Positions 1 to 64,000 of a DNA stretch of 64,000 nt are shown one piece after another; position 1 is the stretch's first letter, and the number at the start of each line of letters is the position of its first letter. This stretch comes from Corynebacterium fournieri (GTDB lineage Bacteria > Actinomycetota > Actinomycetes > Mycobacteriales > Mycobacteriaceae). Where the stretch lies: the NCBI RefSeq assembly GCF_030408775.1, contig NZ_CP047210.1, positions 1,612,001 through 1,676,000 on the forward strand. Direction: 5' to 3'. Made by a program: the position numbers and the translations under genes. A model generated the notes under the pieces. The model had not been told where the DNA came from. It made no database searches and saw nothing but the letters and a program-made list of their open reading frames with translations.

Positions 1-1568
1 ACGTGGAAGCGCTGCTGCGCGGTTTCGGCGCCGCCCCGGCCGAGGGCGAGTCCCGCATCCCTGCAGCACTTTCGCGCACCACCGAATTCCTCACCCACGA
101 GACGTTCAACCGCATCCACTCCGAGACGCAGATGATGCGCTACATCCGCGAGCTCGGCGACAAGGACCTGGCACTCGACCGCACGATGATCCCGCTGGGC
201 TCGTGCACCATGAAGCTCAACCCCACCGCCGGCCTCGAGGCCATCACATGGCCGGGCTTTGCCAACGTGCACCCCTACACCCCCGACGAGTACACCGCGG
301 GCTGGCGCGAGCTTATCGACGAAATCCGCTCCTGGCTCGTGGAAATCACCGGTTACGCGGAGGTGTCCGTGCAGCCGAACTCCGGCGCGACCGGCGAGCT
401 GGCGGGCCTGTTGGCCATCCGCGCCTACCACGTGGCCAACGGCGACGCCGAGCGCGACATCTGCCTCATCCCGGCCTCCGCCCACGGCACCAACGCGGCG
501 TCCGCGACTTTGGCCAACCTGCGCGTGGTGGTTGTCGCCACCGCCGAAGACGGCTCCATCGACCTGGCGGACCTGGACGCCAAGCTGGACAAGCACCGCG
601 ATGCTGTGGCAGCGATCATGCTCACCTACCCCTCCACGCACGGCGTGTACGAGGAAGATGTGCGCGTGGTCTGCGACAAGGTGCACGCCGCAGGCGGCCA
701 GGTCTACATCGACGGCGCGAACATGAACGCGCTGACCGGCATCGCCCGCCCGGGCGACTTCGGCGGCGACGTCAGCCACCTGAACCTGCACAAGACCTTC
801 ACCATCCCCCACGGCGGCGGCGGCCCGGGTGTGGGCCCGATCGGCGTTGCCTCGCACCTGATCCCGTTCTTGCCGGGGGATCCGACCGACGCGTCGGAGC
901 AGCCTGAGGGCGGCGTGCCGGTCAGCGCCACGCTCTACGGCTCCGCTGGCGTGCTGCCGATCTCCTGGTCCTACATCGCCATGTCCGGCGCCGCCGGGTT
1001 GCGCAGCGCCACCGCGCACGCCGTGCTGGGCGCGAACTACATCGCGCGTGCGCTCAACGATTCCTTCCCGGTGCTCTACACCGGCAACGACGGCCTGGTC
1101 GGCCACGAGTGCATCCTGGACCTGCGCGAGCTAACCGACGCCTCCGGCGTGACCGCGGCGGATGTGGCCAAGCGCCTGATCGACTACGGCTTCCACGCCC
1201 CCACCCTCGCCTTCCCGGTCGCCGGCACCCTCATGGTGGAGCCGACCGAGTCCGAGGACTTGGCGGAGCTGGACCGCTTCATCGAGGCGATGCGCTCCAT
1301 CCGCGCCGAGATCCAGGAGATCATCGACGGTGGCATCGAGTACGAAAAGTCCGTCGTCCACAACGCACCGTTTACGGCCGAGAGCGTCATCCGCAGCGAG
1401 TGGCCGTACGACTTCCCGCGTGAGAAGGCCGCCTACCCGGTGGATTCGCTGGCCAAGCACAAGTACTTCCCGCCGGTGCGGCGTATCGACGAAGCCTTCG
1501 GCGACCGCAACCTCCAGTGCGCCTGCCCGCCGCCGGAGGCTTTCGACATCACCCCCGACAACCAGTAA
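1..1568 (+). CDS. gcvP: glycine dehydrogenase (decarboxylating), P protein, C-terminal part
   Basis: This is the pyridoxal-phosphate P protein of the glycine cleavage system. It decarboxylates glycine and passes the aminomethyl group to lipoyl-GcvH. The frame is open from the first base, and about 521 residues are visible where the full protein has about 950, so the N-terminal half lies upstream of the window. The PLP site is clear: [18 protein letters not shown] contains the Schiff-base lysine and the glycine-rich loop. Twelve bases separate its stop from gcvT, which points to one operon with gcvT-gcvH-lipB-lipA. Any start inside the window would be artificial. Confidence 0.96.
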
Positions 1569-1580
1569 AGGAGCACCCCA

Positions 1581-2690
1581 ATGCCACAGACCCCGCTGCA
1601 CGCCACCCACGAAAAGCTTGGTGCGAGCTTCACCGATTTCGGCGGCTGGGAGATGCCGCTGAAGTACGGCAACGAGCTGGAGGAGCACCGCGCCGTGCGA
1701 GGCGACGTGGGCATCTTCGACCTGTCCCACATGGGCGAAATCACCGTCCAGGGCCCCGACGCCGCCGCGTTTTTGGACTACACGCTGATCTCCAACTTCA
1801 CCGCGCTCAAAGACGGAAAGGCGAAGTACTCCATGATCGTCGCTGAGGACGGCGGCATCATCGACGACCTGATCACCTACCGCTTCAACGAGAACCACTT
1901 CATGGTCGTGCCCAACGCCGCGAACACCAACGCGGTGTGGGCGGCGTTTGAGGCGCGCAAGGGCGACTTCGAGGTGCAGCTCACCAACAATTCCGAGGCG
2001 TTCGCGCTGGTTGCGGTCCAGGGGCCGCGTGCGCTCGAGGTGCTCGAGCCGCTTCTCGACGGCGACGCGTCCGCCCTGTCCTACTACTCCGGCGTCTGGT
2101 CCTCACTGCGTTCGGACCAGACGGGAGACAACGACCAGACGGGCGAATCTGTCGAAACCTTCGTCGCCCGCACCGGCTACACCGGCGAGGACGGCTTCGA
2201 GCTGTTCTGCGCGCGGGAGGATGCCCACAAGGTGTGGGACGCAGTGATCGACCACGGCACCCCATGCGGCCTGGCGGCGCGCGACTCGCTGCGCCTGGAG
2301 GCCTCCATGCCGCTCTACGGCCACGAGCTGACCACCGAGATCACCCCGGTGGAGGCTGGCATGGGCCGCGCGTTTGCGAAGAAGGAGGCGGACTTCGTGG
2401 GCAAGGACGCTCTTGTCGGGCGCGAGCCAAGCGTGGTCATCGCCGGTTTGACCTCCGAGCAGCGCCGCGCCGCCCGTGAGGGCGCCGAGGTCTTCCTCGC
2501 AGGCTCGGACGACAAGATCGGCGTGGTCACCTCCGGCCAGCCGTCGCCGACACTGGGTTACCCAGTTGCGCTGGCGCACCTGGACCCCGACCACGCGGAG
2601 GTGGGCACGGATGTGGAAATCGACATCCGCGGACGCCGCTACCCGTTTACTATTGCATCGACCCCGTTTTACACCCGAAAGGACGCATAA
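1581..2690 (+). CDS. gcvT: glycine cleavage system T protein (aminomethyltransferase)
   Basis: GcvT moves the methylene group from aminomethylated GcvH to tetrahydrofolate and releases ammonia. The protein has 369 residues, the normal family length. The N-terminal FGGWEMPLKYG and DLSHMGE motifs are typical of the folate-binding GCV_T domain, and the C-terminal barrel follows from about residue 280. An AAGGAG ribosome site lies just before the ATG. It sits between gcvP and gcvH with very short gaps, so co-transcription is likely. Confidence 0.97.
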   Translation: MPQTPLHATHEKLGASFTDFGGWEMPLKYGNELEEHRAVRGDVGIFDLSHMGEITVQGPDAAAFLDYTLISNFTALKDGKAKYSMIVAEDGGIIDDLITYRFNENHFMVVPNAANTNAVWAAFEARKGDFEVQLTNNSEAFALVAVQGPRALEVLEPLLDGDASALSYYSGVWSSLRSDQTGDNDQTGESVETFVARTGYTGEDGFELFCAREDAHKVWDAVIDHGTPCGLAARDSLRLEASMPLYGHELTTEITPVEAGMGRAFAKKEADFVGKDALVGREPSVVIAGLTSEQRRAAREGAEVFLAGSDDKIGVVTSGQPSPTLGYPVALAHLDPDHAEVGTDVEIDIRGRRYPFTIASTPFYTRKDA

Positions 2691-2692
2691 CC

Positions 2693-3079
2693 ATGGCGCT
2701 GAAGCCGGACTTCTACTACTCCGAGGACCACGAGTGGATCAACGCCACCCCGGATAACGCCGAGGGCCAGACCGTGCGCGTGGGCATCACCCACGTCGCC
2801 GCTGACCGCCTGGGCGAGGTCGTCTTCGCGGAGCTTCCGCAGGTGGGCGACACCGTCACCGCGGGCGAGACCTGCGGCGAGATCGAGTCCACCAAGTCCG
2901 TCTCCGACCTGTACTCCCCGGTCACCGGCACGGTCACCGCAGTCAACGAGGACATCGACGGCGCGTACGAGGCCATCAACAACGACCCGTACGGCGAAGG
3001 TTGGCTCTTCGAGGTGGAGGTTGAACAGGTCGGCCCGCTGATGACCGCCAACGAGTACGGCGCCGCCAACGGCGTCTAG
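2693..3079 (+). CDS. gcvH: glycine cleavage system H protein (lipoyl carrier)
   Basis: GcvH is the small lipoylated shuttle between the P, T and L proteins. The 128-residue product contains the lipoylation motif [15 protein letters not shown], with the modified lysine at residue 68. The start codon lies two bases after the gcvT stop, so translation is probably coupled. The next two genes, lipB and lipA, make exactly this modification; no L protein (lpd) is seen in the window. Confidence 0.97.
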
Positions 3080-3101
3080 CCCGGGGACTAGGGTAAGGCG
3101 C

Positions 3102-3887
3102 ATGACTGCGCCACGCGACCCGTTTTTCCCCGCCGACAGATCCATCCGAGCCTCAGCCGCGCCCATCGAGGTGCGCGAGCTGGGGCTCGTGGACTATCAA
3201 GAGGCGTGGGACCTCCAGGCGGACATCGCTTCTCGACGAGCCAAAGGCGAAGCCCCCGACACGGTGCTCGTCCTCGAGCACCCCTCCACCTTCACCGCCG
3301 GCAAGCGCACCCAGCCGGAAGACATGCCGGATCCTTCCTACCCGGTGCCCGTGGTGCCGGTGGACCGGGGCGGGCGCATCACCTGGCACGGCGAGGGCCA
3401 GCTGGTGGTCTACCCGATCATCAAACTCGCCGAGCCGGTGGATGTGGTCGACTACGTGCGCCGCTTAGAAGAGGCGCTCATCCAGGTCGTGCGAGACGCC
3501 GGGGTGACCACGGCGGGCCGGGTCGACGGCCGCTCCGGGGTCTGGGTGCCGCAAGAGACGAAGGCGGCGGACCCGAAGGCGTCGACAAGCGAACGCAAAA
3601 TCGCGGCCCTAGGCATCCGCATCACCCGCGGAGTGACCATGCACGGGCTCAGCCTGAACTGCAACAACACTCTCGAACACTACGACCACATCGTCGCCTG
3701 CGGCATCGACGACGCCGATGTGACCACCCTGTCGCTCGAGCTCGGCCGCGACATCACACCTGCAGACATGGCGGCGCCCGTCGTGCACGAATTACAACGC
3801 GCCCTGGCCGGGGAGCTGGTGGTGGCGGACCACACATTCGCCACCCGACCGGACCCCTCGAAGGGTTTGACACGGAAGGTACGGTAA
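3102..3887 (+). CDS. lipB: octanoyl-[ACP]:protein octanoyltransferase
   Basis: LipB transfers octanoate from acyl carrier protein to lipoyl domains such as those of GcvH and 2-oxoacid dehydrogenases. The product has 261 residues. Visible signatures are [14 protein letters not shown], a lysine in [11 protein letters not shown], and [11 protein letters not shown] followed by the catalytic cysteine in IVACGI. A TAGGGT element 10 to 15 bases before the ATG could serve as a -10 box for a separate leaderless start, although the gcv genes end only 22 bases upstream. Confidence 0.95.
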
Positions 3888-3892
3888 GTGAC

Positions 3893-4936
3893 GTGACTGT
3901 AGCACCAGAAGGCCGCAAGCTTTTGCGCGTTGAGGCGCGCAACTCCGAAACCCCGATCGAGAAGAAGCCGCGGTGGATCCGCAACTCGGTCAAAACCGGT
4001 CCCGAATACGAGGACATGAAACAAAAGGTCAAGGGCGCCGGGCTGCACACCGTGTGCCAAGAGGCCGGCTGCCCCAACATCCACGAGTGCTGGGAATCGC
4101 GCGAGGCGACCTTCCTCATCGGCGGTTCCCGCTGCTCGCGCCGCTGCGACTTCTGCGACATCGCCTCCGGCAAGCCCGACCCGCTGGACCGCGACGAGCC
4201 GCGCCGCGTGGCTGAAGAGGTCCAAAGCCTCAACCTGAACTACTCCACCATCACCGGTGTGACCCGCGACGACCTGGACGACGAGGGCGCCTGGCTCTAC
4301 GCAGAGGTCGTGCGCAAGATCCACGAGCTCAACCCGCACACGGGCGTAGAAAACCTCACCCCGGACTTCTCCGGCAAGCCCGACCTGCTGCAGGAAGTCT
4401 TCGAGGCGCGCCCCGAGGTCTTCGCGCACAACGTCGAGACCGTCCCGCGCATCTTCAAGCGCATCCGCCCGGCGTTCCGCTACGAGCGCTCCCTCGACGT
4501 GATCCGCCAGGCACGCGACTTCGGCTTGATCACCAAGTCCAACCTGATCCTGGGCATGGGCGAAACGCGCGAGGAAGTCCTCGAAGCGCTGAACGACCTG
4601 GTCGACGCAGGCTGCGACATCATCACCATCACCCAGTACCTGCGCCCCGGCCCGACCTACCACCCGATCGACCGCTGGGTGAAGCCGGAAGAGTTCATCG
4701 AATACCGCGACGCCGCCTACGAAATGGGCTTCGGCGCGGTCATGTCCGGCCCGCTGGTGCGCTCCTCCTACCGCGCCGGCAAGCTCTACGTCGAGGCGAT
4801 GGCCCACCGCGGCCTGGAACTGCCGGAGAACCTGAAGCACCTTGCGGAGACGTCGCAAGGCGACACCGCCCAGGAAGCCTCCACCCTGCTGAAGAAGTAC
4901 GGCGCCTCCGCCGACCACCCGGTGGTAACCCGCTAG
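3893..4936 (+). CDS. lipA: lipoyl synthase (radical SAM)
   Basis: LipA inserts two sulfurs into octanoyl groups to finish lipoate. It carries the auxiliary cluster motif [12 protein letters not shown], the radical-SAM motif CSRRCDFC and the C-terminal RSSYRAG signature. I place the start at the GTG at 3893, five bases after the lipB stop, giving 347 residues. The same frame stays open much further upstream, but that stretch is out-of-frame lipB and does not resemble LipA. A GGAAGG ribosome site lies about 12 bases upstream. Confidence 0.96.
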
Positions 4937-4972
4937 GGTCTTTGGCCCGCGTCTTAGCTGTGGCATACAGTT

Positions 4973-5770
4973 ATGTCCATGGCACAGACGCAGGACAAGG
5001 CAGCGGCCAAAGCCGCCAAGAAAGAACAGCGCGCCGCAAAACGCGCCAAGGGCAAAGCGACGCGCTCACAGCTCAAGCAAGCGTTTGACATCCAGCGCAA
5101 GCGCGACAAGGCGCTGATCCCCATCATGCTCGCCTGCGTGCTCGGCGGCGGGCTGCTTTTCTTCCTCCTCGGCCTGCTCATCGGCGCGAAGTGGTTCTGG
5201 CTGATCATGGGCCTGATCGCCGGCGCAGTGCTGGCGATGTTCATCTTCTCCCGCCGCCTGGAAAAGTCCATGTACGACGAGGTCGGCGACACCCCCGGCG
5301 CCGCCGGCTGGACGCTGGAGAACATGCGCAACACGATGGGCATCGTGTGGCTGACCCAAACCGGCGTGCAGGCCAACACCCACATGGACACCGTGCACCG
5401 CGTGGTGGGCAACCCCGGTGTTGTGCTCGTCGGCGAGGGCGACCCGAACCGCCTGAAGTCGCTGATGAGCAAGGAGCGCAAGCGCGTGGAGCGCCTGCTG
5501 GCCGGCGTGCCGGTCTACGAGGTCTACGCCGGTGAGAGCGAGGGCCAGGTGCGCACCCGCGACCTGCAGAAGCACCTGCTCAAGCTGCCGAAGAACTACC
5601 AGAAGAACGAGGTGTACAACCTCTCCGCGAAGCTGGAGGCCATGGACGCCCGCGGCCGCGGACCCCAGGCTGCCGGCCTGCCGGGCGGCCCGCTGCCGAA
5701 GCAGGCGCAGAACATGGCTGGCATGAACCGCAAGATGCGCCGCATGCAGGCGCGCAAGGGCGGAAAGTGA
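4973..5770 (+). CDS. DUF4191 family membrane protein
   Basis: This 265-residue protein has a lysine/alanine-rich basic N-terminus, two adjacent membrane helices at about residues 45-90, and a long soluble C-terminal part ending in a very basic tail. It matches the DUF4191 family, which lies after lipA in many actinobacteria (Rv2219 position). The function is unknown. A second ATG at 4979 is an alternative start. A TACAGT element just upstream of the ATG fits a -10 box for a leaderless transcript. Its stop overlaps the next start. Confidence 0.88.
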   Translation: MSMAQTQDKAAAKAAKKEQRAAKRAKGKATRSQLKQAFDIQRKRDKALIPIMLACVLGGGLLFFLLGLLIGAKWFWLIMGLIAGAVLAMFIFSRRLEKSMYDEVGDTPGAAGWTLENMRNTMGIVWLTQTGVQANTHMDTVHRVVGNPGVVLVGEGDPNRLKSLMSKERKRVERLLAGVPVYEVYAGESEGQVRTRDLQKHLLKLPKNYQKNEVYNLSAKLEAMDARGRGPQAAGLPGGPLPKQAQNMAGMNRKMRRMQARKGGK

Positions 5771-7056
5771 TCGAGCACAACCCGCGCATGGACGCCGAAG
5801 CGAACACCTGTCTTCGCTTCGGCGTTTTGTTGTTGGCCGCGGGCGCATCCGGCTACCGGGTCATTCGCGCGGTGAAGCGCTGCGCGCGCTCGGTCGGCTT
5901 CGACAACGCTGACGTCATCGTCGGCTTCAACACGATCAGCTGCACGTTTCACCGCGGGGAGCAGTTCCGCACCGCCGTGTCGGACGTGCCACTGCCGGGC
6001 GTGAACGCCTCGCGCATCGAGGCGTTGGAGACCGCGGCGCACTCACTGCTGCAGAGCTACCGCACGCCCGAGGTGATCAGCGCCGCGCTGGACGAAATTG
6101 AGCGCATCCCTTCTCCCCGCTGGGGCGCTCGCCTCTCGACGTTGGCCGCAGGCCTCGCCTGCGCCGGGTTCGCCGTCCTGAACCAGTTCGGCTGGGCCAC
6201 CGCCGCGATGGTGTGCCTGGCCGCGATGCTGGGGCAGCTCGTGCGCAGCCTCCTGCACAAGGCGCACTTCAACCTCATCGGCATCACCATGGCGGCGGCG
6301 TTTGTCGCCTCCGCGGCGTTTTTGGCGCTCGCGCGCGTGCTGCCTCTCGACGGGGTGGTCTCCCCCGGTTTCGTCGCCGCCGTCCTCTTTCTCATCCCGG
6401 GCTTTCCCCTGTTCACCTCATTTGTGGACCTGGCCCGATTCGACTTCACCGCCGGCATCCCGCGGCTGTTTTTCGCCTTGGAGATCATCGTGGTGATCAT
6501 GCTGACGGTCTCAGTGGTGGCGATGCTCTCCGGCACCCCCGAGGCGCAGCCGCAGCCGGTGCCCAAATCCGCCGAGTTCTTGGCTGCGAGCGCGCTGGCG
6601 AGTTTTGTCAGTGTCGGCTGCTTCGCGCTGTTGTTCAACTCCTCCAAGCGCATGGCGCTGATCGCCGCCACACTCGGGATGGCGGCGAACGCGGTGCGCC
6701 TGACGCTGCTGGCCTACGGGTCAGTCTCCTACCTGGCGGCGTTCGCAGCGGCGCTGCTCATCGGTGTTGCTGGCGGTCTCCTCGGCCGCGTGGCCAAGGT
6801 CCCGCGCACCACCGTGACCATCCCGGCGGCGGTGGTGATGATCCCCGGGCCGGTGATCTACGCCGCGGTGCACAACTTCGCGGTCGGCGACATCGTCAAC
6901 GCGCTGTCGAAATTCACAGAGGTGTCCTTCGTCGTGCTGTTCATCGCTGGCGGGCTGTCGGTGGCGCGAATGATCACCGACCCGACCTGGGCGTTTTTCC
7001 GCTACATCGACTTCGACCACGAGTTGGTCGGCGAGGAACGGCCGATCAACAACTAA
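5767..7056 (+). CDS. threonine/serine exporter family protein (ThrE-like)
   Basis: The 429-residue protein has a cytoplasmic N-terminal part containing LRFGVLLLAAGASGYRVIRA, characteristic of the ThrE N-terminal domain, followed by about ten hydrophobic segments covering both ThrE membrane halves. ThrE of C. glutamicum exports threonine and serine by proton antiport. The GTG start overlaps the preceding stop (GTGA), so translation is coupled to the DUF4191 gene. It is somewhat shorter than C. glutamicum ThrE and could be a paralogue. Its end overlaps the convergent RDD gene by four bases. Confidence 0.85.
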   Translation: MIEHNPRMDAEANTCLRFGVLLLAAGASGYRVIRAVKRCARSVGFDNADVIVGFNTISCTFHRGEQFRTAVSDVPLPGVNASRIEALETAAHSLLQSYRTPEVISAALDEIERIPSPRWGARLSTLAAGLACAGFAVLNQFGWATAAMVCLAAMLGQLVRSLLHKAHFNLIGITMAAAFVASAAFLALARVLPLDGVVSPGFVAAVLFLIPGFPLFTSFVDLARFDFTAGIPRLFFALEIIVVIMLTVSVVAMLSGTPEAQPQPVPKSAEFLAASALASFVSVGCFALLFNSSKRMALIAATLGMAANAVRLTLLAYGSVSYLAAFAAALLIGVAGGLLGRVAKVPRTTVTIPAAVVMIPGPVIYAAVHNFAVGDIVNALSKFTEVSFVVLFIAGGLSVARMITDPTWAFFRYIDFDHELVGEERPINN

Positions 7057-7529
7057 GTGCGGATCACCGTGGTCGTCGTCGCGCGGTCGTGCATGCCGCG
7101 CCCGTCCGCGTCCACCAGCGCCGCCGGCAGCACGAAGCCCGTCAAAATGGTGCGCACCGCGGCGCGCCACAGCCCCACCGGCGCCTCCTTGTCCACGCGC
7201 GCGACCCCCATGCCGAGCGCCGCCATGCCTGGGGTGCGCGAAAACAGCCACCCGCAGATGATGCCCAGCACAATCCACAGCAGGTAAGTCAGGGTGTACC
7301 TGTCGCCCAGCGCGGAGGTGTTCTGCGTGATCAAAGACGCCGCCACGGCGCAGATCACCCAATCGATCAACACCCCGCCCATGCGGCGCAGCACCGACGC
7401 CTGCGAGCCCGGCCCCTCCTTGGGCATGCCGAGAAACTGCCCCGGGTACTCCGGAAGAGACTCCTCACCACTGAATTGGTTGGGGATTTCCGGGCCGTTG
7501 CGCCAGTCATGTCGTCGAGAAGCAGCCAT
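7053..7529 (-). CDS. RDD family membrane protein
   Basis: A 158-residue protein with a hydrophilic N-terminus and three hydrophobic segments from about residue 45. The RDD signature is recognisable in VLRRMGGVLIDWVICA and in the DADGRGMHDRA segment near the end. RDD proteins next to glnA are common in mycolic-acid actinobacteria (Rv2219A position). Its molecular function is not established. It diverges from glnA with about 75 bases between starts, so the two share a promoter region. Confidence 0.85.
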   Translation of the reverse strand: MAASRRHDWRNGPEIPNQFSGEESLPEYPGQFLGMPKEGPGSQASVLRRMGGVLIDWVICAVAASLITQNTSALGDRYTLTYLLWIVLGIICGWLFSRTPGMAALGMGVARVDKEAPVGLWRAAVRTILTGFVLPAALVDADGRGMHDRATTTTVIRT

Positions 7530-7604
7530 GCTTACCGAGCGTAGCGGGACACGCGCGTAGACTTGTAACCGCTTATGTCAGACAACCTACGAGGAGTACC
7601 GCCC

Positions 7605-9041
7605 GTGGCCTTCGACAACATCGAAGATGTCAAAAAGTTCATCACCGACAAGGAGGTGGAATTCGTTGACGTGCGCTTCACCGACGTGCCGGGCATCGAA
7701 CACCACTTCTCCATCCCCGCGTCGATGTTCGACGAAGATGCGATCGAAGAGGGCCTCGCATTCGACGGGTCCTCTATCCGCGGCTTCACCACCATTGAAG
7801 AATCCGACATGATCCTCATGCCGGACCTCGCCACCGCAAAGCTGGACCAGTTCCGCGGCTCCAAGACCCTGAACGTGAAGTTCTGCGTCAACGACCCGTT
7901 CACCCACGAGCCGTTCTCCCGCGATCCGCGCAACGTGGCTAAGAAGGCCGAGGAGTACCTCAAGTCCACCGGCATCGCCGATACCTGCTCCATCGGCGCC
8001 GAGGCGGAGTTCTACCTGTTCGACTCCATCCGCTACGAGGTCGAGGGCCACTCCGCCTTCTACGAAATCGACGCCGAAGAAGGCTGGTGGAACCGCGGCA
8101 ACGAGGTCGAGGCCGACGGCTCGCCGAACCTGGGTTACAAGAACCGCTGGAAGGGCGGCTACTTCCCCGTCCCGCCGCACGACAAGACCGTCGAGGTGCG
8201 CGACGCGATGGTGCGCAACCTCGCCGCAGCCGGCTTCGACATCGAGCGTTTCCACCGCGAGGTGGGCAACGGCGGCCAGCAGGAGATCAACTACCGCTTC
8301 AACACCCTGCTGCACGCGGCCGACGACCTGCAGGACTTCAAGTACATCGTGAAAAACACCGCCACGCTGTACGACAAGGTGGTCACTTTCATGCCCAAGC
8401 CGCTCGCGGGCGACAACGGCTCCGGCATGCACGCCCACCAGTCGCTGTGGAAGGACGGCGAGCCGCTGTTCTACGACGAGTCCGGCTACGGCGGCCTGTC
8501 CGACATCGCCCGCTGGTACATCGGCGGCCTGCTCGAGCACGCCGGCGCGGTGCTGGCCTTTACCAACCCGACGCTGAACTCCTACCACCGCCTCGTGCCG
8601 GGCTTTGAGGCGCCGATCAACCTGGTGTACTCCCAGCGCAACCGCTCCGCGGCGATCCGCATCCCGATCACGGGCGCGAACCCGAAGGCCAAGCGCATCG
8701 AGTTCCGCGCGCCGGACCCGTCGGGCAACCCCTACCTCGGTTTCGCGGCAATGCTCATGGCCGGCATCGACGGCATCAAGAACCGTATCGAGCCGCACGC
8801 CCCGGTGGACAAGGACCTCTACGAGCTGCCGCCGGAAGAGGCTAAGGACATCCCGCAGGCGCCGACCTCGCTCGAGGCTGCGCTGCAGGCCCTCGAAGCC
8901 GACCACGACTTCCTCACCGAGGGCGACGTGTTCACCGAGGACCTCATCGAGACCTACATCAAGCTCAAGTACGACAACGAGATCACCCCAGTCCGCCTGC
9001 GCCCGACCCCGCAGGAATTCGAGATGTACTTCGACTGCTAG
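7605..9041 (+). CDS. glnA: glutamine synthetase type I
   Basis: GlnA makes glutamine from glutamate, ammonia and ATP and forms a dodecamer. The chosen start is the GTG at 7605, which has a GAGGAGT ribosome site eight bases upstream and gives 478 residues, close to C. glutamicum GlnA. An ATG at 7575 in frame is less likely. Active-site motifs [20 protein letters not shown] and the [13 protein letters not shown] region are present. The LYELPPEE motif contains the tyrosine (about residue 406) that GlnE adenylylates; glnE lies 9 kb downstream. A strong terminator follows. Confidence 0.97.
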
Positions 9042-9063
9042 TCGCTTTTCGACGTCTCGCTTC

Positions 9064-9108
9064 GCCCCGCCCGCGCCCCGTTTTCAAGGGACGCGGGCGG
9101 GGCTTTTT
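9064..9108 (+). terminator. rho-independent terminator of glnA
   Basis: A perfect 12-bp stem (GCCCCGCCCGCG at 9064-9075 pairing with 9092-9103) is followed directly by five T. It begins 23 bases after the glnA stop. Confidence 0.92.
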
Positions 9109-9179
9109 GCACAGGTATGCATAACCTGACCTGCGGTAAGGCAGTACACACTTGCTTGCGGGGGTGGTTGTAACCCGCA

Positions 9180-9791
9180 ATGATGAGCCCCATGACCGAA
9201 CTGCTCAACCGCCCCAACGCCGACTGCCCCGCCGATTGCCCGGGAGTTGCGGACGCTGACGTGGTCACGCACGAGCCCGGCACCGGCGAGCGGCTCAACC
9301 GCCTGCGCGCCGCGGTGCTCGGCGCCAACGACGGCATCGTCTCCACCGCCGCGGTGGTCGTCGGCGTGGCGGGTGCGACCTCCGACCACACCACGATCGC
9401 GATGTCCGGCCTCGCGGCGGTGATCGGCGGCGCGGTGTCGATGGCGTTGGGCGAGTACGTCTCGGTGTCGTCGCAGCGCGACTCCGAGCGCGCCCTCGGC
9501 ATCTCCGCGGACTTGCAGGTCAACCCGTGGTCTGCGGGTATCGCTTCGTTCCTGTCGTTCCTTCTGGGCGCGGCCCTGCCGTTCGCCACGGCGTTGCTGG
9601 CCCCGGTGGCGTGGCGCATCGCGGCCATTTTCGCGGTGACGCTGCTGGCCTTGGCGCTGACCGGGGCGCTGTCCGCGAAGCTCGGCGAGGCCCCGGTGGC
9701 GCGCTCCGTGACAAGGATCGTGGTGGGCGGCTCCCTCGCGCTGGCGGCGACGTTTGCCATCGGCTCGCTCTTCGGCGCGCAGGTGGGTTAG
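9180..9791 (+). CDS. VIT/CCC1 family transporter with shortened cytosolic loop
   Basis: The 203-residue protein matches the vacuolar iron/manganese transporter family: LRAAVLGANDGIVSTAAVVVG for helix 1, VIGGAVSMALGEYVSVSSQRDSE for helix 2, and three C-terminal helices. Family members usually carry about 50 residues of acidic metal-binding helices after helix 2. Here RDSERALGI joins almost directly to NPWSAGIASF, so that domain is absent. The reading frame is intact. Metal specificity cannot be judged. ATGs at 9180, 9183 and 9192 are all possible starts. Confidence 0.87.
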   Translation: MMSPMTELLNRPNADCPADCPGVADADVVTHEPGTGERLNRLRAAVLGANDGIVSTAAVVVGVAGATSDHTTIAMSGLAAVIGGAVSMALGEYVSVSSQRDSERALGISADLQVNPWSAGIASFLSFLLGAALPFATALLAPVAWRIAAIFAVTLLALALTGALSAKLGEAPVARSVTRIVVGGSLALAATFAIGSLFGAQVG

Positions 9792-9945
9792 AAACACACC
9801 TCGCGCGCACAGTGACCTGCCCAACGAGAACTCGGTATTTTCGCAGCAAACTCGCAGGTCGCATCTCACAGGCGGAGTACTGGGCACCGCGTTGCCCCCG
9901 CGCAGCGCTGGGCCGGGCGGGCGATGTGCCCAAAAAGGGATTACC

Positions 9946-10917
9946 ATGCGCGGAGTGACTGACAAGTTCCGCCAACTGCCACCGCCCGGCCCCGCGTGGG
10001 GCGGCAGCCTCATGGGCACCTCCATCGTCTCGCGATTGCTCGTCGAGATGGACCACGAGTTCGCCTCCGGCATCTTCGCCGCGATCGCGAGCGTGATCCT
10101 CGTCGTGCTCGTGTACGGCTTCGCCCGCTACCGCCACCCCAGCTTCCAGCGGACCACGATGGCGGAATGGTCGATGTTCTTCATCGGCATCCTCGCGCTC
10201 GGCGCGGCGCTGTCCGGCTTGACCGGGGCTGGCGTCTACCGTCTCATCGGCTTCTGGATCGGCGCCCCAGTCACCGCCGTCACCTGGGCCATCCAGCTGT
10301 CGCGCTTCGAGGGCGCACCGAAGTTCACCTGGGGCTTGCCGCTGGTCGGCCCGATGATTTCCGCGTCCGTGGCCGGCTGGCTCGCCCGCGACTACGGGCA
10401 GTTCTACCACGTGGTGGGCACCGTCTTCTTCCTGATGTCCCTGTTAACCGCAGTGCCGACTTTCGCCCGCGTGTACTGGGCTGCCTGGCACGGCAAGGTG
10501 GACCTGTCCGGCCCACTGTCTGCGACGGCGTGGGTGCCGCTCGGCGTGATTGGTCAGTCCACCACCGCCATGCAGATTCTCTACCCGGGGAAGTTCTCCA
10601 TCTACTACGGGTATGTCGCACTTGTGCTGGCCATCCCCCTGGGCATTTGGGCCATGGTCAACTTCTACCCCAACGTGGCGCGCTGGGTGGACTACTCCCC
10701 CGCTTGGTGGGCCTGTACCTTCCCGCCCGGCACGGTGAGCATGGGCGGGCACCAGGTAGCGCTTGTCAACGGCTCGCACTGGCTCGACGTGGTGGCGCTG
10801 ACCATCCCGATCCTTTTGATCGTGCACTGGTCGCTGTGCTCCGGCCGCTTTATCAGCTGGGTGCTGGAGGGCCGCCGCGAAGCCGCCCGCAACACGCCTG
10901 TGGTGCCTTCCCGGTAA
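9946..10917 (+). CDS. TDT family (tellurite-resistance/dicarboxylate, SLAC1-fold) transporter
   Basis: The 323-residue protein has about ten hydrophobic segments and the GPAWGGSLMGTSIVS start typical of the TDT/SLAC1 superfamily. Family members move C4-dicarboxylates, sulfite or anions; the substrate here is unknown. The start is the ATG at 9946 with AAGGGA five bases upstream. The 154 bases between it and the VIT-like gene hold no recognisable gene; they could be a 5' leader, but no known riboswitch was recognised. Confidence 0.82.
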   Translation: MRGVTDKFRQLPPPGPAWGGSLMGTSIVSRLLVEMDHEFASGIFAAIASVILVVLVYGFARYRHPSFQRTTMAEWSMFFIGILALGAALSGLTGAGVYRLIGFWIGAPVTAVTWAIQLSRFEGAPKFTWGLPLVGPMISASVAGWLARDYGQFYHVVGTVFFLMSLLTAVPTFARVYWAAWHGKVDLSGPLSATAWVPLGVIGQSTTAMQILYPGKFSIYYGYVALVLAIPLGIWAMVNFYPNVARWVDYSPAWWACTFPPGTVSMGGHQVALVNGSHWLDVVALTIPILLIVHWSLCSGRFISWVLEGRREAARNTPVVPSR

Positions 10918-10973
10918 AACGGCATGCTGTTTTTCCCGCCCTGTGTGGGGGCGGGTGTTGTGTGTTGGGTGGG

Positions 10974-12017
10974 TTAGGTGGGGTCGAAAAGCAGTTCCAT
11001 GGCGCCGGGGGTGGTCATGGGCACGTGTGCGCCGTTGGGGGCGATCCATCGGATGCGCCCGTTCGGGTTGTTGATGTAGCCGAAGGCGCCAGCTTGGTTG
11101 TCGGCGTTGACGCCGTTGTGGAAGGGGCACAGTTCGGCGAGGTTGTCCATGTTGGTCATCCCGCCGTAGCGCCATGCTCTGATGTGGTGGGTCTGGGTGG
11201 TCTCGGCGGAGTGTTTGCAGTCGGGAAACGCGCACGCCGGGCAGCACAGCTTCGACATTGTTTTCTGTTTCGCGTTGGCGAAGCGCTGTGCTTTATACAG
11301 GTTGACCGGGCCATGCTGGGGGTGAAACGCGGCGACTTCGAGGACGTCGCCGAATTCGTGCTGCAGGTATTGCGCCCCGGTCATGGTGGTGCCGTCGGTG
11401 CAGGTGAGTGTGACCTCGTCGCCGGTGCCGGCGTGGATGCGTGCCCAGTTGGCGATCGGCACCAACACGATCGGGCGGAAGGTTGTCTGCGGGATGGTGT
11501 CGCCGTCGCGCAAAAGCTGCATCAGCGCGTCGGCGAGTTGGGCGGCGGCGGGGGCGGTGTTGTCGATCATGACGCGAAGCGTGTGTTCGACATCAGCGAG
11601 GTCGCGTTCGTTGTAGGTGAAAATCATGGTGCGCATCCCGGCCCGTGAGCGGGTGAACCGGCACGCGGCGGCTGGGGGCTTGACCGGTGGTTTGATCAAC
11701 CGTGCGATGCGTTTGCTCAAGGTGCGAAAGGCCCCGCGGTGGCGCACCAAATCAAGGCGGATGCGCCAGCGCTCTGCCATATCGTCGACGGCGCGCAGCT
11801 TCTTCTCAATCAGGATGAGCTGGTCAATCGGCATGCCCTCAGCGAGCGTGAGGGCTTCGGCTTGTTTGCGGGTGTAGCGCGTCGGGCCGTAAAACGCTTC
11901 GTGCACCCGGGCTAAGTCGCGCACCCGACCCGGCGAGAGCCCGGCGGCCATTGCGACGTCGCGGTCGAAGTCGGCAAGCACCGCCACACTTGCGGAAACA
12001 AAGGACATAAAGTTCAT
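10974..12017 (-). CDS. DUF222/HNH endonuclease-like protein, promoter displaced by IS481 element
   Basis: A 347-residue member of the DUF222 + HNH family, common in actinobacteria and of uncertain role. The C-terminal HNH site is complete: CCPACAFPDCKH, then THHIRAW and LCPFHN. The original start codon is inside a 16-bp repeat duplicated by IS insertion, so the coding sequence MNFMSFVSASV survives but is cut off from its native upstream DNA, which now begins at 13468. An open frame runs 29 codons further into the IS end and could produce an extended protein if transcribed from the IS. Confidence 0.85.
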   Translation of the reverse strand: MNFMSFVSASVAVLADFDRDVAMAAGLSPGRVRDLARVHEAFYGPTRYTRKQAEALTLAEGMPIDQLILIEKKLRAVDDMAERWRIRLDLVRHRGAFRTLSKRIARLIKPPVKPPAAACRFTRSRAGMRTMIFTYNERDLADVEHTLRVMIDNTAPAAAQLADALMQLLRDGDTIPQTTFRPIVLVPIANWARIHAGTGDEVTLTCTDGTTMTGAQYLQHEFGDVLEVAAFHPQHGPVNLYKAQRFANAKQKTMSKLCCPACAFPDCKHSAETTQTHHIRAWRYGGMTNMDNLAELCPFHNGVNADNQAGAFGYINNPNGRIRWIAPNGAHVPMTTPGAMELLFDPT

Positions 12018-12019
12018 GG
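12004..12019. repeat. left copy of 16-bp target duplication of the IS481 element
   Basis: GACATAAAGTTCATGG, identical to 13452-13467. Read on the minus strand it contains the ATG of the DUF222 gene. Confidence 0.9.
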
Positions 12020-12165
12020 TGTCTGAAGTCACGACATATTTGACGGGGTGTGCCTGCGGAAGGCGTTGTGATCCTTGACAGGTCAGTCGCGTCATAGTTG
12101 ACACTTAGGGTTACCTCAGTCGTGTCGGTGACGTTTGACTGGTGAGTCGGGACATGTTTGACACT

Positions 12166-13359
12166 ATGAACAGTCCTAACCGCAACATCGCCATCGTCAG
12201 AGCCGTCAGAGGCCAAGGCGGCACACCCACCAACGTCGCCAAACGATTCGGCATCTCGCGCCAACGCGTCCACCAAATCCTCAACGCCTACGACGCCGGC
12301 GGCGCCGAGGCAATCGCACCGAAATCACGCGCCCCGCACACCCACCCGCACGCCGTCCCGGAAGCACTACGCAACGACATCATCAGCATCCGCAAACAAC
12401 TCACCCGACACGGACTCGACGCCGGGCCCGAAACCATTGCCTACCACCTCGAACAGGCCGGCAAACGCGCCCCCTCAACCTCAACGATCCGCCGCATCCT
12501 CACCAACGAGGGCTTGATCACCCCGCAGCCGCAAAAGAAGCCGAAAAGCTCCTACATCCGCTTCGAAGCCGCGATGCCCAACGAATGCTGGCAAGCCGAC
12601 ATCACCCACCTCTTCCTCGCTGATAACACGCGGGTAGAAGTCCTCGACTTCCTCGACGACCACTCGCGATACCTGTTGTCAATCACCGCGGCCGCCGCAT
12701 TTACAGGCCCCGCCGTCGCCGCCGAACTCACCCGCCTGATCGGCGCATACGGCCCGCCAGCATCCACGCTGACGGACAACGGACTGGTGTTCACCGCCCG
12801 CCTAGCCGGGCGCAAAGGCGGGCGAAACGCATTCGAAAAAGTGCTCGTCGCACACAAAATCCAACAGAAAAACGGCCGGCCAGGCCACCCCCAAACCCAA
12901 GGAAAAATTGAGCGATTCCACCAAACCATCAAAAAATGGATCACCGCCCGACCCCCAGCACAAACCATCGATGAGCTGCAACAACTCCTCAACGAGTTTC
13001 GCCAATACTACAACTGCACCCGACCCCACCGCGCCCTAGGCAGACGCACCCCGCAGCAGGCATACACCACCGGAGTCAAAGCCACACCCAACGACAACCC
13101 CAAAGAAGAATGGCGCACCCGAAACGACACAGTCGACAAAAACGGCAAAGTCTCCGTGCGCTACGCCGGCAAACTCTTCCACCTCGGCATCGGACGCGCC
13201 TACAAACACAAGAAAATCCTCATGGTCATCACCGACAACCACATCATCACATCACTGGTCGAAACCGGAGAAGTCATCACAGAGCACTACATCGACACCG
13301 CCTGCGACTACCAAAAGGCCTACTGGAAACACGGCGACCCACCACTGCACCCCAAATGA
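12166..13359 (+). CDS. IS481-family transposase
   Basis: A 397-residue transposase. The N-terminal helix-turn-helix (TNVAKRFGISRQRVHQIL, residues 22-39) precedes an rve integrase core with acidic residues D145 (WQADITHLF), D204 (LTDNGLVF) and E249 (GKIERFHQTIKKW). All catalytic residues are present, so it may be active. I prefer the ATG at 12166; a GTG eight codons upstream is in frame but lies inside the repeated end motif. No clear ribosome site is seen. The TTGACA in the last left motif lies immediately upstream. Confidence 0.93.
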   Translation: MNSPNRNIAIVRAVRGQGGTPTNVAKRFGISRQRVHQILNAYDAGGAEAIAPKSRAPHTHPHAVPEALRNDIISIRKQLTRHGLDAGPETIAYHLEQAGKRAPSTSTIRRILTNEGLITPQPQKKPKSSYIRFEAAMPNECWQADITHLFLADNTRVEVLDFLDDHSRYLLSITAAAAFTGPAVAAELTRLIGAYGPPASTLTDNGLVFTARLAGRKGGRNAFEKVLVAHKIQQKNGRPGHPQTQGKIERFHQTIKKWITARPPAQTIDELQQLLNEFRQYYNCTRPHRALGRRTPQQAYTTGVKATPNDNPKEEWRTRNDTVDKNGKVSVRYAGKLFHLGIGRAYKHKKILMVITDNHIITSLVETGEVITEHYIDTACDYQKAYWKHGDPPLHPK

Positions 13360-13364
13360 ACAAA

Positions 13365-13401
13365 ACCGGCACCCCAGAACAAAAACAACTGGGATGCCGG
13401 T
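13365..13401. terminator. hairpin at the end of the IS481 transposase
   Basis: A 13-bp stem with one mismatch (13365-13377 with 13389-13401). The T-run follows the stem on the minus strand, so it would best stop transcription entering the IS from the right. Confidence 0.55.
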
Positions 13402-13451
13402 CCGTCCAGCATGTCGCGACTCATGCGTCAAGCATGACGCGACTCATGACA

Positions 13452-13467
13452 GACATAAAGTTCATGG
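13452..13467. repeat. right copy of 16-bp target duplication of the IS481 element
   Basis: Identical to 12004-12019. This copy is still attached to the original upstream region of the DUF222 gene. Confidence 0.9.
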
Positions 13468-13484
13468 CTTTAGAACCTAAAGCC
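13466..13484. promoter_or_regulatory. perfect palindrome at the original DUF222 start
   Basis: GGCTTTAG-AAC-CTAAAGCC is an 8-bp inverted repeat with a 3-base centre. Before the IS481 insertion it lay directly against the ATG of the DUF222 gene, where a ribosome site would be expected. It could be an operator or a hairpin occluding the start. Confidence 0.5.
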
Positions 13485-13554
13485 GCGCAAGCCCCAAAAC
13501 TAGCCCCCGGGCAAAATGTGGATAACTCAACCTGAGAATTTCACAATGCGCTGG

Positions 13555-14112
13555 TCACAGGGCCAGATTCAGATCCACGTCGCCGCCGCCGACCCGCCCA
13601 CGGGAGGTGAACTGCCACACGGCTGGCTCCGGGAAGCCGAGCGGGCGCGGCCAGGCGCCCAACTCCGGCAGCGCGCCGCCGGCCTCCACGACGGGGTTTG
13701 TCCCCCACTGCGCCAGCCACACCGCACCGAACTGTGCTGGGTCCGCGAGCATCATGTGCCGCCGCCAGTACCGGGCGTTGGTGTACACACCTGCCACTTC
13801 CACCCCGGCGGATGCAAAGAGTGCGGCGCAGGTGGAGACGTCGTCAAGCGAAAGCCCCGCGGGAGACTCCACGTCGAGCCACATGGGCAGGCGGTGGCCG
13901 CCGAGGACCTCGAGGGAGGCGGAGACCTGCTCGGCTATCGACGTCCCCTCGGACGGCGCCCGCAAAAAGTGGTAGGCGGCCGTGGCGTTTGGTGCGAAGG
14001 AGGCGAAGCACGGGTCGTGGTAGGTGCCGTCCGTGGTGCGCGCGATGACGAAGTCAAAGCCGGAGACGTCTAGTCCTGCTTGGTGCTCGGAGACGTCGAC
14101 GCCGAGTTTCAC
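13555..14112 (-). CDS. GH25-type muramidase-like protein
   Basis: A 185-residue protein matching glycoside hydrolase family 25. It starts KLGVDVSEHQ (the first catalytic-strand DVS motif) and has MWLDVES, whose D and E fit the active site, plus the C-terminal WQFTS and DVDLNL segments. GH25 enzymes cleave peptidoglycan glycan strands. No signal peptide is seen, so export would need another route, or the protein acts as a phage-lysin-like enzyme. Its GTG start overlaps the upstream NUDIX stop (GTGA), indicating translational coupling. Confidence 0.83.
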   Translation of the reverse strand: MKLGVDVSEHQAGLDVSGFDFVIARTTDGTYHDPCFASFAPNATAAYHFLRAPSEGTSIAEQVSASLEVLGGHRLPMWLDVESPAGLSLDDVSTCAALFASAGVEVAGVYTNARYWRRHMMLADPAQFGAVWLAQWGTNPVVEAGGALPELGAWPRPLGFPEPAVWQFTSRGRVGGGDVDLNLAL

Positions 14113-14633
14113 CGCTTAGCCAACCCCATGCGCGGGGCGAAACTGCCGGGGTGGCGGCGCTGCGCGGCGGCGTCGGCTATGGCTAGGCGCCACTTCGGGT
14201 CGGTTACCGGCATATGCGAGATGGGAAACCAGCCCACCTCGGTGTTTTCGTCGTCGCCGACGGCAGGGTCCGCACTGGGATCGATCGCCTCGCAGCGGAT
14301 CTGCACCGTCATATAGCTGGCCTGGTCCCCGTTGGCGTGGGTGACTGGACCGTGCGCGCCCACGCCCAGCAGCGCGGCGGCGGTGACGCGCACCCCAGTT
14401 TCTTCCAGCACCTCGCGCACCGCGGCGACGTGCGGGTCCTCCCCCGGATCCGCGATGCCGGTCACCGGGGTCCACTGCCCGTTGTCGGCGCGGCGCACCA
14501 GCAGCACGTCCGGCACCGCCCAGGGCGAGTCCACGGTGGAATCGCGCAGCACCACCGCGCACACGGCGGGCACCCACATCAGGTCGGTGCCGATTTTCTT
14601 GCGGGTCTCCACGATGAACTCCGGGATAGGCAT
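14109..14633 (-). CDS. NUDIX hydrolase
   Basis: A 174-residue NUDIX protein. The box G-x5-E-x7-REVLEETG is present, starting GIADPGED and ending REVLEETGV at about residues 70-92, so the metal-binding glutamates are intact. Such enzymes hydrolyse nucleoside diphosphates linked to another group; the substrate cannot be predicted. The start at 14633 is chosen because upstream in-frame sequence belongs to the divergent gene. It forms a two-gene operon with the GH25 gene. Confidence 0.9.
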   Translation of the reverse strand: MPIPEFIVETRKKIGTDLMWVPAVCAVVLRDSTVDSPWAVPDVLLVRRADNGQWTPVTGIADPGEDPHVAAVREVLEETGVRVTAAALLGVGAHGPVTHANGDQASYMTVQIRCEAIDPSADPAVGDDENTEVGWFPISHMPVTDPKWRLAIADAAAQRRHPGSFAPRMGLAKR

Positions 14634-14660
14634 GGGCGCAAGTGTACAATCCCCAGCATT

Positions 14661-15404
14661 ATGAGCACCGCCGTCAGTGATTCCGAGCAGAAGCAGCCCC
14701 TGCTCAAACGTGTCCCCGCTCCCCTGTTCGTCGCGGTGTACGGCGCGCTGGTCATCCTGGTGATTTTCGGGGCGGCGATGGCGGCGGGCCACACGGCGGA
14801 CACCACGCGCGTGGACGCGGTGCTGCCCCAGCCGGAGCGGCCGTTTAACCCGGCGCCAGCGGATCCGGGGAACGTCGCGGCGAGCATCCGGCCGGATCTG
14901 ATCACCAACGTGCGCGTGGGCGAGACGAACTCTGGCGCGATGATGCGCGGCGACATTGTGGACGGCTCGTTGGACGACACCGCCGACATCGCGGGCCACC
15001 TGTCGCGGCTGCTGGAGCAGAATTGCTTGGATACGGTGACGTTGACGTCGAAAAGCGGAGTGCGCTTTAACTTCTGGGGCTTTTGCTTTGCGACGCTTCC
15101 TCCGGAGACCATCTCCCAATTCCTCGATGTCGCCGTCGAAGAGGGCGCCGATTCGGTGTCGTTTGTCGACTACGCCTCCCACGACCACTTCCACGTGATC
15201 ACGCTGAACTGGCTCGACGTCGACGACGCCGACGCGCTGTCCAAGCGGTGGCTTGAGGTGGAGCGCCCCGACGAGATCGACCGCGTGACCTTCAACGCCT
15301 ACACCGACGACGAGGTCGTGGTGGTCGACAACGACAAGGAAACCGGCGAGCAGCTCAAGCGCTGGCCGCTGCTCACCAGCCCTACTACCAGCGCCGAGGA
15401 ATGA
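14661..15404 (+). CDS. membrane-anchored protein of unknown function
   Basis: A 247-residue protein not assigned to a family. Residues 1-20 are cytoplasmic-like, one transmembrane helix follows (LFVAVYGALVILVIFGAA, about residues 22-40), and the rest appears extracytoplasmic with an acidic C-terminus. Two cysteines (NCLD and GFCF) could form a disulfide. TACAAT lies 14 bases before the ATG, suggesting a leaderless transcript. Its last 20 bases overlap the convergent protease gene. Confidence 0.75.
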   Translation: MSTAVSDSEQKQPLLKRVPAPLFVAVYGALVILVIFGAAMAAGHTADTTRVDAVLPQPERPFNPAPADPGNVAASIRPDLITNVRVGETNSGAMMRGDIVDGSLDDTADIAGHLSRLLEQNCLDTVTLTSKSGVRFNFWGFCFATLPPETISQFLDVAVEEGADSVSFVDYASHDHFHVITLNWLDVDDADALSKRWLEVERPDEIDRVTFNAYTDDEVVVVDNDKETGEQLKRWPLLTSPTTSAEE

Positions 15405-16476
15405 GGTCCGCGTCCGGCACCACGTGGCGGATCACGGCCATGACCTGGTCGATGTTGGAGTAGCTCATCAGGTGAGGGTTGTCCATGCCCTCGTAGCACT
15501 CCTCGTCCGCGCGGCCGGCTTCCGTGCCGGAGACCACGCCGATGACGGTGGCCCGGCCGCCCACGTCCGCGAACACGGGCCCGCCAGAATCACCCGAGGC
15601 GGCGCACACGGCGGCGATGTCGCCGAACGTCTCGTCTTCCACGCCGGGGTCGAGGTTGACGATCTGCACGCGCTCGGTGTCCTCGAACTCGCCGCAGGTG
15701 TAGCCGGTGGTCGCGCCGGTCTTGCACACCCGGTCCACGGGGCCGACGTGTGCGCCGATACCGGTCGGGATCGGCTTGCCCACCAGATCCATGTAGCGCT
15801 CCGGGTCCGTGATCTCGATGATGCCCACGTCCGCACCCTGCGTTTCCGGGGTGTGCTGGCTGTACAGCCCGGAGAAGATGACGTGGCCGACCTCGGAGGC
15901 GTAGTCGAACGTGGTGGCCGCGCCGGTGGGCCACACCAGGTCGCCCTCCCGGCCGCAGTGGCCGGCCGTCACCGCGTAGGCGCGGCCGTCTTTGCCGGTG
16001 AAGGAGAACGCGGACGTGCACGACTGCGCCGTGAAATGCTCGCCGGGCGCGGGGTGGTGGTCCGTGGTCTGGATCTTCGTGCCCGGAGCCCACGGGGCGA
16101 AGGCGGGCACGAGCACGTTGTTGTCCTCGGCTGGCACGGGTTGCGCGTCGTCCGGGGTTTGCACCTCCGACAGCGCCTCGCGCTCCTCCACGGTCCCGGT
16201 GGGAATCCGCGACACGTTCAGCCCCAGCCACACCACCGCGGCCACCAGCATGAGGGCGGCGAGGATCATGGTGATCCAACCAGCCGTGCTGACGCCGCGG
16301 CGGCGTGCGCGCACGGTCGATCCGGCCTGCGGCGGCATGTCCGGGAACTTCAGCGGCTGCTGCGGGTACCGCTGCGGCTGGGGCGGCATCTCCGGGAACT
16401 GCCACTTTTCGCCCTGCTCCGGCTGGTAGCGCGCGGCCAGGTTCGGCCGCTCGGGCTGGCTATTCGGGTTGGTCAA
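15385..16476 (-). CDS. membrane-anchored trypsin-like serine protease
   Basis: The protein begins with a proline/glutamine-rich cytoplasmic segment of about 60 residues with two similar motifs (FPEMPPQP, FPDMPPQ), then one transmembrane helix (WITMILAALMLVAAVVWLGL) and an S1 protease domain. The catalytic triad is visible: TAGHC, GADVGI and GDSGGP. The start is uncertain: the frame opens at a TTG overlapping the upstream small ORF, and a later ATG is possible. It resembles secreted chymotrypsin-like proteases of corynebacteria; substrates are unknown. Confidence 0.87.
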   Translation of the reverse strand: MTNPNSQPERPNLAARYQPEQGEKWQFPEMPPQPQRYPQQPLKFPDMPPQAGSTVRARRRGVSTAGWITMILAALMLVAAVVWLGLNVSRIPTGTVEEREALSEVQTPDDAQPVPAEDNNVLVPAFAPWAPGTKIQTTDHHPAPGEHFTAQSCTSAFSFTGKDGRAYAVTAGHCGREGDLVWPTGAATTFDYASEVGHVIFSGLYSQHTPETQGADVGIIEITDPERYMDLVGKPIPTGIGAHVGPVDRVCKTGATTGYTCGEFEDTERVQIVNLDPGVEDETFGDIAAVCAASGDSGGPVFADVGGRATVIGVVSGTEAGRADEECYEGMDNPHLMSYSNIDQVMAVIRHVVPDADLIPRRW

Positions 16477-16582
16477 CCGCCGAGTCCCCGTTTTCCTCGG
16501 CCATGATCTTGAGGTCCCGGATGAACTTCTCCGGGTCGAAGTCCGTGTAGTGCTCCGGGCCGGCGAATTGCTCCTGCGCCAT
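16460..16582 (-). CDS. small 40-residue protein of unknown function
   Basis: This short reading frame starts with ATG preceded by GAAGGAG at good spacing and encodes an acidic 40-residue peptide (begins MAQEQFAGPEHYTDFDPEKF). It overlaps the protease start by 17 bases and lies directly downstream of thrC, so it may couple translation of the protease gene. No family was recognised. Confidence 0.55.
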   Translation of the reverse strand: MAQEQFAGPEHYTDFDPEKFIRDLKIMAEENGDSAVDQPE

Positions 16583-16603
16583 GGTGCGCTCCTTCCTGTC
16601 GCC

Positions 16604-18055
16604 CTAGACGTTAGTGCGCTCGATGGCGTCGGCGATAAACGCCTTGACCGCCTCGGCGTCGTTGGGCAGGTCGGTGACGTGGCGCTCGGCGTCCATGATG
16701 TCCGCGAAACGCTCCGGTACCTCGGGTGCTCGGCCGATGGCCTCGGTGATCGTGTCGGCGAACTTCACCGGCAGCGCGGTCTCCAACACCACGATCGGGG
16801 TGTCCACCTGCTGCGCCAGCTGCTGTGCCACGTGCACGCCGTCCGCCGTGTGCGGATCCACCAGCACACCGTACTCGTCGTTGACGCGCTTGATGGCGGC
16901 CACCCGGTCGGCGTGGGTCGAGGTGCCGGAGGTGAAACCGAACTCGCCGCGGATGCGCTCCATCACCTCTTCCCCGCCGAGGTCGCTGGCGCTGAATCCG
17001 CCGGACTTCACCTTCGCGCCGAACAGGTCGCCGGTGAGGGCGCAGTTGCGGGACGTGGCGTCGAAAAGCATCCGCTCGAAGTTGGACGCCTTGGAGATGT
17101 CCATCGACGGCGAGGACGTCGCGTGCGTTTCCGCGGCGGAGCGCGGGCGGTACTCGCCGGTGGTGAAGAACTCGTGGAGCACGTCGTTTTCGTTCGTGGC
17201 CACGATCAGGCGGTCGATGGGCAGGCCCATCTGCTTGGCGATGTGCCCCGCGCACACGTTGCCGAAGTTGCCGGTGGGCACGCAGAAAGTAATGCGCTCG
17301 TCGTTCGACGAGGTCACCTTCAGGTACGTGGCAATGTAGTAGACCACCTGGGCGAGCAGGCGCGCGAAGTTGATGGAGTTGACCGCGCCGATGGAGTACT
17401 TCGACTTGAACGCGGCGTCGGCGCTGACGGCCTTGACCACGTCCTGGCAGTCATCGAAGACGCCGTCGAGGGCGATGTTGAAGATGTTCGGGTCGTCCAA
17501 GCCGAACATCTGCGCCTGCTGGAACGGGGTCATGCGCCCTGCCGGGGTGAGCATGAACACGCGGATGCCGTCGCGCCCGCGCATGGCGTACTCCGCCGAG
17601 GAGCCGGTATCGCCCGAGGTTGCGCCCAAGATGTTGATCTCCTCGCCGCGGCGGGCTAGCTCGTACTCGAACAGCTCGCCCAACAGCTGCATCGCCATGT
17701 CCTTGAACGCGGCGGTGGGCCCCTCGGACAGGTGCGCGATGTGCAGGTTGTCGCTCAATCGGGTCACCGGCACGATCTCCTCGTCAGCGAAGACGGGGGT
17801 GCGGTACGCCCGCGCCGCGATCGCCTCGAGGTCGCGCTCCGGGATGTCGTCGACGAAGAGCTTGAGCACCTCGGCGGCTAGCGCGGCGTAGCCGTCGGTG
17901 GCAAGGAGGGTGCGCCAGCCGTCGAGAAGCTCCGGCGTGATCGACGGGTACACCGCCGGCATGAACAGGCCACCGTCGGGGCTTAGGCCCGTGAGCAGGA
18001 TGTCTGTGAAGGAGCGTGCCTTCGCCGCCCCGTCGCGAGTCGAGATGTAATCCAC
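16604..18055 (-). CDS. thrC: threonine synthase
   Basis: ThrC converts O-phosphohomoserine to threonine with PLP. The 483-residue length matches C. glutamicum ThrC (481). The PLP lysine is K118 in EGPTAAFKDMAMQ; LGATSGDTGSSA and CVPTGNFGNVCAG form the phosphate-binding loops. It starts with GTG. It stands alone, away from hom-thrB, as in C. glutamicum. Confidence 0.96.
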   Translation of the reverse strand: MDYISTRDGAAKARSFTDILLTGLSPDGGLFMPAVYPSITPELLDGWRTLLATDGYAALAAEVLKLFVDDIPERDLEAIAARAYRTPVFADEEIVPVTRLSDNLHIAHLSEGPTAAFKDMAMQLLGELFEYELARRGEEINILGATSGDTGSSAEYAMRGRDGIRVFMLTPAGRMTPFQQAQMFGLDDPNIFNIALDGVFDDCQDVVKAVSADAAFKSKYSIGAVNSINFARLLAQVVYYIATYLKVTSSNDERITFCVPTGNFGNVCAGHIAKQMGLPIDRLIVATNENDVLHEFFTTGEYRPRSAAETHATSSPSMDISKASNFERMLFDATSRNCALTGDLFGAKVKSGGFSASDLGGEEVMERIRGEFGFTSGTSTHADRVAAIKRVNDEYGVLVDPHTADGVHVAQQLAQQVDTPIVVLETALPVKFADTITEAIGRAPEVPERFADIMDAERHVTDLPNDAEAVKAFIADAIERTNV

Positions 18056-18080
18056 CCCGCGAAGTCTACGGCATGGGCAC

Positions 18081-18362
18081 CTACCGGCGGGGCGGTTCCT
18101 GTCGGCCGGTCAAAATGTCCACCACGGAACGAATCGCGGCGTCGCCGAGCGGGGCCATCGGGCGTTCCTTGTCCGGCGCAGCGTCGCGCGCAGTCTCGCG
18201 GGCAGGGGTGCGCGCGCCGGGCTCGACGGTGAGGTGGAGGTTGTCGCCGTCGAGCTGCAGCGCGGTTTTCGGGTCCACGCCGGCCACGCGCGCGGCGTCC
18301 ACCAGCGCGACCAGGTCGGCGAAGGTGGCGTTGTTCAGGTCGATCGTCATGTTCACTGCCAT
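18081..18362 (-). CDS. conserved hypothetical small protein
   Basis: A protein of about 90 residues with a folded-looking N-terminal part (MTIDLNNATFADLVALVDAA) and a disordered proline/arginine-rich tail. No family was recognised. Three in-frame ATGs (18374, 18362, 18350) are possible; none has a strong ribosome site. It lies between glnE and thrC on the same strand. Confidence 0.6.
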   Translation of the reverse strand: MAVNMTIDLNNATFADLVALVDAARVAGVDPKTALQLDGDNLHLTVEPGARTPARETARDAAPDKERPMAPLGDAAIRSVVDILTGRQEPPRR

Positions 18363-18423
18363 GTGTCCGAGCATATTGCTTAACGACGTCGTCCCGCCCA
18401 CCTGCCCCGAAATTCAGCTGGGG

Positions 18424-21400
18424 TTAGTCGAACTCGTGCGAGATCTCCTCGCCCCAGAACGCCCGCTCCACCACCCGGTGGGCGTGGCGGGTGATGCGCA
18501 AGTAGTCCTCCAAGAACTCCTGCTGGTCGTCGGGGTCGTAGCCGGCGGACCCGGCCACCTGGGCCAGCTGCGGGCCCGGCGCGGGCAGCTGGTCGGTGCG
18601 CTTGCCGGTGACGAGCACGATGGCGTTGCGCGCGCGGGTGGCGGTGAGCCACGCGGTGCGAAGCACCCGGGCGTCGGCGCCGCGGATCACGGACGCGTCG
18701 TCGAGCTCCGCCAAGAAGTCCAGCGCATCCAGGGTGGAGGGGGTGCGCAGTTCCTCGTGGGTGTCGGCGTGCTGCATGGTCAGAAGCTGCACGGTCCATT
18801 CCACGTCGGCGAGCGCGCCGCGGCCGAGTTTGGTGTGGGTGGCGCGGTCGGCGCCGCGCGGCAAGCGCTCGTTGTCCACGCGGGCTTTGATGCGGCGGAT
18901 TTCGCGGATGTCTGCAGGTTTGGCGCCGCCTTCGGGGTAGCGGAAGGAGTCGATGGCGTCGAGGAAGGCGTCGCCGACTCCCCTGTCTCCGGCGACGACG
19001 GTGGCGCGCAGCAGCGCTTGGCGCTCCCACACCTCGCCCCATTCGCGGTAGTAGCGCTCGTAGCTGGCGATGGTGCGCACGACCGCCCCGGAACGGCCCT
19101 CCGGGCGCAGCCCGAGGTCCACTTCGAGCGGCGGGTCGCCGGAGGGTTTGGACAGGCGGGTGCGCATCTGGTCCACGATCTTCGCGGCCCAGGCCATCGC
19201 TTCGGCGCCGCTTCTGTCATCCCCTTCTCCGCCGCCGACATCTCCTTCTCCGCCACCACCGTCTCTTTCTCCGCCGCCGACGAAGGAGGCGGCGGAGGAG
19301 GTGGTGGCGGAGGGCTCCGCCACCACCATCACGTCGGCGTCGGAGCCGTAGCCGAGTTCGGCGCCGCCGAGGCGGCCCATGCCGATGACGGCGATGCGGG
19401 CCGGAGGTTCGTCGAGAGGCGACGAAGCGAGATCCGCGTGCACCTCGGCGCGCAGCGCGGCCTCGAGCACCGCCTCCCACACGTAGGTCAGCTCCTGGCA
19501 GACCTGGCGCGGCTCCATCAGCCCGAGCAGGTCAGCGGAGGCGATGCGGGCCAGCTCCGCGCGGCGCAGCGAACGCGCCACGGCGACGGCTTTGTCTGGA
19601 TCGGTTTGGTGGCGCTTGGCGGAGGCGATGATCGCCTTGTGCACCTGGTCTGGTGCGGCTTCGAGCAGGCGCGGACCGCTGGAGCCGTCGCCGAGCAGCT
19701 TGACCACGTCGGGCGCGGAGATGATCAGGTCCGACGCGTACGGCGAGGTGCCCAGGATGTGCATGAGGCGCTGCGAGGCCACGCCTTCGTCGCGCAGCAT
19801 GCGCAAAAACCAGCTGCGGTCCACCGCGGCTTCGGAAAGCTTGCGGTAGTTCAACAGCCCCTGGCCGGGATCGGCGGTGTCGGAGAGCCAGTGCATCAGC
19901 GACGGCAGCAGGATCGCCTGCAGTTTCGCCTTGCGGGAGGTTCCCTTGACCAGCGCGGATAGGTGGTCGAACGCGCGCGCCGGGTGGCGGTACCCTAACG
20001 CCGCCAGCTGGGCCTTCACGGCGTCGGCGGACAGGGTGGCTTCGCCGACGGACATGTCCGCCACCGCGCCGAGCAGCGGGCGGTAGAACAGCCGCTCGTG
20101 CAGGTCGGAGACAGTGCGGCGGACGCGTTTGAGCTCGCGGTACATCGCGTCGAGTGCGCTGCCGCGGTTGTCGGCAGAAAAACCGGCGGCGCGGGCGAGC
20201 CAGCGGTTGCGCCGCTCGTCGTCTTCCTCCGGCAACTGGTGGGTGCGCTTGAAGCGTTGCAGCTGCAGGCGGTGCTCCAACAGGCGCAGGTACTCGTAGG
20301 CCTCGGTGAGCGCTTTGGCGTCTTCGCGGCCGACGTAGCCGGCGGCGGCGAGTGCGTCGAGCGCGTCGAGGGTGTTGCGGGCGCGCAGCGTGTCGTCGAT
20401 GCGTCCGTGCACGAGTTGCAGAAGCTGCACGGCGAATTCGACGTCGCGCAGTCCGCCGGGGCCGAGTTTCAGCTCGCGGCGGCGCACCTCCGCTGGCACG
20501 TTTTCCAGCACCCGGCGGCGCATGGCCTGGACGTCCTCGACGAAGCTGTCGCGTTGGGATGCCTCCCACACCAGCGGGGAGATCGCCTCGGAGTAGGCGC
20601 GTCCCAGCTCCATCGTCCCGGTCATGGGCCGGGCCTTGAGCAGCGCCTGGAACTCCCAGGTCTCGGCCCATTTGCGGTAGTAGGCCCGGTGGGAGTCAAG
20701 CGTGCGCACAAGCGCGCCGGAGGTGCCTTCGGGCCGCAGGTTCGCGTCGACGTCGAAGAAGCAGGCCGAGCCGATGCGCATCATCTCCGCGGCCACGCGC
20801 GTGATTTTCGGGCTGGCTGGCTCGGCAACGAAGACGACGTCCACGTCCGAGATGTAGTTCAGCTCGCCGGCGCCGCATTTGCCCATCGCGATCACCGCCA
20901 GCTCCGCGTCGACCTCGTCGTCACCGTAGACCGAGCGCACCGCCGTCGCCAGCGCCGCGGTCAGTGCGGCGTCTGCGAGCCAGGTCAGCCGCTCGGTGGT
21001 GTAGCTGTAGCTCATGGATTCGCCCTCGCCGTAGCCCTTGACCGCGGCGAACGTGCCCGCAAGATCGGCGGCGGCGATGCGCATGACCAAGTTGCGGTGC
21101 GCGGTGCGCAGCTGCTCCTTGGCCGCGTCCATCCGTTCCGCGTCCGCCTTGTACAGCCCCGGCCCGTCCGCGTCGACGCCCACCGCGGCGAGCATCTCGC
21201 GGTACAGCTCGGCCTCGTCGGGCAGGTCGGCAAGCAGCAGGCGCCACTGCTGCGGGTGGGCGATGAGGTGGTCGGACAGCGCTGTGGAGCCGCCCAGCAG
21301 GGCGAACAGACGCGTGCGGAAGACGGGGGCGTCCTTCAGCGCGGCCAAAAGGTCGGGCCAGCCGTCGCCGAGGGCCTCGTGCAGCCGGTGGGCGTTGTTG

Positions 21401-21525
21401 AGCGCCAGATCAGGGTCGGATGAGCCGGCGAGGGTGTAGAGCGAAGCATCGTCGTCAAGCGAGAGCTCCTCGATGTCCTCGGCGGCGCGCGGACTGGTCA
21501 GGCCGAGCTTCGCTGGGGAAATCAC
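18424..21525 (-). CDS. glnE: bifunctional glutamine synthetase adenylyltransferase/deadenylase
   Basis: GlnE adds and removes AMP on the GlnA tyrosine according to nitrogen status. The protein has 1033 residues and two nucleotidyltransferase domains. The N-terminal one contains CGAGELNYISDVDVVFV, the C-terminal one LGGAELGYGSDADVMVVAE. The GTG start overlaps the glnA2 stop (GTGA). Unusually, a glycine/acidic stretch at about residues 745-770, encoded by three 21-base repeats, is inserted just after the second active-site motif. No frameshift is seen. Confidence 0.95.
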   Translation of the reverse strand: MISPAKLGLTSPRAAEDIEELSLDDDASLYTLAGSSDPDLALNNAHRLHEALGDGWPDLLAALKDAPVFRTRLFALLGGSTALSDHLIAHPQQWRLLLADLPDEAELYREMLAAVGVDADGPGLYKADAERMDAAKEQLRTAHRNLVMRIAAADLAGTFAAVKGYGEGESMSYSYTTERLTWLADAALTAALATAVRSVYGDDEVDAELAVIAMGKCGAGELNYISDVDVVFVAEPASPKITRVAAEMMRIGSACFFDVDANLRPEGTSGALVRTLDSHRAYYRKWAETWEFQALLKARPMTGTMELGRAYSEAISPLVWEASQRDSFVEDVQAMRRRVLENVPAEVRRRELKLGPGGLRDVEFAVQLLQLVHGRIDDTLRARNTLDALDALAAAGYVGREDAKALTEAYEYLRLLEHRLQLQRFKRTHQLPEEDDERRNRWLARAAGFSADNRGSALDAMYRELKRVRRTVSDLHERLFYRPLLGAVADMSVGEATLSADAVKAQLAALGYRHPARAFDHLSALVKGTSRKAKLQAILLPSLMHWLSDTADPGQGLLNYRKLSEAAVDRSWFLRMLRDEGVASQRLMHILGTSPYASDLIISAPDVVKLLGDGSSGPRLLEAAPDQVHKAIIASAKRHQTDPDKAVAVARSLRRAELARIASADLLGLMEPRQVCQELTYVWEAVLEAALRAEVHADLASSPLDEPPARIAVIGMGRLGGAELGYGSDADVMVVAEPSATTSSAASFVGGGERDGGGGEGDVGGGEGDDRSGAEAMAWAAKIVDQMRTRLSKPSGDPPLEVDLGLRPEGRSGAVVRTIASYERYYREWGEVWERQALLRATVVAGDRGVGDAFLDAIDSFRYPEGGAKPADIREIRRIKARVDNERLPRGADRATHTKLGRGALADVEWTVQLLTMQHADTHEELRTPSTLDALDFLAELDDASVIRGADARVLRTAWLTATRARNAIVLVTGKRTDQLPAPGPQLAQVAGSAGYDPDDQQEFLEDYLRITRHAHRVVERAFWGEEISHEFD
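19223..19285. repeat. three 21-bp tandem repeats inside glnE
   Basis: Units at 19223-19243, 19244-19264 and 19265-19285 share the pattern CyTTCTCCGCCrCCrmCG. Because 21 is a multiple of three, they add seven-residue Gly/Glu/Asp units without breaking the frame. Confidence 0.8.
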
Positions 21526-22856
21526 AGGTCGATCCCGGTGTCGATCTCCCACGGCGTGATCTGGGCCGTGTAGTCGTGCCACTCGTCCCACTTCGCGCGC
21601 AAGAAGAACTCGAAGACCTGCTCGCCGAGGACCTCCGCCATGAACTCGGAGCGCTCCATCTGGCGCAGCGCCTGGTCCAGCGAGTTGGGCAGGTCCCGGT
21701 AGCCCATGGCGCGGCGCTCGCGGCGGGTTAGGGCGAACACGTCGTCGCGGGCGGGCTCGTCTAGCTCGTAGCCCTCCTCAATGCCTTTCAGCCCCGCGGC
21801 GAGCACAGCCGCGAACGCGAGGTAGGGGTTGCACGCCGAATCCAGCGAGCGCACCTCCGCCCGGCGCGACTCCGCCTTGTGCAGGCGGTAGGTGGGCACG
21901 CGCACCATGGCGGACCGGTTGGAAATGCCCCAGGTGGCGGCGGTGGGGGCCTCGGAGCCGAACTGGAGGCGCTTGTAGGAGTTAACCCACTGGTTGGTCA
22001 CCGCAGAGATCTCGCCTGCGTGCTCGATGATGCCGGCGATGAATTGGCGACCGGTGGCGGACAGGCTGATCTCGTCGTCAGGGTCGTGGAACGCGTTGGT
22101 GTCGCCCTCGAACAGGGAGAAGTGTGTGTGCATGGCCGAGCCCTCGAGCACGCCGAAGGGCTTGGGCATGAAGGTGGCGTGCACCCCGTTCATCTCCGCG
22201 ACCGTTTTGACGATGTAGCGGAAGGTGACAATGTTGTCCGCCATGGTCAACGCGTCGGTGTGGCGCAGGTCGATCTCCTGCTGGCCGGGAGAGCCCTCGT
22301 GGTGGGAGAACTCGGTGACGATGCCCATGTACTCCAGGGCGGACACGGCCTGGCGGCGCAGCTTCGGCGCCTCGTTGCGTTTGGCCTGGTCGAAGTAGCC
22401 GCCCTTGTCCGCAGGTGTGGGCGGCTGGTCACCTTGGCCGGGTTTGACCACGTAGAACTCGATTTCCGGGCTGGCCAAGCACTCGAAGCCCATGTCGCGC
22501 GCGTTGTTGATCTGGCGGCGCAGCACGTGGCGCGGGTCGGCGTAGAGCGGGTCGCCGTCGGGCATGGTGATGTCGCAGAACATGCGGGCGGTCTGCAGGC
22601 CCGCGTCTTCGTCGAAGGGCAGCGGCTGGTAGGTGGACGGGTCGGGCCGCAGCAGGGTGTCCGACTCGGAGACGCGGGAGAACCCTTCGATGGACGAGCC
22701 GTCGAAGCCCACGCCCTCCTCGAAGGCGCTTTCCAGCTCCGCCGGCGACATCATCACCGTTTTCAGGGACCCGAAGATGTCGGTGAACCAGAGGCGGATA
22801 AAGGCGATGTCTTGCTGCTCCACCATTCGCAGCACGTTGTCCGTTTGTGCGCTCAT
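21522..22856 (-). CDS. glnA2: glutamine synthetase type I, GlnA2
   Basis: A 444-residue glutamine synthetase of the non-adenylylated actinobacterial GlnA2 group. FDGSSIEGF, HHEGSPGQQEIDLR and the metal-binding region are present. The tyrosine segment of GlnA (LYELPPEE) is replaced by GYRDLPNSLDQAL, so it is not an obvious GlnE target. It is co-transcribed with glnE through a GTGA overlap. Its physiological reaction in corynebacteria is less clear than that of glnA. Confidence 0.94.
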   Translation of the reverse strand: MSAQTDNVLRMVEQQDIAFIRLWFTDIFGSLKTVMMSPAELESAFEEGVGFDGSSIEGFSRVSESDTLLRPDPSTYQPLPFDEDAGLQTARMFCDITMPDGDPLYADPRHVLRRQINNARDMGFECLASPEIEFYVVKPGQGDQPPTPADKGGYFDQAKRNEAPKLRRQAVSALEYMGIVTEFSHHEGSPGQQEIDLRHTDALTMADNIVTFRYIVKTVAEMNGVHATFMPKPFGVLEGSAMHTHFSLFEGDTNAFHDPDDEISLSATGRQFIAGIIEHAGEISAVTNQWVNSYKRLQFGSEAPTAATWGISNRSAMVRVPTYRLHKAESRRAEVRSLDSACNPYLAFAAVLAAGLKGIEEGYELDEPARDDVFALTRRERRAMGYRDLPNSLDQALRQMERSEFMAEVLGEQVFEFFLRAKWDEWHDYTAQITPWEIDTGIDL

Positions 22857-22938
22857 GCCTGTTTACTGTAGCGGTCCATTCCTTGTGTCTGAACAGCTAA
22901 GCTTGGGGGTATCAAACTATTGAAGGAGGACAACGATC

Positions 22939-24528
22939 ATGGCTGCACCCGCACCCGAGCAGTTCCTCGAGGTGGAAATCAAACTCGCCGTGGATGAGGG
23001 CACCGGCCTGCCGGATTTAACCCAGCTGCCCGGCGTCGAAGAGATCGCCCAGATGCGCGAGCACAACCTCTCCGCCGTCTATTACGACACCAAGGATTTA
23101 CGCCTGACGCGCTCCAAGATCACGCTGCGCCGCCGCACCGGCGGGGCGGACGACGGCTGGCACCTCAAGTTGCCGAAGGAGGGCGGGCGCAACGAGGTGC
23201 GCATGCCTCTCGACGACCCTTCGGCCGTGCCCGACGCCCTGAAAGCCCGCGTGCGCTCCATCGTGCGCAACGAGGAGCTCTCCCCGATCGCCCAGGTGGA
23301 CAACCGTCGCGTGGAGATCACCCTGGCGGGTGAAGCGGGCGCTGTCGCGGAGTTTTGCGACGACCACGTCACCGCCTGGTCCCTTCTGCCCGGCGGCGAG
23401 CGCACCAGCTGGCGCGAATGGGAGCTCGAGCTCGCCGATACCCTCGCCGGCACCGAGGAAGGCACCACCCTGATCAACCAGGGCACGTCCTATCTCATCT
23501 CCGCGGGCGCGCGGAAGTCTTCCTCCCCGTCCAAGCTCGCTACCGCCCTGGGCGATTCGGTCACAACCGCTCCCCTGCCCCCGCACATGCAGTCCGCGCT
23601 CGAGGAGGACTCCCCGGCGGCTGCCGTCGTGGAATCCCTGCGCAAACAGCGCGACGCAATCGTGGCGTGGGAGCCGCGCGTGCGCGCCGACGAATTCGAC
23701 TCGGTGCACCAGCTGCGCGTGTCCACCCGCGAGATGCGCTCGCTGCTGGAGACCTTCGAGGGCATCCTCGAAGGCGAGCAGCTCGCCTCGCTTGAAGACG
23801 AGCTGAAGTACGCCGCCGGCGTCCTAGGTGTCGCCCGCGACGCCGAGGTGGTGGAAGAGCGCTTCTTGGAGCTGTTGGATTCCGACGAGTCCGGCCTCGT
23901 CGACGAGGCCGCCCACGCGCACATCGCCGGGGACATGCGCAAAGACTACAACGAGGCCCACGCCGCGATCGTGGAGATGCTCGACTCGGACCGCTTCCTC
24001 GAGTTGTTGGACGCGATTGATGCGTTGTTGGCGGAACCGCCCGTCGCAAAGCAAGAAGAAGGCGAGGCTAAGAAGAAAAAGACTGAGTCGAAGGAGTCGA
24101 AGGAGGTGCTCTACGACCACATCGCCCGCGGCTACAAAAAGCTGAAGAAGCGCCACGACAAGGTCGACGAGCACTACCACGACACCGACCTGCCGCTGCA
24201 CGAGCGCGAAGATTACGTCCACGACGTGCGCAAGGCCGCGAAGAAGCTGCGCTACTCCGCTAACGCCGCGACGGATGCCGGGCTGAAGGCCGGGCGGCTG
24301 GCCAAGGCGTGCAAGGCGCTGCAGTCCAAGCTGGGCGACTTCCAGGACGCTGTGACCTCACGCGACCGCATCCAGCGGCTCGCGGACGAGGCCCGTGAGC
24401 GCGGCGAGGACACCTTCGCCTACGGCATGCTCTACCAACGCGAACTCGACCGCGGGGAGCAGGCGCTCGCCGGCTACGACGACGCCGTGCGCGAGGTGCG
24501 CAAGGCGTTTAAGAAGATCAAGCCGTAA
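22939..24528 (+). CDS. CYTH and CHAD domain protein
   Basis: A 529-residue two-domain protein. The N-terminal CYTH domain (about residues 8-200) has the EVEIKL signature used for triphosphate and metal binding. The C-terminal CHAD domain (about 225-529) is helical with conserved histidines (SVHQLRVSTREMRSLL, DYVHDVRKAAKKLRYS) and in other proteins binds polyphosphate. A charged lysine/glutamate linker interrupts the CHAD domain near residue 370. GGAGG lies upstream of the ATG. It occupies the Rv2226 position. Confidence 0.92.
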   Translation: MAAPAPEQFLEVEIKLAVDEGTGLPDLTQLPGVEEIAQMREHNLSAVYYDTKDLRLTRSKITLRRRTGGADDGWHLKLPKEGGRNEVRMPLDDPSAVPDALKARVRSIVRNEELSPIAQVDNRRVEITLAGEAGAVAEFCDDHVTAWSLLPGGERTSWREWELELADTLAGTEEGTTLINQGTSYLISAGARKSSSPSKLATALGDSVTTAPLPPHMQSALEEDSPAAAVVESLRKQRDAIVAWEPRVRADEFDSVHQLRVSTREMRSLLETFEGILEGEQLASLEDELKYAAGVLGVARDAEVVEERFLELLDSDESGLVDEAAHAHIAGDMRKDYNEAHAAIVEMLDSDRFLELLDAIDALLAEPPVAKQEEGEAKKKKTESKESKEVLYDHIARGYKKLKKRHDKVDEHYHDTDLPLHEREDYVHDVRKAAKKLRYSANAATDAGLKAGRLAKACKALQSKLGDFQDAVTSRDRIQRLADEARERGEDTFAYGMLYQRELDRGEQALAGYDDAVREVRKAFKKIKP

Positions 24529-24532
24529 GCGG

Positions 24533-24739
24533 CTACTTCTCCCAGGACGGGGCCTCGCCCCAGTTGTCATCGGCCTCGTCCTGGTTGTCCGCGCTCTTGT
24601 TGCGCTGCGCGGCGATCTGCAGGGCGGACTCGGCCTCCTCGCGGGTGGCGTAGGGGCCCATGCGGTTGTCCCACGCGGCCTCCTTACCCTGGGAGACCTC
24701 GCCGGTGGTGGGGTTGAAGTAAAACTGCTCGTCTGCCAT
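24533..24739 (-). CDS. small SPOR-like protein
   Basis: A 68-residue protein starting MADEQFYFNPTTGEV, with WDNRMGPYATREEAESAL resembling one half of a SPOR-type fold, and an acidic tail. AAGGAACG lies before the ATG at 24739; an in-frame ATG six codons earlier lacks a site. It is a conserved corynebacterial hypothetical. It is convergent with the CYTH/CHAD gene, with stops four bases apart. Confidence 0.75.
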   Translation of the reverse strand: MADEQFYFNPTTGEVSQGKEAAWDNRMGPYATREEAESALQIAAQRNKSADNQDEADDNWGEAPSWEK

Positions 24740-24825
24740 TGATTCGTTCCTTTTCATCGGGGGTTGTTACCCGTCCGACTGTACCGGCACGGTTGGTAGT
24801 GTGGGTGCGGTTGAAGGAGCGTGAC

Positions 24826-26016
24826 ATGGCAGTGTGTAAAACCCCGTTTGAAACCCCCTCGCAGTCCCCTGTGCAGCGCGTTCGCGCGGCGCACCCCAGT
24901 TCCGGCGGCGACGTGCAGGTGGCCTCGGCGCCCGGCACGTGGGTGCTGCTGGGCGAAAACGTGGACCACTTCGGCGGCGTGACGCTGGCCGGCACCGTCG
25001 CACTGCGCGCGGCCGCCGCCGTGAGCCCGCGGGAAGACAACCTCATTTCCATCTCCGCGCGCGGTCCGCTGGGGCAAGAATTCGCAGTGCAGATGCCTTA
25101 CGACGACACCCCCGCCGACGGCCTCGCCCGCCGCTGGTGGGGGTTGGTGCACACGCTCGTGCAGCGCCAGGTGCTCTCCCGCGACACGGCCGGGCTGGAC
25201 ATCACCGTTGAGTCCGACGTGCCGGTGGGCGCGGGCCTTGGTGCGCTCTACGCCGCCGACGCCGCCATCGCGCTCGCGTTGGCTGCGGGCCACGACGACG
25301 TGGACACCGCGCCGTTTCGGGCGCGTCTTGCAGAGATCTGCTCGCATGCGGTGACGTCCTACTCGTCGCTCATCGTGCTACGTGCGCGCCACTCCGTTGC
25401 CCTGCGCGGCGCCGACGGGGTGTCCGTAGTGGATTACGCCGACGGCTCGCTCACCCAGGCGCCACCCCCGTCTCACCACGGCGTGCGCGTGTTTTCCCTG
25501 GCAGAGGGCTTAGGCGAGCCGTTCGTGCAGTCGCGCAAGGAGATCGCCGAGCGCCGCGCGTTCATCGACGCCGCCTGCACCAACTTCGGCGTCGCCTCGC
25601 TGCGCCAGCTTCCGGAGGCCTCGGCCCGCGTCGTCCAGTGGATCGAGGCACGCCGCAGCGCCGGCGACGAAATGGCGCCCGAGCCGGAGGTTGCACGGCG
25701 TTGGGTGCAGTTCTGCGAGTCGGAGACGCTGCGCTCGCTGGCCGCCGCGAAGGCGCTGCGCTCGCGCCGCGCCAACGAGCTGTTCACGCTGCTGAACTCG
25801 CCTGCGGAGCCGCACGACCTCGCCACCCCCGACGCGCTGGTGGCCCTGGCGCGCGAGCGCGGTGCCGTCTCCGCGCGCCCCGCGGCCACCGGCACCTCCA
25901 ACGCCGTGATCGCGTTCGTGCCGGTGCAAGACGCCGACGAGTTCGCGGCCGCGATGGCGCGCGAGCTTGAGGTCGTGGAGGTCACCGCCGGCGAGCCCGC
26001 CCGCGTCGAGGGGTAA
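24826..26016 (+). CDS. galactokinase-like GHMP-fold protein, probably degenerate
   Basis: The 396-residue protein follows the galactokinase layout. The sugar-binding motif is GENVDHFGG (GEHTDYNGG in galactokinase) and is largely kept. The ATP-binding motif, normally GLSSSAA, reads GAGLGALYAADAA, losing the serines. The catalytic CGIMDQ segment is replaced by VTSYSSLIVL, so the catalytic aspartate is missing. It is likely a pseudoenzyme or has a changed reaction. Start ATG 24826 has GAAGGAG upstream. Confidence 0.8.
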   Translation: MAVCKTPFETPSQSPVQRVRAAHPSSGGDVQVASAPGTWVLLGENVDHFGGVTLAGTVALRAAAAVSPREDNLISISARGPLGQEFAVQMPYDDTPADGLARRWWGLVHTLVQRQVLSRDTAGLDITVESDVPVGAGLGALYAADAAIALALAAGHDDVDTAPFRARLAEICSHAVTSYSSLIVLRARHSVALRGADGVSVVDYADGSLTQAPPPSHHGVRVFSLAEGLGEPFVQSRKEIAERRAFIDAACTNFGVASLRQLPEASARVVQWIEARRSAGDEMAPEPEVARRWVQFCESETLRSLAAAKALRSRRANELFTLLNSPAEPHDLATPDALVALARERGAVSARPAATGTSNAVIAFVPVQDADEFAAAMARELEVVEVTAGEPARVEG

Positions 26017-26029
26017 CTGGCCTGCCCCG

Positions 26030-27415
26030 CTAGTCTGCGGGCCAGGCGAAGCCGACCTCGCGCGCCGCCGGATCCGCCCGCACGAGCGAGAACTTCGTTT
26101 CCGCGCCTTCCTCCGGCGCACCCGCGGACGGCGCGAGCACCGGCGGGTCCACGATGAACACGCGCGCTGCATCCTCGCTGGTGTTCAGGGTCACCCCGTC
26201 GAAGTTGTGGCCCACCCACGGCGCGAGCACCGTCGCCTCGGTCAGGTGCAGGCACGCCTTTTCCACGGTGTTGGCCAGCTGGGACGACCGCCCCATCGTC
26301 TTGATCACCCGCGGCGCGTCGCGCTCCACCCACTCCGGTACTTCCGTACCAGCACAGATAGCCAGACAGACTTCGGTGGCGTAGCGGTCGATCAACCGGC
26401 GCAGCGGCGCGGTGACGTGGGAGTAGTACCCGCCAATGCCGGCGTGCACCTCGGCCGGCTTGTCCGACAAGTCCACGTACCCGGACCCGCGCAGCAGCTT
26501 CTGCGCCTCGCGCATAACAGCCATGCCGCGCGGGGTGTCGGCGTCCACTCCGGCCAAAAACTCGCCGATATCGCCAGCGACCTCGTAGCCCAAGTTGCGC
26601 GCCTCCCGGCGAAACTCCGCCTCCCCGTCTGCGTCCGCCGGGCCGAGGGTGCGCAGGAACCCCACGCCGGCGTCCACCATCATCTGCCCCGCCACCATGC
26701 CGGTAAGCAGGGAGATCTCCGAGTTGTAGTCCATCACCGGGTGGCGCGGCTCGATGACCAGCTCGTAGTCCTCGCCGTCGCCGACCACGCGCACCGAGGG
26801 CAAACGGAGGTTGATCGCGTGCCTGCGCAGCGACGACTGCTGCCGCAGCCTGCCCACCTCCTCCAGCAGCCCCACAGACGGGTGCACCGTGCCAGCCTGC
26901 ATGTCCGCGTGCACACCCTCGTAGTCCAGGCGCGCCACAGAGTGGACGAGCGCGCGCTCCACGTGGGCGGAATCCACCTCGCCGCGCTCGTCCAGCTCGA
27001 AGGTCCACAGCACCGCCGGCCGGTCCACGTCCGGCAGCAGCGACGCCGAGCCCTCGGACAGTTCCTCGGGGTGCAGACGCGCTGGCTCGTCGGGCAGGTA
27101 AATCGTCTGCCCGCGCTGCAGCGACTCGGCGGCCACCGCAGAATCCGGTGCGACAAACGCGGCCACATCCGCGATGGCGTAGCGCACCACGTAGCCGCCG
27201 CCGTCACGCGCCTCGATGTGCACGGCCTGGTCCAAGTCCTTCGAGCCGACAGGGTCGATGGTGACGAGGGGGACGGAACGCGCGTCGATACGCAAATGCG
27301 CAAACCTGTCCTCGAGCTGCGCCGCCTGCGAGTGCAACGCAGGGTCGAACGAGGTGCGCACGTCGAACTCGCGCGCAATCGGGCGGAAATTCAAAGGCGC
27401 CGCGTAAAGCTTCAT
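26030..27415 (-). CDS. RNB-domain ribonuclease (RNase II/R-like)
   Basis: A 461-residue exoribonuclease-like protein. The RNB catalytic signature is seen in VTIDPVGSKDLDQA, and YSHVTAPLRRLIDRY matches the substrate-gripping region. It lacks the long N-terminal cold-shock domains and the C-terminal basic tail of classical RNase R, as do other actinobacterial short forms. I set the start at 27415: the frame remains open upstream, but that sequence is the 3' end of the RNase P RNA. No strong ribosome site is visible. Confidence 0.88.
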   Translation of the reverse strand: MKLYAAPLNFRPIAREFDVRTSFDPALHSQAAQLEDRFAHLRIDARSVPLVTIDPVGSKDLDQAVHIEARDGGGYVVRYAIADVAAFVAPDSAVAAESLQRGQTIYLPDEPARLHPEELSEGSASLLPDVDRPAVLWTFELDERGEVDSAHVERALVHSVARLDYEGVHADMQAGTVHPSVGLLEEVGRLRQQSSLRRHAINLRLPSVRVVGDGEDYELVIEPRHPVMDYNSEISLLTGMVAGQMMVDAGVGFLRTLGPADADGEAEFRREARNLGYEVAGDIGEFLAGVDADTPRGMAVMREAQKLLRGSGYVDLSDKPAEVHAGIGGYYSHVTAPLRRLIDRYATEVCLAICAGTEVPEWVERDAPRVIKTMGRSSQLANTVEKACLHLTEATVLAPWVGHNFDGVTLNTSEDAARVFIVDPPVLAPSAGAPEEGAETKFSLVRADPAAREVGFAWPAD

Positions 27416-27440
27416 AGGAAGCCATGGTGCCACGAAAAGG

Positions 27441-27836
27441 GCGAATGAGTCGGCCTGTGAGCCGGATTCTGTTCCCCTTGCGGGGCGGCGACCATCCATC
27501 TGGACAACCCATCGCTGGGCGCCTCAAGCAGCTACCTTCGGACTGGGCGGGCAGCCTACGTCCGACGACCTCCGCCAGTGGCGGGGGCTCTTGCCTTGCT
27601 CCCGGTGGGGTTTACCTGGCCACCTGCGTCACCGCAGATGCCGGTGCGCTCTTACCGCACCCTTTCACCCTGACCTCGTTGCCGAGGCGGTCTACTTTCT
27701 GTTGCACTTTCCCGCGGATCGCTCCGGGTTGCTGTTAGCAACCACCGTGCCCTGTGGAGTCCGGACTTTCCTCGACGTGCGCCTTCCCGCTTTGCGGTGG
27801 TTCGCAGCGCCGCGGCCGCCCGGCCGGCTCATTCGC
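27441..27836 (-). ncRNA. rnpB: RNase P RNA (class A)
   Basis: This is the catalytic RNA of RNase P, which matures tRNA 5' ends. Read on the minus strand it contains the conserved GAGGAAAGTCCGGACTCC near the 5' end and ACAGAATCCGGCT near the 3' end. The ends are set by helix P1: GCGAATGAG at 27836-27828 pairs with CTCATTCGC at 27449-27441, giving about 396 nucleotides. The RNB ribonuclease gene starts 25 bases downstream on the same strand. Confidence 0.95.
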
Positions 27837-27843
27837 GTGTGTG

Positions 27844-27873
27844 AGCTTACGCTTTTTGCTTCTCGACGTTCAA
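27844..27873 (-). promoter_or_regulatory. probable rnpB promoter
   Basis: On the minus strand TTGAAC (27873-27868) and TAAGCT (27849-27844) are spaced by 18 bases, and the predicted RNA start follows the -10 box by seven bases. Confidence 0.6.
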
Positions 27874-27918
27874 CCTCCGGCAATCCCCTCCCCAGCGCGT
27901 CCAGCCGCGGCCCGGCGC

Positions 27919-28030
27919 GCCGTTTCGCGCCCTGTCACGCCGTGTCGCGCCCCGCCGCACACCCCTTTCGCGCCCCCTCGCGCCCTTTCGCGCCCTCAAC
28001 CGCTCCCAGTCACGCCCTGTCGCGCCCTCC
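27919..28030. repeat. degenerate ~10-bp repeat run rich in TCGCGCCC
   Basis: TTTCGCGCCCTG-like units recur about every 10-11 bases (for example CGTTTCGCGCCCTG, CCTTTCGCGCC, CTGTCGCGCCCT). It lies upstream of rnpB with no gene in it. Function unknown. Confidence 0.55.
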
Positions 28031-28058
28031 CTCGTCCTTTCCGTGCCCCCCTTATTCC

Positions 28059-28124
28059 AGAACCGGCTACCAGGAACCGGCTACTGGCCAGTTTTAGGCC
28101 TGGTAGCCGGTTCTAGGTAACCGG
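28059..28124. repeat. dispersed palindromic element, copy 1
   Basis: A 16-bp perfect inverted repeat (28059-28074 with 28099-28114), plus additional CCGGTTAC/CCGGCTAC half-units, forms a nested hairpin. The core ACCGGCTACC recurs in 46267-46332, which folds the same way. This looks like a REP-type intergenic repeat. Confidence 0.75.
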
Positions 28125-28131
28125 ATCCGCG

Positions 28132-28311
28132 TGCTGGCGGCAGAATCGCGCACCGGTGGCGAGCTCACGCGCTGGTGGCGGGCCTGCGTGCAGGTGGTGG
28201 GCCCACGCACCGGTGGCGGGCCCGCGACGTCCGCGCGCTGGCGGCGGATCCGCGTGCTGGTGGCGGGTGCGCGTGCTGGTGGCAGGCCCACGCACCGGTG
28301 GCGGTCCCCGA
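28132..28311. repeat. 19-bp minisatellite, nine units
   Basis: Nine units of 19 bp with the pattern nnCnGGTGGCGGGCCCnCG start at 28132, 28151, 28170, 28189, 28208, 28236, 28255, 28274 and 28293; a 9-base insertion separates units five and six. The array stops four bases before the stop codon of the RNase H/phosphatase gene. It is not a CRISPR because units are contiguous without spacers. Confidence 0.85.
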
Positions 28312-28315
28312 CGGC

Positions 28316-29458
28316 CTAGCGGTGGTGGGCGACGTCGTTGACGCAGCGCACCACGCCGTAATCGCCGTAGAAGTCCACCACGGAGATGCTGGCCAGGTCC
28401 AGAAACAGGTGCTTGAACAGGTCCGCGTTCGCGCCGAGAGCCTGGCGCACGAAGGACTTCACCGGCGTCATGTGCGTGACTACCAGCACCGTTTGGCCCT
28501 CGTAGCGTTCCTGCAGCTTGGCGCGGGTGCGGGTCACGCGGCGGTGCAGGGCGGTGAGGGATTCGCCGCCCGGGGGCGCGTTGTTCGGCGAGGCCTGCCA
28601 CTTCTCGAACGCCTCGGCGTCCTTCGCCAGGGCCTCGTCGCGGGTCAGTGCCTCGAAGTCGCCGAAGTCGAGCTCGCGCAGCCCCTCCTCGGTCACCACG
28701 TCCAGCCCCAGCGCGCCCGCGGCGATGCGGGCGGTGCCCTGCGCGCGGGCCTGCGGGGAGGCGACGACGGCGTCGATGCGCCCGTACCCGCGTAGTGCCT
28801 CGGCGGCCCGGCGCGCCTGGTCGCGGCCGGTGTCGGTCAGTTCGGGGTCGGACGAGCCGGAGAAGCGCTGCTCGGCGGAGTGCTGCGTCTGCCCGTGGCG
28901 CAGCAGGATAAACCGGGTGCGCGGCGCGTCGGTGCCGGACCAGTGGGCGGGGCTTGCGGTTTGGTGCGTCTGCTTTTCGACGTCCTTCGGTTCCGCCTCC
29001 TTCTTCTCCCCGACCCACACGCCGGTGCCTTTAACTATGCCGGGCGCGTCGCCGCGGGCGGCGGCGTCCATCGCCACGTTGGACAGCTCGTCGGCTTTCT
29101 TGTTCTTCGCGCGCGGGACCCAGGTGTAGGTGACCGCCTCGAAGGTGGAGGCGAGCTCGCGGGCCTGGCGGGCCAGCTTCTGCATGTCTGGGTGCTTGAT
29201 TTTCCACCGGCCGTTCATCTGCTCGACAACCAGTTTGGAGTCCATGAACACGTCCACCACCGTCGCGCCGACCTCGCGGCAGGCCTCCAGGCCGCGGACC
29301 AGGCCGTAGTACTCGGCGACGTTGTTGGTGGATTTCTTGCCCACCACGTAGGCGATTTCGGCGAGCGTCTCGCCGTCCGCGTCGTAGACCACCGAGCCGG
29401 AGCCGGCGACTCCGGGGTTGCCGCGGGAGCCGCCGTCGCAGTACATCGAAACGTGCAT
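28316..29458 (-). CDS. bifunctional RNase HI / histidine phosphatase
   Basis: A 380-residue fusion. Residues 1-135 are RNase HI-like: MYCDGGSRGNPG, NNVAEYYGL and VFMDSKLVVEQ carry the acidic metal ligands. After a linker (about 135-175) comes a histidine phosphatase domain with FILLRHGQT and the second active-site region. The same fusion is Rv2228c in M. tuberculosis, reported to have RNase H and alpha-ribazole phosphatase activities. It ends a three-gene operon, starting three bases after the zinc-ribbon stop. Confidence 0.93.
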   Translation of the reverse strand: MHVSMYCDGGSRGNPGVAGSGSVVYDADGETLAEIAYVVGKKSTNNVAEYYGLVRGLEACREVGATVVDVFMDSKLVVEQMNGRWKIKHPDMQKLARQARELASTFEAVTYTWVPRAKNKKADELSNVAMDAAARGDAPGIVKGTGVWVGEKKEAEPKDVEKQTHQTASPAHWSGTDAPRTRFILLRHGQTQHSAEQRFSGSSDPELTDTGRDQARRAAEALRGYGRIDAVVASPQARAQGTARIAAGALGLDVVTEEGLRELDFGDFEALTRDEALAKDAEAFEKWQASPNNAPPGGESLTALHRRVTRTRAKLQERYEGQTVLVVTHMTPVKSFVRQALGANADLFKHLFLDLASISVVDFYGDYGVVRCVNDVAHHR

Positions 29459-29461
29459 GCG

Positions 29462-30142
29462 CTACTCCGTCGGCGACACGCGCACGAGCAGGGTGCCGCA
29501 GTTCGGGCAGGTGGGAAGCTCGTCTTCCGGCTCCGCCAGGACCTCGGCTCGCTCGGCCGGGGGCAGCTGGATGAAGCAGCCGCCGCAGGCGCGGCCGTTG
29601 AACTTGGCGGCGCCGATGTCGTCGTAGGCGCGCAGCACGCCCTCGGGCAGCTGCGCACGCAGGGCATCGACGTCGACGACTTCCTCGGCCGGGAGGGAAT
29701 CCACGGCGCGCTGGGCGGCTTCGATCTTGCGGTTGGCCTCGTCCACGCGGGCGGCGTGCACGTCGCGGTTGTTGCGCAGCGCCGCGATCTCGTTGTGGGC
29801 CTCCTTGAGCTCCGACAACAGGTCCGCGATGCGGGACTTCGCAGCATAGCGGTCGTGCTCGAGGTCCTTGCGGCGCTCCGGGTCGGTCTCCGCGGACAGC
29901 TGGCGCTTGTCATCCAGCTCGCGCCTTTTCAGCTTGCGCTCGTCTTCCTGGATGCGCAGGATCTCCAGCTCCATGTCGTCTACGGCGAGTTGGGCTGCCG
30001 CGGAGGCGTCGGTGAGGCGCTTGCGTTCGTCGATAAGCTTGTGCAACTCCTGCTCCTCGGGGCGGACGCGGGGCTGCGACGAGGCGGCGTCTGCCTGCGC
30101 GAGCTGCAGGAGGACGGGCTGCAGGTCTTTGGAAAGGTGCAT
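29462..30142 (-). CDS. C4-type zinc ribbon protein with coiled coil
   Basis: A 226-residue protein: a long charged coiled coil (about residues 20-165) followed by a zinc ribbon with CGGC and CPNCG pairs. It fits the zf-RING_7/Rv2229c family, of unknown function, always next to Nif3 and RNase H genes. It may be a nucleic-acid or protein-binding adaptor. It starts nine bases after the Nif3 stop. Confidence 0.9.
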   Translation of the reverse strand: MHLSKDLQPVLLQLAQADAASSQPRVRPEEQELHKLIDERKRLTDASAAAQLAVDDMELEILRIQEDERKLKRRELDDKRQLSAETDPERRKDLEHDRYAAKSRIADLLSELKEAHNEIAALRNNRDVHAARVDEANRKIEAAQRAVDSLPAEEVVDVDALRAQLPEGVLRAYDDIGAAKFNGRACGGCFIQLPPAERAEVLAEPEDELPTCPNCGTLLVRVSPTE

Positions 30143-30151
30143 CGTTTCTCC

Positions 30152-31285
30152 TTATTCGGGGTGCGCGGAGATGGTCCACGGATCCGTGCGGATGCGCAGG
30201 ATCTCGGTGTCCACGTCTAACGGAGCCACGATACTCTCCGCCTGCTCTGTCCACGGAAACTCGCTGGCCCAGTGCGCGGTGTCGATCACGGCTGGCCCGC
30301 CCGCGCGCAGGTGCTCGTCCACCGGGTGGTGGCGCAGGTCGGAGGTGACGTAGACGTCCACGCCGAGCTTCGCCACGTCCGCGAGGAAGCTATCGCCGGA
30401 GCCCGAGGACACCGCGACGCGACGCACCATCTGCTCCGGGTCGCCCGCGGCGCGCACGCCCCACGCGGTTTCCGGCAGCGCGTTGGCCACCTGCTGGGTG
30501 AACTCGCTAAGCGTCATCGGCTCGTCCAGCTCGCCGATACGCCCCAGGCCGGTCGCTTTATCAAGGTCGCGGGTGTCGGCCATCTGCACCACATCGAACG
30601 CGGGCTCTTCGTAGGGGTGGGCTTCGCGCAGCTTCTCGACGATCCTCCGGCGGTCCCGCGCCTTCGCCACGAACTCGATGCGCACTTCATCCGCCGTGTA
30701 GTGCGTACCCACGGCCCCGTCGGTGGGGTTCGCGCCCTCGATTGGGGTGAACTCGCCGGTGCCTTCGAAGGAGAAGGCGCACTCGCGGTAGTTGCCGATC
30801 GCGCCGGCGCCGGCCTCAAACAGCGCCTTTTTCAGCTCCGCGGCCGCGCCCGGGGGCACGTGCACGCCCCAGCGGTCGGTGGCGTCGATGCACACCGGCT
30901 TGATGGGGCGGCCGGGTGTGATACCGACGAGCTCCGCCAGCTTGTCGGACACCCCCGGGCGCGCGGAATCCGCGTTGGTGTGTGCGGCGAACAAGGCGCA
31001 GCCGCCGGCGAGCAGCGTGTGGATGACCTTGCCCTTCGGGGTGTTCGCGGCCACCGAGTGCACCCCGCGTAACAGCAGCGGGTGGTGCACGACCAGCATC
31101 TGGGTGCCGGCGGCGACGGCGCGCTCGGCCACCTCTTGGGTGCAGTCCAGTGCGAAGGCGACCTTTCGCACCTCCGCTTCGGGGTCGCCGCAGATGAGCC
31201 CCACCTGGTCCCAGCTTTCCGCCAGCGCAGGCGGGTAGGCGGCCTCGAGCGCGTCCACGATTGTTTGCACGGTTACATCTGTCAT
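30152..31285 (-). CDS. Nif3-like dinuclear metal-centre protein
   Basis: A 377-residue Nif3 (YbgI/DUF34) protein. The family motifs VVHHPLLLRG, FAAHTNAD and, near the C-terminus, VYVTSDLRHH supply the dinuclear metal ligands. It has the inserted central domain of the longer Nif3 form (about residues 130-250). Biochemical function is unsettled; GTP cyclohydrolase-like and hydrolase roles have been proposed. It is first gene of the operon. Confidence 0.93.
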   Translation of the reverse strand: MTDVTVQTIVDALEAAYPPALAESWDQVGLICGDPEAEVRKVAFALDCTQEVAERAVAAGTQMLVVHHPLLLRGVHSVAANTPKGKVIHTLLAGGCALFAAHTNADSARPGVSDKLAELVGITPGRPIKPVCIDATDRWGVHVPPGAAAELKKALFEAGAGAIGNYRECAFSFEGTGEFTPIEGANPTDGAVGTHYTADEVRIEFVAKARDRRRIVEKLREAHPYEEPAFDVVQMADTRDLDKATGLGRIGELDEPMTLSEFTQQVANALPETAWGVRAAGDPEQMVRRVAVSSGSGDSFLADVAKLGVDVYVTSDLRHHPVDEHLRAGGPAVIDTAHWASEFPWTEQAESIVAPLDVDTEILRIRTDPWTISAHPE

Positions 31286-31321
31286 GGCAGCCAGCCTACA
31301 AATTTGGAACAGTAGGCAGGT

Positions 31322-31954
31322 GTGAACGCCACTTTGCTTTTCGACGTCGACGGCACCCTCATCGACTCCTACCCCGGCATCCGGCAGGGATTCCTCATCG
31401 GCTTAGACGCCGTGGGGTGGAAAGTCCCGGACGAGGAATTCATCCGCCGCATTCCGGGCCCGCCGATGCCGGAGACGATGCGCTCGCTCGGCATGTCTGA
31501 GGCGCAGGTTGAAACTGCCATGCGAGCCTACTCGGGCTACATGTCGAACGAGGGCTGGCAGCGCTTCGACGTGTTCGACGGCATGGACGACCTTGTTGCG
31601 CGTTTGGCTGGTGAGGGCGTGCGGGTGTGCACGGCGACGTCGAAAAGCGAGCGCTTCGCCCGCGCCGCGCTGGATCGCGCTGGCATGCTCGAGCACATCG
31701 ACTTTTTAGGCGCGGCGTCCAACGACGGGGTGCGCGCGAAGAAGGTGGACGTGATCCGCTACGTGCTGGACCAGGCGAAGCCGGTGCGCCCGCTGATGGT
31801 CGGCGACCGGCTGCACGACTTCGAGGGCGCGAAAGAATTCGGCATCTCGAGTGTGGCCATGACCTGGGGCTACGGCGCCGATAAGGAGTGGGAGTTGGCC
31901 GATTATGTCGCCCGCGACGCTGCGGAGCTGGAAAGGATTATCCGTGAGTTCTAA
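31322..31954 (+). CDS. HAD-family phosphatase, PtkA-like position
   Basis: A 210-residue HAD protein with FDVDGTLIDS (nucleophile and acid/base aspartates), TATSKS and MVGDRLHDFEGA. It resembles phosphoglycolate phosphatases. In M. tuberculosis the gene at this place, ptkA, encodes an HAD-fold tyrosine kinase acting on PtpA; here too the next gene is a low-molecular-weight tyrosine phosphatase and the reading frames overlap by 11 bases. Whether this shorter protein is a kinase or phosphatase cannot be decided. GTG start. Confidence 0.87.
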   Translation: MNATLLFDVDGTLIDSYPGIRQGFLIGLDAVGWKVPDEEFIRRIPGPPMPETMRSLGMSEAQVETAMRAYSGYMSNEGWQRFDVFDGMDDLVARLAGEGVRVCTATSKSERFARAALDRAGMLEHIDFLGAASNDGVRAKKVDVIRYVLDQAKPVRPLMVGDRLHDFEGAKEFGISSVAMTWGYGADKEWELADYVARDAAELERIIREF

Positions 31955-32420
31955 CCTGCACATCGACTTCGTCTGCACCGGCAACATCTGCCGCTCGCCC
32001 ATGGCGGAGGTGATCGTGCACGAGAAGTTGGCTGAGGCCGGGTTGGGGGATGCGGTGACGGTGACGTCGTCAGGCATTGGCGGCTGGCACGTCGGCCAGA
32101 AGGCGGACGAGCGGGCGCGCGCCGAGCTCAAGGCGCACGGCTACGACGGCGAGGCGCACCGCGCCCAACAATTCGGCTTTGAGCAGGAGCAAGCCGACTT
32201 GATTGTCGCGCTGGACACCAACCACGTCTCCGAGCTGGTCGCGCGCGGCGTGGACGAGGACAAGGTGCGCCTCATCCGTTCGTTCGACCCCGCCTCGCCG
32301 GACGGCGCCGGCGTGGCCGACCCCTACTACGGCGGGCCGGAGGGCTTTGCGGTGGTGCGCGAACAGATCGAGTCTGCAGCTGACGGCATTATTACCTGGG
32401 TGCGCGAGCGACTAAACTGA
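31944..32420 (+). CDS. ptpA: low-molecular-weight protein tyrosine phosphatase
   Basis: A 158-residue LMW-PTP. The P-loop C-x5-R is CTGNICRS near the N-terminus and the general acid aspartate is in DPYYGG. The GTG at 31944 is preferred since it puts the P-loop close to the N-terminus, as in the family; it lies within the end of the HAD gene, implying translational coupling. The symbol rests on synteny with Rv2234. Confidence 0.92.
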   Translation: MSSNLHIDFVCTGNICRSPMAEVIVHEKLAEAGLGDAVTVTSSGIGGWHVGQKADERARAELKAHGYDGEAHRAQQFGFEQEQADLIVALDTNHVSELVARGVDEDKVRLIRSFDPASPDGAGVADPYYGGPEGFAVVREQIESAADGIITWVRERLN

Positions 32421-32426
32421 CCCGGC

Positions 32427-33329
32427 GTGAGCGCCAACAATCAATCCTCCAAGCCGTGGTGGCGGCAGGTTCTTACCCCCGGTTGGGTTATCGCGGCGCT
32501 GTTGATCGGCGTATTTTCCTACTACGCGTTCACCTTCCTGGCGCCGTGGCAGCTGGGCAAGAACGAGGCGCTGGTGGAGCGCAACGAGCACATTTCCGCC
32601 GCCTTCGAGCACGACCCAGAGCCGCTTTCGACTCGGCTGGGCGCGGACGGCTCGCTCGACGAGGGCGCGGAGTGGTCGCGCGTGGTCGCCACGGGGCGCT
32701 ATACGGGCCCGGACGTTTTGTTGCGCCTACGGCCTGTCGACGGCGCCCCCTCCTTCCAAGTGCTCACGCCCTTTACGCTTGACAGCGGCGAGGCCATCCT
32801 GGTCCACCGTGGCTGGGTCAAGGCGAAGGACTCCACGCAGGTGCCCGACATCGCGCCCGCGCCCGACGGCGAAGTCACCATTACCGGCATGCTGCGCGCC
32901 GACGAGGGCGTACACCCCAACCCGCCGATGCACGAGCAGGGCTACGACATGGTGTATTCCATCAGCCCACAGCAGGTGGGCGACATGGTCGGCCAGAAGC
33001 TGGCCTCGCCGTACCTGCAGCTGCTCGGCGACGAGCCCGGTGTGCTCGACCCCATCCCACTGCCGCAGCTGGAAACCGGCAACCACCTCTCCTACGGCCT
33101 GCAGTGGATCCTCTTCGGCGCCGCCGCCCCCGCCGCGCTGATCTACTTCCTTTACGCCGACTCGCGCGAGCGCCGCCGATTCGAGGCCGAGCAGAAACAA
33201 ATGCTTGACGACGTCACCTCCGGCGCCTCCCCCGACCCCACCCCAGCGCCCTCCCGGACGCGCCAGCGCTACGGAACTTCCCGGGCCAACCCGTGGGCCA
33301 AGGCCTACGATAAGGAAGAAGAACGCTAG
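32427..33329 (+). CDS. SURF1 family cytochrome oxidase biogenesis protein
   Basis: A 300-residue protein with a transmembrane helix near each end (about residues 15-40 and 220-240) and a large outer loop, the SURF1 layout. LAPWQLGKNEAL, VLVHRGWV-like ILVHRGWVKAKD and NHLSYGLQWILFG are typical. SURF1 assists assembly of cytochrome c oxidase. The C-terminal tail is long and basic. GTG start, six bases after ptpA, same operon. Confidence 0.92.
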   Translation: MSANNQSSKPWWRQVLTPGWVIAALLIGVFSYYAFTFLAPWQLGKNEALVERNEHISAAFEHDPEPLSTRLGADGSLDEGAEWSRVVATGRYTGPDVLLRLRPVDGAPSFQVLTPFTLDSGEAILVHRGWVKAKDSTQVPDIAPAPDGEVTITGMLRADEGVHPNPPMHEQGYDMVYSISPQQVGDMVGQKLASPYLQLLGDEPGVLDPIPLPQLETGNHLSYGLQWILFGAAAPAALIYFLYADSRERRRFEAEQKQMLDDVTSGASPDPTPAPSRTRQRYGTSRANPWAKAYDKEEER

Positions 33330-33351
33330 CTTTCCTTTTGAAGGGGGACGG

Positions 33352-33768
33352 ATGACTTCCACCGTTGACGCCGAGCTGCTCCACTCCGCCCTGACCACCT
33401 TGAAGTCTGCGGGTGTGGTTCTGGCAGACGGCATCGAAGCCGAGGACGTGGAAGACGCCGTCGCCGACTACCCCGCCCTGTTTCCCACGCGCCCGTTTGC
33501 GGTGTTGTCGCAGGTGGCGTCCAATGAAGATGAAACTCTGTTCGTCCTGTCGCAGCTCGGTTCGTTGGACACTCGCGCCACCCGCGCCTGCACCGCCGCG
33601 GGTGTGGAGCTGTGGGACATCGCCGTCGTGCCCGATTTCGAGGGTTCAGCGGCCGGGTCGGCCCGGGTGCGGTTTTCGGAGTGGGACGTCGCCGACGTGG
33701 CATTCGACGGACCCTCCCCCTGCTTTGAGCTGGGCATCCTCGCCGCCGTCGCGGCCCGGGCGCTGTAG
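33352..33768 (+). CDS. conserved hypothetical protein
   Basis: A 138-residue acidic protein without signal peptide or membrane helix. No family was recognised. AAGGGGGA precedes the ATG at 33352. It follows SURF1 by 22 bases on the same strand and may belong to that operon. Confidence 0.72.
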   Translation: MTSTVDAELLHSALTTLKSAGVVLADGIEAEDVEDAVADYPALFPTRPFAVLSQVASNEDETLFVLSQLGSLDTRATRACTAAGVELWDIAVVPDFEGSAAGSARVRFSEWDVADVAFDGPSPCFELGILAAVAARAL

Positions 33769-33841
33769 GCCCGGGGCGTTGTAGATCTGGGGCGTTGTGG
33801 GCCCGGGCGCCGTCCTCCCCCGGGCGCACCCCCGGCGCGAG

Positions 33842-33931
33842 GATGCTTACTCCAGGATGCTTATACCTCGCCGTTGAGGGTATTGGCGCCCGTGCTCGCA
33901 CTCGATGTGTAAGCACCCTGGAGTTAGCATC
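33842..33931. repeat. 25-bp inverted repeat
   Basis: The arms 33842-33866 and 33907-33931 match at 22 of 25 positions with 40 bases between. The left arm itself holds two copies of GATGCTTA. The spacer between the 138-aa gene and tRNA-Val contains no other feature I can name. Confidence 0.7.
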
Positions 33932-33960
33932 TAGCGCAGGTGGACCACTTGTCGGGAGCA

Positions 33961-33994
33961 AAAGACCCCGTCTCGGGGATTCCGGGACGGGGTC
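33961..33994 (-). terminator. terminator downstream of tRNA-Val
   Basis: A perfect 9-bp stem (GACCCCGTC at 33964-33972 with 33986-33994). On the minus strand the stem is followed by TTTTGC. Confidence 0.8.
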
Positions 33995-34001
33995 TCAATG
34001 G

Positions 34002-34074
34002 TGCGCCATGACGGGCTCGAACCGCCGACCTACTGGGTGTAAACCAGTTGCTCTTCCAGCTGAGCTAACGGCGC
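34002..34074 (-). tRNA. tRNA-Val (anticodon TAC)
   Basis: Read on the minus strand, GCGCCGT pairs with ATGGCGC in the acceptor stem. D-arm GCTC/GAGC, anticodon stem ACTGG/CCAGT with loop TTTACAC (anticodon TAC, valine) and a T-arm with GTTCGAGC follow. CCA is not encoded; discriminator base is A. Confidence 0.95.
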
Positions 34075-34121
34075 GCGTAGGAGCAGACTAGCAGAGCCTG
34101 AGGCGTCAGCGAAATCCCTGC

Positions 34122-34526
34122 TCAGCGGTTGCGGGGTGTGAGGCAGGAGCCCTGCCAATCGCCAAAGCGGTCGGCCTTGGTCTGCGTGAAGCCGGCGAGC
34201 TGGGCGGACTCCGCGATCTCGCTCGGCGGGACCACGCCGGAGGATCCTGCCCCCGGAGTCATCAGCCAGATACGGCCGCCGGAGCCGAGGCCGCGGGCGA
34301 CATCCACCAGGTCGTCGACGAGGTCGCCGTCACCGGCGCGGAACCACAGCAGGATGGCGTCGCACGGGTCGTCGGTGTCTTCGTCGAGAAGCTCGGCACC
34401 AATGGCATCCTCGATCGCCTCGGAGATGGCGCTGTCCGCGTCTTCGTCCCAGCCGATTTCCTGCACGACATCGCCCGTGGCGAAGCCAAGGCGGGATGCG
34501 TAGGTGTCCACTCCTGTGGCACTCAA
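34122..34526 (-). CDS. DUF3052 family protein
   Basis: A 134-residue protein of the DUF3052 family, recognisable by GDVVQEIGWDEDAD, LLDEDTDDPCDAILLWFR and GRIWLMTPGAG. The function is unknown; it is regularly encoded beside aceE in mycolic-acid actinobacteria. I choose the TTG at 34526, preceded by GGAGG, because it fits family length; the frame is open to 34589. Confidence 0.85.
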   Translation of the reverse strand: MSATGVDTYASRLGFATGDVVQEIGWDEDADSAISEAIEDAIGAELLDEDTDDPCDAILLWFRAGDGDLVDDLVDVARGLGSGGRIWLMTPGAGSSGVVPPSEIAESAQLAGFTQTKADRFGDWQGSCLTPRNR

Positions 34527-34704
34527 ATTTCCGTGTCCTCCATTGATCTCAAGTGGGTGTATGGGCGTTAGCTTAACGTCGTCAAGCAAAGAATGCGCAC
34601 ATCTTCGTGATTAGTCTCACCAAAGCACACCCGCTGTAAGAATCGGCGCGCCTAAGCACGTATCCTGGAATGCGTTACTGCCCCGACGGACCCAGGAGGT
34701 TGAA

Positions 34705-37521
34705 GTGGCCGAGAAAGAAACGGACATGGTCGACGCACGAGCAAAGAGCGCGACCGAAGTGGACACCAACATTCTCTCGCTGCGCGAAGGCGTAGCGTCT
34801 TACCTGCACGACGCTGACCCGGAAGAAACCCAGGAATGGATGGACTCCCTCGACGGGCTACTCGAAGAGTCCGACCCGGAGCGCGCCCGCTACCTCATGC
34901 TGCGCCTGATCGAGCGCGCTAACGCCAAGCGCGTGCCGCTGCCGGCGCTGTCCTCGACCGACCTGGTCAACACCATCCCGACCAAGCTCGAGCCGGAATT
35001 CCCGGGCGATGAGCAAATTGAGAAGCGCTACCGCCGCTGGATGCGCTGGAACGCCGCCGTGATGGTGCACCGCGCACAGCGCCCCGGCATTAAGGTCGGC
35101 GGCCACATCTCCACCTACGCCTCCGCCGCGGCCCTCTACGAAGTCGGCTTCAACCACTTCTTCAAGGGCAAGGACGCCCCGCAGGGCGGCGACCAGGTTT
35201 TCTTCCAGGGCCACGCCTCCCCCGGCATGTACGCCCGCGCCTTCATGGAAGGCCGCCTGAGCGAAGACGACATGGACGGCTTCCGCCAGGAGCACTCCCG
35301 CGAGCAGGGCGGCCTGCCGTCCTACCCGCACCCGCACGGCATGCCAGGCTTCTGGGAGTTCCCGACCGTGTCCATGGGCCTCGGCCCGATGAACGCGATC
35401 TACCAGGCACGCTTTAACAAGTACCTGCAAAACCGTGGCATCAAGGACACCGACCAGCAGCACGTCTGGGCATTCCTCGGCGACGGCGAGATGGACGAGC
35501 CGGAATCCCGCGGCCTGATCCAGATGGCCTCCCTGTACGGCCTGGACAACCTCACCTTCGTGATCAACTGCAACCTGCAGCGTCTCGACGGCCCGGTGCG
35601 CGGCAACGGCCAGATCATCCAGGAGCTGGAGAGCTTCTTCGTCGGCGCCGGCTGGAACGTGATCAAGGTGGTCTGGGGCCGCGAGTGGGACGAGCTTTTG
35701 GAAAAGGATGAGGACGGCGCACTCGTCCACATCATGAACACCACCAAGGACGGCGACTACCAGACCTTCAAGGCCAACGACGGTGCCTACGTCCGCGAGC
35801 ACTTCTTCGGCCGCGACGAGCGCACCAAGAAGCTCGTCGAGGACATGACCGACGAGGAAATCTGGAACCTGCGCCGCGGCGGCCACGACTACCGCAAGGT
35901 CTACGCCGCCTACAAGCGCGCGCTGGAGACCAAGGGCAAGCCGACCGTCATCCTCGCCCACACCGTCAAGGGCTACGGCCTCGGCCACAACTTCGAGGGC
36001 CGCAACGCCACCCACCAGATGAAGAAGCTGACGCTGGAAGACCTCAAGCTCTTCCGCGACAAGCAGCAGATCCCCATCTCCGACGAGGAGCTGGAAAAGG
36101 ATCCCTACATGCCGCCGTACTACCACCCGGGCGAGGACGCCGAGGAGATCAAGTACCTCCAGGCCCGCCGCGAGGAACTGGGCGGCTACCTGCCGGAGCG
36201 CCGCGAGAGCTACACCCCGCTGGAGCAGCCCGAGTTTGAAAAGACCTTCAAGGCGCTGTTCAAGGACTCCGGCAAGCAGGAAGTCGCCTCCACCATGGCG
36301 CTGGTGCGCACCTTCAAGGCGCTCATGCGCGACAAGGAGCTGGGCAAGCGCGTCGTTCCGATCATCCCGGACGAGGCCCGCACCTTCGGCCTGGACTCCT
36401 GGTTCCCCACCCTGGGCATCTACAACCCGAACGGCCAGAACTACGTGCCGGTGGACCACGACCTGCAGCTGTCCTACAAGGAGGCCGAGAACGGTCAGAT
36501 CCTGCACGAGGGCATCAACGAGGACGGCTCCTCCGCCTCCTTCATCGCCGCGGCGACCTCTTACGCCACCCACGGCGAGCCGATGATCCCGATGTACATC
36601 TTCTACTCCATGTTCGGCTTCCAGCGCACCGGCGACAACTTCTGGGCCGCTGGCGACCAGATGGGCCGCGGCTTCATCATCGGCGCGACCGCCGGCCGCA
36701 CCACCCTGTTCGGCGAGGGCCTGCAGCACATGGACGGCCACTCCCCGATCCTGGCGTCCACCAACCCGGCCGTCATCCCGTACGACCCGGCGTTCGCCTA
36801 CGAGATGCCCTACATCATCTCCAAGGGCATCGAGCGCATGTACGGCCAGGGTGAGGGCAAGGACGAGAACGTGATGTACTACATCACCGTCTACAACCAG
36901 CCGCACCACCAGCCGGCACGCCCGGACAACCTGGACGTGGAGGGTCTGCACAAGGGCATCTACCTCTACGACGAGGGCAAGGACCTGGACAACAAGGTCT
37001 CCCTGCTCGCCTCCGGTGTGGGCATGCAGCAGGCGCTGCGCGCGCAGGAGATCCTGCAGGAGAAGTACAACGTCGGCGCCGCCATCTACTCCGTGACCTC
37101 CTGGACGGAGCTCGCACGCGAGGGCCAGCGCAAGGCCGCCGAGCAGCTGCTCAACCCGGGCGAAGAGGTTGAAGAGGCGTTTGCCACCAAGCAGCTGAAG
37201 CAGACGTCGGGCCCGTACATCGCTACCTCCGACTTCGCTTCCGACCTGCAGGAGCAGATCCGCGCCTACGTGCCGGGCCAGTACATCGTGCTGGGTGCGG
37301 ACGGCTTCGGCTTCGCAGACACCCGCGAGGCCGCCCGCCGCTTCTACAACATCGACGCTGAGTCCATGGCCGTTGCCGCCCTGCTGGGCCTGGCCAACGA
37401 GGGCAAGATCGACCGTTCCGTGGCCGCCCAGGCAGCCAAGGACCTGAAGATCGACGACCCGACCGCCGCCACCGCTGAGACGGACGGCGAGGACGAGGGC
37501 GCGGAGAACGCCGCAGAGTAG
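34705..37521 (+). CDS. aceE: pyruvate dehydrogenase E1 component, homodimeric
   Basis: AceE decarboxylates pyruvate with thiamine diphosphate and acetylates the lipoyl domain of E2. The 938-residue length fits the homodimeric type. The ThDP motif [12 protein letters not shown] and the transketolase-type central domain are clear. An acidic, alanine-rich C-terminal tail of about 25 residues is present. The GTG start has AGGAGG seven bases upstream. In corynebacteria E1 and E2 are encoded apart, and no aceF is seen here. Confidence 0.97.
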
Positions 37522-37540
37522 CCCTTAGCTTGACGACGAA

Positions 37541-37570
37541 GGGGCGTTCCGGCTGCGGAGCGCCCCTTTT
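37541..37570 (+). terminator. terminator of aceE
   Basis: GGGGCG (37541-37546) pairs with CGCCCC (37561-37566), followed by TTTT. Confidence 0.85.
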
Positions 37571-37728
37571 GTCATGCCCGGGGGCGGATGCGGCGAGGGG
37601 TCCTGACAGGTTGGGGCGTGCGCTGTCGTGGCGGGGCTGGTGTTTTGCGGGTTTTGTTCACCCAAACGCCCCTGGCCGGGTCTGCGGACTTCCTGTGAAC
37701 CATCGGTCGTCGGGATCGGAGTTCGAGG

Positions 37729-38415
37729 ATGAGTTATCCGCCGGAGGTACGGCAGCGTGCCGTTGAGCTTTCGGGGCAGGGGCTTGCTGCTTCGCAGGTT
37801 CGTGCGCAGTTGATTCGGGAGGAATGTAGGTCTGTTCCTTCTACCGCTTCAATTTCGGGATGGGCACGCAACGCCCGTCATGGCAGCGGGGTCGATAAAG
37901 GTTGGCGTTCTGCCGAGTTGATTGCTGAGGTCGTTCGGGCGAATGTGACAACGTCGGCATCCACCCGCGAGATTGGATGGCGTTTTCGGGTCGCTGCGAG
38001 TTCCGTGGCGGCGTGGACGCACAAGTTCGCTCCGGATGCGGGTTCGCGGCGTGGGATGACACCGCAGGAGATAGAACAGGCGACACTGGCGCGTGTGAAA
38101 GAACACCACGAAGCCCAAAAACGCAAGCGCAAGAAGGCCGAAACACAACGTCAATCACAACGCGCCCCGCGCGATGAGAGTGCATATTCACGCAACCATG
38201 AGCAGCCAACAGCTCCGTTTGATGAGGCAGCGTTGCCGGATGACGTTGAGACCCTCAAAGACCTGTTGCGTCAAGAGCGGTTTATGCGTCTGGCGGATAA
38301 AGCGCTGTTTGAGGCGGTGATGGAATCTGAGGGAAAAGCGCAAACCCGGAGACGCTCGACAGCGTGGTCGTCGCTACGGCTGTCAGACGACTCCGGGACG
38401 TCGGATACCAAGTAA
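37729..38415 (+). CDS. IS3-family OrfA (copy 1)
   Basis: A 228-residue DNA-binding subunit, longer than usual OrfA proteins. Two helix-turn-helix-like segments (residues 1-50 and 65-110) precede a basic, glutamine-rich linker and a C-terminal coiled segment. The heptamer GGGAAAA at 38331-38337 in phase G GGA AAA is a -1 frameshift site joining it to OrfB. Confidence 0.93.
   Translation: MSYPPEVRQRAVELSGQGLAASQVRAQLIREECRSVPSTASISGWARNARHGSGVDKGWRSAELIAEVVRANVTTSASTREIGWRFRVAASSVAAWTHKFAPDAGSRRGMTPQEIEQATLARVKEHHEAQKRKRKKAETQRQSQRAPRDESAYSRNHEQPTAPFDEAALPDDVETLKDLLRQERFMRLADKALFEAVMESEGKAQTRRRSTAWSSLRLSDDSGTSDTK
38331..38337 (+). promoter_or_regulatory. programmed -1 frameshift heptamer (IS3 copy 1)
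   Basis: GGGAAAA in the phase X XXY YYZ of orfA; the -1 frame is open from here into orfB. Confidence 0.7.
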
Positions 38416-39407
38416 CGCGTTGCTGCGCCTACTACGGATTGAAGTACAACACCTACAAGTCGGCATGCAAGCGGTTAAAACACCCTCTAGTCGACCGAAA
38501 AGGCCAGGCCAAGGCAATGGTTACCGCCGCCTGTGAGGGCAACCGCATGGTCTACGGCTACCGCCGCGTGAGTGAAGTGTGCAAAGCGAACGGTCTGTCG
38601 CTGGGGGAAAAATCGATTCGCACGATCATGCGCGAAGAACACCTGCAGCCGAAGATGAAACGCACGAAGCGCTACAGCTCGTACAAGGGCGAAACTGCGC
38701 ATCGCCCAGCAAATCGATGTCTGGTTGGAGACATCGACACTGTCACAAAAAATGGCACCCACGTCTCGCAAAGATATCGTTCGCAGGCGCATCGTCGCAG
38801 GCAGGCGGGCAGGAAGGATCTGGTACACGATTTCTATGCCGATGCGCCAAATCAAAGACTCGGCACCGACATCACCGCGTTTCAATGCGCTGACGGCAAA
38901 GTCTTTTTTAGCCCGCTGATCGACTTCCACGACAACATGCCCATCGCGTACACCTGCGCAACGCGACCAGCGGCGTTGCTGACCAACACGATGCTTGAAG
39001 CTGGGCTCGAGCAAATACAACCAGGACAACGCCCCGAACTGCACACCGACCGTGGCTGGCACTACCGCCACATCGATTGGGTTGACCGACTGACTGATAT
39101 CAGTCACGACAGGCAACAATGCACACATTGCACAGAGGAGAACCCGTGCGATAACGCCTGGTTGATGGTGCCGTCCCTATCCCGGCTCGGCAACAGCGGC
39201 GACAACGCCCGAGTAGAAGGGTTCTTCGGCACCATCAAGCGCGAACTTCACGCCAGTGGAATTCGCCCCGAAAAGCACACAACCGAGGAGTTTATGAAGT
39301 ATCTTGACGATTATCTGGACTGGTTCGTCTTTGGCAGACTCACCACCGGACCAGACGGGCAATACACAACCCTGGCTAAACAACGAAACATAGCCAAAAC
39401 CACCTAG
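38364..39407 (+). CDS. IS3-family OrfB transposase (copy 1)
   Basis: The integrase subunit, probably made only as an OrfAB fusion through the slip at 38331; its frame is open from the slip site. Catalytic residues are D169 (LGTDITAF), D229 (LHTDRGW) and E285 (ARVEGFFGTIK). The D229-E285 distance is about 55 residues instead of the 35 typical of the family, because a segment with C253, C256 and C262 is inserted. All DDE residues are intact. Confidence 0.93.
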   Translation: MVVATAVRRLRDVGYQVTRCCAYYGLKYNTYKSACKRLKHPLVDRKGQAKAMVTAACEGNRMVYGYRRVSEVCKANGLSLGEKSIRTIMREEHLQPKMKRTKRYSSYKGETAHRPANRCLVGDIDTVTKNGTHVSQRYRSQAHRRRQAGRKDLVHDFYADAPNQRLGTDITAFQCADGKVFFSPLIDFHDNMPIAYTCATRPAALLTNTMLEAGLEQIQPGQRPELHTDRGWHYRHIDWVDRLTDISHDRQQCTHCTEENPCDNAWLMVPSLSRLGNSGDNARVEGFFGTIKRELHASGIRPEKHTTEEFMKYLDDYLDWFVFGRLTTGPDGQYTTLAKQRNIAKTT

Positions 39408-39516
39408 CCAACAACACAACGGCCACCAGTGTGGTTCACAGGAAGTCCGCAGACCCGGCCGGTGAACAAATTCCCACACCGCGCCTAGGACCTGGGGCCC
39501 AGCCCCGGCCCCTCCG

Positions 39517-40377
39517 CTAGAACTGCGGGAGGAACTGCTGCAGTTGCGGCCACGCAAAGGCAACCGCGCCGACTAGAACTGCCAGCACGCCCGTGACCAG
39601 GGCAAGCTTCTGCGCGGTTGACGACCCGGACTGCCCCGGCCCCGGCGCCGGCGCGGGCTGGGTCGCGGCGGGAGCCTCCACCCCCTTGCCGGAGTTGGCG
39701 ATGTGGGCGGTGCTCTTGCGCGTCGAGCCGTCGGCGAAGGTGCTCACCACCGTAAAGGTCGTGCCGCGGGAGGTGTCTTTCGGCACCGTGGCGGTGATGG
39801 CGCCGGTGGTTTGGTCGATATGTGCGTTCCAGCCGTCGCCGCCGGTAAGTTTCCACTTCGCATTGGTGGGAAGTTCCGCGTCGAACTCGTTGGTCGGAGT
39901 GACGGCGAAGGTTTGGCCGGGGTCGGCGGTGACGGTTTTGCCGTAATTCGGGTTGTAGTAGAACGCGTCGTCGCTGGTGAGCGTGATCTTCTGCGGGTAC
40001 AGCTCCTCGGACCCGTCGGGGAAGCAGACGCGGATGTCAAAGTCGATGACGTTCTCGCCCGGCTGCGGCGACTCCCCCAGGGTGTAGTTGTTCAGCCGCG
40101 CGCCGAGGGGGTTGTCTTCGCACTTGTCCTCGCTGCCGAAGAGTTGGCCTTTCTTGCGGATCGTGTTCTCGCCGGTCAACTTCCAGGTGGTGCCCTCCGG
40201 CACTCCGAGCAGTTTGTACTCGGTGGTTTCGGTGTAGCCGTCGCTGGGTTTCATCTCCACGTAGCGCGGCGTGGAGTCGAAGTGCGGGGTGTAGTCGTCT
40301 GCCATCGCTGCGGATGCTGCGGGCGCGAGCAAACCGGCGGCGACGACAGCCACGGCCGGGAGTGCGAAGCGTTTCAT
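39517..40377 (-). CDS. secreted surface protein with C-terminal membrane anchor
   Basis: A 286-residue protein with a signal peptide (MKRFALPAVAVVAAGLLAPA, cleavage near residue 26), an extracellular part, a Pro/Gly-rich linker and a C-terminal transmembrane helix (LALVTGVLAVLVGAVAFAWP). The segment around residues 190-230 (TFADGSTRKSTAHI) resembles a YPDG/Rib-type repeat of bacterial adhesins. No LPxTG motif is present. Its 3' end lies close to IS3 copy 1. Confidence 0.8.
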   Translation of the reverse strand: MKRFALPAVAVVAAGLLAPAASAAMADDYTPHFDSTPRYVEMKPSDGYTETTEYKLLGVPEGTTWKLTGENTIRKKGQLFGSEDKCEDNPLGARLNNYTLGESPQPGENVIDFDIRVCFPDGSEELYPQKITLTSDDAFYYNPNYGKTVTADPGQTFAVTPTNEFDAELPTNAKWKLTGGDGWNAHIDQTTGAITATVPKDTSRGTTFTVVSTFADGSTRKSTAHIANSGKGVEAPAATQPAPAPGPGQSGSSTAQKLALVTGVLAVLVGAVAFAWPQLQQFLPQF

Positions 40378-40394
40378 GGGCTTATCATAACGGC

Positions 40395-40682
40395 ATGGAA
40401 CTTTCGCAGCGGTTGGACCTTGGCAGCCTCGAGCTCGCCGGAGACACGGAGGAGACGCAGGCGCGTGGCACGTTCGCGCAGCTCGCGGAGCTCGTTGATG
40501 AGGTCTCAGGTGTGGAGATCGAACCCGGGACGCGGCTGGAGGACAGCGGAATTTCGTCGCTAAACCGCATTGAGCTGGCGGTGCGCATCGAGGACGCGTT
40601 TGCAGTAGCTATCGACGAGCACGTGTACTCCTCCTGCCCCACCGCCCAAGACCTGGCCGATTACGTCGAGGAGCACCAATGA
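40395..40682 (+). CDS. acpM: acyl carrier protein (AcpM-like)
   Basis: A 95-residue carrier protein. The phosphopantetheine serine is in the DSGISSLNRIEL segment, corresponding to the DSL motif, although the usual Asp before it is replaced by Ser. Acidic helix pattern fits the fold. TATCAT shortly before the ATG suggests a leaderless transcript. It overlaps the next gene through ATGA. In mycobacteria acpM also follows the aceE region; which acyl chain it carries here is unknown. Confidence 0.85.
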   Translation: MELSQRLDLGSLELAGDTEETQARGTFAQLAELVDEVSGVEIEPGTRLEDSGISSLNRIELAVRIEDAFAVAIDEHVYSSCPTAQDLADYVEEHQ

Positions 40683-41491
40683 TTTCCTACCTGACCGACA
40701 TGGACGGTGTCCTGCACCGCGAGGGCGAGATCATCCCGGGCGCGAAGGAGTTCATCGGCGCGCTGCGCGAGGAAGACATCGACTTCATGGTGCTGACGAA
40801 CAACTCCATGCAGACCCCGCGCGACTTATCCGCGAAGCTGATGCGCATGGGGTTGGACATCGAGCCGGAGCGCATCTGGACTTCCGCCACCGCCACCGCG
40901 AAGTTCCTCTCGCAGCAGGCGGGTGAGGCCTCCGCGTATGTGATCGGCGAGGCTGGCTTGACGACGGCGCTGCACGAGATCGGCTGGATCCTCACCGACA
41001 CGGACCCCGATTTCGTGGTGCTGGGCGAAACGCGCACGTACTCGTTTGAAGCGCTGACCACCGCGTCGAATCTGATCCGGAATGGCTCGCGCTTCATCGC
41101 GACCAACCCGGACTTGACCGGGCCGGGCCCGGCGGGCGTGGTGCCGGCGACGGGGTCCGTGGCCGCCATGATCACCGCGGTGACGGGGATGCGGCCCTAC
41201 TACGTGGGCAAGCCGAACCCGGTGATGATGCGCTCGGCGCTGAACAACATCGGCGCGCACTCGGAGAACACGGTGATGATCGGCGACCGGATGGACACCG
41301 ACGTCAAGGCCGGATTAGAGGCGGGCATGCGCACGGTGCTGGTGCGCACGGGCATCTCCGACGACGCGGAGATTGCCAAGTACCCCTTCCGCCCCACCTC
41401 GGTGGTCCACTCGGTGGCGGACCTGGTGGAGCGGATCCTAGACCCGTTCGGCGACGGGTTCTACACCGCCGAGTCGGAGCCGGCGACGTAG
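40679..41491 (+). CDS. HAD-IIA family phosphatase (NagD-like)
   Basis: A 270-residue HAD subfamily IIA enzyme. TDMDGVLHRE carries the nucleophile, VLTNNS motif II, and VMIGDRMDTDVKAG the acidic motif. Family members act on sugar phosphates, p-nitrophenylphosphate or nucleotide monophosphates. Its ATG overlaps the acyl carrier protein stop, an arrangement I also recall from C. glutamicum. The 3' end overlaps the convergent dehydrogenase gene by 31 bases. Confidence 0.9.
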   Translation: MISYLTDMDGVLHREGEIIPGAKEFIGALREEDIDFMVLTNNSMQTPRDLSAKLMRMGLDIEPERIWTSATATAKFLSQQAGEASAYVIGEAGLTTALHEIGWILTDTDPDFVVLGETRTYSFEALTTASNLIRNGSRFIATNPDLTGPGPAGVVPATGSVAAMITAVTGMRPYYVGKPNPVMMRSALNNIGAHSENTVMIGDRMDTDVKAGLEAGMRTVLVRTGISDDAEIAKYPFRPTSVVHSVADLVERILDPFGDGFYTAESEPAT

Positions 41492-42855
41492 AAGCGCTGC
41501 TTGTTCACGAACTCGTCCATGCCCAGCGGGCCGAGCTCGCGTCCCAGGCCGGAGGCCTTCACGCCGCCGAACGGCAGCTCGGCGCCGCGGGCCTGCGGGA
41601 TGTTCACGTGGATCATGCCGGTGTCGATCTTCGCGGCGACCTTCGTGGCGCGCTCGGGGTCTTCGGACATCACAGCGCCGCCGAGGCCGTAGCGGGAGTT
41701 GTTGGCCACCTCGATCGCCTCCTCTTCGGAGGAGACCTTGTACACCTCGGCGACGGGGCCGAAGAATTCCTCGTAGTAGGAGTCGGACCCGACGGGGATG
41801 TCGGTGATCACGGCCGGGGTGATGTAGGCGCCCTTGCCGGTGACTTCGCCGCCGACGCGCAGATTCGCGCCTTCGTCCACCGCCAGGCGCAGCTGCTGGG
41901 CCAAAAGCTCGGCGGCGTCGCGGGAGGACAGCGGGTAGAACTCCGGGCCCTCGCCGGGCTCGAGCGGGTCGCCTTCGCTATACGACGACGCAAGCGCCAC
42001 CAACTCATCCACAAACTCGTCGTAAATGTCGTCCATCACGATCATGCGCTTGTTCGACGTGCAGGCCTGGCCCACGTTGCCGATGCGCTTCTGCCACGCC
42101 GTCTCCGCCGCAGCCTTCACGTCGGTGGAATCGAGCACCAGGTAGGCGTCGGTGCCGCCGAGCTCGAGCACGCACTTCTTCAGCGCCTGGCCTGCCTGGG
42201 AGGCGATGGCGCGGCCGGCGCGCTCGGAGCCGGTCAGTGACACACCCTGGACGCGGTCGTCGCTGATCAGCGTGGAGATCTGCGAGTGCTTTGCGTAGAT
42301 GTTGGTGTACAGGCCCTTCGGCGCGCCGGCTTGGTCGAAGATCTTCTCAATCGCGGCGGCGGACCGCGGGCAGATCTCGGCGTGCTTGACCATGACCGTG
42401 TTGCCGGCCATCAGCGCCGGCGCCGCGAAGCGGGCCACCTGGTAGTAGGGGAAGTTCCACGGCATGATGCCCAGGATCACGCCGAGGGGCACCTTGCGCA
42501 TGACAGAGGTGCCGCCGCGCTGGTTCGGGATCTCCTCGTCGGCGCCGAACTGCGCGCCGTGGTCGGCGTAGTAGTTGAAGATCTCGACGACATCGTTGAT
42601 CTCACCGTCGCCTTCCTTGACGGACTTGCCCATCTCGTCGGCGATGATGCGGGTGAGTTCGGACCTTTGGTCGTCGAAAAGCTGGGCTACCTTGCGCAGC
42701 ACCTCCGCGCGCTCCTCGTAGCTCTTCTCGCGCCACTGCTGAAATGTGTCGTTTGCCTGGGCGAGCGCGCTTTCGAGCGCGTCGTCGGAGATGAAGTCGA
42801 AGGACTCGACGATTTCGTTGTTTTTCGGGTTTTGTACGCGGTATTTAGTAGACAT
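41461..42855 (-). CDS. succinate-semialdehyde dehydrogenase-like aldehyde dehydrogenase
   Basis: A 464-residue aldehyde dehydrogenase. [13 protein letters not shown], the catalytic glutamate in [12 protein letters not shown] and cysteine in [12 protein letters not shown] are present, and overall it resembles GabD-type succinate-semialdehyde dehydrogenases. The start is ATG 42855; in-frame sequence further upstream belongs to other DNA. No strong ribosome site is seen, but the upstream small gene ends inside its start region, so translation may be coupled. Confidence 0.9.
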
Positions 42856-43168
42856 GCGGACCATCGTAGGAGCCTTGCGTGAGGCTCGCCACGAAATTTT
42901 CCTCGCGCGCAAGACGGTCGATGGCCTGCGCAAAGACCTCGATTTCCGCGCGCGTGGCCACGATTGTTTCGCGGCACGAGTAGGTGCGGTCGGGGCGGCG
43001 CTGCCAGCGCGTGAACCAGACCTCGCCGGGCTCGCCCTCGGGCAGCAGGAGCATATGCTTCTCGACGCTCCCCCGCACCCGCCCCGGCATCCCCTCAATA
43101 CGGAGCGTCCACAAAAGTCGGGTGCGCGGGGCGCGGCAGGTGCGGGGTGCGGCCAGTGTTGTCGTCAT
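42845..43168 (-). CDS. small protein overlapping the aldehyde dehydrogenase start
   Basis: A 107-residue protein of unknown family, rich in arginine and tryptophan in the middle (GEVWFTRWQRRPDRTYSC). GAAGGG precedes the ATG at 43168. Its stop overlaps the dehydrogenase start by 11 bases, indicating a coupled pair. Downstream of its start the sequence contains two cysteines but no recognised motif. Confidence 0.62.
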   Translation of the reverse strand: MTTTLAAPRTCRAPRTRLLWTLRIEGMPGRVRGSVEKHMLLLPEGEPGEVWFTRWQRRPDRTYSCRETIVATRAEIEVFAQAIDRLAREENFVASLTQGSYDGPHVY

Positions 43169-43359
43169 TGGTGGGGACCCTTCTTGCGGGCGGGTTTGCC
43201 CGCAGTGGTAGCGGCACACTCCGGTCCCGGTGACTAGGCGGGATGTCCGCGGCGGGTGACTAGTCCGCGCGGCGGAGTGCGAGACGAGAGGTTCGTCTTC
43301 CCCAACGGCCTCTAATTTCTCTTGGCCGATATTGCTTCACACAAGTTCACTCGGGCAAC

Positions 43360-43406
43360 CCTCAACCGCTGGTTGATCCCCCTATTTGCTCGAGCTTCGG
43401 TTGAGG
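43360..43406 (-). terminator. possible terminator/hairpin after DMT transporter gene
   Basis: CCTCAACCG (43360-43368) is complementary to CGGTTGAGG (43398-43406), just after the stop of the DMT gene. There is no obvious T-run, so it may be only a hairpin. The spacer 43219-43359 shows no gene. Confidence 0.4.
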
Positions 43407-43415
43407 TTGAGGGGG

Positions 43416-44333
43416 CTAGAGCAGCCGCACCGCCAGCACGCCGCAGAAGATCACCACCAGCCCCACCAGGCGCGTCGCGGTCAGCGGGTTCTTCCGTGCC
43501 CCGAACGCCCCGCGCGCCTCCAGCACCTGGCCGGCGGCGATGGTGCCGGCGTTGAAGGCGATCACGGTGGTGGCCGTGCCCAGCAGCGGCGACAGGGTCG
43601 CGCCCGAGATCACAAACGTCGCGCCGACCAGGCCGCCGACCCACATCCACCACGGTCCGGGCGTGGGCCGGCGGGTGAGCTGCTTCGGGCTGGTCACCAG
43701 CACCGCCACAAGCAGCAACACCGCACCAACCGCCAGGTTGATCTCGCCAGCGTGCAGGGAAGATCCTGCGATCGTGCCCAAATAGCCGTTCACCGCGGTC
43801 TGGACCGCGGAACCGACGCCAACCAGGACGCCCAGCACCCGGAACAGCCACAGTTCAAGCCCGACGGCATCGCCCTCCACGGCCGGGCGGTTACCGGCGC
43901 GCAGCACCAGCACGATTCCGGCCAGCACCACCACCGCACCGAGTGCGCGCATCCACGTCACCGGCAACACGGGGGCGCCGAACAAGCCGAAGTAGTCGAT
44001 GACCAGACCCATCACCACCTGGCCCAGAATCGGCAGCACCACGGTCTGCACCGCACCGAGGCGCGGGAACAGCAGGATGTTGCCCAGCACGAAGCACACC
44101 CCCATCGCGCCGCCGAGCCACACCCACCACGGCGCGGACTCCCCCGGAGCGAACTGGGGCACAGGGTTTCCCTGCAGCACGCTCGTCGCCACGATAGCGA
44201 CGAGCAACGCCACCGAAAACGAGATCAGCGCCGAGACCACCGGCTTGTTGCCCAGACTCAGGCGCAGGCGTGAGTTCGCCGCGGTTTGGATCGGAATCAG
44301 CCCGCCCACTGCGAGCGCCACAAGCAACAGCAT
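43416..44333 (-). CDS. DMT family transporter (YdcZ/DUF606 duplicated form)
   Basis: A 305-residue membrane protein with about ten helices in two similar halves; each half has PWWxWxGG followed by a hydrophobic segment (APWWVWLGGAMGV and GPWWMWVGGLVGA). This is the fused two-repeat YdcZ form. Substrate unknown. It ends near 43416 and is followed by the TRIC genes on the same strand upstream. Confidence 0.85.
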   Translation of the reverse strand: MLLLVALAVGGLIPIQTAANSRLRLSLGNKPVVSALISFSVALLVAIVATSVLQGNPVPQFAPGESAPWWVWLGGAMGVCFVLGNILLFPRLGAVQTVVLPILGQVVMGLVIDYFGLFGAPVLPVTWMRALGAVVVLAGIVLVLRAGNRPAVEGDAVGLELWLFRVLGVLVGVGSAVQTAVNGYLGTIAGSSLHAGEINLAVGAVLLLVAVLVTSPKQLTRRPTPGPWWMWVGGLVGATFVISGATLSPLLGTATTVIAFNAGTIAAGQVLEARGAFGARKNPLTATRLVGLVVIFCGVLAVRLL

Positions 44334-44354
44334 GGGCCTATGGTTTCACACCTG

Positions 44355-45206
44355 CTACTTCAGCCCGTACGCGCGGTAGAGCGCCGCGACGAAGTCTTCG
44401 TGCGAAACCTCGCCGTCGACGGCGGCGAGCTCGTCGCGCACGTCCTTGCGGGTGGGCGCGGAGATCATGGTGGGGGTGGCGGCGCGCTGCCGGTACGAAA
44501 CGGGCGGAAGCTTGTCGCCGACCCGGTGCTTCACCCGGGTGAAATAGCTGTCCACGGGCGCGAGCGCCTCCACCCCGGGCACCGACCAATCCAGCCAGTA
44601 CGCGGCCACACCCAGCGCAATACCGAGCAGCGCGGAAACGGCCAGGCCCACCGACTGCCAGCCGAAGTCGTAGAAGAGCTGCACGCTTATCGACGCCACC
44701 ATGGCCGGCACCACATAGAGTTGCCGGTCCACAAGAATGGATGGGATTTGGCCAATCATCATCTCGCGGATGACCATCCCGCCCGTCGCGGTGAGAATGC
44801 CCATCAGGATGCAGCCGAACCAGCTCACGTCCGCGCGCAAGGCAGTGATCGTCCCGGTGACCGCCCACACCCCGACGATGACCATGTCGCCGTGGAAGCG
44901 GAACAACTCCCAGGCCCGGCCCTCAATGGGCAGGGCGAACGCGACCAACGAACCCACCAGGGCGGTGCCGATGTACCACGGGTTCTGCAGCGCGGACGCC
45001 GGCGTGGAGCCGATCAGCGCGTCGCGGATCATGCCTCCCGCCATGCCGGAGATGATGGAGATGAGCATGAAACCGACGGCGTCGAAACGCATCCGCCGAG
45101 CGACAAGGCCGCCCATCAGCGCATTGAGGAACACGCCGATGAGATCCATCACGGCAAACGAGAAACCGACGGCGGTGAGCACGTTGTCGAAGTACATGCG
45201 CGCCAT
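44355..45206 (-). CDS. TRIC/UPF0126 family membrane protein 1
   Basis: A 283-residue protein with seven hydrophobic segments and the duplicated GGMIRD / GGMVIREMMIGQIP motifs of the TRIC (UPF0126/YicG) family, bacterial homologues of trimeric cation channels. A soluble tail of about 60 residues follows. A paralogue is encoded just upstream. Confidence 0.88.
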   Translation of the reverse strand: MARMYFDNVLTAVGFSFAVMDLIGVFLNALMGGLVARRMRFDAVGFMLISIISGMAGGMIRDALIGSTPASALQNPWYIGTALVGSLVAFALPIEGRAWELFRFHGDMVIVGVWAVTGTITALRADVSWFGCILMGILTATGGMVIREMMIGQIPSILVDRQLYVVPAMVASISVQLFYDFGWQSVGLAVSALLGIALGVAAYWLDWSVPGVEALAPVDSYFTRVKHRVGDKLPPVSYRQRAATPTMISAPTRKDVRDELAAVDGEVSHEDFVAALYRAYGLK

Positions 45207-45245
45207 CGTAAAGGGGTTGGCGCGGCTTCGGGGCGGGTTTCTGGT

Positions 45246-46061
45246 TTAGGCTTTCGCCTCCGTGCTCTCCCGCACCTCGTTTTGCAGCATCACCCGCAGC
45301 GCCTGGACCAGCTGCTCGTCCGAGGCGCTCTCCAGCGCGTTGCGCACCTCCTTGCCGGACTCGGCCGGGCGTCGCGAGTCGGTGTCCACACCCAATGCCT
45401 CGCCGATCCTCTCTTCAAGCGGGCGCTCGAGGCGCTTGGTCTGAAGCCCTAAGAGCTTGTCGCCGCCGAAGTACACCGCCAACGCAAACAGCGGCGCGGC
45501 GATCGCGGCGGCCAGCATGCCCTCCCACACCAGGTCGAAGCGGTTGAGCACCAACATGATCACCGACGCGATGATCGCCGGGAACACCGTCATCTTCTCG
45601 CTGGTAAACAGCGCCGGGATCTGCCGCAGCACAACGTCTCGGGCAAGCGTGCCGCCGGTTGCGGTGATCACGGCCAGCAGCACGCACGGCACCCAGCTCA
45701 GCTCCGCGTTGAGCCCCTTGATCGTGCCGCCGACCGCCCACACACCGATGGTGACCACGTCCGCGTAGAACCGGAAATTCTCCCAGAGTTTGCCGCGCAG
45801 GGGCGCAAAGTAGGCGATCAGCCCGCCGATCGTGGCCGTGATCAGGTAGCCGGGGTTGGTCATGGCGGCGGCGGGGCCGTCGTTAAGTATGGCGTCGCGC
45901 ATGAGGCCACCGCTTAACGACGAAATCAGCGCCACGAACGCGAACCCCACAATGTCGAAGTTCATCCGCTTGGCCACGGTCCCGCCGATCGTGGCCGCCA
46001 ACAACACACCGGTGTATTCGAGGACAAAGTAAAGAGTGCCCACGTCATCAGAGAAGTCCAT
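45246..46061 (-). CDS. TRIC/UPF0126 family membrane protein 2
   Basis: A 271-residue paralogue of the previous protein, with GGLMRDAIL and GGTLARDVVLRQIPALF motifs and an acidic C-terminal tail of about 70 residues. The start is ATG 46061; the open frame further upstream runs through repeat-like DNA. It lies 39 bases before the second TRIC gene, so the two probably form one transcript with different tails. Confidence 0.87.
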   Translation of the reverse strand: MDFSDDVGTLYFVLEYTGVLLAATIGGTVAKRMNFDIVGFAFVALISSLSGGLMRDAILNDGPAAAMTNPGYLITATIGGLIAYFAPLRGKLWENFRFYADVVTIGVWAVGGTIKGLNAELSWVPCVLLAVITATGGTLARDVVLRQIPALFTSEKMTVFPAIIASVIMLVLNRFDLVWEGMLAAAIAAPLFALAVYFGGDKLLGLQTKRLERPLEERIGEALGVDTDSRRPAESGKEVRNALESASDEQLVQALRVMLQNEVRESTEAKA

Positions 46062-46424
46062 GGGCGCCAAGGCTAGCGACGGCGCGGTGCCCACGACTGG
46101 GTGTGCCTTGTGCGGTCGATGTGGGGTCGCTGGGTTGGGGCGGGGGTGTTCTGCGCGGTTGTCTCTGTCCGGGCGCGTGGTTCCGCCGGCGCGCGTGGTT
46201 CCGCCTGCCCGGGCATGCGCGTGTTTCCGCCTGCCCATGTGTTTCCCGCCCGCCCGGGCACGCGAAAACCGGCTACCTGCGACCGGCTACTAGGCGGAAA
46301 ATGGCCTGGTAGCCGGTTGCAGGTAGCCGGTTTGCGGGAAGAGCGGACTCCAACCCAGCCGATTTTACCGGAAGAGCCGGAAGAGCCGGGCCCTAGCCCA
46401 GGCGCTTAACGGAACAGCCGGGCC
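46062..46424. other. repeat-rich intergenic region, no gene
   Basis: It contains a run of degenerate GCGTGGTTCCGCC/CCGCCTGCCCGGGC units (about 46160-46262), the palindromic element copy 2 (46267-46332), several GGAAGAGCCGG units, and a duplicated gene end (46384-46444). I see no credible coding region. Confidence 0.7.
46267..46332. repeat. dispersed palindromic element, copy 2
   Basis: A 29-bp inverted repeat (46267-46295 with 46304-46332, 27 of 29 paired) made of two ACCGGCTAC half-units per arm and an AT-rich loop. It shares sequence and fold with 28059-28124. Confidence 0.8.
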
Positions 46425-46444
46425 CTACCCCAGGCGCTTCACGG
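46384..46444. repeat. 29-bp direct repeat at the end of the nucleoside hydrolase gene
   Basis: 46384-46412 and 46416-46444 match at all but two or three positions. The second copy contains the last codons and stop of the hydrolase gene, so the first copy looks like a duplicated gene tail. Confidence 0.75.
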
Positions 46445-47408
46445 CGTCGACGACGAGGTCCCAGAAGCGCTCGGTGTCCAGGCGCGTCGCCACGGAGGTG
46501 TTGCAGGCACCCGCAGCGGCACCAGCGTCTGCCGGCGAGGCGCCCGAGGCCATCGCCGCACCGAACGCGCGCAGGTCCGCCACGGTGCGCCCGCGGGTCT
46601 GGGCGCCGGCGAGCTCCACCGTCACCGGCACGGCGACGGTGTCCACCACGGTGGGGTCGATGACGTAGGCGACGGCGCACGGGTCGTGCACCGGCGGGTT
46701 GTCAAAGCCCTGGGCGCCTTTGTAGTTGCGGCGGAACGCGTCGATGAGCCCGACCACGAAATCGCCCGGCGCGGTACCGAGGGAAGCGAAGCGGGACTCG
46801 ACCTCGGGGGTAGCCAGTGCCTGGTGCGTCAGGTCGAGCCCGACCATGACCACGGGCCACGCCTCGCCGAAGACGATCGCGGCGGCTTCCGGGTCGACGG
46901 CGATGTTGAACTCCGCCGACGGGGAGAAGTTGCCGGCCCCGTAGGCGCCGCCCATGAGCACGACCTCGCGCACACGGGTAACGATGCGCGGCTCCAGGCG
47001 CGCCGCCAGGGCGATGTTGGTCAGCGGCCCGGTGGGCACCAGAGTTACGGTTCCCGGTTCTTCGCGCATGAGCGTATCGACGATCCACTGGACCGCCCCG
47101 GCTTCCTCCGCCTCAACCGCCGGTTCCGGCAGCTCGAAGCCGTGGATTTCCATCCCGGAATCTCCGTGGATGTCGGTGGCGGTGACGACGTCGTTAAGCA
47201 ATGGCCGCGTCACGCCGCGGTAGACGGGCACGTCGTGCAGCCCCGCGACGGTGAGCACCTGCTGGGCGTTGCGCGTGACGTGGTCGATGGTGTGGTTGCC
47301 GCCGACGGTGGTCAGGCCGAGCAGCTCGATGTCCGGGTTGCCGACAGCCAACAGGATGGCCACGGCGTCGTCATGGCCGGGGTCGCAGTCCAGGATGATC
47401 TTACGCAC
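46425..47408 (-). CDS. uriH: inosine-uridine preferring nucleoside hydrolase
   Basis: A 327-residue nucleoside hydrolase. The calcium-binding DCDPGHDDA motif opens the protein, and VLMGGAYGAGNFSPSAEFNIAVDPEAA and the HDPCAVAYV segment complete the site. It releases ribose from uridine or similar nucleosides. Next to the MFS gene, it matches the uriT-uriH pair of C. glutamicum, although the regulator and ribokinase of that operon are not here. GTG start overlapping the transporter stop by eight bases. Confidence 0.9.
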   Translation of the reverse strand: MRKIILDCDPGHDDAVAILLAVGNPDIELLGLTTVGGNHTIDHVTRNAQQVLTVAGLHDVPVYRGVTRPLLNDVVTATDIHGDSGMEIHGFELPEPAVEAEEAGAVQWIVDTLMREEPGTVTLVPTGPLTNIALAARLEPRIVTRVREVVLMGGAYGAGNFSPSAEFNIAVDPEAAAIVFGEAWPVVMVGLDLTHQALATPEVESRFASLGTAPGDFVVGLIDAFRRNYKGAQGFDNPPVHDPCAVAYVIDPTVVDTVAVPVTVELAGAQTRGRTVADLRAFGAAMASGASPADAGAAAGACNTSVATRLDTERFWDLVVDAVKRLG

Positions 47409-48843
47409 GGGCAGCCATATCCTCCGCGGCGAGCGTGTCCGGCACCGTCTCCGGCTTCGGGATGAGGAAGGATGCGGCGAACGCGCAGCCCAGCAGGATC
47501 GCGCCGGCGATCATGCCCGCGCGGTAGCTGCCGTTGGTGGCGGTGAACACCGCGAAGATGATGGTGAACGACAGGCCTGCGCCCAGGTTGAACGCGCCGC
47601 CGTTGAGGCCCGGCAGGTAGCCCTGGTTGTGCTTCGGGGCGAGCACGACGCCAAGCGAGCCGAGCATGATGTTGCCCATGCCGGCGTAGGTGATGCCGGC
47701 GAGGACGGACACTGCGAGCAGCATCGCGTGCGTGGGGTTGCCCACCACGACGGTGCCGAAGAGCACGGACAGGGCCGCGCCGGCGATGCCGATCTGGAGG
47801 ATGATCTTGTAGCCCACGCGGCCGGCCAGCCAGCCGGCGACCGGGCCCATGAGCAGGCCGGCCAGCGCGTACGGGGTCAGCGTCCACCAGGACACCACAC
47901 CGGCGGACATGCCGGGGCCGTTGACCTCGTCCTGCGCGAGGTTGGGCACCAGGCCGTTCATCACGGCGAACACGCCGGTCATGGTCAGCGTGGTGGTCAA
48001 AAGCAGCGCCCAGGTGCGGCGCTGCGCCAGCAGGTCGGTGGACATCAGCGGGTGCGGGCTGGCCTTCTCCGTGCGCCAGAACCACACCAGTGAAGCAATG
48101 CCGATAACCAGCAGGATGATGACCATGACCCAGTTCGCGGCGGCCAGCGCGCCGGCCTCGTTGAGTGCGGTGAGGATGGTCGCGGCACCGACGACCAGGC
48201 CGACAACGCCCTTCCAGTCCATGGGCTGCAGCTGGTCGGACTTGGTCTCCGGCACGCCGAACTGCACGGCGAAGACGGCAATCAGCGCGGCGGCGCCGAT
48301 GACCCAGAAGAGGGAGCGGAAACCGAAGGCGTCGGTAAGCCACCCGCCGAGGAGGGCGTCGATACCCGCGATGCCGCCGTTGACGGAGGTGAGAATGCCC
48401 ACCAGGAGCGCGAACTGCTTCTCCTCGCGCACCGCCTGGCGCAACATCACAGACGTCAGCGCGACGGTCGGGCCCGACACGCCCTGGATCACGCGGCCGA
48501 TGAACAGCATGGTCACGTTGGTGGCCAGCGCGGCGACGATCGAGCCGATGACGGTGACGACCATCATGCCGACGAGCACCTTGCGACGGCCGATCAGGTC
48601 ACCCCAGCGCGGCATGAACAGCGCGAACACGGCTGCCGCGGTGAAAAACGCGGTCTGCGTCATGCCGATCTGCGCGGTGGTGGCGTTCAGGTCGGCTTCC
48701 ATGGTGGCGAGCGCCGGAGCAAGCATCGACGCATTGAGCTGGAACGCGAAGACGGCGACCAGCAACGCCGTCATCAGAGGCACGACCTGATTGGTCGGCA
48801 GCTTTTGCCCCGCGGCTGGCAGCGGGGTGTTCGTCGTAGTCAT
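47401..48843 (-). CDS. uriT: MFS transporter, probable nucleoside importer
   Basis: A 480-residue MFS protein with 12-14 hydrophobic segments and the loop motif GDLIGRRKVLVG. It resembles drug:H+ antiporter family members. Its overlap with the nucleoside hydrolase suggests uridine uptake as for C. glutamicum UriT; the symbol is an inference from that pairing. ATG start. Confidence 0.85.
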   Translation of the reverse strand: MTTTNTPLPAAGQKLPTNQVVPLMTALLVAVFAFQLNASMLAPALATMEADLNATTAQIGMTQTAFFTAAAVFALFMPRWGDLIGRRKVLVGMMVVTVIGSIVAALATNVTMLFIGRVIQGVSGPTVALTSVMLRQAVREEKQFALLVGILTSVNGGIAGIDALLGGWLTDAFGFRSLFWVIGAAALIAVFAVQFGVPETKSDQLQPMDWKGVVGLVVGAATILTALNEAGALAAANWVMVIILLVIGIASLVWFWRTEKASPHPLMSTDLLAQRRTWALLLTTTLTMTGVFAVMNGLVPNLAQDEVNGPGMSAGVVSWWTLTPYALAGLLMGPVAGWLAGRVGYKIILQIGIAGAALSVLFGTVVVGNPTHAMLLAVSVLAGITYAGMGNIMLGSLGVVLAPKHNQGYLPGLNGGAFNLGAGLSFTIIFAVFTATNGSYRAGMIAGAILLGCAFAASFLIPKPETVPDTLAAEDMAARA

Positions 48844-48911
48844 GGGTGCAGTTTAAAACATGCAGCGCAGATGGCTCATCTCAGAAACTGCGCGGGGGCC
48901 TTTGTCTCCCC

Positions 48912-49709
48912 CTACCCCAGCGCCTCCCACAGCGCCGTGTTGGTCTCCTGCCACAGCGGCTTGGCCCAGTCGCCGAACTCGCGGTCCGTGAGCACCACGC
49001 ACGCCTGGTCGCCGGCGACCCAGAGGTAGGTCCCCGCCATACCGAAGTGGCCGACGGTGCCTTCGGGCATGCCGTCGCCGGTCCAGTGCGGGGATTTGTC
49101 GGCCTTGATCTCAAAACCCAGGCCCCACGGGCAGGGCTTCTGCATGCCGTAGCCGGGCACCACGCCGCGCAGGTCGCCGAATTGGTTGGAAAAGGCCTCG
49201 CGAACCGTTGACGGATCCAGAAGACGCGGCGAGAGGAGCTCGCCTGCGAATGCAGAAAGGTCGTCGACGGTGGAGCGCCCGCCGTGGCCAGCCGAGCCGT
49301 AGATCTCGGTCTTGGTCATCCCGAGCGGCTCAAAGACACCTTCGCGGGCATAGTCGGCGAAGGGGATGCCGGTGGTCTCTGCAACGTGGTCCGCAAGGAT
49401 TTCGTAGCCGGCCGAGGAGTAGATGCGTCGCTCCCCCGGTGCCTTTTGTGGCTCTCGGGAATCGAAGCCGACGCCGGAAGCGTGCGCGAGCAGGTGGCGG
49501 ACGGTGGCACCCTCCGGCCCGGCGGCGTCGTCGAGCTCGAATGCCCCCTCTTCGACTGCGAGGAGCACGGCGTAGGCGGAGAGGAGCTTGGTCACGCTGG
49601 CGAGCTCGAAGACGCGGTCGGTGTCGCCGAACTGAGATTCGGTGTCGCCGACAAGTGCCGCCGCGACGTTGTCTACCGGCCAGTCCTGGAAAAACTTCTC
49701 GAGCTGCAT
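48912..49709 (-). CDS. beta-lactamase-fold serine hydrolase
   Basis: A 265-residue cytoplasmic-looking member of the class C/DD-peptidase fold. SVTK provides the nucleophile-lysine pair, YSSAGY the Tyr motif, and HFGMAG the third motif. No signal peptide is present, unlike true beta-lactamases. I start at ATG 49709; upstream in-frame sequence runs into IS3 copy 2, whose end lies 83 bases before the start and may have replaced or affected the promoter. Confidence 0.87.
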   Translation of the reverse strand: MQLEKFFQDWPVDNVAAALVGDTESQFGDTDRVFELASVTKLLSAYAVLLAVEEGAFELDDAAGPEGATVRHLLAHASGVGFDSREPQKAPGERRIYSSAGYEILADHVAETTGIPFADYAREGVFEPLGMTKTEIYGSAGHGGRSTVDDLSAFAGELLSPRLLDPSTVREAFSNQFGDLRGVVPGYGMQKPCPWGLGFEIKADKSPHWTGDGMPEGTVGHFGMAGTYLWVAGDQACVVLTDREFGDWAKPLWQETNTALWEALG

Positions 49710-49841
49710 GAGCCCCACCCTACGTGCGCGCAACGGACCACGGCGTCGGCCCGAGCTCGGCCCCAGGCGCGTTGCGGAATTGTTCACTCGGCGGGTCTGC
49801 GGACTTCCTGTGAACCACACTGGTGGCCGTTGTGTTGTTGG

Positions 49842-50885
49842 CTAGGTGGTTTTGGCTATGTTTCGTTGTTTAGCCAGGGTTGTGTATTGCCCGTCTGGTC
49901 CGGTGGTGAGTCTGCCAAAGACGAACCAGTCCAGATAATCGTCAAGATACTTCATAAACTCCTCGGTTGTGTGCTTTTCGGGGCGAATTCCACTGGCGTG
50001 AAGTTCGCGCTTGATGGTGCCGAAGAACCCTTCTACTCGGGCGTTGTCGCCGCTGTTGCCGAGCCGGGATAGGGACGGCACCATCAACCAGGCGTTATCG
50101 CACGGGTTCTCCTCTGTGCAATGTGTGCATTGTTGCCTGTCGTGACTGATATCAGTCAGTCGGTCAACCCAATCGATGTGGCGGTAGTGCCAGCCACGGT
50201 CGGTGTGCAGTTCGGGGCGTTGTCCTGGTTGTATTTGCTCGAGCCCAGCTTCAAGCATCGTGTTGGTCAGCAACGCCGCTGGTCGCGTTGCGCAGGTGTA
50301 CGCGATGGGCATGTTGTCGTGGAAGTCGATCAGCGGGCTAAAAAAGACTTTGCCGTCAGCGCATTGAAACGCGGTGATGTCGGTGCCGAGTCTTTGATTT
50401 GGCGCATCGGCATAGAAATCGTGTACCAGATCCTTCCTGCCCGCCTGCCTGCGACGATGCGCCTGCGAACGATATCTTTGCGAGACGTGGGTGCCATTTT
50501 TTGTGACAGTGTCGATGTCTCCAACCAGACATCGATTTGCTGGGCGATGCGCAGTTTCGCCCTTGTACGAGCTGTAGCGCTTCGTGCGTTTCATCTTCGG
50601 CTGCAGGTGTTCTTCGCGCATGATCGTGCGAATCGATTTTTCCCCCAGCGACAGACCGTTCGCTTTGCACACTTCACTCACGCGGCGGTAGCCGTAGACC
50701 ATGCGGTTGCCCTCACAGGCGGCGGTAACCATTGCCTTGGCCTGGCCTTTTCGGTCGACTAGAGGGTGTTTTAACCGCTTGCATGCCGACTTGTAGGTGT
50801 TGTACTTCAATCCGTAGTAGGCGCAGCAACGCGTTACTTGGTATCCGACGTCCCGGAGTCGTCTGACAGCCGTAGCGACGACCAC
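49842..50885 (-). CDS. IS3-family OrfB transposase (copy 2)
   Basis: Same 347-residue protein as in copy 1, with intact D169, D229 and E285. Confidence 0.93.
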   Translation of the reverse strand: MVVATAVRRLRDVGYQVTRCCAYYGLKYNTYKSACKRLKHPLVDRKGQAKAMVTAACEGNRMVYGYRRVSEVCKANGLSLGEKSIRTIMREEHLQPKMKRTKRYSSYKGETAHRPANRCLVGDIDTVTKNGTHVSQRYRSQAHRRRQAGRKDLVHDFYADAPNQRLGTDITAFQCADGKVFFSPLIDFHDNMPIAYTCATRPAALLTNTMLEAGLEQIQPGQRPELHTDRGWHYRHIDWVDRLTDISHDRQQCTHCTEENPCDNAWLMVPSLSRLGNSGDNARVEGFFGTIKRELHASGIRPEKHTTEEFMKYLDDYLDWFVFGRLTTGPDGQYTTLAKQRNIAKTT

Positions 50886-51520
50886 GCTGTCGAGCGTCTC
50901 CGGGTTTGCGCTTTTCCCTCAGATTCCATCACCGCCTCAAACAGCGCTTTATCCGCCAGACGCATAAACCGCTCTTGACGCAACAGGTCTTTGAGGGTCT
51001 CAACGTCATCCGGCAACGCTGCCTCATCAAACGGAGCTGTTGGCTGCTCATGGTTGCGTGAATATGCACTCTCATCGCGCGGGGCGCGTTGTGATTGACG
51101 TTGTGTTTCGGCCTTCTTGCGCTTGCGTTTTTGGGCTTCGTGGTGTTCTTTCACACGCGCCAGTGTCGCCTGTTCTATCTCCTGCGGTGTCATCCCACGC
51201 CGCGAACCCGCATCCGGAGCGAACTTGTGCGTCCACGCCGCCACGGAACTCGCAGCGACCCGAAAACGCCATCCAATCTCGCGGGTGGATGCCGACGTTG
51301 TCACATTCGCCCGAACGACCTCAGCAATCAACTCGGCAGAACGCCAACCTTTATCGACCCCGCTGCCATGACGGGCGTTGCGTGCCCATCCCGAAATTGA
51401 AGCGGTAGAAGGAACAGACCTACATTCCTCCCGAATCAACTGCGCACGAACCTGCGAAGCAGCAAGCCCCTGCCCCGAAAGCTCAACGGCACGCTGCCGT
51501 ACCTCCGGCGGATAACTCAT
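50834..51520 (-). CDS. IS3-family OrfA (copy 2)
   Basis: Same 228-residue protein as in copy 1. Slippery heptamer at 50912-50918 on the minus strand. Confidence 0.93.
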   Translation of the reverse strand: MSYPPEVRQRAVELSGQGLAASQVRAQLIREECRSVPSTASISGWARNARHGSGVDKGWRSAELIAEVVRANVTTSASTREIGWRFRVAASSVAAWTHKFAPDAGSRRGMTPQEIEQATLARVKEHHEAQKRKRKKAETQRQSQRAPRDESAYSRNHEQPTAPFDEAALPDDVETLKDLLRQERFMRLADKALFEAVMESEGKAQTRRRSTAWSSLRLSDDSGTSDTK

Positions 51521-51692
51521 CCTCGAACTCCGATCCCGACGACCGATGGTTCACAGGAAGTCCGCAGACCCCGGCGATGAATAGGATCGCACCCGGTTGC
51601 TAGATAATTCACTTTCCGCAGGTGGCAAATCGGCGCCTGCTAAAAAATTCACTGGCCGGCACGCTGCGAGTGAACTTTTCTGCTCTCCGAAG

Positions 51693-52307
51693 CTAGAACG
51701 GCAGCGCCACGCCCGGGATCAGGCCCGCAGACGCTGCAAACGCCGCGCCGGCACCCAACACGGCCAGCAGGGCGACAACAATGCCGGCGATCTTGCCCGG
51801 TGCGAGGGCGAGGTCCAGGCTCGACGGTGCTGCCGGCACGGGGCGGTTGACCTCCCTGCCGCAGTCCTGGAAGCGCTGCGTCGTGTAGGAGGCGGCCGAC
51901 TTGAAGTAGGCGACCTCACCCGCGCTGAACGGGGTGTCAAGGGTGGTGGGTGCGCCGGTGTCGGAGCTGCCCAGGTCCTCGGCGATAACGGAGCTTGCGG
52001 TGTGGTCTTCGACTGGCCAGAGGGAGTCTTTGTCGATGTCCTTCAGCGTGCCCCAGCCGTTGTCTTCCAGCCCGGCGCGCAGCGTGTCCTGCTCCTTCTT
52101 CCAAAGCGCAACCGCGTCGGCGCGGTCGCCGGAGTGGTAGAGGATGTCGTCCGCGTGCAGCCCCGCGGCGAGCGCCGGGATTTGGTCCACGTTGTATTCG
52201 ATCACGCAGACACGGGAGAAGCCCGGGTCCACAGTCTCTGCCACGCCGGCAGGAGCAACAAGGGCAACGGTGCAGGCCGCAACGGCCGCGGCAAAAGTTT
52301 TACGCAT
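51693..52307 (-). CDS. secreted protein with C-terminal membrane helix
   Basis: A 204-residue protein starting MRKTFAAAVAACTVALVAPAG, a signal peptide cut near residue 24. A mature domain with two cysteines follows, then a transmembrane helix (IAGIVVALLAVLGAGAAFAA). It shares this layout with the proteins at 39517 and 56850. The start is 10 bases after the DUF4230 stop, so the two form an operon. Function unknown. Confidence 0.78.
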   Translation of the reverse strand: MRKTFAAAVAACTVALVAPAGVAETVDPGFSRVCVIEYNVDQIPALAAGLHADDILYHSGDRADAVALWKKEQDTLRAGLEDNGWGTLKDIDKDSLWPVEDHTASSVIAEDLGSSDTGAPTTLDTPFSAGEVAYFKSAASYTTQRFQDCGREVNRPVPAAPSSLDLALAPGKIAGIVVALLAVLGAGAAFAASAGLIPGVALPF

Positions 52308-52317
52308 GCACGAAAGA

Positions 52318-52983
52318 TTACTCGACAAGCGTCACGCGCACCTGGTAGTCCTCCATGTCCGTTCCGGCCACCAGTGCCTCCACGTGCGCCCGCGCGAGTT
52401 CCTCGGCGCGCTGTCCGGCGCGGTCGAGCAGCCCAGCCGAAACAGCCTTCTCGCGCGCGTCGTTCTCCCGGTCGGCAATGAAGCCGGTGACGTCTTCGAC
52501 GCGCAGTTGGTTGATGGGGTTCATGGTTTGGTCGTACACCTTCACGCTGTCGGCGTCGATGTGGGATTCGAGCACCTCCGCTTTCGGCAAAGTGATTTCG
52601 ATGGTGTGGTTGCCGGAGGTGACGTCGATAAGCGAAGCATCGCGGATGCCGGCGGTGACGCGCCCGTCGTAGGTGACCAGGAAGTTGCGGCCGGTGAACG
52701 GCACGTGCACGCCGAGCACCTCGAGGCCAGCCTGGTCGAACTTGCCCACGTCCGAAAACGCGTATTCCTCGGTGGCGAGCTCGGCGATGTCGCTGAGCTG
52801 CGCACCGATGGTGGTCGACTCGACCTTTTCCTCCCCCATCCCGAATAGCGCCGGGCGGGTCAGCGCCACGACGAGCGCCACAACGGCGACCACCGCGATG
52901 ACCGAGGTCAGCGCACCAAAGCAACCGGCGCCGCGGAGGGTTGGACGGGTGTCGCGCGGGGAAATCTGCAATTTCGTACTCAC
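52318..52983 (-). CDS. DUF4230 family membrane-anchored protein
   Basis: A 221-residue protein with one N-terminal transmembrane helix (about residues 25-45) and a DUF4230 domain, recognised from AELATEEYAFSDVGKF and the ITLPKAEVLESHID segment. The function is unknown. GTG start; it diverges from the AbgT transporter gene with a shared 83-base promoter region. Confidence 0.83.
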   Translation of the reverse strand: MSTKLQISPRDTRPTLRGAGCFGALTSVIAVVAVVALVVALTRPALFGMGEEKVESTTIGAQLSDIAELATEEYAFSDVGKFDQAGLEVLGVHVPFTGRNFLVTYDGRVTAGIRDASLIDVTSGNHTIEITLPKAEVLESHIDADSVKVYDQTMNPINQLRVEDVTGFIADRENDAREKAVSAGLLDRAGQRAEELARAHVEALVAGTDMEDYQVRVTLVE

Positions 52984-52990
52984 TTCGTTT

Positions 52991-53018
52991 ACCTTACTTC
53001 GCTATGAAAATGTAAGGT
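52991..53018. promoter_or_regulatory. candidate operator between DUF4230 and abgT
   Basis: ACCTTAC (52991-52997) and GTAAGGT (53012-53018) are perfect inverted half-sites 14 bases apart. Next to it AAGGTG/CACCTT forms a short hairpin ending in T. It lies 48 bases before the abgT start. Confidence 0.5.
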
Positions 53019-53066
53019 GGCTCTCACCTTTTTACGACGAATTATCGCCGACCAGGAAGACCCACC

Positions 53067-54701
53067 ATGACTGGATCAACCAAAGTAGAAAACGGCCTGC
53101 AAGAACGGGCGGACCGCAAAGACAACAATCAGCGCCAGGAGGGCATGCCTGGCTTCCTGGGCTGGATTGAAAGGATCGGCAACAAACTACCGGATCCGTT
53201 CTGGCTGTTTGTCATCCTCGCCGGAGTGGTGGCGGTGTCCTCGTGGATTGCAGAGAAGGCCGGACTGTCCGCAGTGGACCCCGCCTCCGGCGAGGAGATC
53301 CACGTCGAATCCCTGCTCACCGGCGAAAACATCTCGCGCATGGTCACCGACGCGGTGGAGAATTTCATCGCCTTCCCGCCGCTGGGTGTGATCCTGGCTG
53401 TCATGCTGGGCGTGGCCGTGGCGGAACAGACGGGGCTGTTGGCCGCGATGGTGCGCGCGATGGTGGACAAGGTCAGCCCGAAGATGCTCACCTTCATGGT
53501 GGCGCTGGCGGGTGTGACCGGCTCGGTGGCCTCGGACGCCATCTACGTCATCATCATCCCGCTGGGTGCGATGGCCTTCCACGCCGTGGGCCGCTCCCCT
53601 GTCGTGGGCGCGATGGTGGCGTTTGCCGCCTCCTCTGCTGGCTTCAATGCCTCGTTGATTCTGAACATCACGGATCTGCTGCTCGCCGGCATTTCCACCT
53701 CGGCGGCGCAGCTTGTAGACCAAACCTACGAGGTCTCCCCGCTTGCCAACATCTTCTTCGTCATCCCGTCGGCAGTGGTGCTGTCGCTGATTATCACGGC
53801 GGTGACAGAATTGTACGTCGATAAGAAAGCTCAGGGCCTGGTCGACCACGACGCTATCGACGAGGGCGAGCTGCAGATGGACGAGTCCAACCAGCCCGAC
53901 GACGCCCACCTGACCGACGACGATGACCTCACCCTCACCCCGCTGGAGCGCAAGGGCCTGAACTGGGCCGGCATCACGCTCGTGGTGTGCCTGGCCGCCT
54001 ACTTCGCGCTGCTGTTCATCCCGGGCTCGCCCTTCGCCCGCCCCGAGGAGGGCTTCATGGAGTCCCCGCTGATCCGCGCCATCGCCGTGCCGATCACCCT
54101 CATCTTCTTCGCCACCGGCTTGGTCTACGGCCTGATCGTGGGCACGGTCAAAGAAGCGGCGGACGTGCCCAAGTTCATGGCCAAGGGCCTGGAGTCCCTG
54201 CTGCCCATTCTGGTGCTGTTCTTCGCCGTTTCCCAGTTCCTGGCGTGGTTCCAGTGGTCCAACTTGGGCCCCTGGACGGCCATCAAGGGCTCGGAGCTGC
54301 TGCAGTCTTGGGACCTGCCCAACGTCGTGCTCTTCGCAGCCTTCGTGCTGATGGTCACCCTGATCAACCTGTTCATCACCTCCGGCTCCGCGCAGTGGGC
54401 GCTGATGGCGCCGGTGGTCGTGCCGATGATGATGTACGTGGACGTCTCGCCTGAGGTGACCCAGATGCTCTACCGCATCGGCGACTCCCCCTCCAACATC
54501 ATCACCCCGATGTCGCCCTACTTCGCCCTCGCACTGACCTTCCTGCAGAAGTACTACAAGAAGGCCGGCGTGGGCACCCTGATGTCGCTGGCCCTGCCGT
54601 ACTCGATGTGCATGCTGATCGGCTGGTTCCTTTTCTTCCTGCTGTGGTACTTCCTGGGCATCCCGCTCGGCCCGGGTGCGCCGATGGGCTACCAGGTGTA
54701 G
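53067..54701 (+). CDS. AbgT family transporter
   Basis: A 544-residue membrane protein of the AbgT/MtrF family. The N-terminal GWIERIGNKLPDPFWLFV, the hairpin region GVTGSVASDAIYVIIIPLGA and the C-terminal GDSPSNIITPMSPYF motif are diagnostic. E. coli AbgT imports p-aminobenzoyl-glutamate; MtrF exports drugs and sulfonamides. The gene is single, with no abgA/B hydrolase next to it. Confidence 0.92.
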   Translation: MTGSTKVENGLQERADRKDNNQRQEGMPGFLGWIERIGNKLPDPFWLFVILAGVVAVSSWIAEKAGLSAVDPASGEEIHVESLLTGENISRMVTDAVENFIAFPPLGVILAVMLGVAVAEQTGLLAAMVRAMVDKVSPKMLTFMVALAGVTGSVASDAIYVIIIPLGAMAFHAVGRSPVVGAMVAFAASSAGFNASLILNITDLLLAGISTSAAQLVDQTYEVSPLANIFFVIPSAVVLSLIITAVTELYVDKKAQGLVDHDAIDEGELQMDESNQPDDAHLTDDDDLTLTPLERKGLNWAGITLVVCLAAYFALLFIPGSPFARPEEGFMESPLIRAIAVPITLIFFATGLVYGLIVGTVKEAADVPKFMAKGLESLLPILVLFFAVSQFLAWFQWSNLGPWTAIKGSELLQSWDLPNVVLFAAFVLMVTLINLFITSGSAQWALMAPVVVPMMMYVDVSPEVTQMLYRIGDSPSNIITPMSPYFALALTFLQKYYKKAGVGTLMSLALPYSMCMLIGWFLFFLLWYFLGIPLGPGAPMGYQV

Positions 54702-54712
54702 GCAGTGGCTTG

Positions 54713-54746
54713 AAGGCCCGGTTGCGTTTGTGCAGCCGGGCCTTTT
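54713..54746 (+). terminator. terminator of abgT-like gene
   Basis: AAGGCCCGGTTGC (54713-54725) pairs with GCAGCCGGGCCTT with one bulge, followed by TTTT. Confidence 0.9.
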
Positions 54747-54854
54747 GCTTTGCGACGAGCCTTCGGTGCGAACGTCTGTTCCAATTTCCAGCGGGAATGT
54801 CGACACCGTGCGCTATTTTCAGCTCCACACCCGACGAGGCCGGAAGGAGCCACC

Positions 54855-55541
54855 ATGACAACACCGTCCCCCATCGAGAACACAACGATCATCCCGCCCA
54901 GTGAAGCCAAAGAATACCTAGCAAAGCGCGATATCGATGCAGACTGCCTTTCCACTGCCCTCACCGAGGGCCTCGCGCAGCGGCAGAACTGCGAGGTGTA
55001 CCACCCCGTGACTGCCCCTGGGTACTACCAGTGGTCCGAGACTAACTTCTCCATCCGAAAGTTCCATTGCGAAAGTAACAACTGGAAAATAGCGAACCCG
55101 GACAACCGCCCGCTCCTTGTCCACGTTGATAAGCAAACGAAGTTCGTCGCAGCCGCTGGCAACTCAGCTACCGGCCTCCGGGAAGCTGCACCAGGTTTGG
55201 CGCGAAGAAAAGGGGTTTCAACCATTCAATCTGTCAACGCGTCAAACCAGCTTCAGATAGGGCTGGGGCCCTTCACACCCGCGTCGCATACGCCTGACGC
55301 CCGCCACACTCCCCCGCCAGGTGAATGGCTGCTTCTGTACTTTTATGATGAGGAGCATGAAGAGCTCCGTAGCGAGTTCTCACGCCCAGCCTCAATTTCC
55401 GAGGACGGAGAAGTCGAGGCGTGGGACGTTAGAGTTCTGCTCAAACCGATTCATCCGGAATTCGCTATGGCCCAGCCAGACCTTTTCGGGACCGAGGACG
55501 ATGACATTGACTTCACAATCTCACGTGCAAGCGGAGACTAA
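54855..55541 (+). CDS. unknown protein paired with XRE/ImmA-IrrE gene
   Basis: A 228-residue soluble protein not assigned to a family. A short N-terminal helical part (SEAKEYLAKRDIDADCL) is followed by conserved-looking segments NCEVYHPVTAPGYYQWSET and PPPGEWLLLYFYDEEHEELR. A GGAAGGAG ribosome site precedes the ATG. Its last 41 bases overlap the XRE/ImmA gene, so the two form a coupled two-gene module. This arrangement fits a toxin-antitoxin or stress-response pair, but the role is an inference. Confidence 0.8.
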   Translation: MTTPSPIENTTIIPPSEAKEYLAKRDIDADCLSTALTEGLAQRQNCEVYHPVTAPGYYQWSETNFSIRKFHCESNNWKIANPDNRPLLVHVDKQTKFVAAAGNSATGLREAAPGLARRKGVSTIQSVNASNQLQIGLGPFTPASHTPDARHTPPPGEWLLLYFYDEEHEELRSEFSRPASISEDGEVEAWDVRVLLKPIHPEFAMAQPDLFGTEDDDIDFTISRASGD

Positions 55542-56637
55542 CTCCGCCCGTATCTCGCCGTCCCGTATTACTGTTGCGCGATTGCGCCGTGGCCTCACAA
55601 AAGCGGAGCTCGCCGCCAATCTCGGCATCGCTCCAGCAACGTTGTCTCGTTGGGAGAATGAGGGACCGCCACCTTCCCGCACCGAGTCCCTCATCGAGCA
55701 GCTCGAGGCTGCACTCGGGTTTACCGCAGGTTACTTGGTCTCCGAAGAGCTCGAAGTCCCCTCGACGGATTCCACCCTCTTTCGGGCTGGCAGCCGCGCA
55801 ACTCAACGCCAGAAGAGCGTTGCAGTCGCATCCGGGGCAAACGCCAGCGCACTTTTGGCCTGGCTTCGACGCAACTTCAACTTCCCAGAGCCTGACCTGC
55901 CTGACTTGTCCGGGCTTACGCCTTCGGAGGCAGCCCGCCATGCGCGCACGATCTGGCAGCTCGGCGACAGGCCAGTTCCAAACTCGGTCCAACTCGCCGA
56001 ATCCCTCGGCATCGCCGTCATGGGCCTGCCGCCCGCAGCCTCTGCGGTGGACGCGTTTTCCATGTGGGACGGCGAGCAACCGCTCATTTTCCTGGCCCGT
56101 CGCCGCACCCCCGAGGGCACCCGTTTCGACCTCGCGCACGAGTTGGGGCACCTGCTACTTCACAGTTCCGACGATCCACACAACGGAGCACGCGAGGAGG
56201 ACGAGGCGAACCAGTTCGCCGCTGACTTCCTCATCCCGCCCGGCATTGTTCACGCACACCTTCGCTCGCACGCGAGCTTCGACGACATCCTCCGGCTCAA
56301 GACCGCATTGAAGGTGTCAGCCATGGCCATGCTTCGCGCCGCTTACCACCACGGCAAACTCAGTGAGCGGGAATACCACTCCCACCTGACCGCCCTCTCC
56401 GCGCGCGGCTTCCGCACCGGCGAGCCCGGCAGCACACTGCAGTATGAACGCTCACGCATCTTCGATTACGTGCTTTCCCCCGATGGTGGCGCCAGCATTT
56501 CGAACATCGCCGCTGAAACAAAGCTCCCGCCACAAGACCTGCACGCGCTCATGCTCAGTACGCAACCTCACACGGTCTCGAGCGCTACCCGGACAACAAG
56601 CGCCCCGGCCCGCCCGGCGCTCCGCGTGGTGCGCTGA
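55501..56637 (+). CDS. XRE-type regulator fused to ImmA/IrrE metallopeptidase
   Basis: A 378-residue protein. Residues 22-80 form an XRE helix-turn-helix (LTKAELAANLGIAPATLSRW). The second half has a zinc-peptidase motif H213-E-L-G-H217 in FDLAHELGHLLLH and a downstream E in EDEANQFAADFLIP, as in ImmA/IrrE proteins that cleave repressors. Start ATG 55501 has GAGGACG upstream. The last 25 or so residues look out of frame: an adjacent frame continues past the stop with protein-like sequence. Confidence 0.87.
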   Translation: MTLTSQSHVQAETNSARISPSRITVARLRRGLTKAELAANLGIAPATLSRWENEGPPPSRTESLIEQLEAALGFTAGYLVSEELEVPSTDSTLFRAGSRATQRQKSVAVASGANASALLAWLRRNFNFPEPDLPDLSGLTPSEAARHARTIWQLGDRPVPNSVQLAESLGIAVMGLPPAASAVDAFSMWDGEQPLIFLARRRTPEGTRFDLAHELGHLLLHSSDDPHNGAREEDEANQFAADFLIPPGIVHAHLRSHASFDDILRLKTALKVSAMAMLRAAYHHGKLSEREYHSHLTALSARGFRTGEPGSTLQYERSRIFDYVLSPDGGASISNIAAETKLPPQDLHALMLSTQPHTVSSATRTTSAPARPALRVVR

Positions 56638-56765
56638 AAGCCTGGCTCGTTTCTGACTTCTACCAGGAGTGCGACCAGCGAGTTAAGGGGCGAAGACTGC
56701 CTCCCCCGCCGACGAATTCAGGTTTTCGTCTATACGCCAAAATCGAACAACACCTGTCCACCTAG
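56578..56765 (+). other. possible continuation of the XRE/ImmA gene in another frame
   Basis: The frame reading LERYPDNKRPGPPGAPRGAL then KAWLVSDFYQECDQRV stays open from before 56578 to a TAG at 56763-56765. It looks more like ordinary protein than the Ser/Thr/Arg-rich end of the annotated frame. This suggests a frameshift near the 3' end or a separate small ORF. Confidence 0.4.
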
Positions 56766-56770
56766 ATTGC

Positions 56771-56808
56771 AAAAGAAAAGCCGGCAGCGACACAACTCGC
56801 TCCCGGCT
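56771..56808 (-). terminator. terminator of the 56850-57482 gene
   Basis: AGCCGG (56779-56784) pairs with CCGGCT (56803-56808), extended by AGCGA/TCGCT; on the minus strand TTTTCTTTT follows. Confidence 0.8.
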
Positions 56809-56849
56809 CACCCCCTCAGCGCCCCAAGCGCCCGTGCGCCTCCGAAAAA

Positions 56850-57482
56850 CTACTTCCCAATCTCCGCCGGCGTGCAGATCGGCGCCTGCCGGATGAACTC
56901 TTCCGGCGCCCCCTGCTCGCGCAAGGTATTGCCGTTGTAGCACCCGCGCGACATCCCGTCCTGCTTCGTCCCCGCGGTAGGCAGCACGGCCCACTTGCCG
57001 TTGGAATTCTTGAAGTACAGGATCCAGTCCGTCTGGTTGGCGCCCGTGATGGCCCACTTGCCGTCACAGAAGATCACCGAGGTGCCCGTGAAGTGCGGCC
57101 ACTCCGGCACCACTGCGTCGAAGGCCTGCGGCGCGCACGAACCCTTCGCCTCACCCGATGCCGCCGGCTTCTGGGTCAGCCCCGGGATGGCCAGCGCCGG
57201 GATCAGAGCGCCGAGCCCCGCGGCCGGGTCAATCCCTTCCGGCAGCTCCAGCAAGCCTTGCTGCAGCGCGAAGTAGCCACCGGCGCCCACAGCGGCCAGC
57301 ACGCCGAGCGTGATGCCCACGATGGCGCCCGTGCTTAGCGACGACCCTTCGGCCTCCCCCGAACTCGAAGAAGAGCCAGTTTCAGTAGTCGTTTCGGTCC
57401 CCTCCGCAAAGGCGGCAGGAGCAATAACGGCGGACGTGGTGACGGCGGCGGCAACGCCGAGAGCAAGCATCGGTTTCTTCAT
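56850..57482 (-). CDS. secreted or membrane-anchored protein
   Basis: A 210-residue protein. MKKPMLALGVAAAVTTSAVI begins a signal peptide cut after AFA, then a Ser/Thr/Gly-rich linker, a transmembrane helix (GAIVGITLGVLAAVGAGGYFAL) and a C-terminal domain with four cysteines (SCAP, IFCDGKW, RGCYNG, PICTP). Corynebacterial genomes encode families of such proteins; function unknown. The start at 57482 is preferred over the longer frame because it begins with the signal peptide. Confidence 0.78.
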   Translation of the reverse strand: MKKPMLALGVAAAVTTSAVIAPAAFAEGTETTTETGSSSSSGEAEGSSLSTGAIVGITLGVLAAVGAGGYFALQQGLLELPEGIDPAAGLGALIPALAIPGLTQKPAASGEAKGSCAPQAFDAVVPEWPHFTGTSVIFCDGKWAITGANQTDWILYFKNSNGKWAVLPTAGTKQDGMSRGCYNGNTLREQGAPEEFIRQAPICTPAEIGK

Positions 57483-57510
57483 AGCCACCACCCTATCCCA
57501 GTAACCCCAA

Positions 57511-57774
57511 TCACTTCGAGGGAAAGAGCGCAATTCCCCACACCCCAAGGGCGACTGCGGCGGCGACCAAGAGCCACCACAGCACCCCGCGTGGGCGCGA
57601 GAACCACTTATCCGCCGCCAGCCAGACCAGGGACGGCACCACCAGCGCCAAGCCCAAAAACGTCAGCGCCCGCCAGTCCGCCAACCGGTCCGCTGAGAGC
57701 AGGCACACCACGCCGAAGCCCACCAGCCCCCACGCGAGCGCGTTTACACGGAATCCACCAACCGGAATCAACAT
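57511..57774 (-). CDS. small membrane protein
   Basis: An 87-residue protein with three hydrophobic segments and basic loops (ALAWGLVGFGVVCLL, ALTFLGLALVVPSLVWLA, LWWLLVAAAVALGVWGIALF). No family recognised. It lies 28 bases upstream of the secreted protein gene on the same strand. Confidence 0.65.
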   Translation of the reverse strand: MLIPVGGFRVNALAWGLVGFGVVCLLSADRLADWRALTFLGLALVVPSLVWLAADKWFSRPRGVLWWLLVAAAVALGVWGIALFPSK

Positions 57775-57814
57775 GCCCGCGACACTACCCCAAAACCACG
57801 ATCAACCTGGCGAT

Positions 57815-57844
57815 TTGGGCATTACAAACATCCCACGCTATATT
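57815..57844 (+). promoter_or_regulatory. possible tRNA-Asn promoter
   Basis: TTGGGC (57815-57820) and TATATT (57839-57844) are 18 bases apart and 38 bases before the tRNA. Confidence 0.4.
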
Positions 57845-57881
57845 TACATCTCGTTGCACAGCGAAAGCAACAGCAACATAT

Positions 57882-57954
57882 TCCTCCATAGCTCAGTTGG
57901 CAGAGCATTCGACTGTTAATCGAAGGGTCACTGGTTCGAGCCCAGTTGGAGGAG
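57882..57954 (+). tRNA. tRNA-Asn (anticodon GTT)
   Basis: TCCTCCA pairs with TGGAGGA in the acceptor stem; anticodon loop CTGTTAA gives anticodon GTT (asparagine); T-arm contains GGTTCGAGCCC. CCA not encoded. tRNA-Asn genes are frequent integration sites, but no intact integrase follows here. Confidence 0.95.
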
Positions 57955-58109
57955 CAAAAAGATGGAGCCCCGTGATCAGCACCAGCTGGCCACGGGGCAT
58001 TTTTCGTATCGCGGCAAGATAGCAGGAATAACGACAGCCCTCCTCGACGTTCCACCTGATGTTCCGGCAAAGGCCGAACGCACAGAGAACAACGACAAAG
58101 GAGCACAGC

Positions 58110-59108
58110 GTGACTGCATCGAAGCAATGGGTCCTGGCCTCCCGCCCAGAGGGCGCACCGACGAGCGAAAACTTCCGCATGGAGGAAGTAGAGCTGCCGG
58201 AGCTGTCAGAGGGCCAGATCCTCGTCGAGAACACCTTCGCCAGCGTCGACCCCTACATGCGTGGGCGGATGAACGACGTGAAGTCCTACATCGAGCCGTT
58301 CCAGATTGACCAGCCGCTGACCGGCACTGCAATCGGCACGGTTACGGAGTCCCGCTCCCCCAAGTTCAAGGTAGGCGACACGGTCCGCCATTTTGCGGGG
58401 TGGCGCACCCACGCCGTACTCAACGAGGACCAGGCGGAGCCGATTGACACCAACCTCGCCCCCGCAGAGGCGTACCTGGGCATGCTCGGGCTGACGGGTC
58501 TGACCGCCTACGTCGGCCTGACCGCCGTCGGCGAGATGAAAGAGGGCGACGTCGTGTTCATCTCGGGCGCGGCAGGTGCTGTGGGCTCGGCCGCAGGACA
58601 AATTGCGAAGCATCTCGGCGCGGCAAAGGTGATCGGGTCCGCAGGCTCGCAGGAGAAGATCGACTACATCACCGGGATCGGCTTCGACGAAGCGTTCAAC
58701 TACAAGGACGGCGACGTCAACGGTCAGCTAGCCAAGGCAGCGCCGGAGGGCATCGACGTCTATTTCGACAACGTCGGCGGCGACCACCTCGAGGCGGCGA
58801 TCCAAAACGCGAATACCTTCGGCCGCATCGCTATGTGCGGGGCCATCGCCCAGTACAACGACACCGAGCCGGCGCCGGGGCCGCGAAACCTGGGCCTTTC
58901 CATCGGCAAATGCCTCACGCTGCGCGGGTTTGTGGTGGGCCAATACTCGCACCTGGCCAAGGAGTTTCAGGAGCAGATCGCGCCCCTGGTCGTCGATGGA
59001 TCGATCAGCTACGAAACCACGGTGCGCGAGGGCATTGACAATATGCCGGGCGCGTTCCTGGGGCTTTTCCAGGGCGGCAACACCGGAAAGATGATGGTCA
59101 AGTTTTAG
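58110..59108 (+). CDS. NADP-dependent MDR-type oxidoreductase (CurA/leukotriene B4 dehydrogenase-like)
   Basis: A 332-residue zinc-independent medium-chain reductase. SVDPYMRGRM is typical of the group, and the Rossmann fold is seen in VVFISGAAGAVGSAAGQIAK. Relatives reduce double bonds of enones. The start is the GTG at 58110 with AAAGGAG upstream. No zinc ligands are visible. Confidence 0.9.
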   Translation: MTASKQWVLASRPEGAPTSENFRMEEVELPELSEGQILVENTFASVDPYMRGRMNDVKSYIEPFQIDQPLTGTAIGTVTESRSPKFKVGDTVRHFAGWRTHAVLNEDQAEPIDTNLAPAEAYLGMLGLTGLTAYVGLTAVGEMKEGDVVFISGAAGAVGSAAGQIAKHLGAAKVIGSAGSQEKIDYITGIGFDEAFNYKDGDVNGQLAKAAPEGIDVYFDNVGGDHLEAAIQNANTFGRIAMCGAIAQYNDTEPAPGPRNLGLSIGKCLTLRGFVVGQYSHLAKEFQEQIAPLVVDGSISYETTVREGIDNMPGAFLGLFQGGNTGKMMVKF

Positions 59109-59205
59109 GAGGACAACAGCAGAGCACTGGACGCTTAACGACGGCACACCCCACCCCACCGGATTCTGATCCGAAGAGCTCGTAACCCCGCTTCCGATCT
59201 TCACC

Positions 59206-59576
59206 GACGCCGGCTGAACTTAAGGAACTCCAATCCGTTCTGGCAGAACCGCTCGACATCGACAACGTCAAGGCCGCAGACTACGACCTTGTCTTCTACC
59301 CCGGCGGGCATGCCCGATGGAAGAGCCCGCAGTCGACGAGACGTCCGCACGAATCCTCACCGAGCGGGCTTCTCCAACGACGAAGAGCGAGACGCCGGGC
59401 TCGCCGACAAGGCTCCCTGGCTGCTCAAGGACCGGCTCGTCGCCCTCGGCGCTAAATACGACAAGACGCCGGAGCCGTGGGCGTCCTACGTCACTGTCGA
59501 CGGCAACCTCTACACCGGGCAGAACCCGTCCTCGTCTCACGAGCTCGCGCAGTGCCTAGTCAAGGACCTGGCCTAA
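59206..59576 (+). pseudogene. DJ-1/PfpI family gene remnant, copy 1
   Basis: This stretch is a broken copy of the gene at 62457-62953. Relative to it there is a one-base loss near 59312 (GGGCATGCCCG against GGGCATGGCCCG) and a deletion of about 109 bases after GAGCGG at 59364-59369, removing the catalytic cysteine region. The end (DGNLYTGQNPSSS, then a stop at 59574) is preserved. The similarity extends about 110 bases beyond the stop. It lacks the N-terminal part too. Confidence 0.85.
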
Positions 59577-60323
59577 GGGATTTCACGCTGGGACCGGTCG
59601 GCGACACACTCCGCGCGGTTGTCGCCGGCACGGTGCCATCGGTGCGCAATTGCCTATCGACGACCACAGGTCCCCCGCACTCGTCAAGTCCCGTGAAGTG
59701 GTAAAGCCGTGTGTGCTTTCAGCTCGGTATGAGGTTCGGGGAGTTGGTCAGGAGATTAGCTGGTGGTGGTCGCCGTTATCACCTTCGTTTGGTACATGCG
59801 GTGTTTAGTGTGGTTCGAGTGCGGATAGCGACGCGAAGCCGTTTTACCGGTTCTAGTCGTCCTGCTGCCCGGCAAGAACTGGCCCGACAAGCAGGACAAT
59901 GGACTCCTGGTCTGGGAAGATGCCCCCCTGCATCGCCGCACCGGCGGATTTACGGTTTGACTGCTCTGAGGTTGTTCGACCACACCTGTGCCCACACTGG
60001 TTTCGGCGTTGCGGTAAACGCCACCCATAGCTTCCCGATCCGCGAAAATCAGATCCGTATTGATTTGGGGTCGACAGTCTCCAAAAATTAGGGCATTGAA
60101 GGATATCCGAGCCATGCTCTTGATTGTCAAGCTTTGCCAGATTCATCGAAAGCATTAGTAATAGCTGCGCCAGTATGTCACCATTAGCACTCGAGCGCCG
60201 AGAGCGAGCACTTAAGCATTATCGGGTGATTTCTACTTGACTACTCGCCCGTATTTGTCCAACCAAGCATCTTCAACCATGCAGGCACTTCGGGCGTGGC
60301 GAAAGCCGTAAGCTTCAGCTCCC
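59577..60323. other. no confident gene; left edge of AT-richer island
   Basis: 59625-59693 is repeated at 62995-63063 (shared GTGCGCAATTGCCTATCGACGA and flanks). From about 59700 the sequence loses similarity and becomes AT-richer; only short open frames without recognisable products or ribosome sites occur. Confidence 0.6.
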
Positions 60324-60767
60324 CTATCCCAATCCCCGCAAGGTATTCACCGGAAGCAGCACTGGCACAAGTGGAAGTTCGTTGGTCAAATCATGTATTT
60401 TCTGCCGCACGTAGGGAAACAGTGCCGGAGCAACGTACTCGTCAATAATCTCGCCCTTGCGGTCTGGATCGTGGATGAAAGATTCAGCTTGCTCCTCTGG
60501 TACAGAGAGATCTATTTCGTACCAGATCCCGATTTCACCAAGAACTCGCTCTTTTTCGCCATCGGCGAAAAGTTTAGTTTCCGCTTTAGCACGAACCCGC
60601 ACCCCACCTTCAATGAGTTTCCCTTGAAATTGACCAAGTTCAAACTGCACATGGACGCCTTCGTATGGCGTCTCATAGTTCAGAGCATCCGCATTCACGG
60701 CCACTAGGCGAATCTCGTTTACGACACACTCTTTCGCCACCTCGACGCTCTGCTCTTGTTCGCTCAC
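60324..60767 (-). CDS. SecB-like chaperone
   Basis: A 147-residue protein whose C-terminal part VAPALFPYVRQKIHDLT and VPVLLPVN matches the SecB core (E. coli LFPYARECITSMV...LAPVNFDAL); the N-terminal strands fit too. SecB keeps client proteins unfolded. Corynebacteria have no classical SecB, and actinobacterial SecB-like proteins such as Rv1957 serve toxin-antitoxin-chaperone modules. Its GTG start overlaps the stop of the helix-turn-helix gene (GTGA), placing it third in a three-gene operon. Confidence 0.82.
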   Translation of the reverse strand: MSEQEQSVEVAKECVVNEIRLVAVNADALNYETPYEGVHVQFELGQFQGKLIEGGVRVRAKAETKLFADGEKERVLGEIGIWYEIDLSVPEEQAESFIHDPDRKGEIIDEYVAPALFPYVRQKIHDLTNELPLVPVLLPVNTLRGLG

Positions 60768-61465
60768 AGCACAGAGCCTTTCCGGTTCACTTCAACCCTC
60801 CGATACCCTTCGGACTTCTTCACCACTGTACGTTTCGAAGAAAAAGGGGAACCCCAGTAGATTTCCATCCACTCACCGGGGCGTGGAGTATCCCCGGAAG
60901 ACCGCTGCCCCCGGACCGACTCCTCAAACATCACGCTCGCCCCGGCGCCTGCAAACGAAGCCCACTCTTCCGAGACCGGCTCGTGCTTCTCCACCAAAAA
61001 GGCGTCAATCTCTCGGACGAGCTCCGGCGTCGGAAGCTCAAGTCCCAAGTCAATTTTCGCCACTTCAGCAAGCCAGGTGTTCACCTCATATAAGCTCCAG
61101 ATCTTTTGTCGCCGCTCCCCTCTACCAATACACGCTTCTTCTTTTGGAAAGGCGTTGTCTGTATTCGCCACCCATTTCGTCACGGCTTGGCGCGTTACAC
61201 CAACAAGTTGCGCAATATCGGAGGTGTTCACCAAAAGCGGTTCAACTCTATCGACAATCAATGTGTCGCGTGTCTTGAGTATGTGCAGGATATCGGTTGC
61301 TTTGTGGAAGAGGTTCTCACTGTCCTCTTCGAGCACAATTTCCGCAATTACAACCCCGTTTGAGAGAGAAAAGGACACCTCAGGAACAGCTTCTTCGATG
61401 CCGTCAATTCGTTGATCATCGGAAAAATCGATTCCGTGAACCTGCAGTCTAACTACTGTTGCCAT
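60764..61465 (-). CDS. helix-turn-helix protein, putative antitoxin/regulator
   Basis: A 233-residue protein. The N-terminal part (1-75) is an acidic alpha/beta region; residues 80-133 form an AlpA/MerR-like winged helix (NTSDIAQLVGVTRQAVTKWV, then RRQKIWSLYEVNTWL). A C-terminal extension (about 195-233) holds an aromatic patch PGEWMEIYW and a basic end, which could be the chaperone-addiction segment expected in TAC antitoxins. Start ATG 61465 has AGGGG upstream; a palindrome lies 26-43 bases before it. Confidence 0.78.
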   Translation of the reverse strand: MATVVRLQVHGIDFSDDQRIDGIEEAVPEVSFSLSNGVVIAEIVLEEDSENLFHKATDILHILKTRDTLIVDRVEPLLVNTSDIAQLVGVTRQAVTKWVANTDNAFPKEEACIGRGERRQKIWSLYEVNTWLAEVAKIDLGLELPTPELVREIDAFLVEKHEPVSEEWASFAGAGASVMFEESVRGQRSSGDTPRPGEWMEIYWGSPFSSKRTVVKKSEGYRRVEVNRKGSVL

Positions 61466-61490
61466 CTTCATCCCCTCTCAAGGCCAGCGA

Positions 61491-61508
61491 GGTTGTCAAA
61501 TGACAACC
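61491..61508. promoter_or_regulatory. palindromic operator upstream of the helix-turn-helix gene
   Basis: GGTTGTCA-AA-TGACAACC is a perfect 8-bp inverted repeat in the 86-base gap between the first and second operon genes, well placed for autoregulation. Confidence 0.65.
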
Positions 61509-61551
61509 AGTAAAACAGTTTATTTGAGAACTAACAAAACCGCAGGATCTT

Positions 61552-62184
61552 TCACCCTTCCCCCTTCCGAACTTGCTTTTTCGCCCCGCGCAATCTGTCC
61601 CGCAGACCTTTGTAACGTTTCCACGCGTCATCAACCTCTGGATGTGGGGGCTTGTCCAGATATCGCGCCCGTAGTTCTTGCCGAGCGGATTCGAGTGGCC
61701 GCTCAGCACATTCACTGATCTGAGGCACATCCGCGGCCCCTGCATCAGATGCCCCGGCTTCACGTAAGAGCTCCCCCGCCTTCTCTTCGCATTCAATAGC
61801 ACCTTCGACAAAAGTATCTAGCTCGAGCTCGATCGCTTTTCCGAATAGCTGTTTAGCGCGAAGAAGCTCTTCAGCAGCCTTGATCAACCGTTCCGCTTTG
61901 TCCAAATACTCAAGAGCCTCCTGCAGACTCTCGCGGTGCGTGGAGGAATGCGAGCAGTGTCGAATAGCCCGATCAACTTCTTTGGCTTTTCTCGTCGGGT
62001 TCCGCGGAGTCGAGTCAATGCGCACGCGACATTCTCCCGTGGGACATATGAGCACAAAGCCCCCGTGACTCTCCTTAGGTTTCGCACTCCATCCGAGCGA
62101 TCTCGCTTTCTGCGCCTGCTCATTTAAGTCTTTCTGGGGATGGCGTGGCCATTGATCTCTCGGCCCGTAAACAGTGCTGGCCAC
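61552..62184 (-). CDS. HicA-like protein with helical C-terminal domain, putative toxin
   Basis: A 210-residue protein. Residues 10-80 (WPRHPQKDLNEQAQKARSLGW, then SHGGFVLICPTGECRV and STPRNP) follow the HicA-like double-stranded-RNA-binding fold with a histidine (H40) where HicA has its catalytic His. Residues 83-175 are long charged helices (coiled coil) not found in ordinary HicA. The start is the GTG at 62184, with GGAGG six bases upstream. First gene of the operon. Confidence 0.7.
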   Translation of the reverse strand: MASTVYGPRDQWPRHPQKDLNEQAQKARSLGWSAKPKESHGGFVLICPTGECRVRIDSTPRNPTRKAKEVDRAIRHCSHSSTHRESLQEALEYLDKAERLIKAAEELLRAKQLFGKAIELELDTFVEGAIECEEKAGELLREAGASDAGAADVPQISECAERPLESARQELRARYLDKPPHPEVDDAWKRYKGLRDRLRGAKKQVRKGEG

Positions 62185-62194
62185 TCCGCTCCTC

Positions 62195-62395
62195 CTAGTC
62201 GAATCTCTGGCAAATTCTACCATTGTCATTCTCGCAAGCACTTTCGGAATCCTGAGCTTCTAACGCCTTCGCCACCGCCAGGCCATTCCAACGCAACCCG
62301 ACGGTCCTGAACACCACCCGCCACGCCGGATCTAGCGCCACCTCCCCATGTACGACCCCACTCATCGATTGAGTGTCCTCCCGCCCAAGCGCCAC
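62195..62395 (-). CDS. short ORF upstream of the HicA-like gene
   Basis: A 66-residue frame ending 10 bases before the HicA-like start, beginning MALGREDTQSMSGVVHGEVA. Its middle (DPAWRVVFRTVGLRWNG) looks protein-like. No family or ribosome site recognised; it could be the remnant of a gene truncated when the island formed. Confidence 0.35.
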   Translation of the reverse strand: MALGREDTQSMSGVVHGEVALDPAWRVVFRTVGLRWNGLAVAKALEAQDSESACENDNGRICQRFD

Positions 62396-62456
62396 TTCTG
62401 CACCGCGATCACCAAATCGCCAGCCTCACTGTGCGCCGCGCCGTATCCTTCATCCG

Positions 62457-62953
62457 AAGCTGACACCCTGGCAGCGGTGAAAGCGGGGCTGGAAAAGCTT
62501 GAACCCGTATTGGCGAAGCCGCTCGACATTGACACTGTTAAGTTCGCAGACTACGACCTTGTCTTCTACCCCGGCGGGCATGGCCCGATGGAGGACCTCG
62601 CAGTCGACGAGACGTCCGCACGAATCCTCCCCGAGCGAATGGCGGAAAGCGCGCCCGTGGCTCTACTCTGCCACGCACCGGCCGCTGTCCTCGCGACAGA
62701 GAACGCGTCCGGCGCCACCCCATTCGCCGGCCGGACCACGACCGGATTCTCCAACGACGAAGAGCGAGACGCCGGGCTCGCCGACAAGGCGCCGTGGCTG
62801 CTCGAGGACCGGCTCGTCGCCCTCGGCGCTGTGTACGACAAGGCGCCGGAGCCGTGGGCCTCCTACGCCACTCTCGACGGCAACCTCTACACCGGACAGA
62901 ATCCGTCTTCCTCGCGCGAGCTCGCGCAGCGCCTGGTTAAGGACATGGCCTAA
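62457..62953 (+). pseudogene. DJ-1/PfpI (Hsp31-like) gene, 5'-truncated copy 2
   Basis: The region encodes the class I glutamine-amidotransferase-like core with VFYPGGHGPMEDL, the nucleophile cysteine in LLCHAPAAV and the end ITGQNP-like LYTGQNPSSS. Relatives of the Hsp31/YhbO type are about 225 residues and begin about 55 residues earlier; here the upstream part is unrelated sequence. A frame is open from 62348, so a truncated 201-residue protein could be made, but it would lack the first strands. Confidence 0.75.
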
Positions 62954-63151
62954 GTGCTTCTGCGCTAGAGCCAGCTGGAGATAGCCTGCGCGCGGGTATC
63001 GCCGACACGCTGGCATCGGTGCGCAATTGCCTATCGACGATCACAGGTACCCCGCACTCGTCACGCCACAACCAGCCCGGCCAGCAGCTCAAAACGCCGT
63101 CCGAAGCTAGACAACGCATTCGGCTAGTGAAGGTTGGCCGCGCACTTCCTA
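62954..63151. other. gene-free spacer with right copy of flanking repeat
   Basis: 62995-63063 matches 59625-59693. No gene recognised. Confidence 0.6.

Positions 63152-64000
<849 letters not shown>

Follow-up and report, generated by a model that had tools for sequence, protein, structure and literature searches.

According to the portions of the source papers available for this study, the antitoxin of a toxin-antitoxin-chaperone (TAC) system depends on a SecB-like chaperone through its C-terminal ChAD, and TACs with HigBA, MqsRA, and HicAB are already known (PMC5105189), where the HicAB-SecB TAC of Methylomonas methanica is among those studied (Bordes 2016, PMC5105189). The same holds for the accounts of how phages act on such systems: the chaperone of CmdTAC is taken away by newly made phage capsid protein (PMC11618068), and that of HigBAC by a lambda tail protein (PMC11980606). 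HicA toxins of the dsRBD kind have been divided into classes 1-14, of which class 6, common in Actinomycetes, carries a C-terminal helical "Shared Domain"; the word chaperone is absent from the text of that paper, and none of the classes listed in its figure legend is paired with an antitoxin of the type described below (Gerdes 2024).

A three-gene module in Corynebacterium fournieri

The window analyzed here is a 64,000-nucleotide stretch of the C. fournieri genome, which is 2.39 Mb long and assembled as one contig. Three consecutive genes on its minus strand, referred to as A, B, and C, were present in the list of open reading frames (ORFs) as an earlier sequence-only reading had described them, including a GTGA overlap at 60764-60767 between the stop of B and the GTG start of C (Table 1). 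Genes A and B are separated by 80 nt. The GTG start of A is preceded by AGGAGG; a longer start at 62241, given by the ORF tool, was present in the relative P0005 and absent from P0004, P0006, and L003. The start of B is perhaps its second ATG at 61465, as in the relative P0008. The coding nature of the genes is not in doubt, since relatives of A, B, and C keep both sequence and order in another species. The G+C content of positions 60001-62000 was 52%, compared with 60-71% across most of the window. A consensus promoter scan found no promoter, and terminators were at chance level.

Table 1. Features of the module and its flanks, in positions of the window.
Feature	Position	Strand	Basis or remark
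Gene A, candidate HicA-like toxin	61552..62184	-	210 aa; ORF, PDC-M06A match, AlphaFold model, relatives
HicA-like domain of A (residues 14-83)	61936..62145	-	Predicted helix/strand order, profile-profile score
Helical tail of A (residues 81-209)	61558..61944	-	Four predicted helices
Gene B, candidate DNA-binding antitoxin	60764..61471	-	235 aa; PDC-M06B match, relatives
Helix-turn-helix part of B (residues 75-141)	61049..61249	-	PDC-M06B and weak helix-turn-helix matches
C-terminal extension of B (about residues 179-235), candidate chaperone-addiction segment	60767..60937	-	Absent from chaperone-less 176-aa orthologues
Gene C, SecB-like chaperone	60324..60767	-	147 aa
18-bp inverted repeat GGTTGTCATTTGACAACC, candidate operator for B	61491..61508	-	8-bp arms; equaled by 2 of 500 shuffles
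Remnant of the 3' end of a presumed ornithine-cyclodeaminase-like gene	62265..62427	-	Upstream of A; BLASTN 80% identity to C. gottingense (L002)
Truncated DJ-1/PfpI gene copy, one module flank	59232..59666	+	Direct repeat; three pieces, 85-93% identical to 62502-63043
DJ-1/PfpI gene copy, other module flank	62502..63043	+	Pfam DJ-1_PfpI E=6.5e-9 (ORF 62348-62950); repeat

The module is probably a TAC, composed of a HicA-like toxin, a helix-turn-helix (HTH) antitoxin, and a chaperone of predicted SecB fold that would keep B folded and undegraded. As far as the available parts of the source describe it, the HigB-HigA-SecB system Rv1955-Rv1956-Rv1957 shares with the module the order of toxin, HTH antitoxin, and SecB-like chaperone, as well as the C-terminal extension of the antitoxin. 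It differs in that A is HicA-like rather than RelE/HigB, and in that B has an extra N-terminal part and an HTH of another family, PDC-M06B. The HicAB-SecB system of M. methanica, within the same limits of the source, has a HicA-type toxin and a SecB-like chaperone in a three-gene operon; however, the antitoxin of the window is not HicB, and A belongs to the PDC-M06A family with a helical tail of about 130 residues. CmdTAC (PD-T4-9) is likewise a three-gene TAC with a SecB-like chaperone, but in the part of its description available its toxin is an ADP-ribosyltransferase and its antitoxin is made of helices and a long unstructured part, and B lacks the LAA end of CmdA. This end was present in the B relative of the Gordonia phage Horus (gene 52) and absent from that of the Gordonia phage Agueybana (gene 45) and from four bacterial or plasmid B proteins.

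The adjacent A and B genes match both models of the PDC-M06A/PDC-M06B pair in PADLOC-DB 2.0.0. We take PDC to mean phage defence candidate. Most other PDC-M06 pairs examined are two-gene units in which A usually has 72-92 aa and the DNA examined contains no C; to such a pair, the window adds C, an extension of B, and a tail of A. The sequence-only reading had proposed a TAC whose toxin is HicA-like instead of HigB. Each of the three outcomes named there as refuting it failed to appear, as the triplet is conserved, C has a predicted SecB fold, and A, by prediction, is HicA-like; the proposal is partly supported. On its own, the replacement of HigB by HicA is not new, because HicAB TACs are already known. 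Its further claim of an unusual architecture stands for the antitoxin, which is not HicB, and for the PDC-M06 identity of the pair, but not for the HicA-type toxin, which has its precedent in M. methanica. We regard the module as most likely a TAC whose pair is HicA-like and distinct from HigBA, MqsRA, and classical HicAB. A literature search for "PDC-M06", with bioRxiv preprints outside its scope, returned no paper, and searches on TACs returned no TAC with a non-HicB HicA-like pair or from a Gordonia phage in the titles and abstract openings among the matches listed.

Distribution, flanks, and mobility

A neighborhood search found the same triplet conserved in other actinobacteria. In C. gottingense (L002), the A, B, and C proteins were 57, 65, and 68% identical to those of the window. 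The conjugative plasmid pA of Pseudarthrobacter defluvii carries the same three genes, annotated as hypothetical proteins, and an actinobacterial contig (L034) carries them with a 4-nt overlap of B and C; in the order to which the genome of this contig belongs, B was found in one of 13 genomes, namely that genome itself. Two further triplets were found in phages. Genes 53, 52, and 51 of Horus correspond to A, B, and C and lie between the immunity repressor and the integrase, where the A protein is a remote relative (a match of 7e-4 in a set of 14 proteins, and no PADLOC match). Agueybana encodes B and C as genes 45 and 44, the latter annotated shorter than its reading frame, and its A is an unannotated ORF (L097 1425-1715) that begins where the immunity repressor gene ends, matches the A profile at 0.03, and is 48% identical to Horus 53. 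The B/C overlap is 4 nt in both phages. Four triplets are hence firm, and the two in phages are probable.

Horus C relatives were observed in 12 records of the phage collection, including seven named Gordonia phages, annotated as hypothetical. In Horus, Agueybana, Suerte, and Blueberry, the C relative lies behind an HTH gene; an annotated immunity repressor was near it in the first three, and an integrase was shown in Horus, Suerte, and Blueberry. In Suerte and Blueberry, the toxin position is occupied by a 176-aa gene with no Pfam or PADLOC match. The C-bearing loci of Gordonia phages are possibly unrecognized phage-borne TACs. No relatives came out of IMG/VR scans queried with A, B, C, or the C of the plasmid, nor out of searches for the A of the window in the phage collection and for its C in plasmids.

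The A-B pair alone is more widely distributed. PDC-M06A matches occurred in 8 of 198 genomes in a sample of the phylum, and B profile matches in 109 of 345 genomes in a sample of the class, many of which, among the matches listed, cover the HTH part only. For the 13 loci outside the window where the match spanned at least half of the B profile (L030-L042), an A-like ORF was found upstream in 11, although that of L040 is short and doubtful (E=0.042); the E-values of these and the other local HMM searches given here refer to small sequence sets. A-B pairs were also found on Vibrio and cyanobacterial plasmids and in the enterobacterial phages SSU5 and Cyrano.

At the same place between A and B as the inverted repeat of the window, the repeat AGTTGTCAATTGACAACT with perfect 9-bp arms was found in C. 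gottingense and C. haemomassiliense (L003). A copy with one mismatch occurs in Corynebacterium sp. MSK008 (L004), which carries B without A. Related repeats between A and B were GTTGGCACTTGCCAAC in L028 and TGTTGGAGGGCGCCAACA in L034, the latter equaled by 82 of 500 shuffles, and most distant A-B pairs lacked it. The repeat may serve as an operator for B.

In the window, direct repeats of a DJ-1/PfpI gene border the module; in C. gottingense, the direct repeats on either side are of another gene (L002 1010-1309 and 4803-5102). A fragment of the latter gene, which we take to be ornithine-cyclodeaminase-like, precedes A in the window, C. gottingense, and C. haemomassiliense, and in the last it is a 59-bp piece with 88% identity. 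Several observations were made in the surrounding DNA. The A-B pair of C. haemomassiliense adjoins a tRNA-Asn (L003 6686-6759), and B alone is found at the tRNA-Asn site of Corynebacterium sp. MSK008 (L004 6596-6669); the tRNA-Asn of the window, at 57882-57955, has no A-B pair beside it. With large ATPase-like genes nearby, as judged by eye, the tRNA-Asn site is possibly a defence hotspot. About 4 kb from the module, the window encodes a protein with HTH_3 and ImmA/IrrE (Peptidase_M78) domains in Pfam (55321-56637), and two ORFs at 49842-51520 resemble, by eye, an IS3-type transposase pair.

Such a setting also fits a chaperone-gated toxin-antitoxin unit that serves to retain its island, plasmid, or prophage by addiction and has no part in phage defence. 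This explanation, which we regard as rather unlikely, draws on the low-GC block between direct repeats and on the relatives on a conjugative plasmid and in temperate phages. By analogy, two points would argue against it: the A-B pair is included in PADLOC, which collects anti-phage systems both known and candidate, and characterized TACs are triggered by phage structural proteins.

The toxin, antitoxin, and chaperone candidates

Protein A matched PDC-M06A in PADLOC (E=6.5e-10, residues 14-83). Its AlphaFold model (pLDDT 80.5, from an alignment of six sequences) predicted a helix at residues 18-29, strands at 33-36, 43-46, and 53-56, and a helix at 63-75, followed by four helices to the end. 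The order helix-strand-strand-strand-helix of residues 18-75 is that of the HicA domain (Gerdes 2024). In a comparison by hhalign, a profile of 21 M06A domains aligned to a profile of 15 Actinobacteriota HicA proteins with a score of 25.4 (P=1.6e-4, probability 50.5%), above all of 100 controls, comprising 99 column shuffles and one reversal (mean 9.0, standard deviation 1.9, maximum 15.8). The HicA set was derived from 30 loci, of which 27 were used and yielded 16 ORFs, and the spurious L060 was removed; the probability was 26.5% with the uncleaned set and 9.1% in global mode. Cross-checks of M06A against HicB and of B against HicA scored 15.3 and 14.4. Individual searches gave a mixed picture: Pfam HicA had no match in A at E<=1, the PADLOC HicA-like model was reached by the relatives P0007 (0.005) and A of L099 (0.0026), and a single HicA profile HMM recovered several members of the M06A family, at best with 1.4e-4 in a small set, and not the A of the window. 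Pfam, NCBIfam, and PADLOC also gave no RelE or HigB match in A at E<=1.

A histidine is catalytic in the GSH motif of HicA. In the local profile alignment, His40 of A lies opposite this histidine, and it was invariant in 10 of 10 aligned rows. A PDB fold search with the A model listed helix bundles matching the tail and no HicA among the listed matches, so the HicA fold of A is not structurally confirmed. Taken from profiles and a predicted model, A appears remotely HicA-like, and the HicA assignment is the most remote of the three. The description of A as a HicA-like protein with a helical tail is, at the level of prediction, upheld. The tail was found in the four bacterial and plasmid triplets and in L003 and L014, which lack C, and was absent from the two phage triplets. 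An association of the tail with the chaperone was considered and rejected, as the tail occurs in L003 and L014 where C is missing, and the phage A proteins accompany C without a tail.

Protein B matched PDC-M06B in PADLOC (E=1.3e-10, residues 75-141), which together with weak HTH matches agrees with its earlier reading as an HTH protein. The number of residues after the conserved tryptophan (Trp133 in B) was 67-102 in six of six loci with C, compared with 29-61 in 21 of 25 loci without C (Mann-Whitney p=0.003, computed on sequences that are not independent). Here, a locus counts as lacking C when neither of two C profiles matched at E<=0.05 within the 3.2-12.5 kb available per locus, and the count includes L031 and L041 and excludes weaker B matches that cover little beyond the HTH. 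The long B proteins without C were those of L021 (73 residues) and L031-L033 (176-177 residues, apparently with another domain). In these last three, the B relatives were observed to have about 130 further C-terminal residues, with no C match in the DNA examined. Within Corynebacterium, the closely aligning chaperone-free relatives were ORFs of 163-187 aa, and the 176-aa orthologues without a chaperone end about 57 residues before the B of the window. The extension of B goes with the presence of C, in support of the C-terminal addiction segment that had been proposed on sequence grounds. The PGEWMEIYW motif lies inside the extension at residues 198-206, and the tryptophans of this region are residues 170, 201, and 206. 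A search for a decayed extension past the stop of chaperone-free B genes was dropped, as the frames in L003 and L004 were unconvincing.

It is quite improbable that the module is a standard HicAB-SecB TAC like that of Methylomonas and B a highly diverged HicB. HicAB TACs exist, A is HicA-like, and the depositors of phage Cyrano annotated its pair as HicA and putative HicB, the latter being the M06B relative. However, the N-terminal 80 residues of B scored 10.5 with a single aligned column against a HicB profile of 20 sequences (30 loci, of which 21 were used and 20 were stop-free), below the maximum of 11.8 among 60 shuffles, and Pfam HicB had no match in B at E<=1. On these profile comparisons, the identification of B as HicB was rejected.

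Protein C is predicted to adopt the SecB fold, with the M. tuberculosis TAC chaperone Rv1957 as its best structural match, and this agrees with the SecB-like character first read from its sequence. The model, which is of moderate quality (pLDDT 69.6), had 18 PDB matches at E<=0.001, every one of them a chain of SecB or Rv1957. In sequence, C fell below the gathering score of Pfam SecB (PF02556; 14.4 vs 26 bits, and 18.9 for the relative P0003), and it weakly matched PD-T4-9_C in PADLOC. In Rv1957, Asp27 and Arg29 are the residues that bind the tryptophan of the ChAD (PMC6377645). In our own numbering, these residues match a [DE]-x-R-L stretch in the C proteins of the window, L002, P0003, L028, and L034; the stretch reads D-V-R-F in Suerte and Blueberry, and the arginine is lost in Horus and Agueybana.

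The context of C was surveyed across the genus and class. Gene C was found in 2 of 242 genomes of the genus, and a Pfam SecB search matched six of the 242, with the C of the window not among them. Upstream of the SecB gene in L089-L094, two of which are nearly identical, an HTH gene and a HigB-looking gene were observed among the ORFs by eye, and these six Corynebacterium genomes carry what look like classical HigB-HigA-SecB TACs. A search based on C matched 11 of 340 genomes of the class, two of which were M06 triplets (the window and L034). The other nine loci had no A match at E<0.3 and a single weak B match (L107, 0.013), and in eight of them an HTH gene lies upstream of C with a RelE/HigB-looking gene before it, as judged by eye, the arrangement in L111 being ambiguous. 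By context, C belongs to the TAC chaperones. From the contexts recovered in the class-wide search, the chaperone seems to be common to different toxin families, with the M06 pair as a second kind in the class.

These contexts also bear on whether the genes form a toxin-antitoxin unit at all. The match of B to PHROG family 2620 (excisionase/transcriptional regulator, 9.5e-7) would suit an excisionase- or AlpA-like regulator, with A as an RNA- or DNA-binding partner and C serving another client. We think this improbable: the SecB-like genes of the genus are found in TAC-looking contexts, the extension of B tracks C, and both the two-gene A-B layout and the inverted repeat are like those of toxin-antitoxin systems. 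That the module is a decaying remnant that no longer works, as flanking gene fragments and its rarity could suggest, is very improbable, as all three frames are intact with conserved cores and the protein database holds intact copies of A and C that are 97-99% identical.

Proposed mechanism and significance

For the preferred reading as a TAC, the following mechanism is proposed. A would be a toxic RNase like the dsRBD-type HicA proteins, its catalytic residue probably being His40, and B would neutralize it by binding. Through its HTH, B may act as a transcriptional repressor on the inverted repeat that lies between its gene and A, in which case B and C could be made apart from A. The extension of B would act as the addiction segment, held by a tetramer of C. 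Upon infection, C may be sequestered, and the most likely trigger, by comparison with CmdTAC and HigBAC, would be a freshly synthesized structural protein of the phage; B would then be lost, and A would stop translation in the infected cell. By analogy with these systems, the module would probably act as an alarm against viruses, the role of phage defence or stress response that the sequence-only reading had raised.

A broader proposal is advanced tentatively. The loci described here may constitute an unnamed TAC family, M06-TAC, that serves as a mobile alarm on corynebacterial islands, a conjugative plasmid, and temperate Gordonia phages. In such a family, C would sense incoming phage structural proteins and release the addicted B, which would free the HicA-like RNase, while the helical tail of the bacterial versions could add targeting or sensing, and the copies in prophages beside the immunity repressor could provide defence against superinfection.

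The finding extends the TAC repertoire with a pair distinct from HigBA, MqsRA, classical HicAB, and CmdTA, and it supports the view that the chaperone and the addiction segment form a swappable sensor unit on different toxins. Within one antitoxin family, the Corynebacterium B proteins provide a natural experiment on chaperone addiction, as those of 235 aa have both extension and chaperone and those of 176 aa have neither. Additionally, the occurrence of copies next to the immunity repressor in Horus and Agueybana suggests that TACs may be among the means by which temperate phages fend off their rivals.
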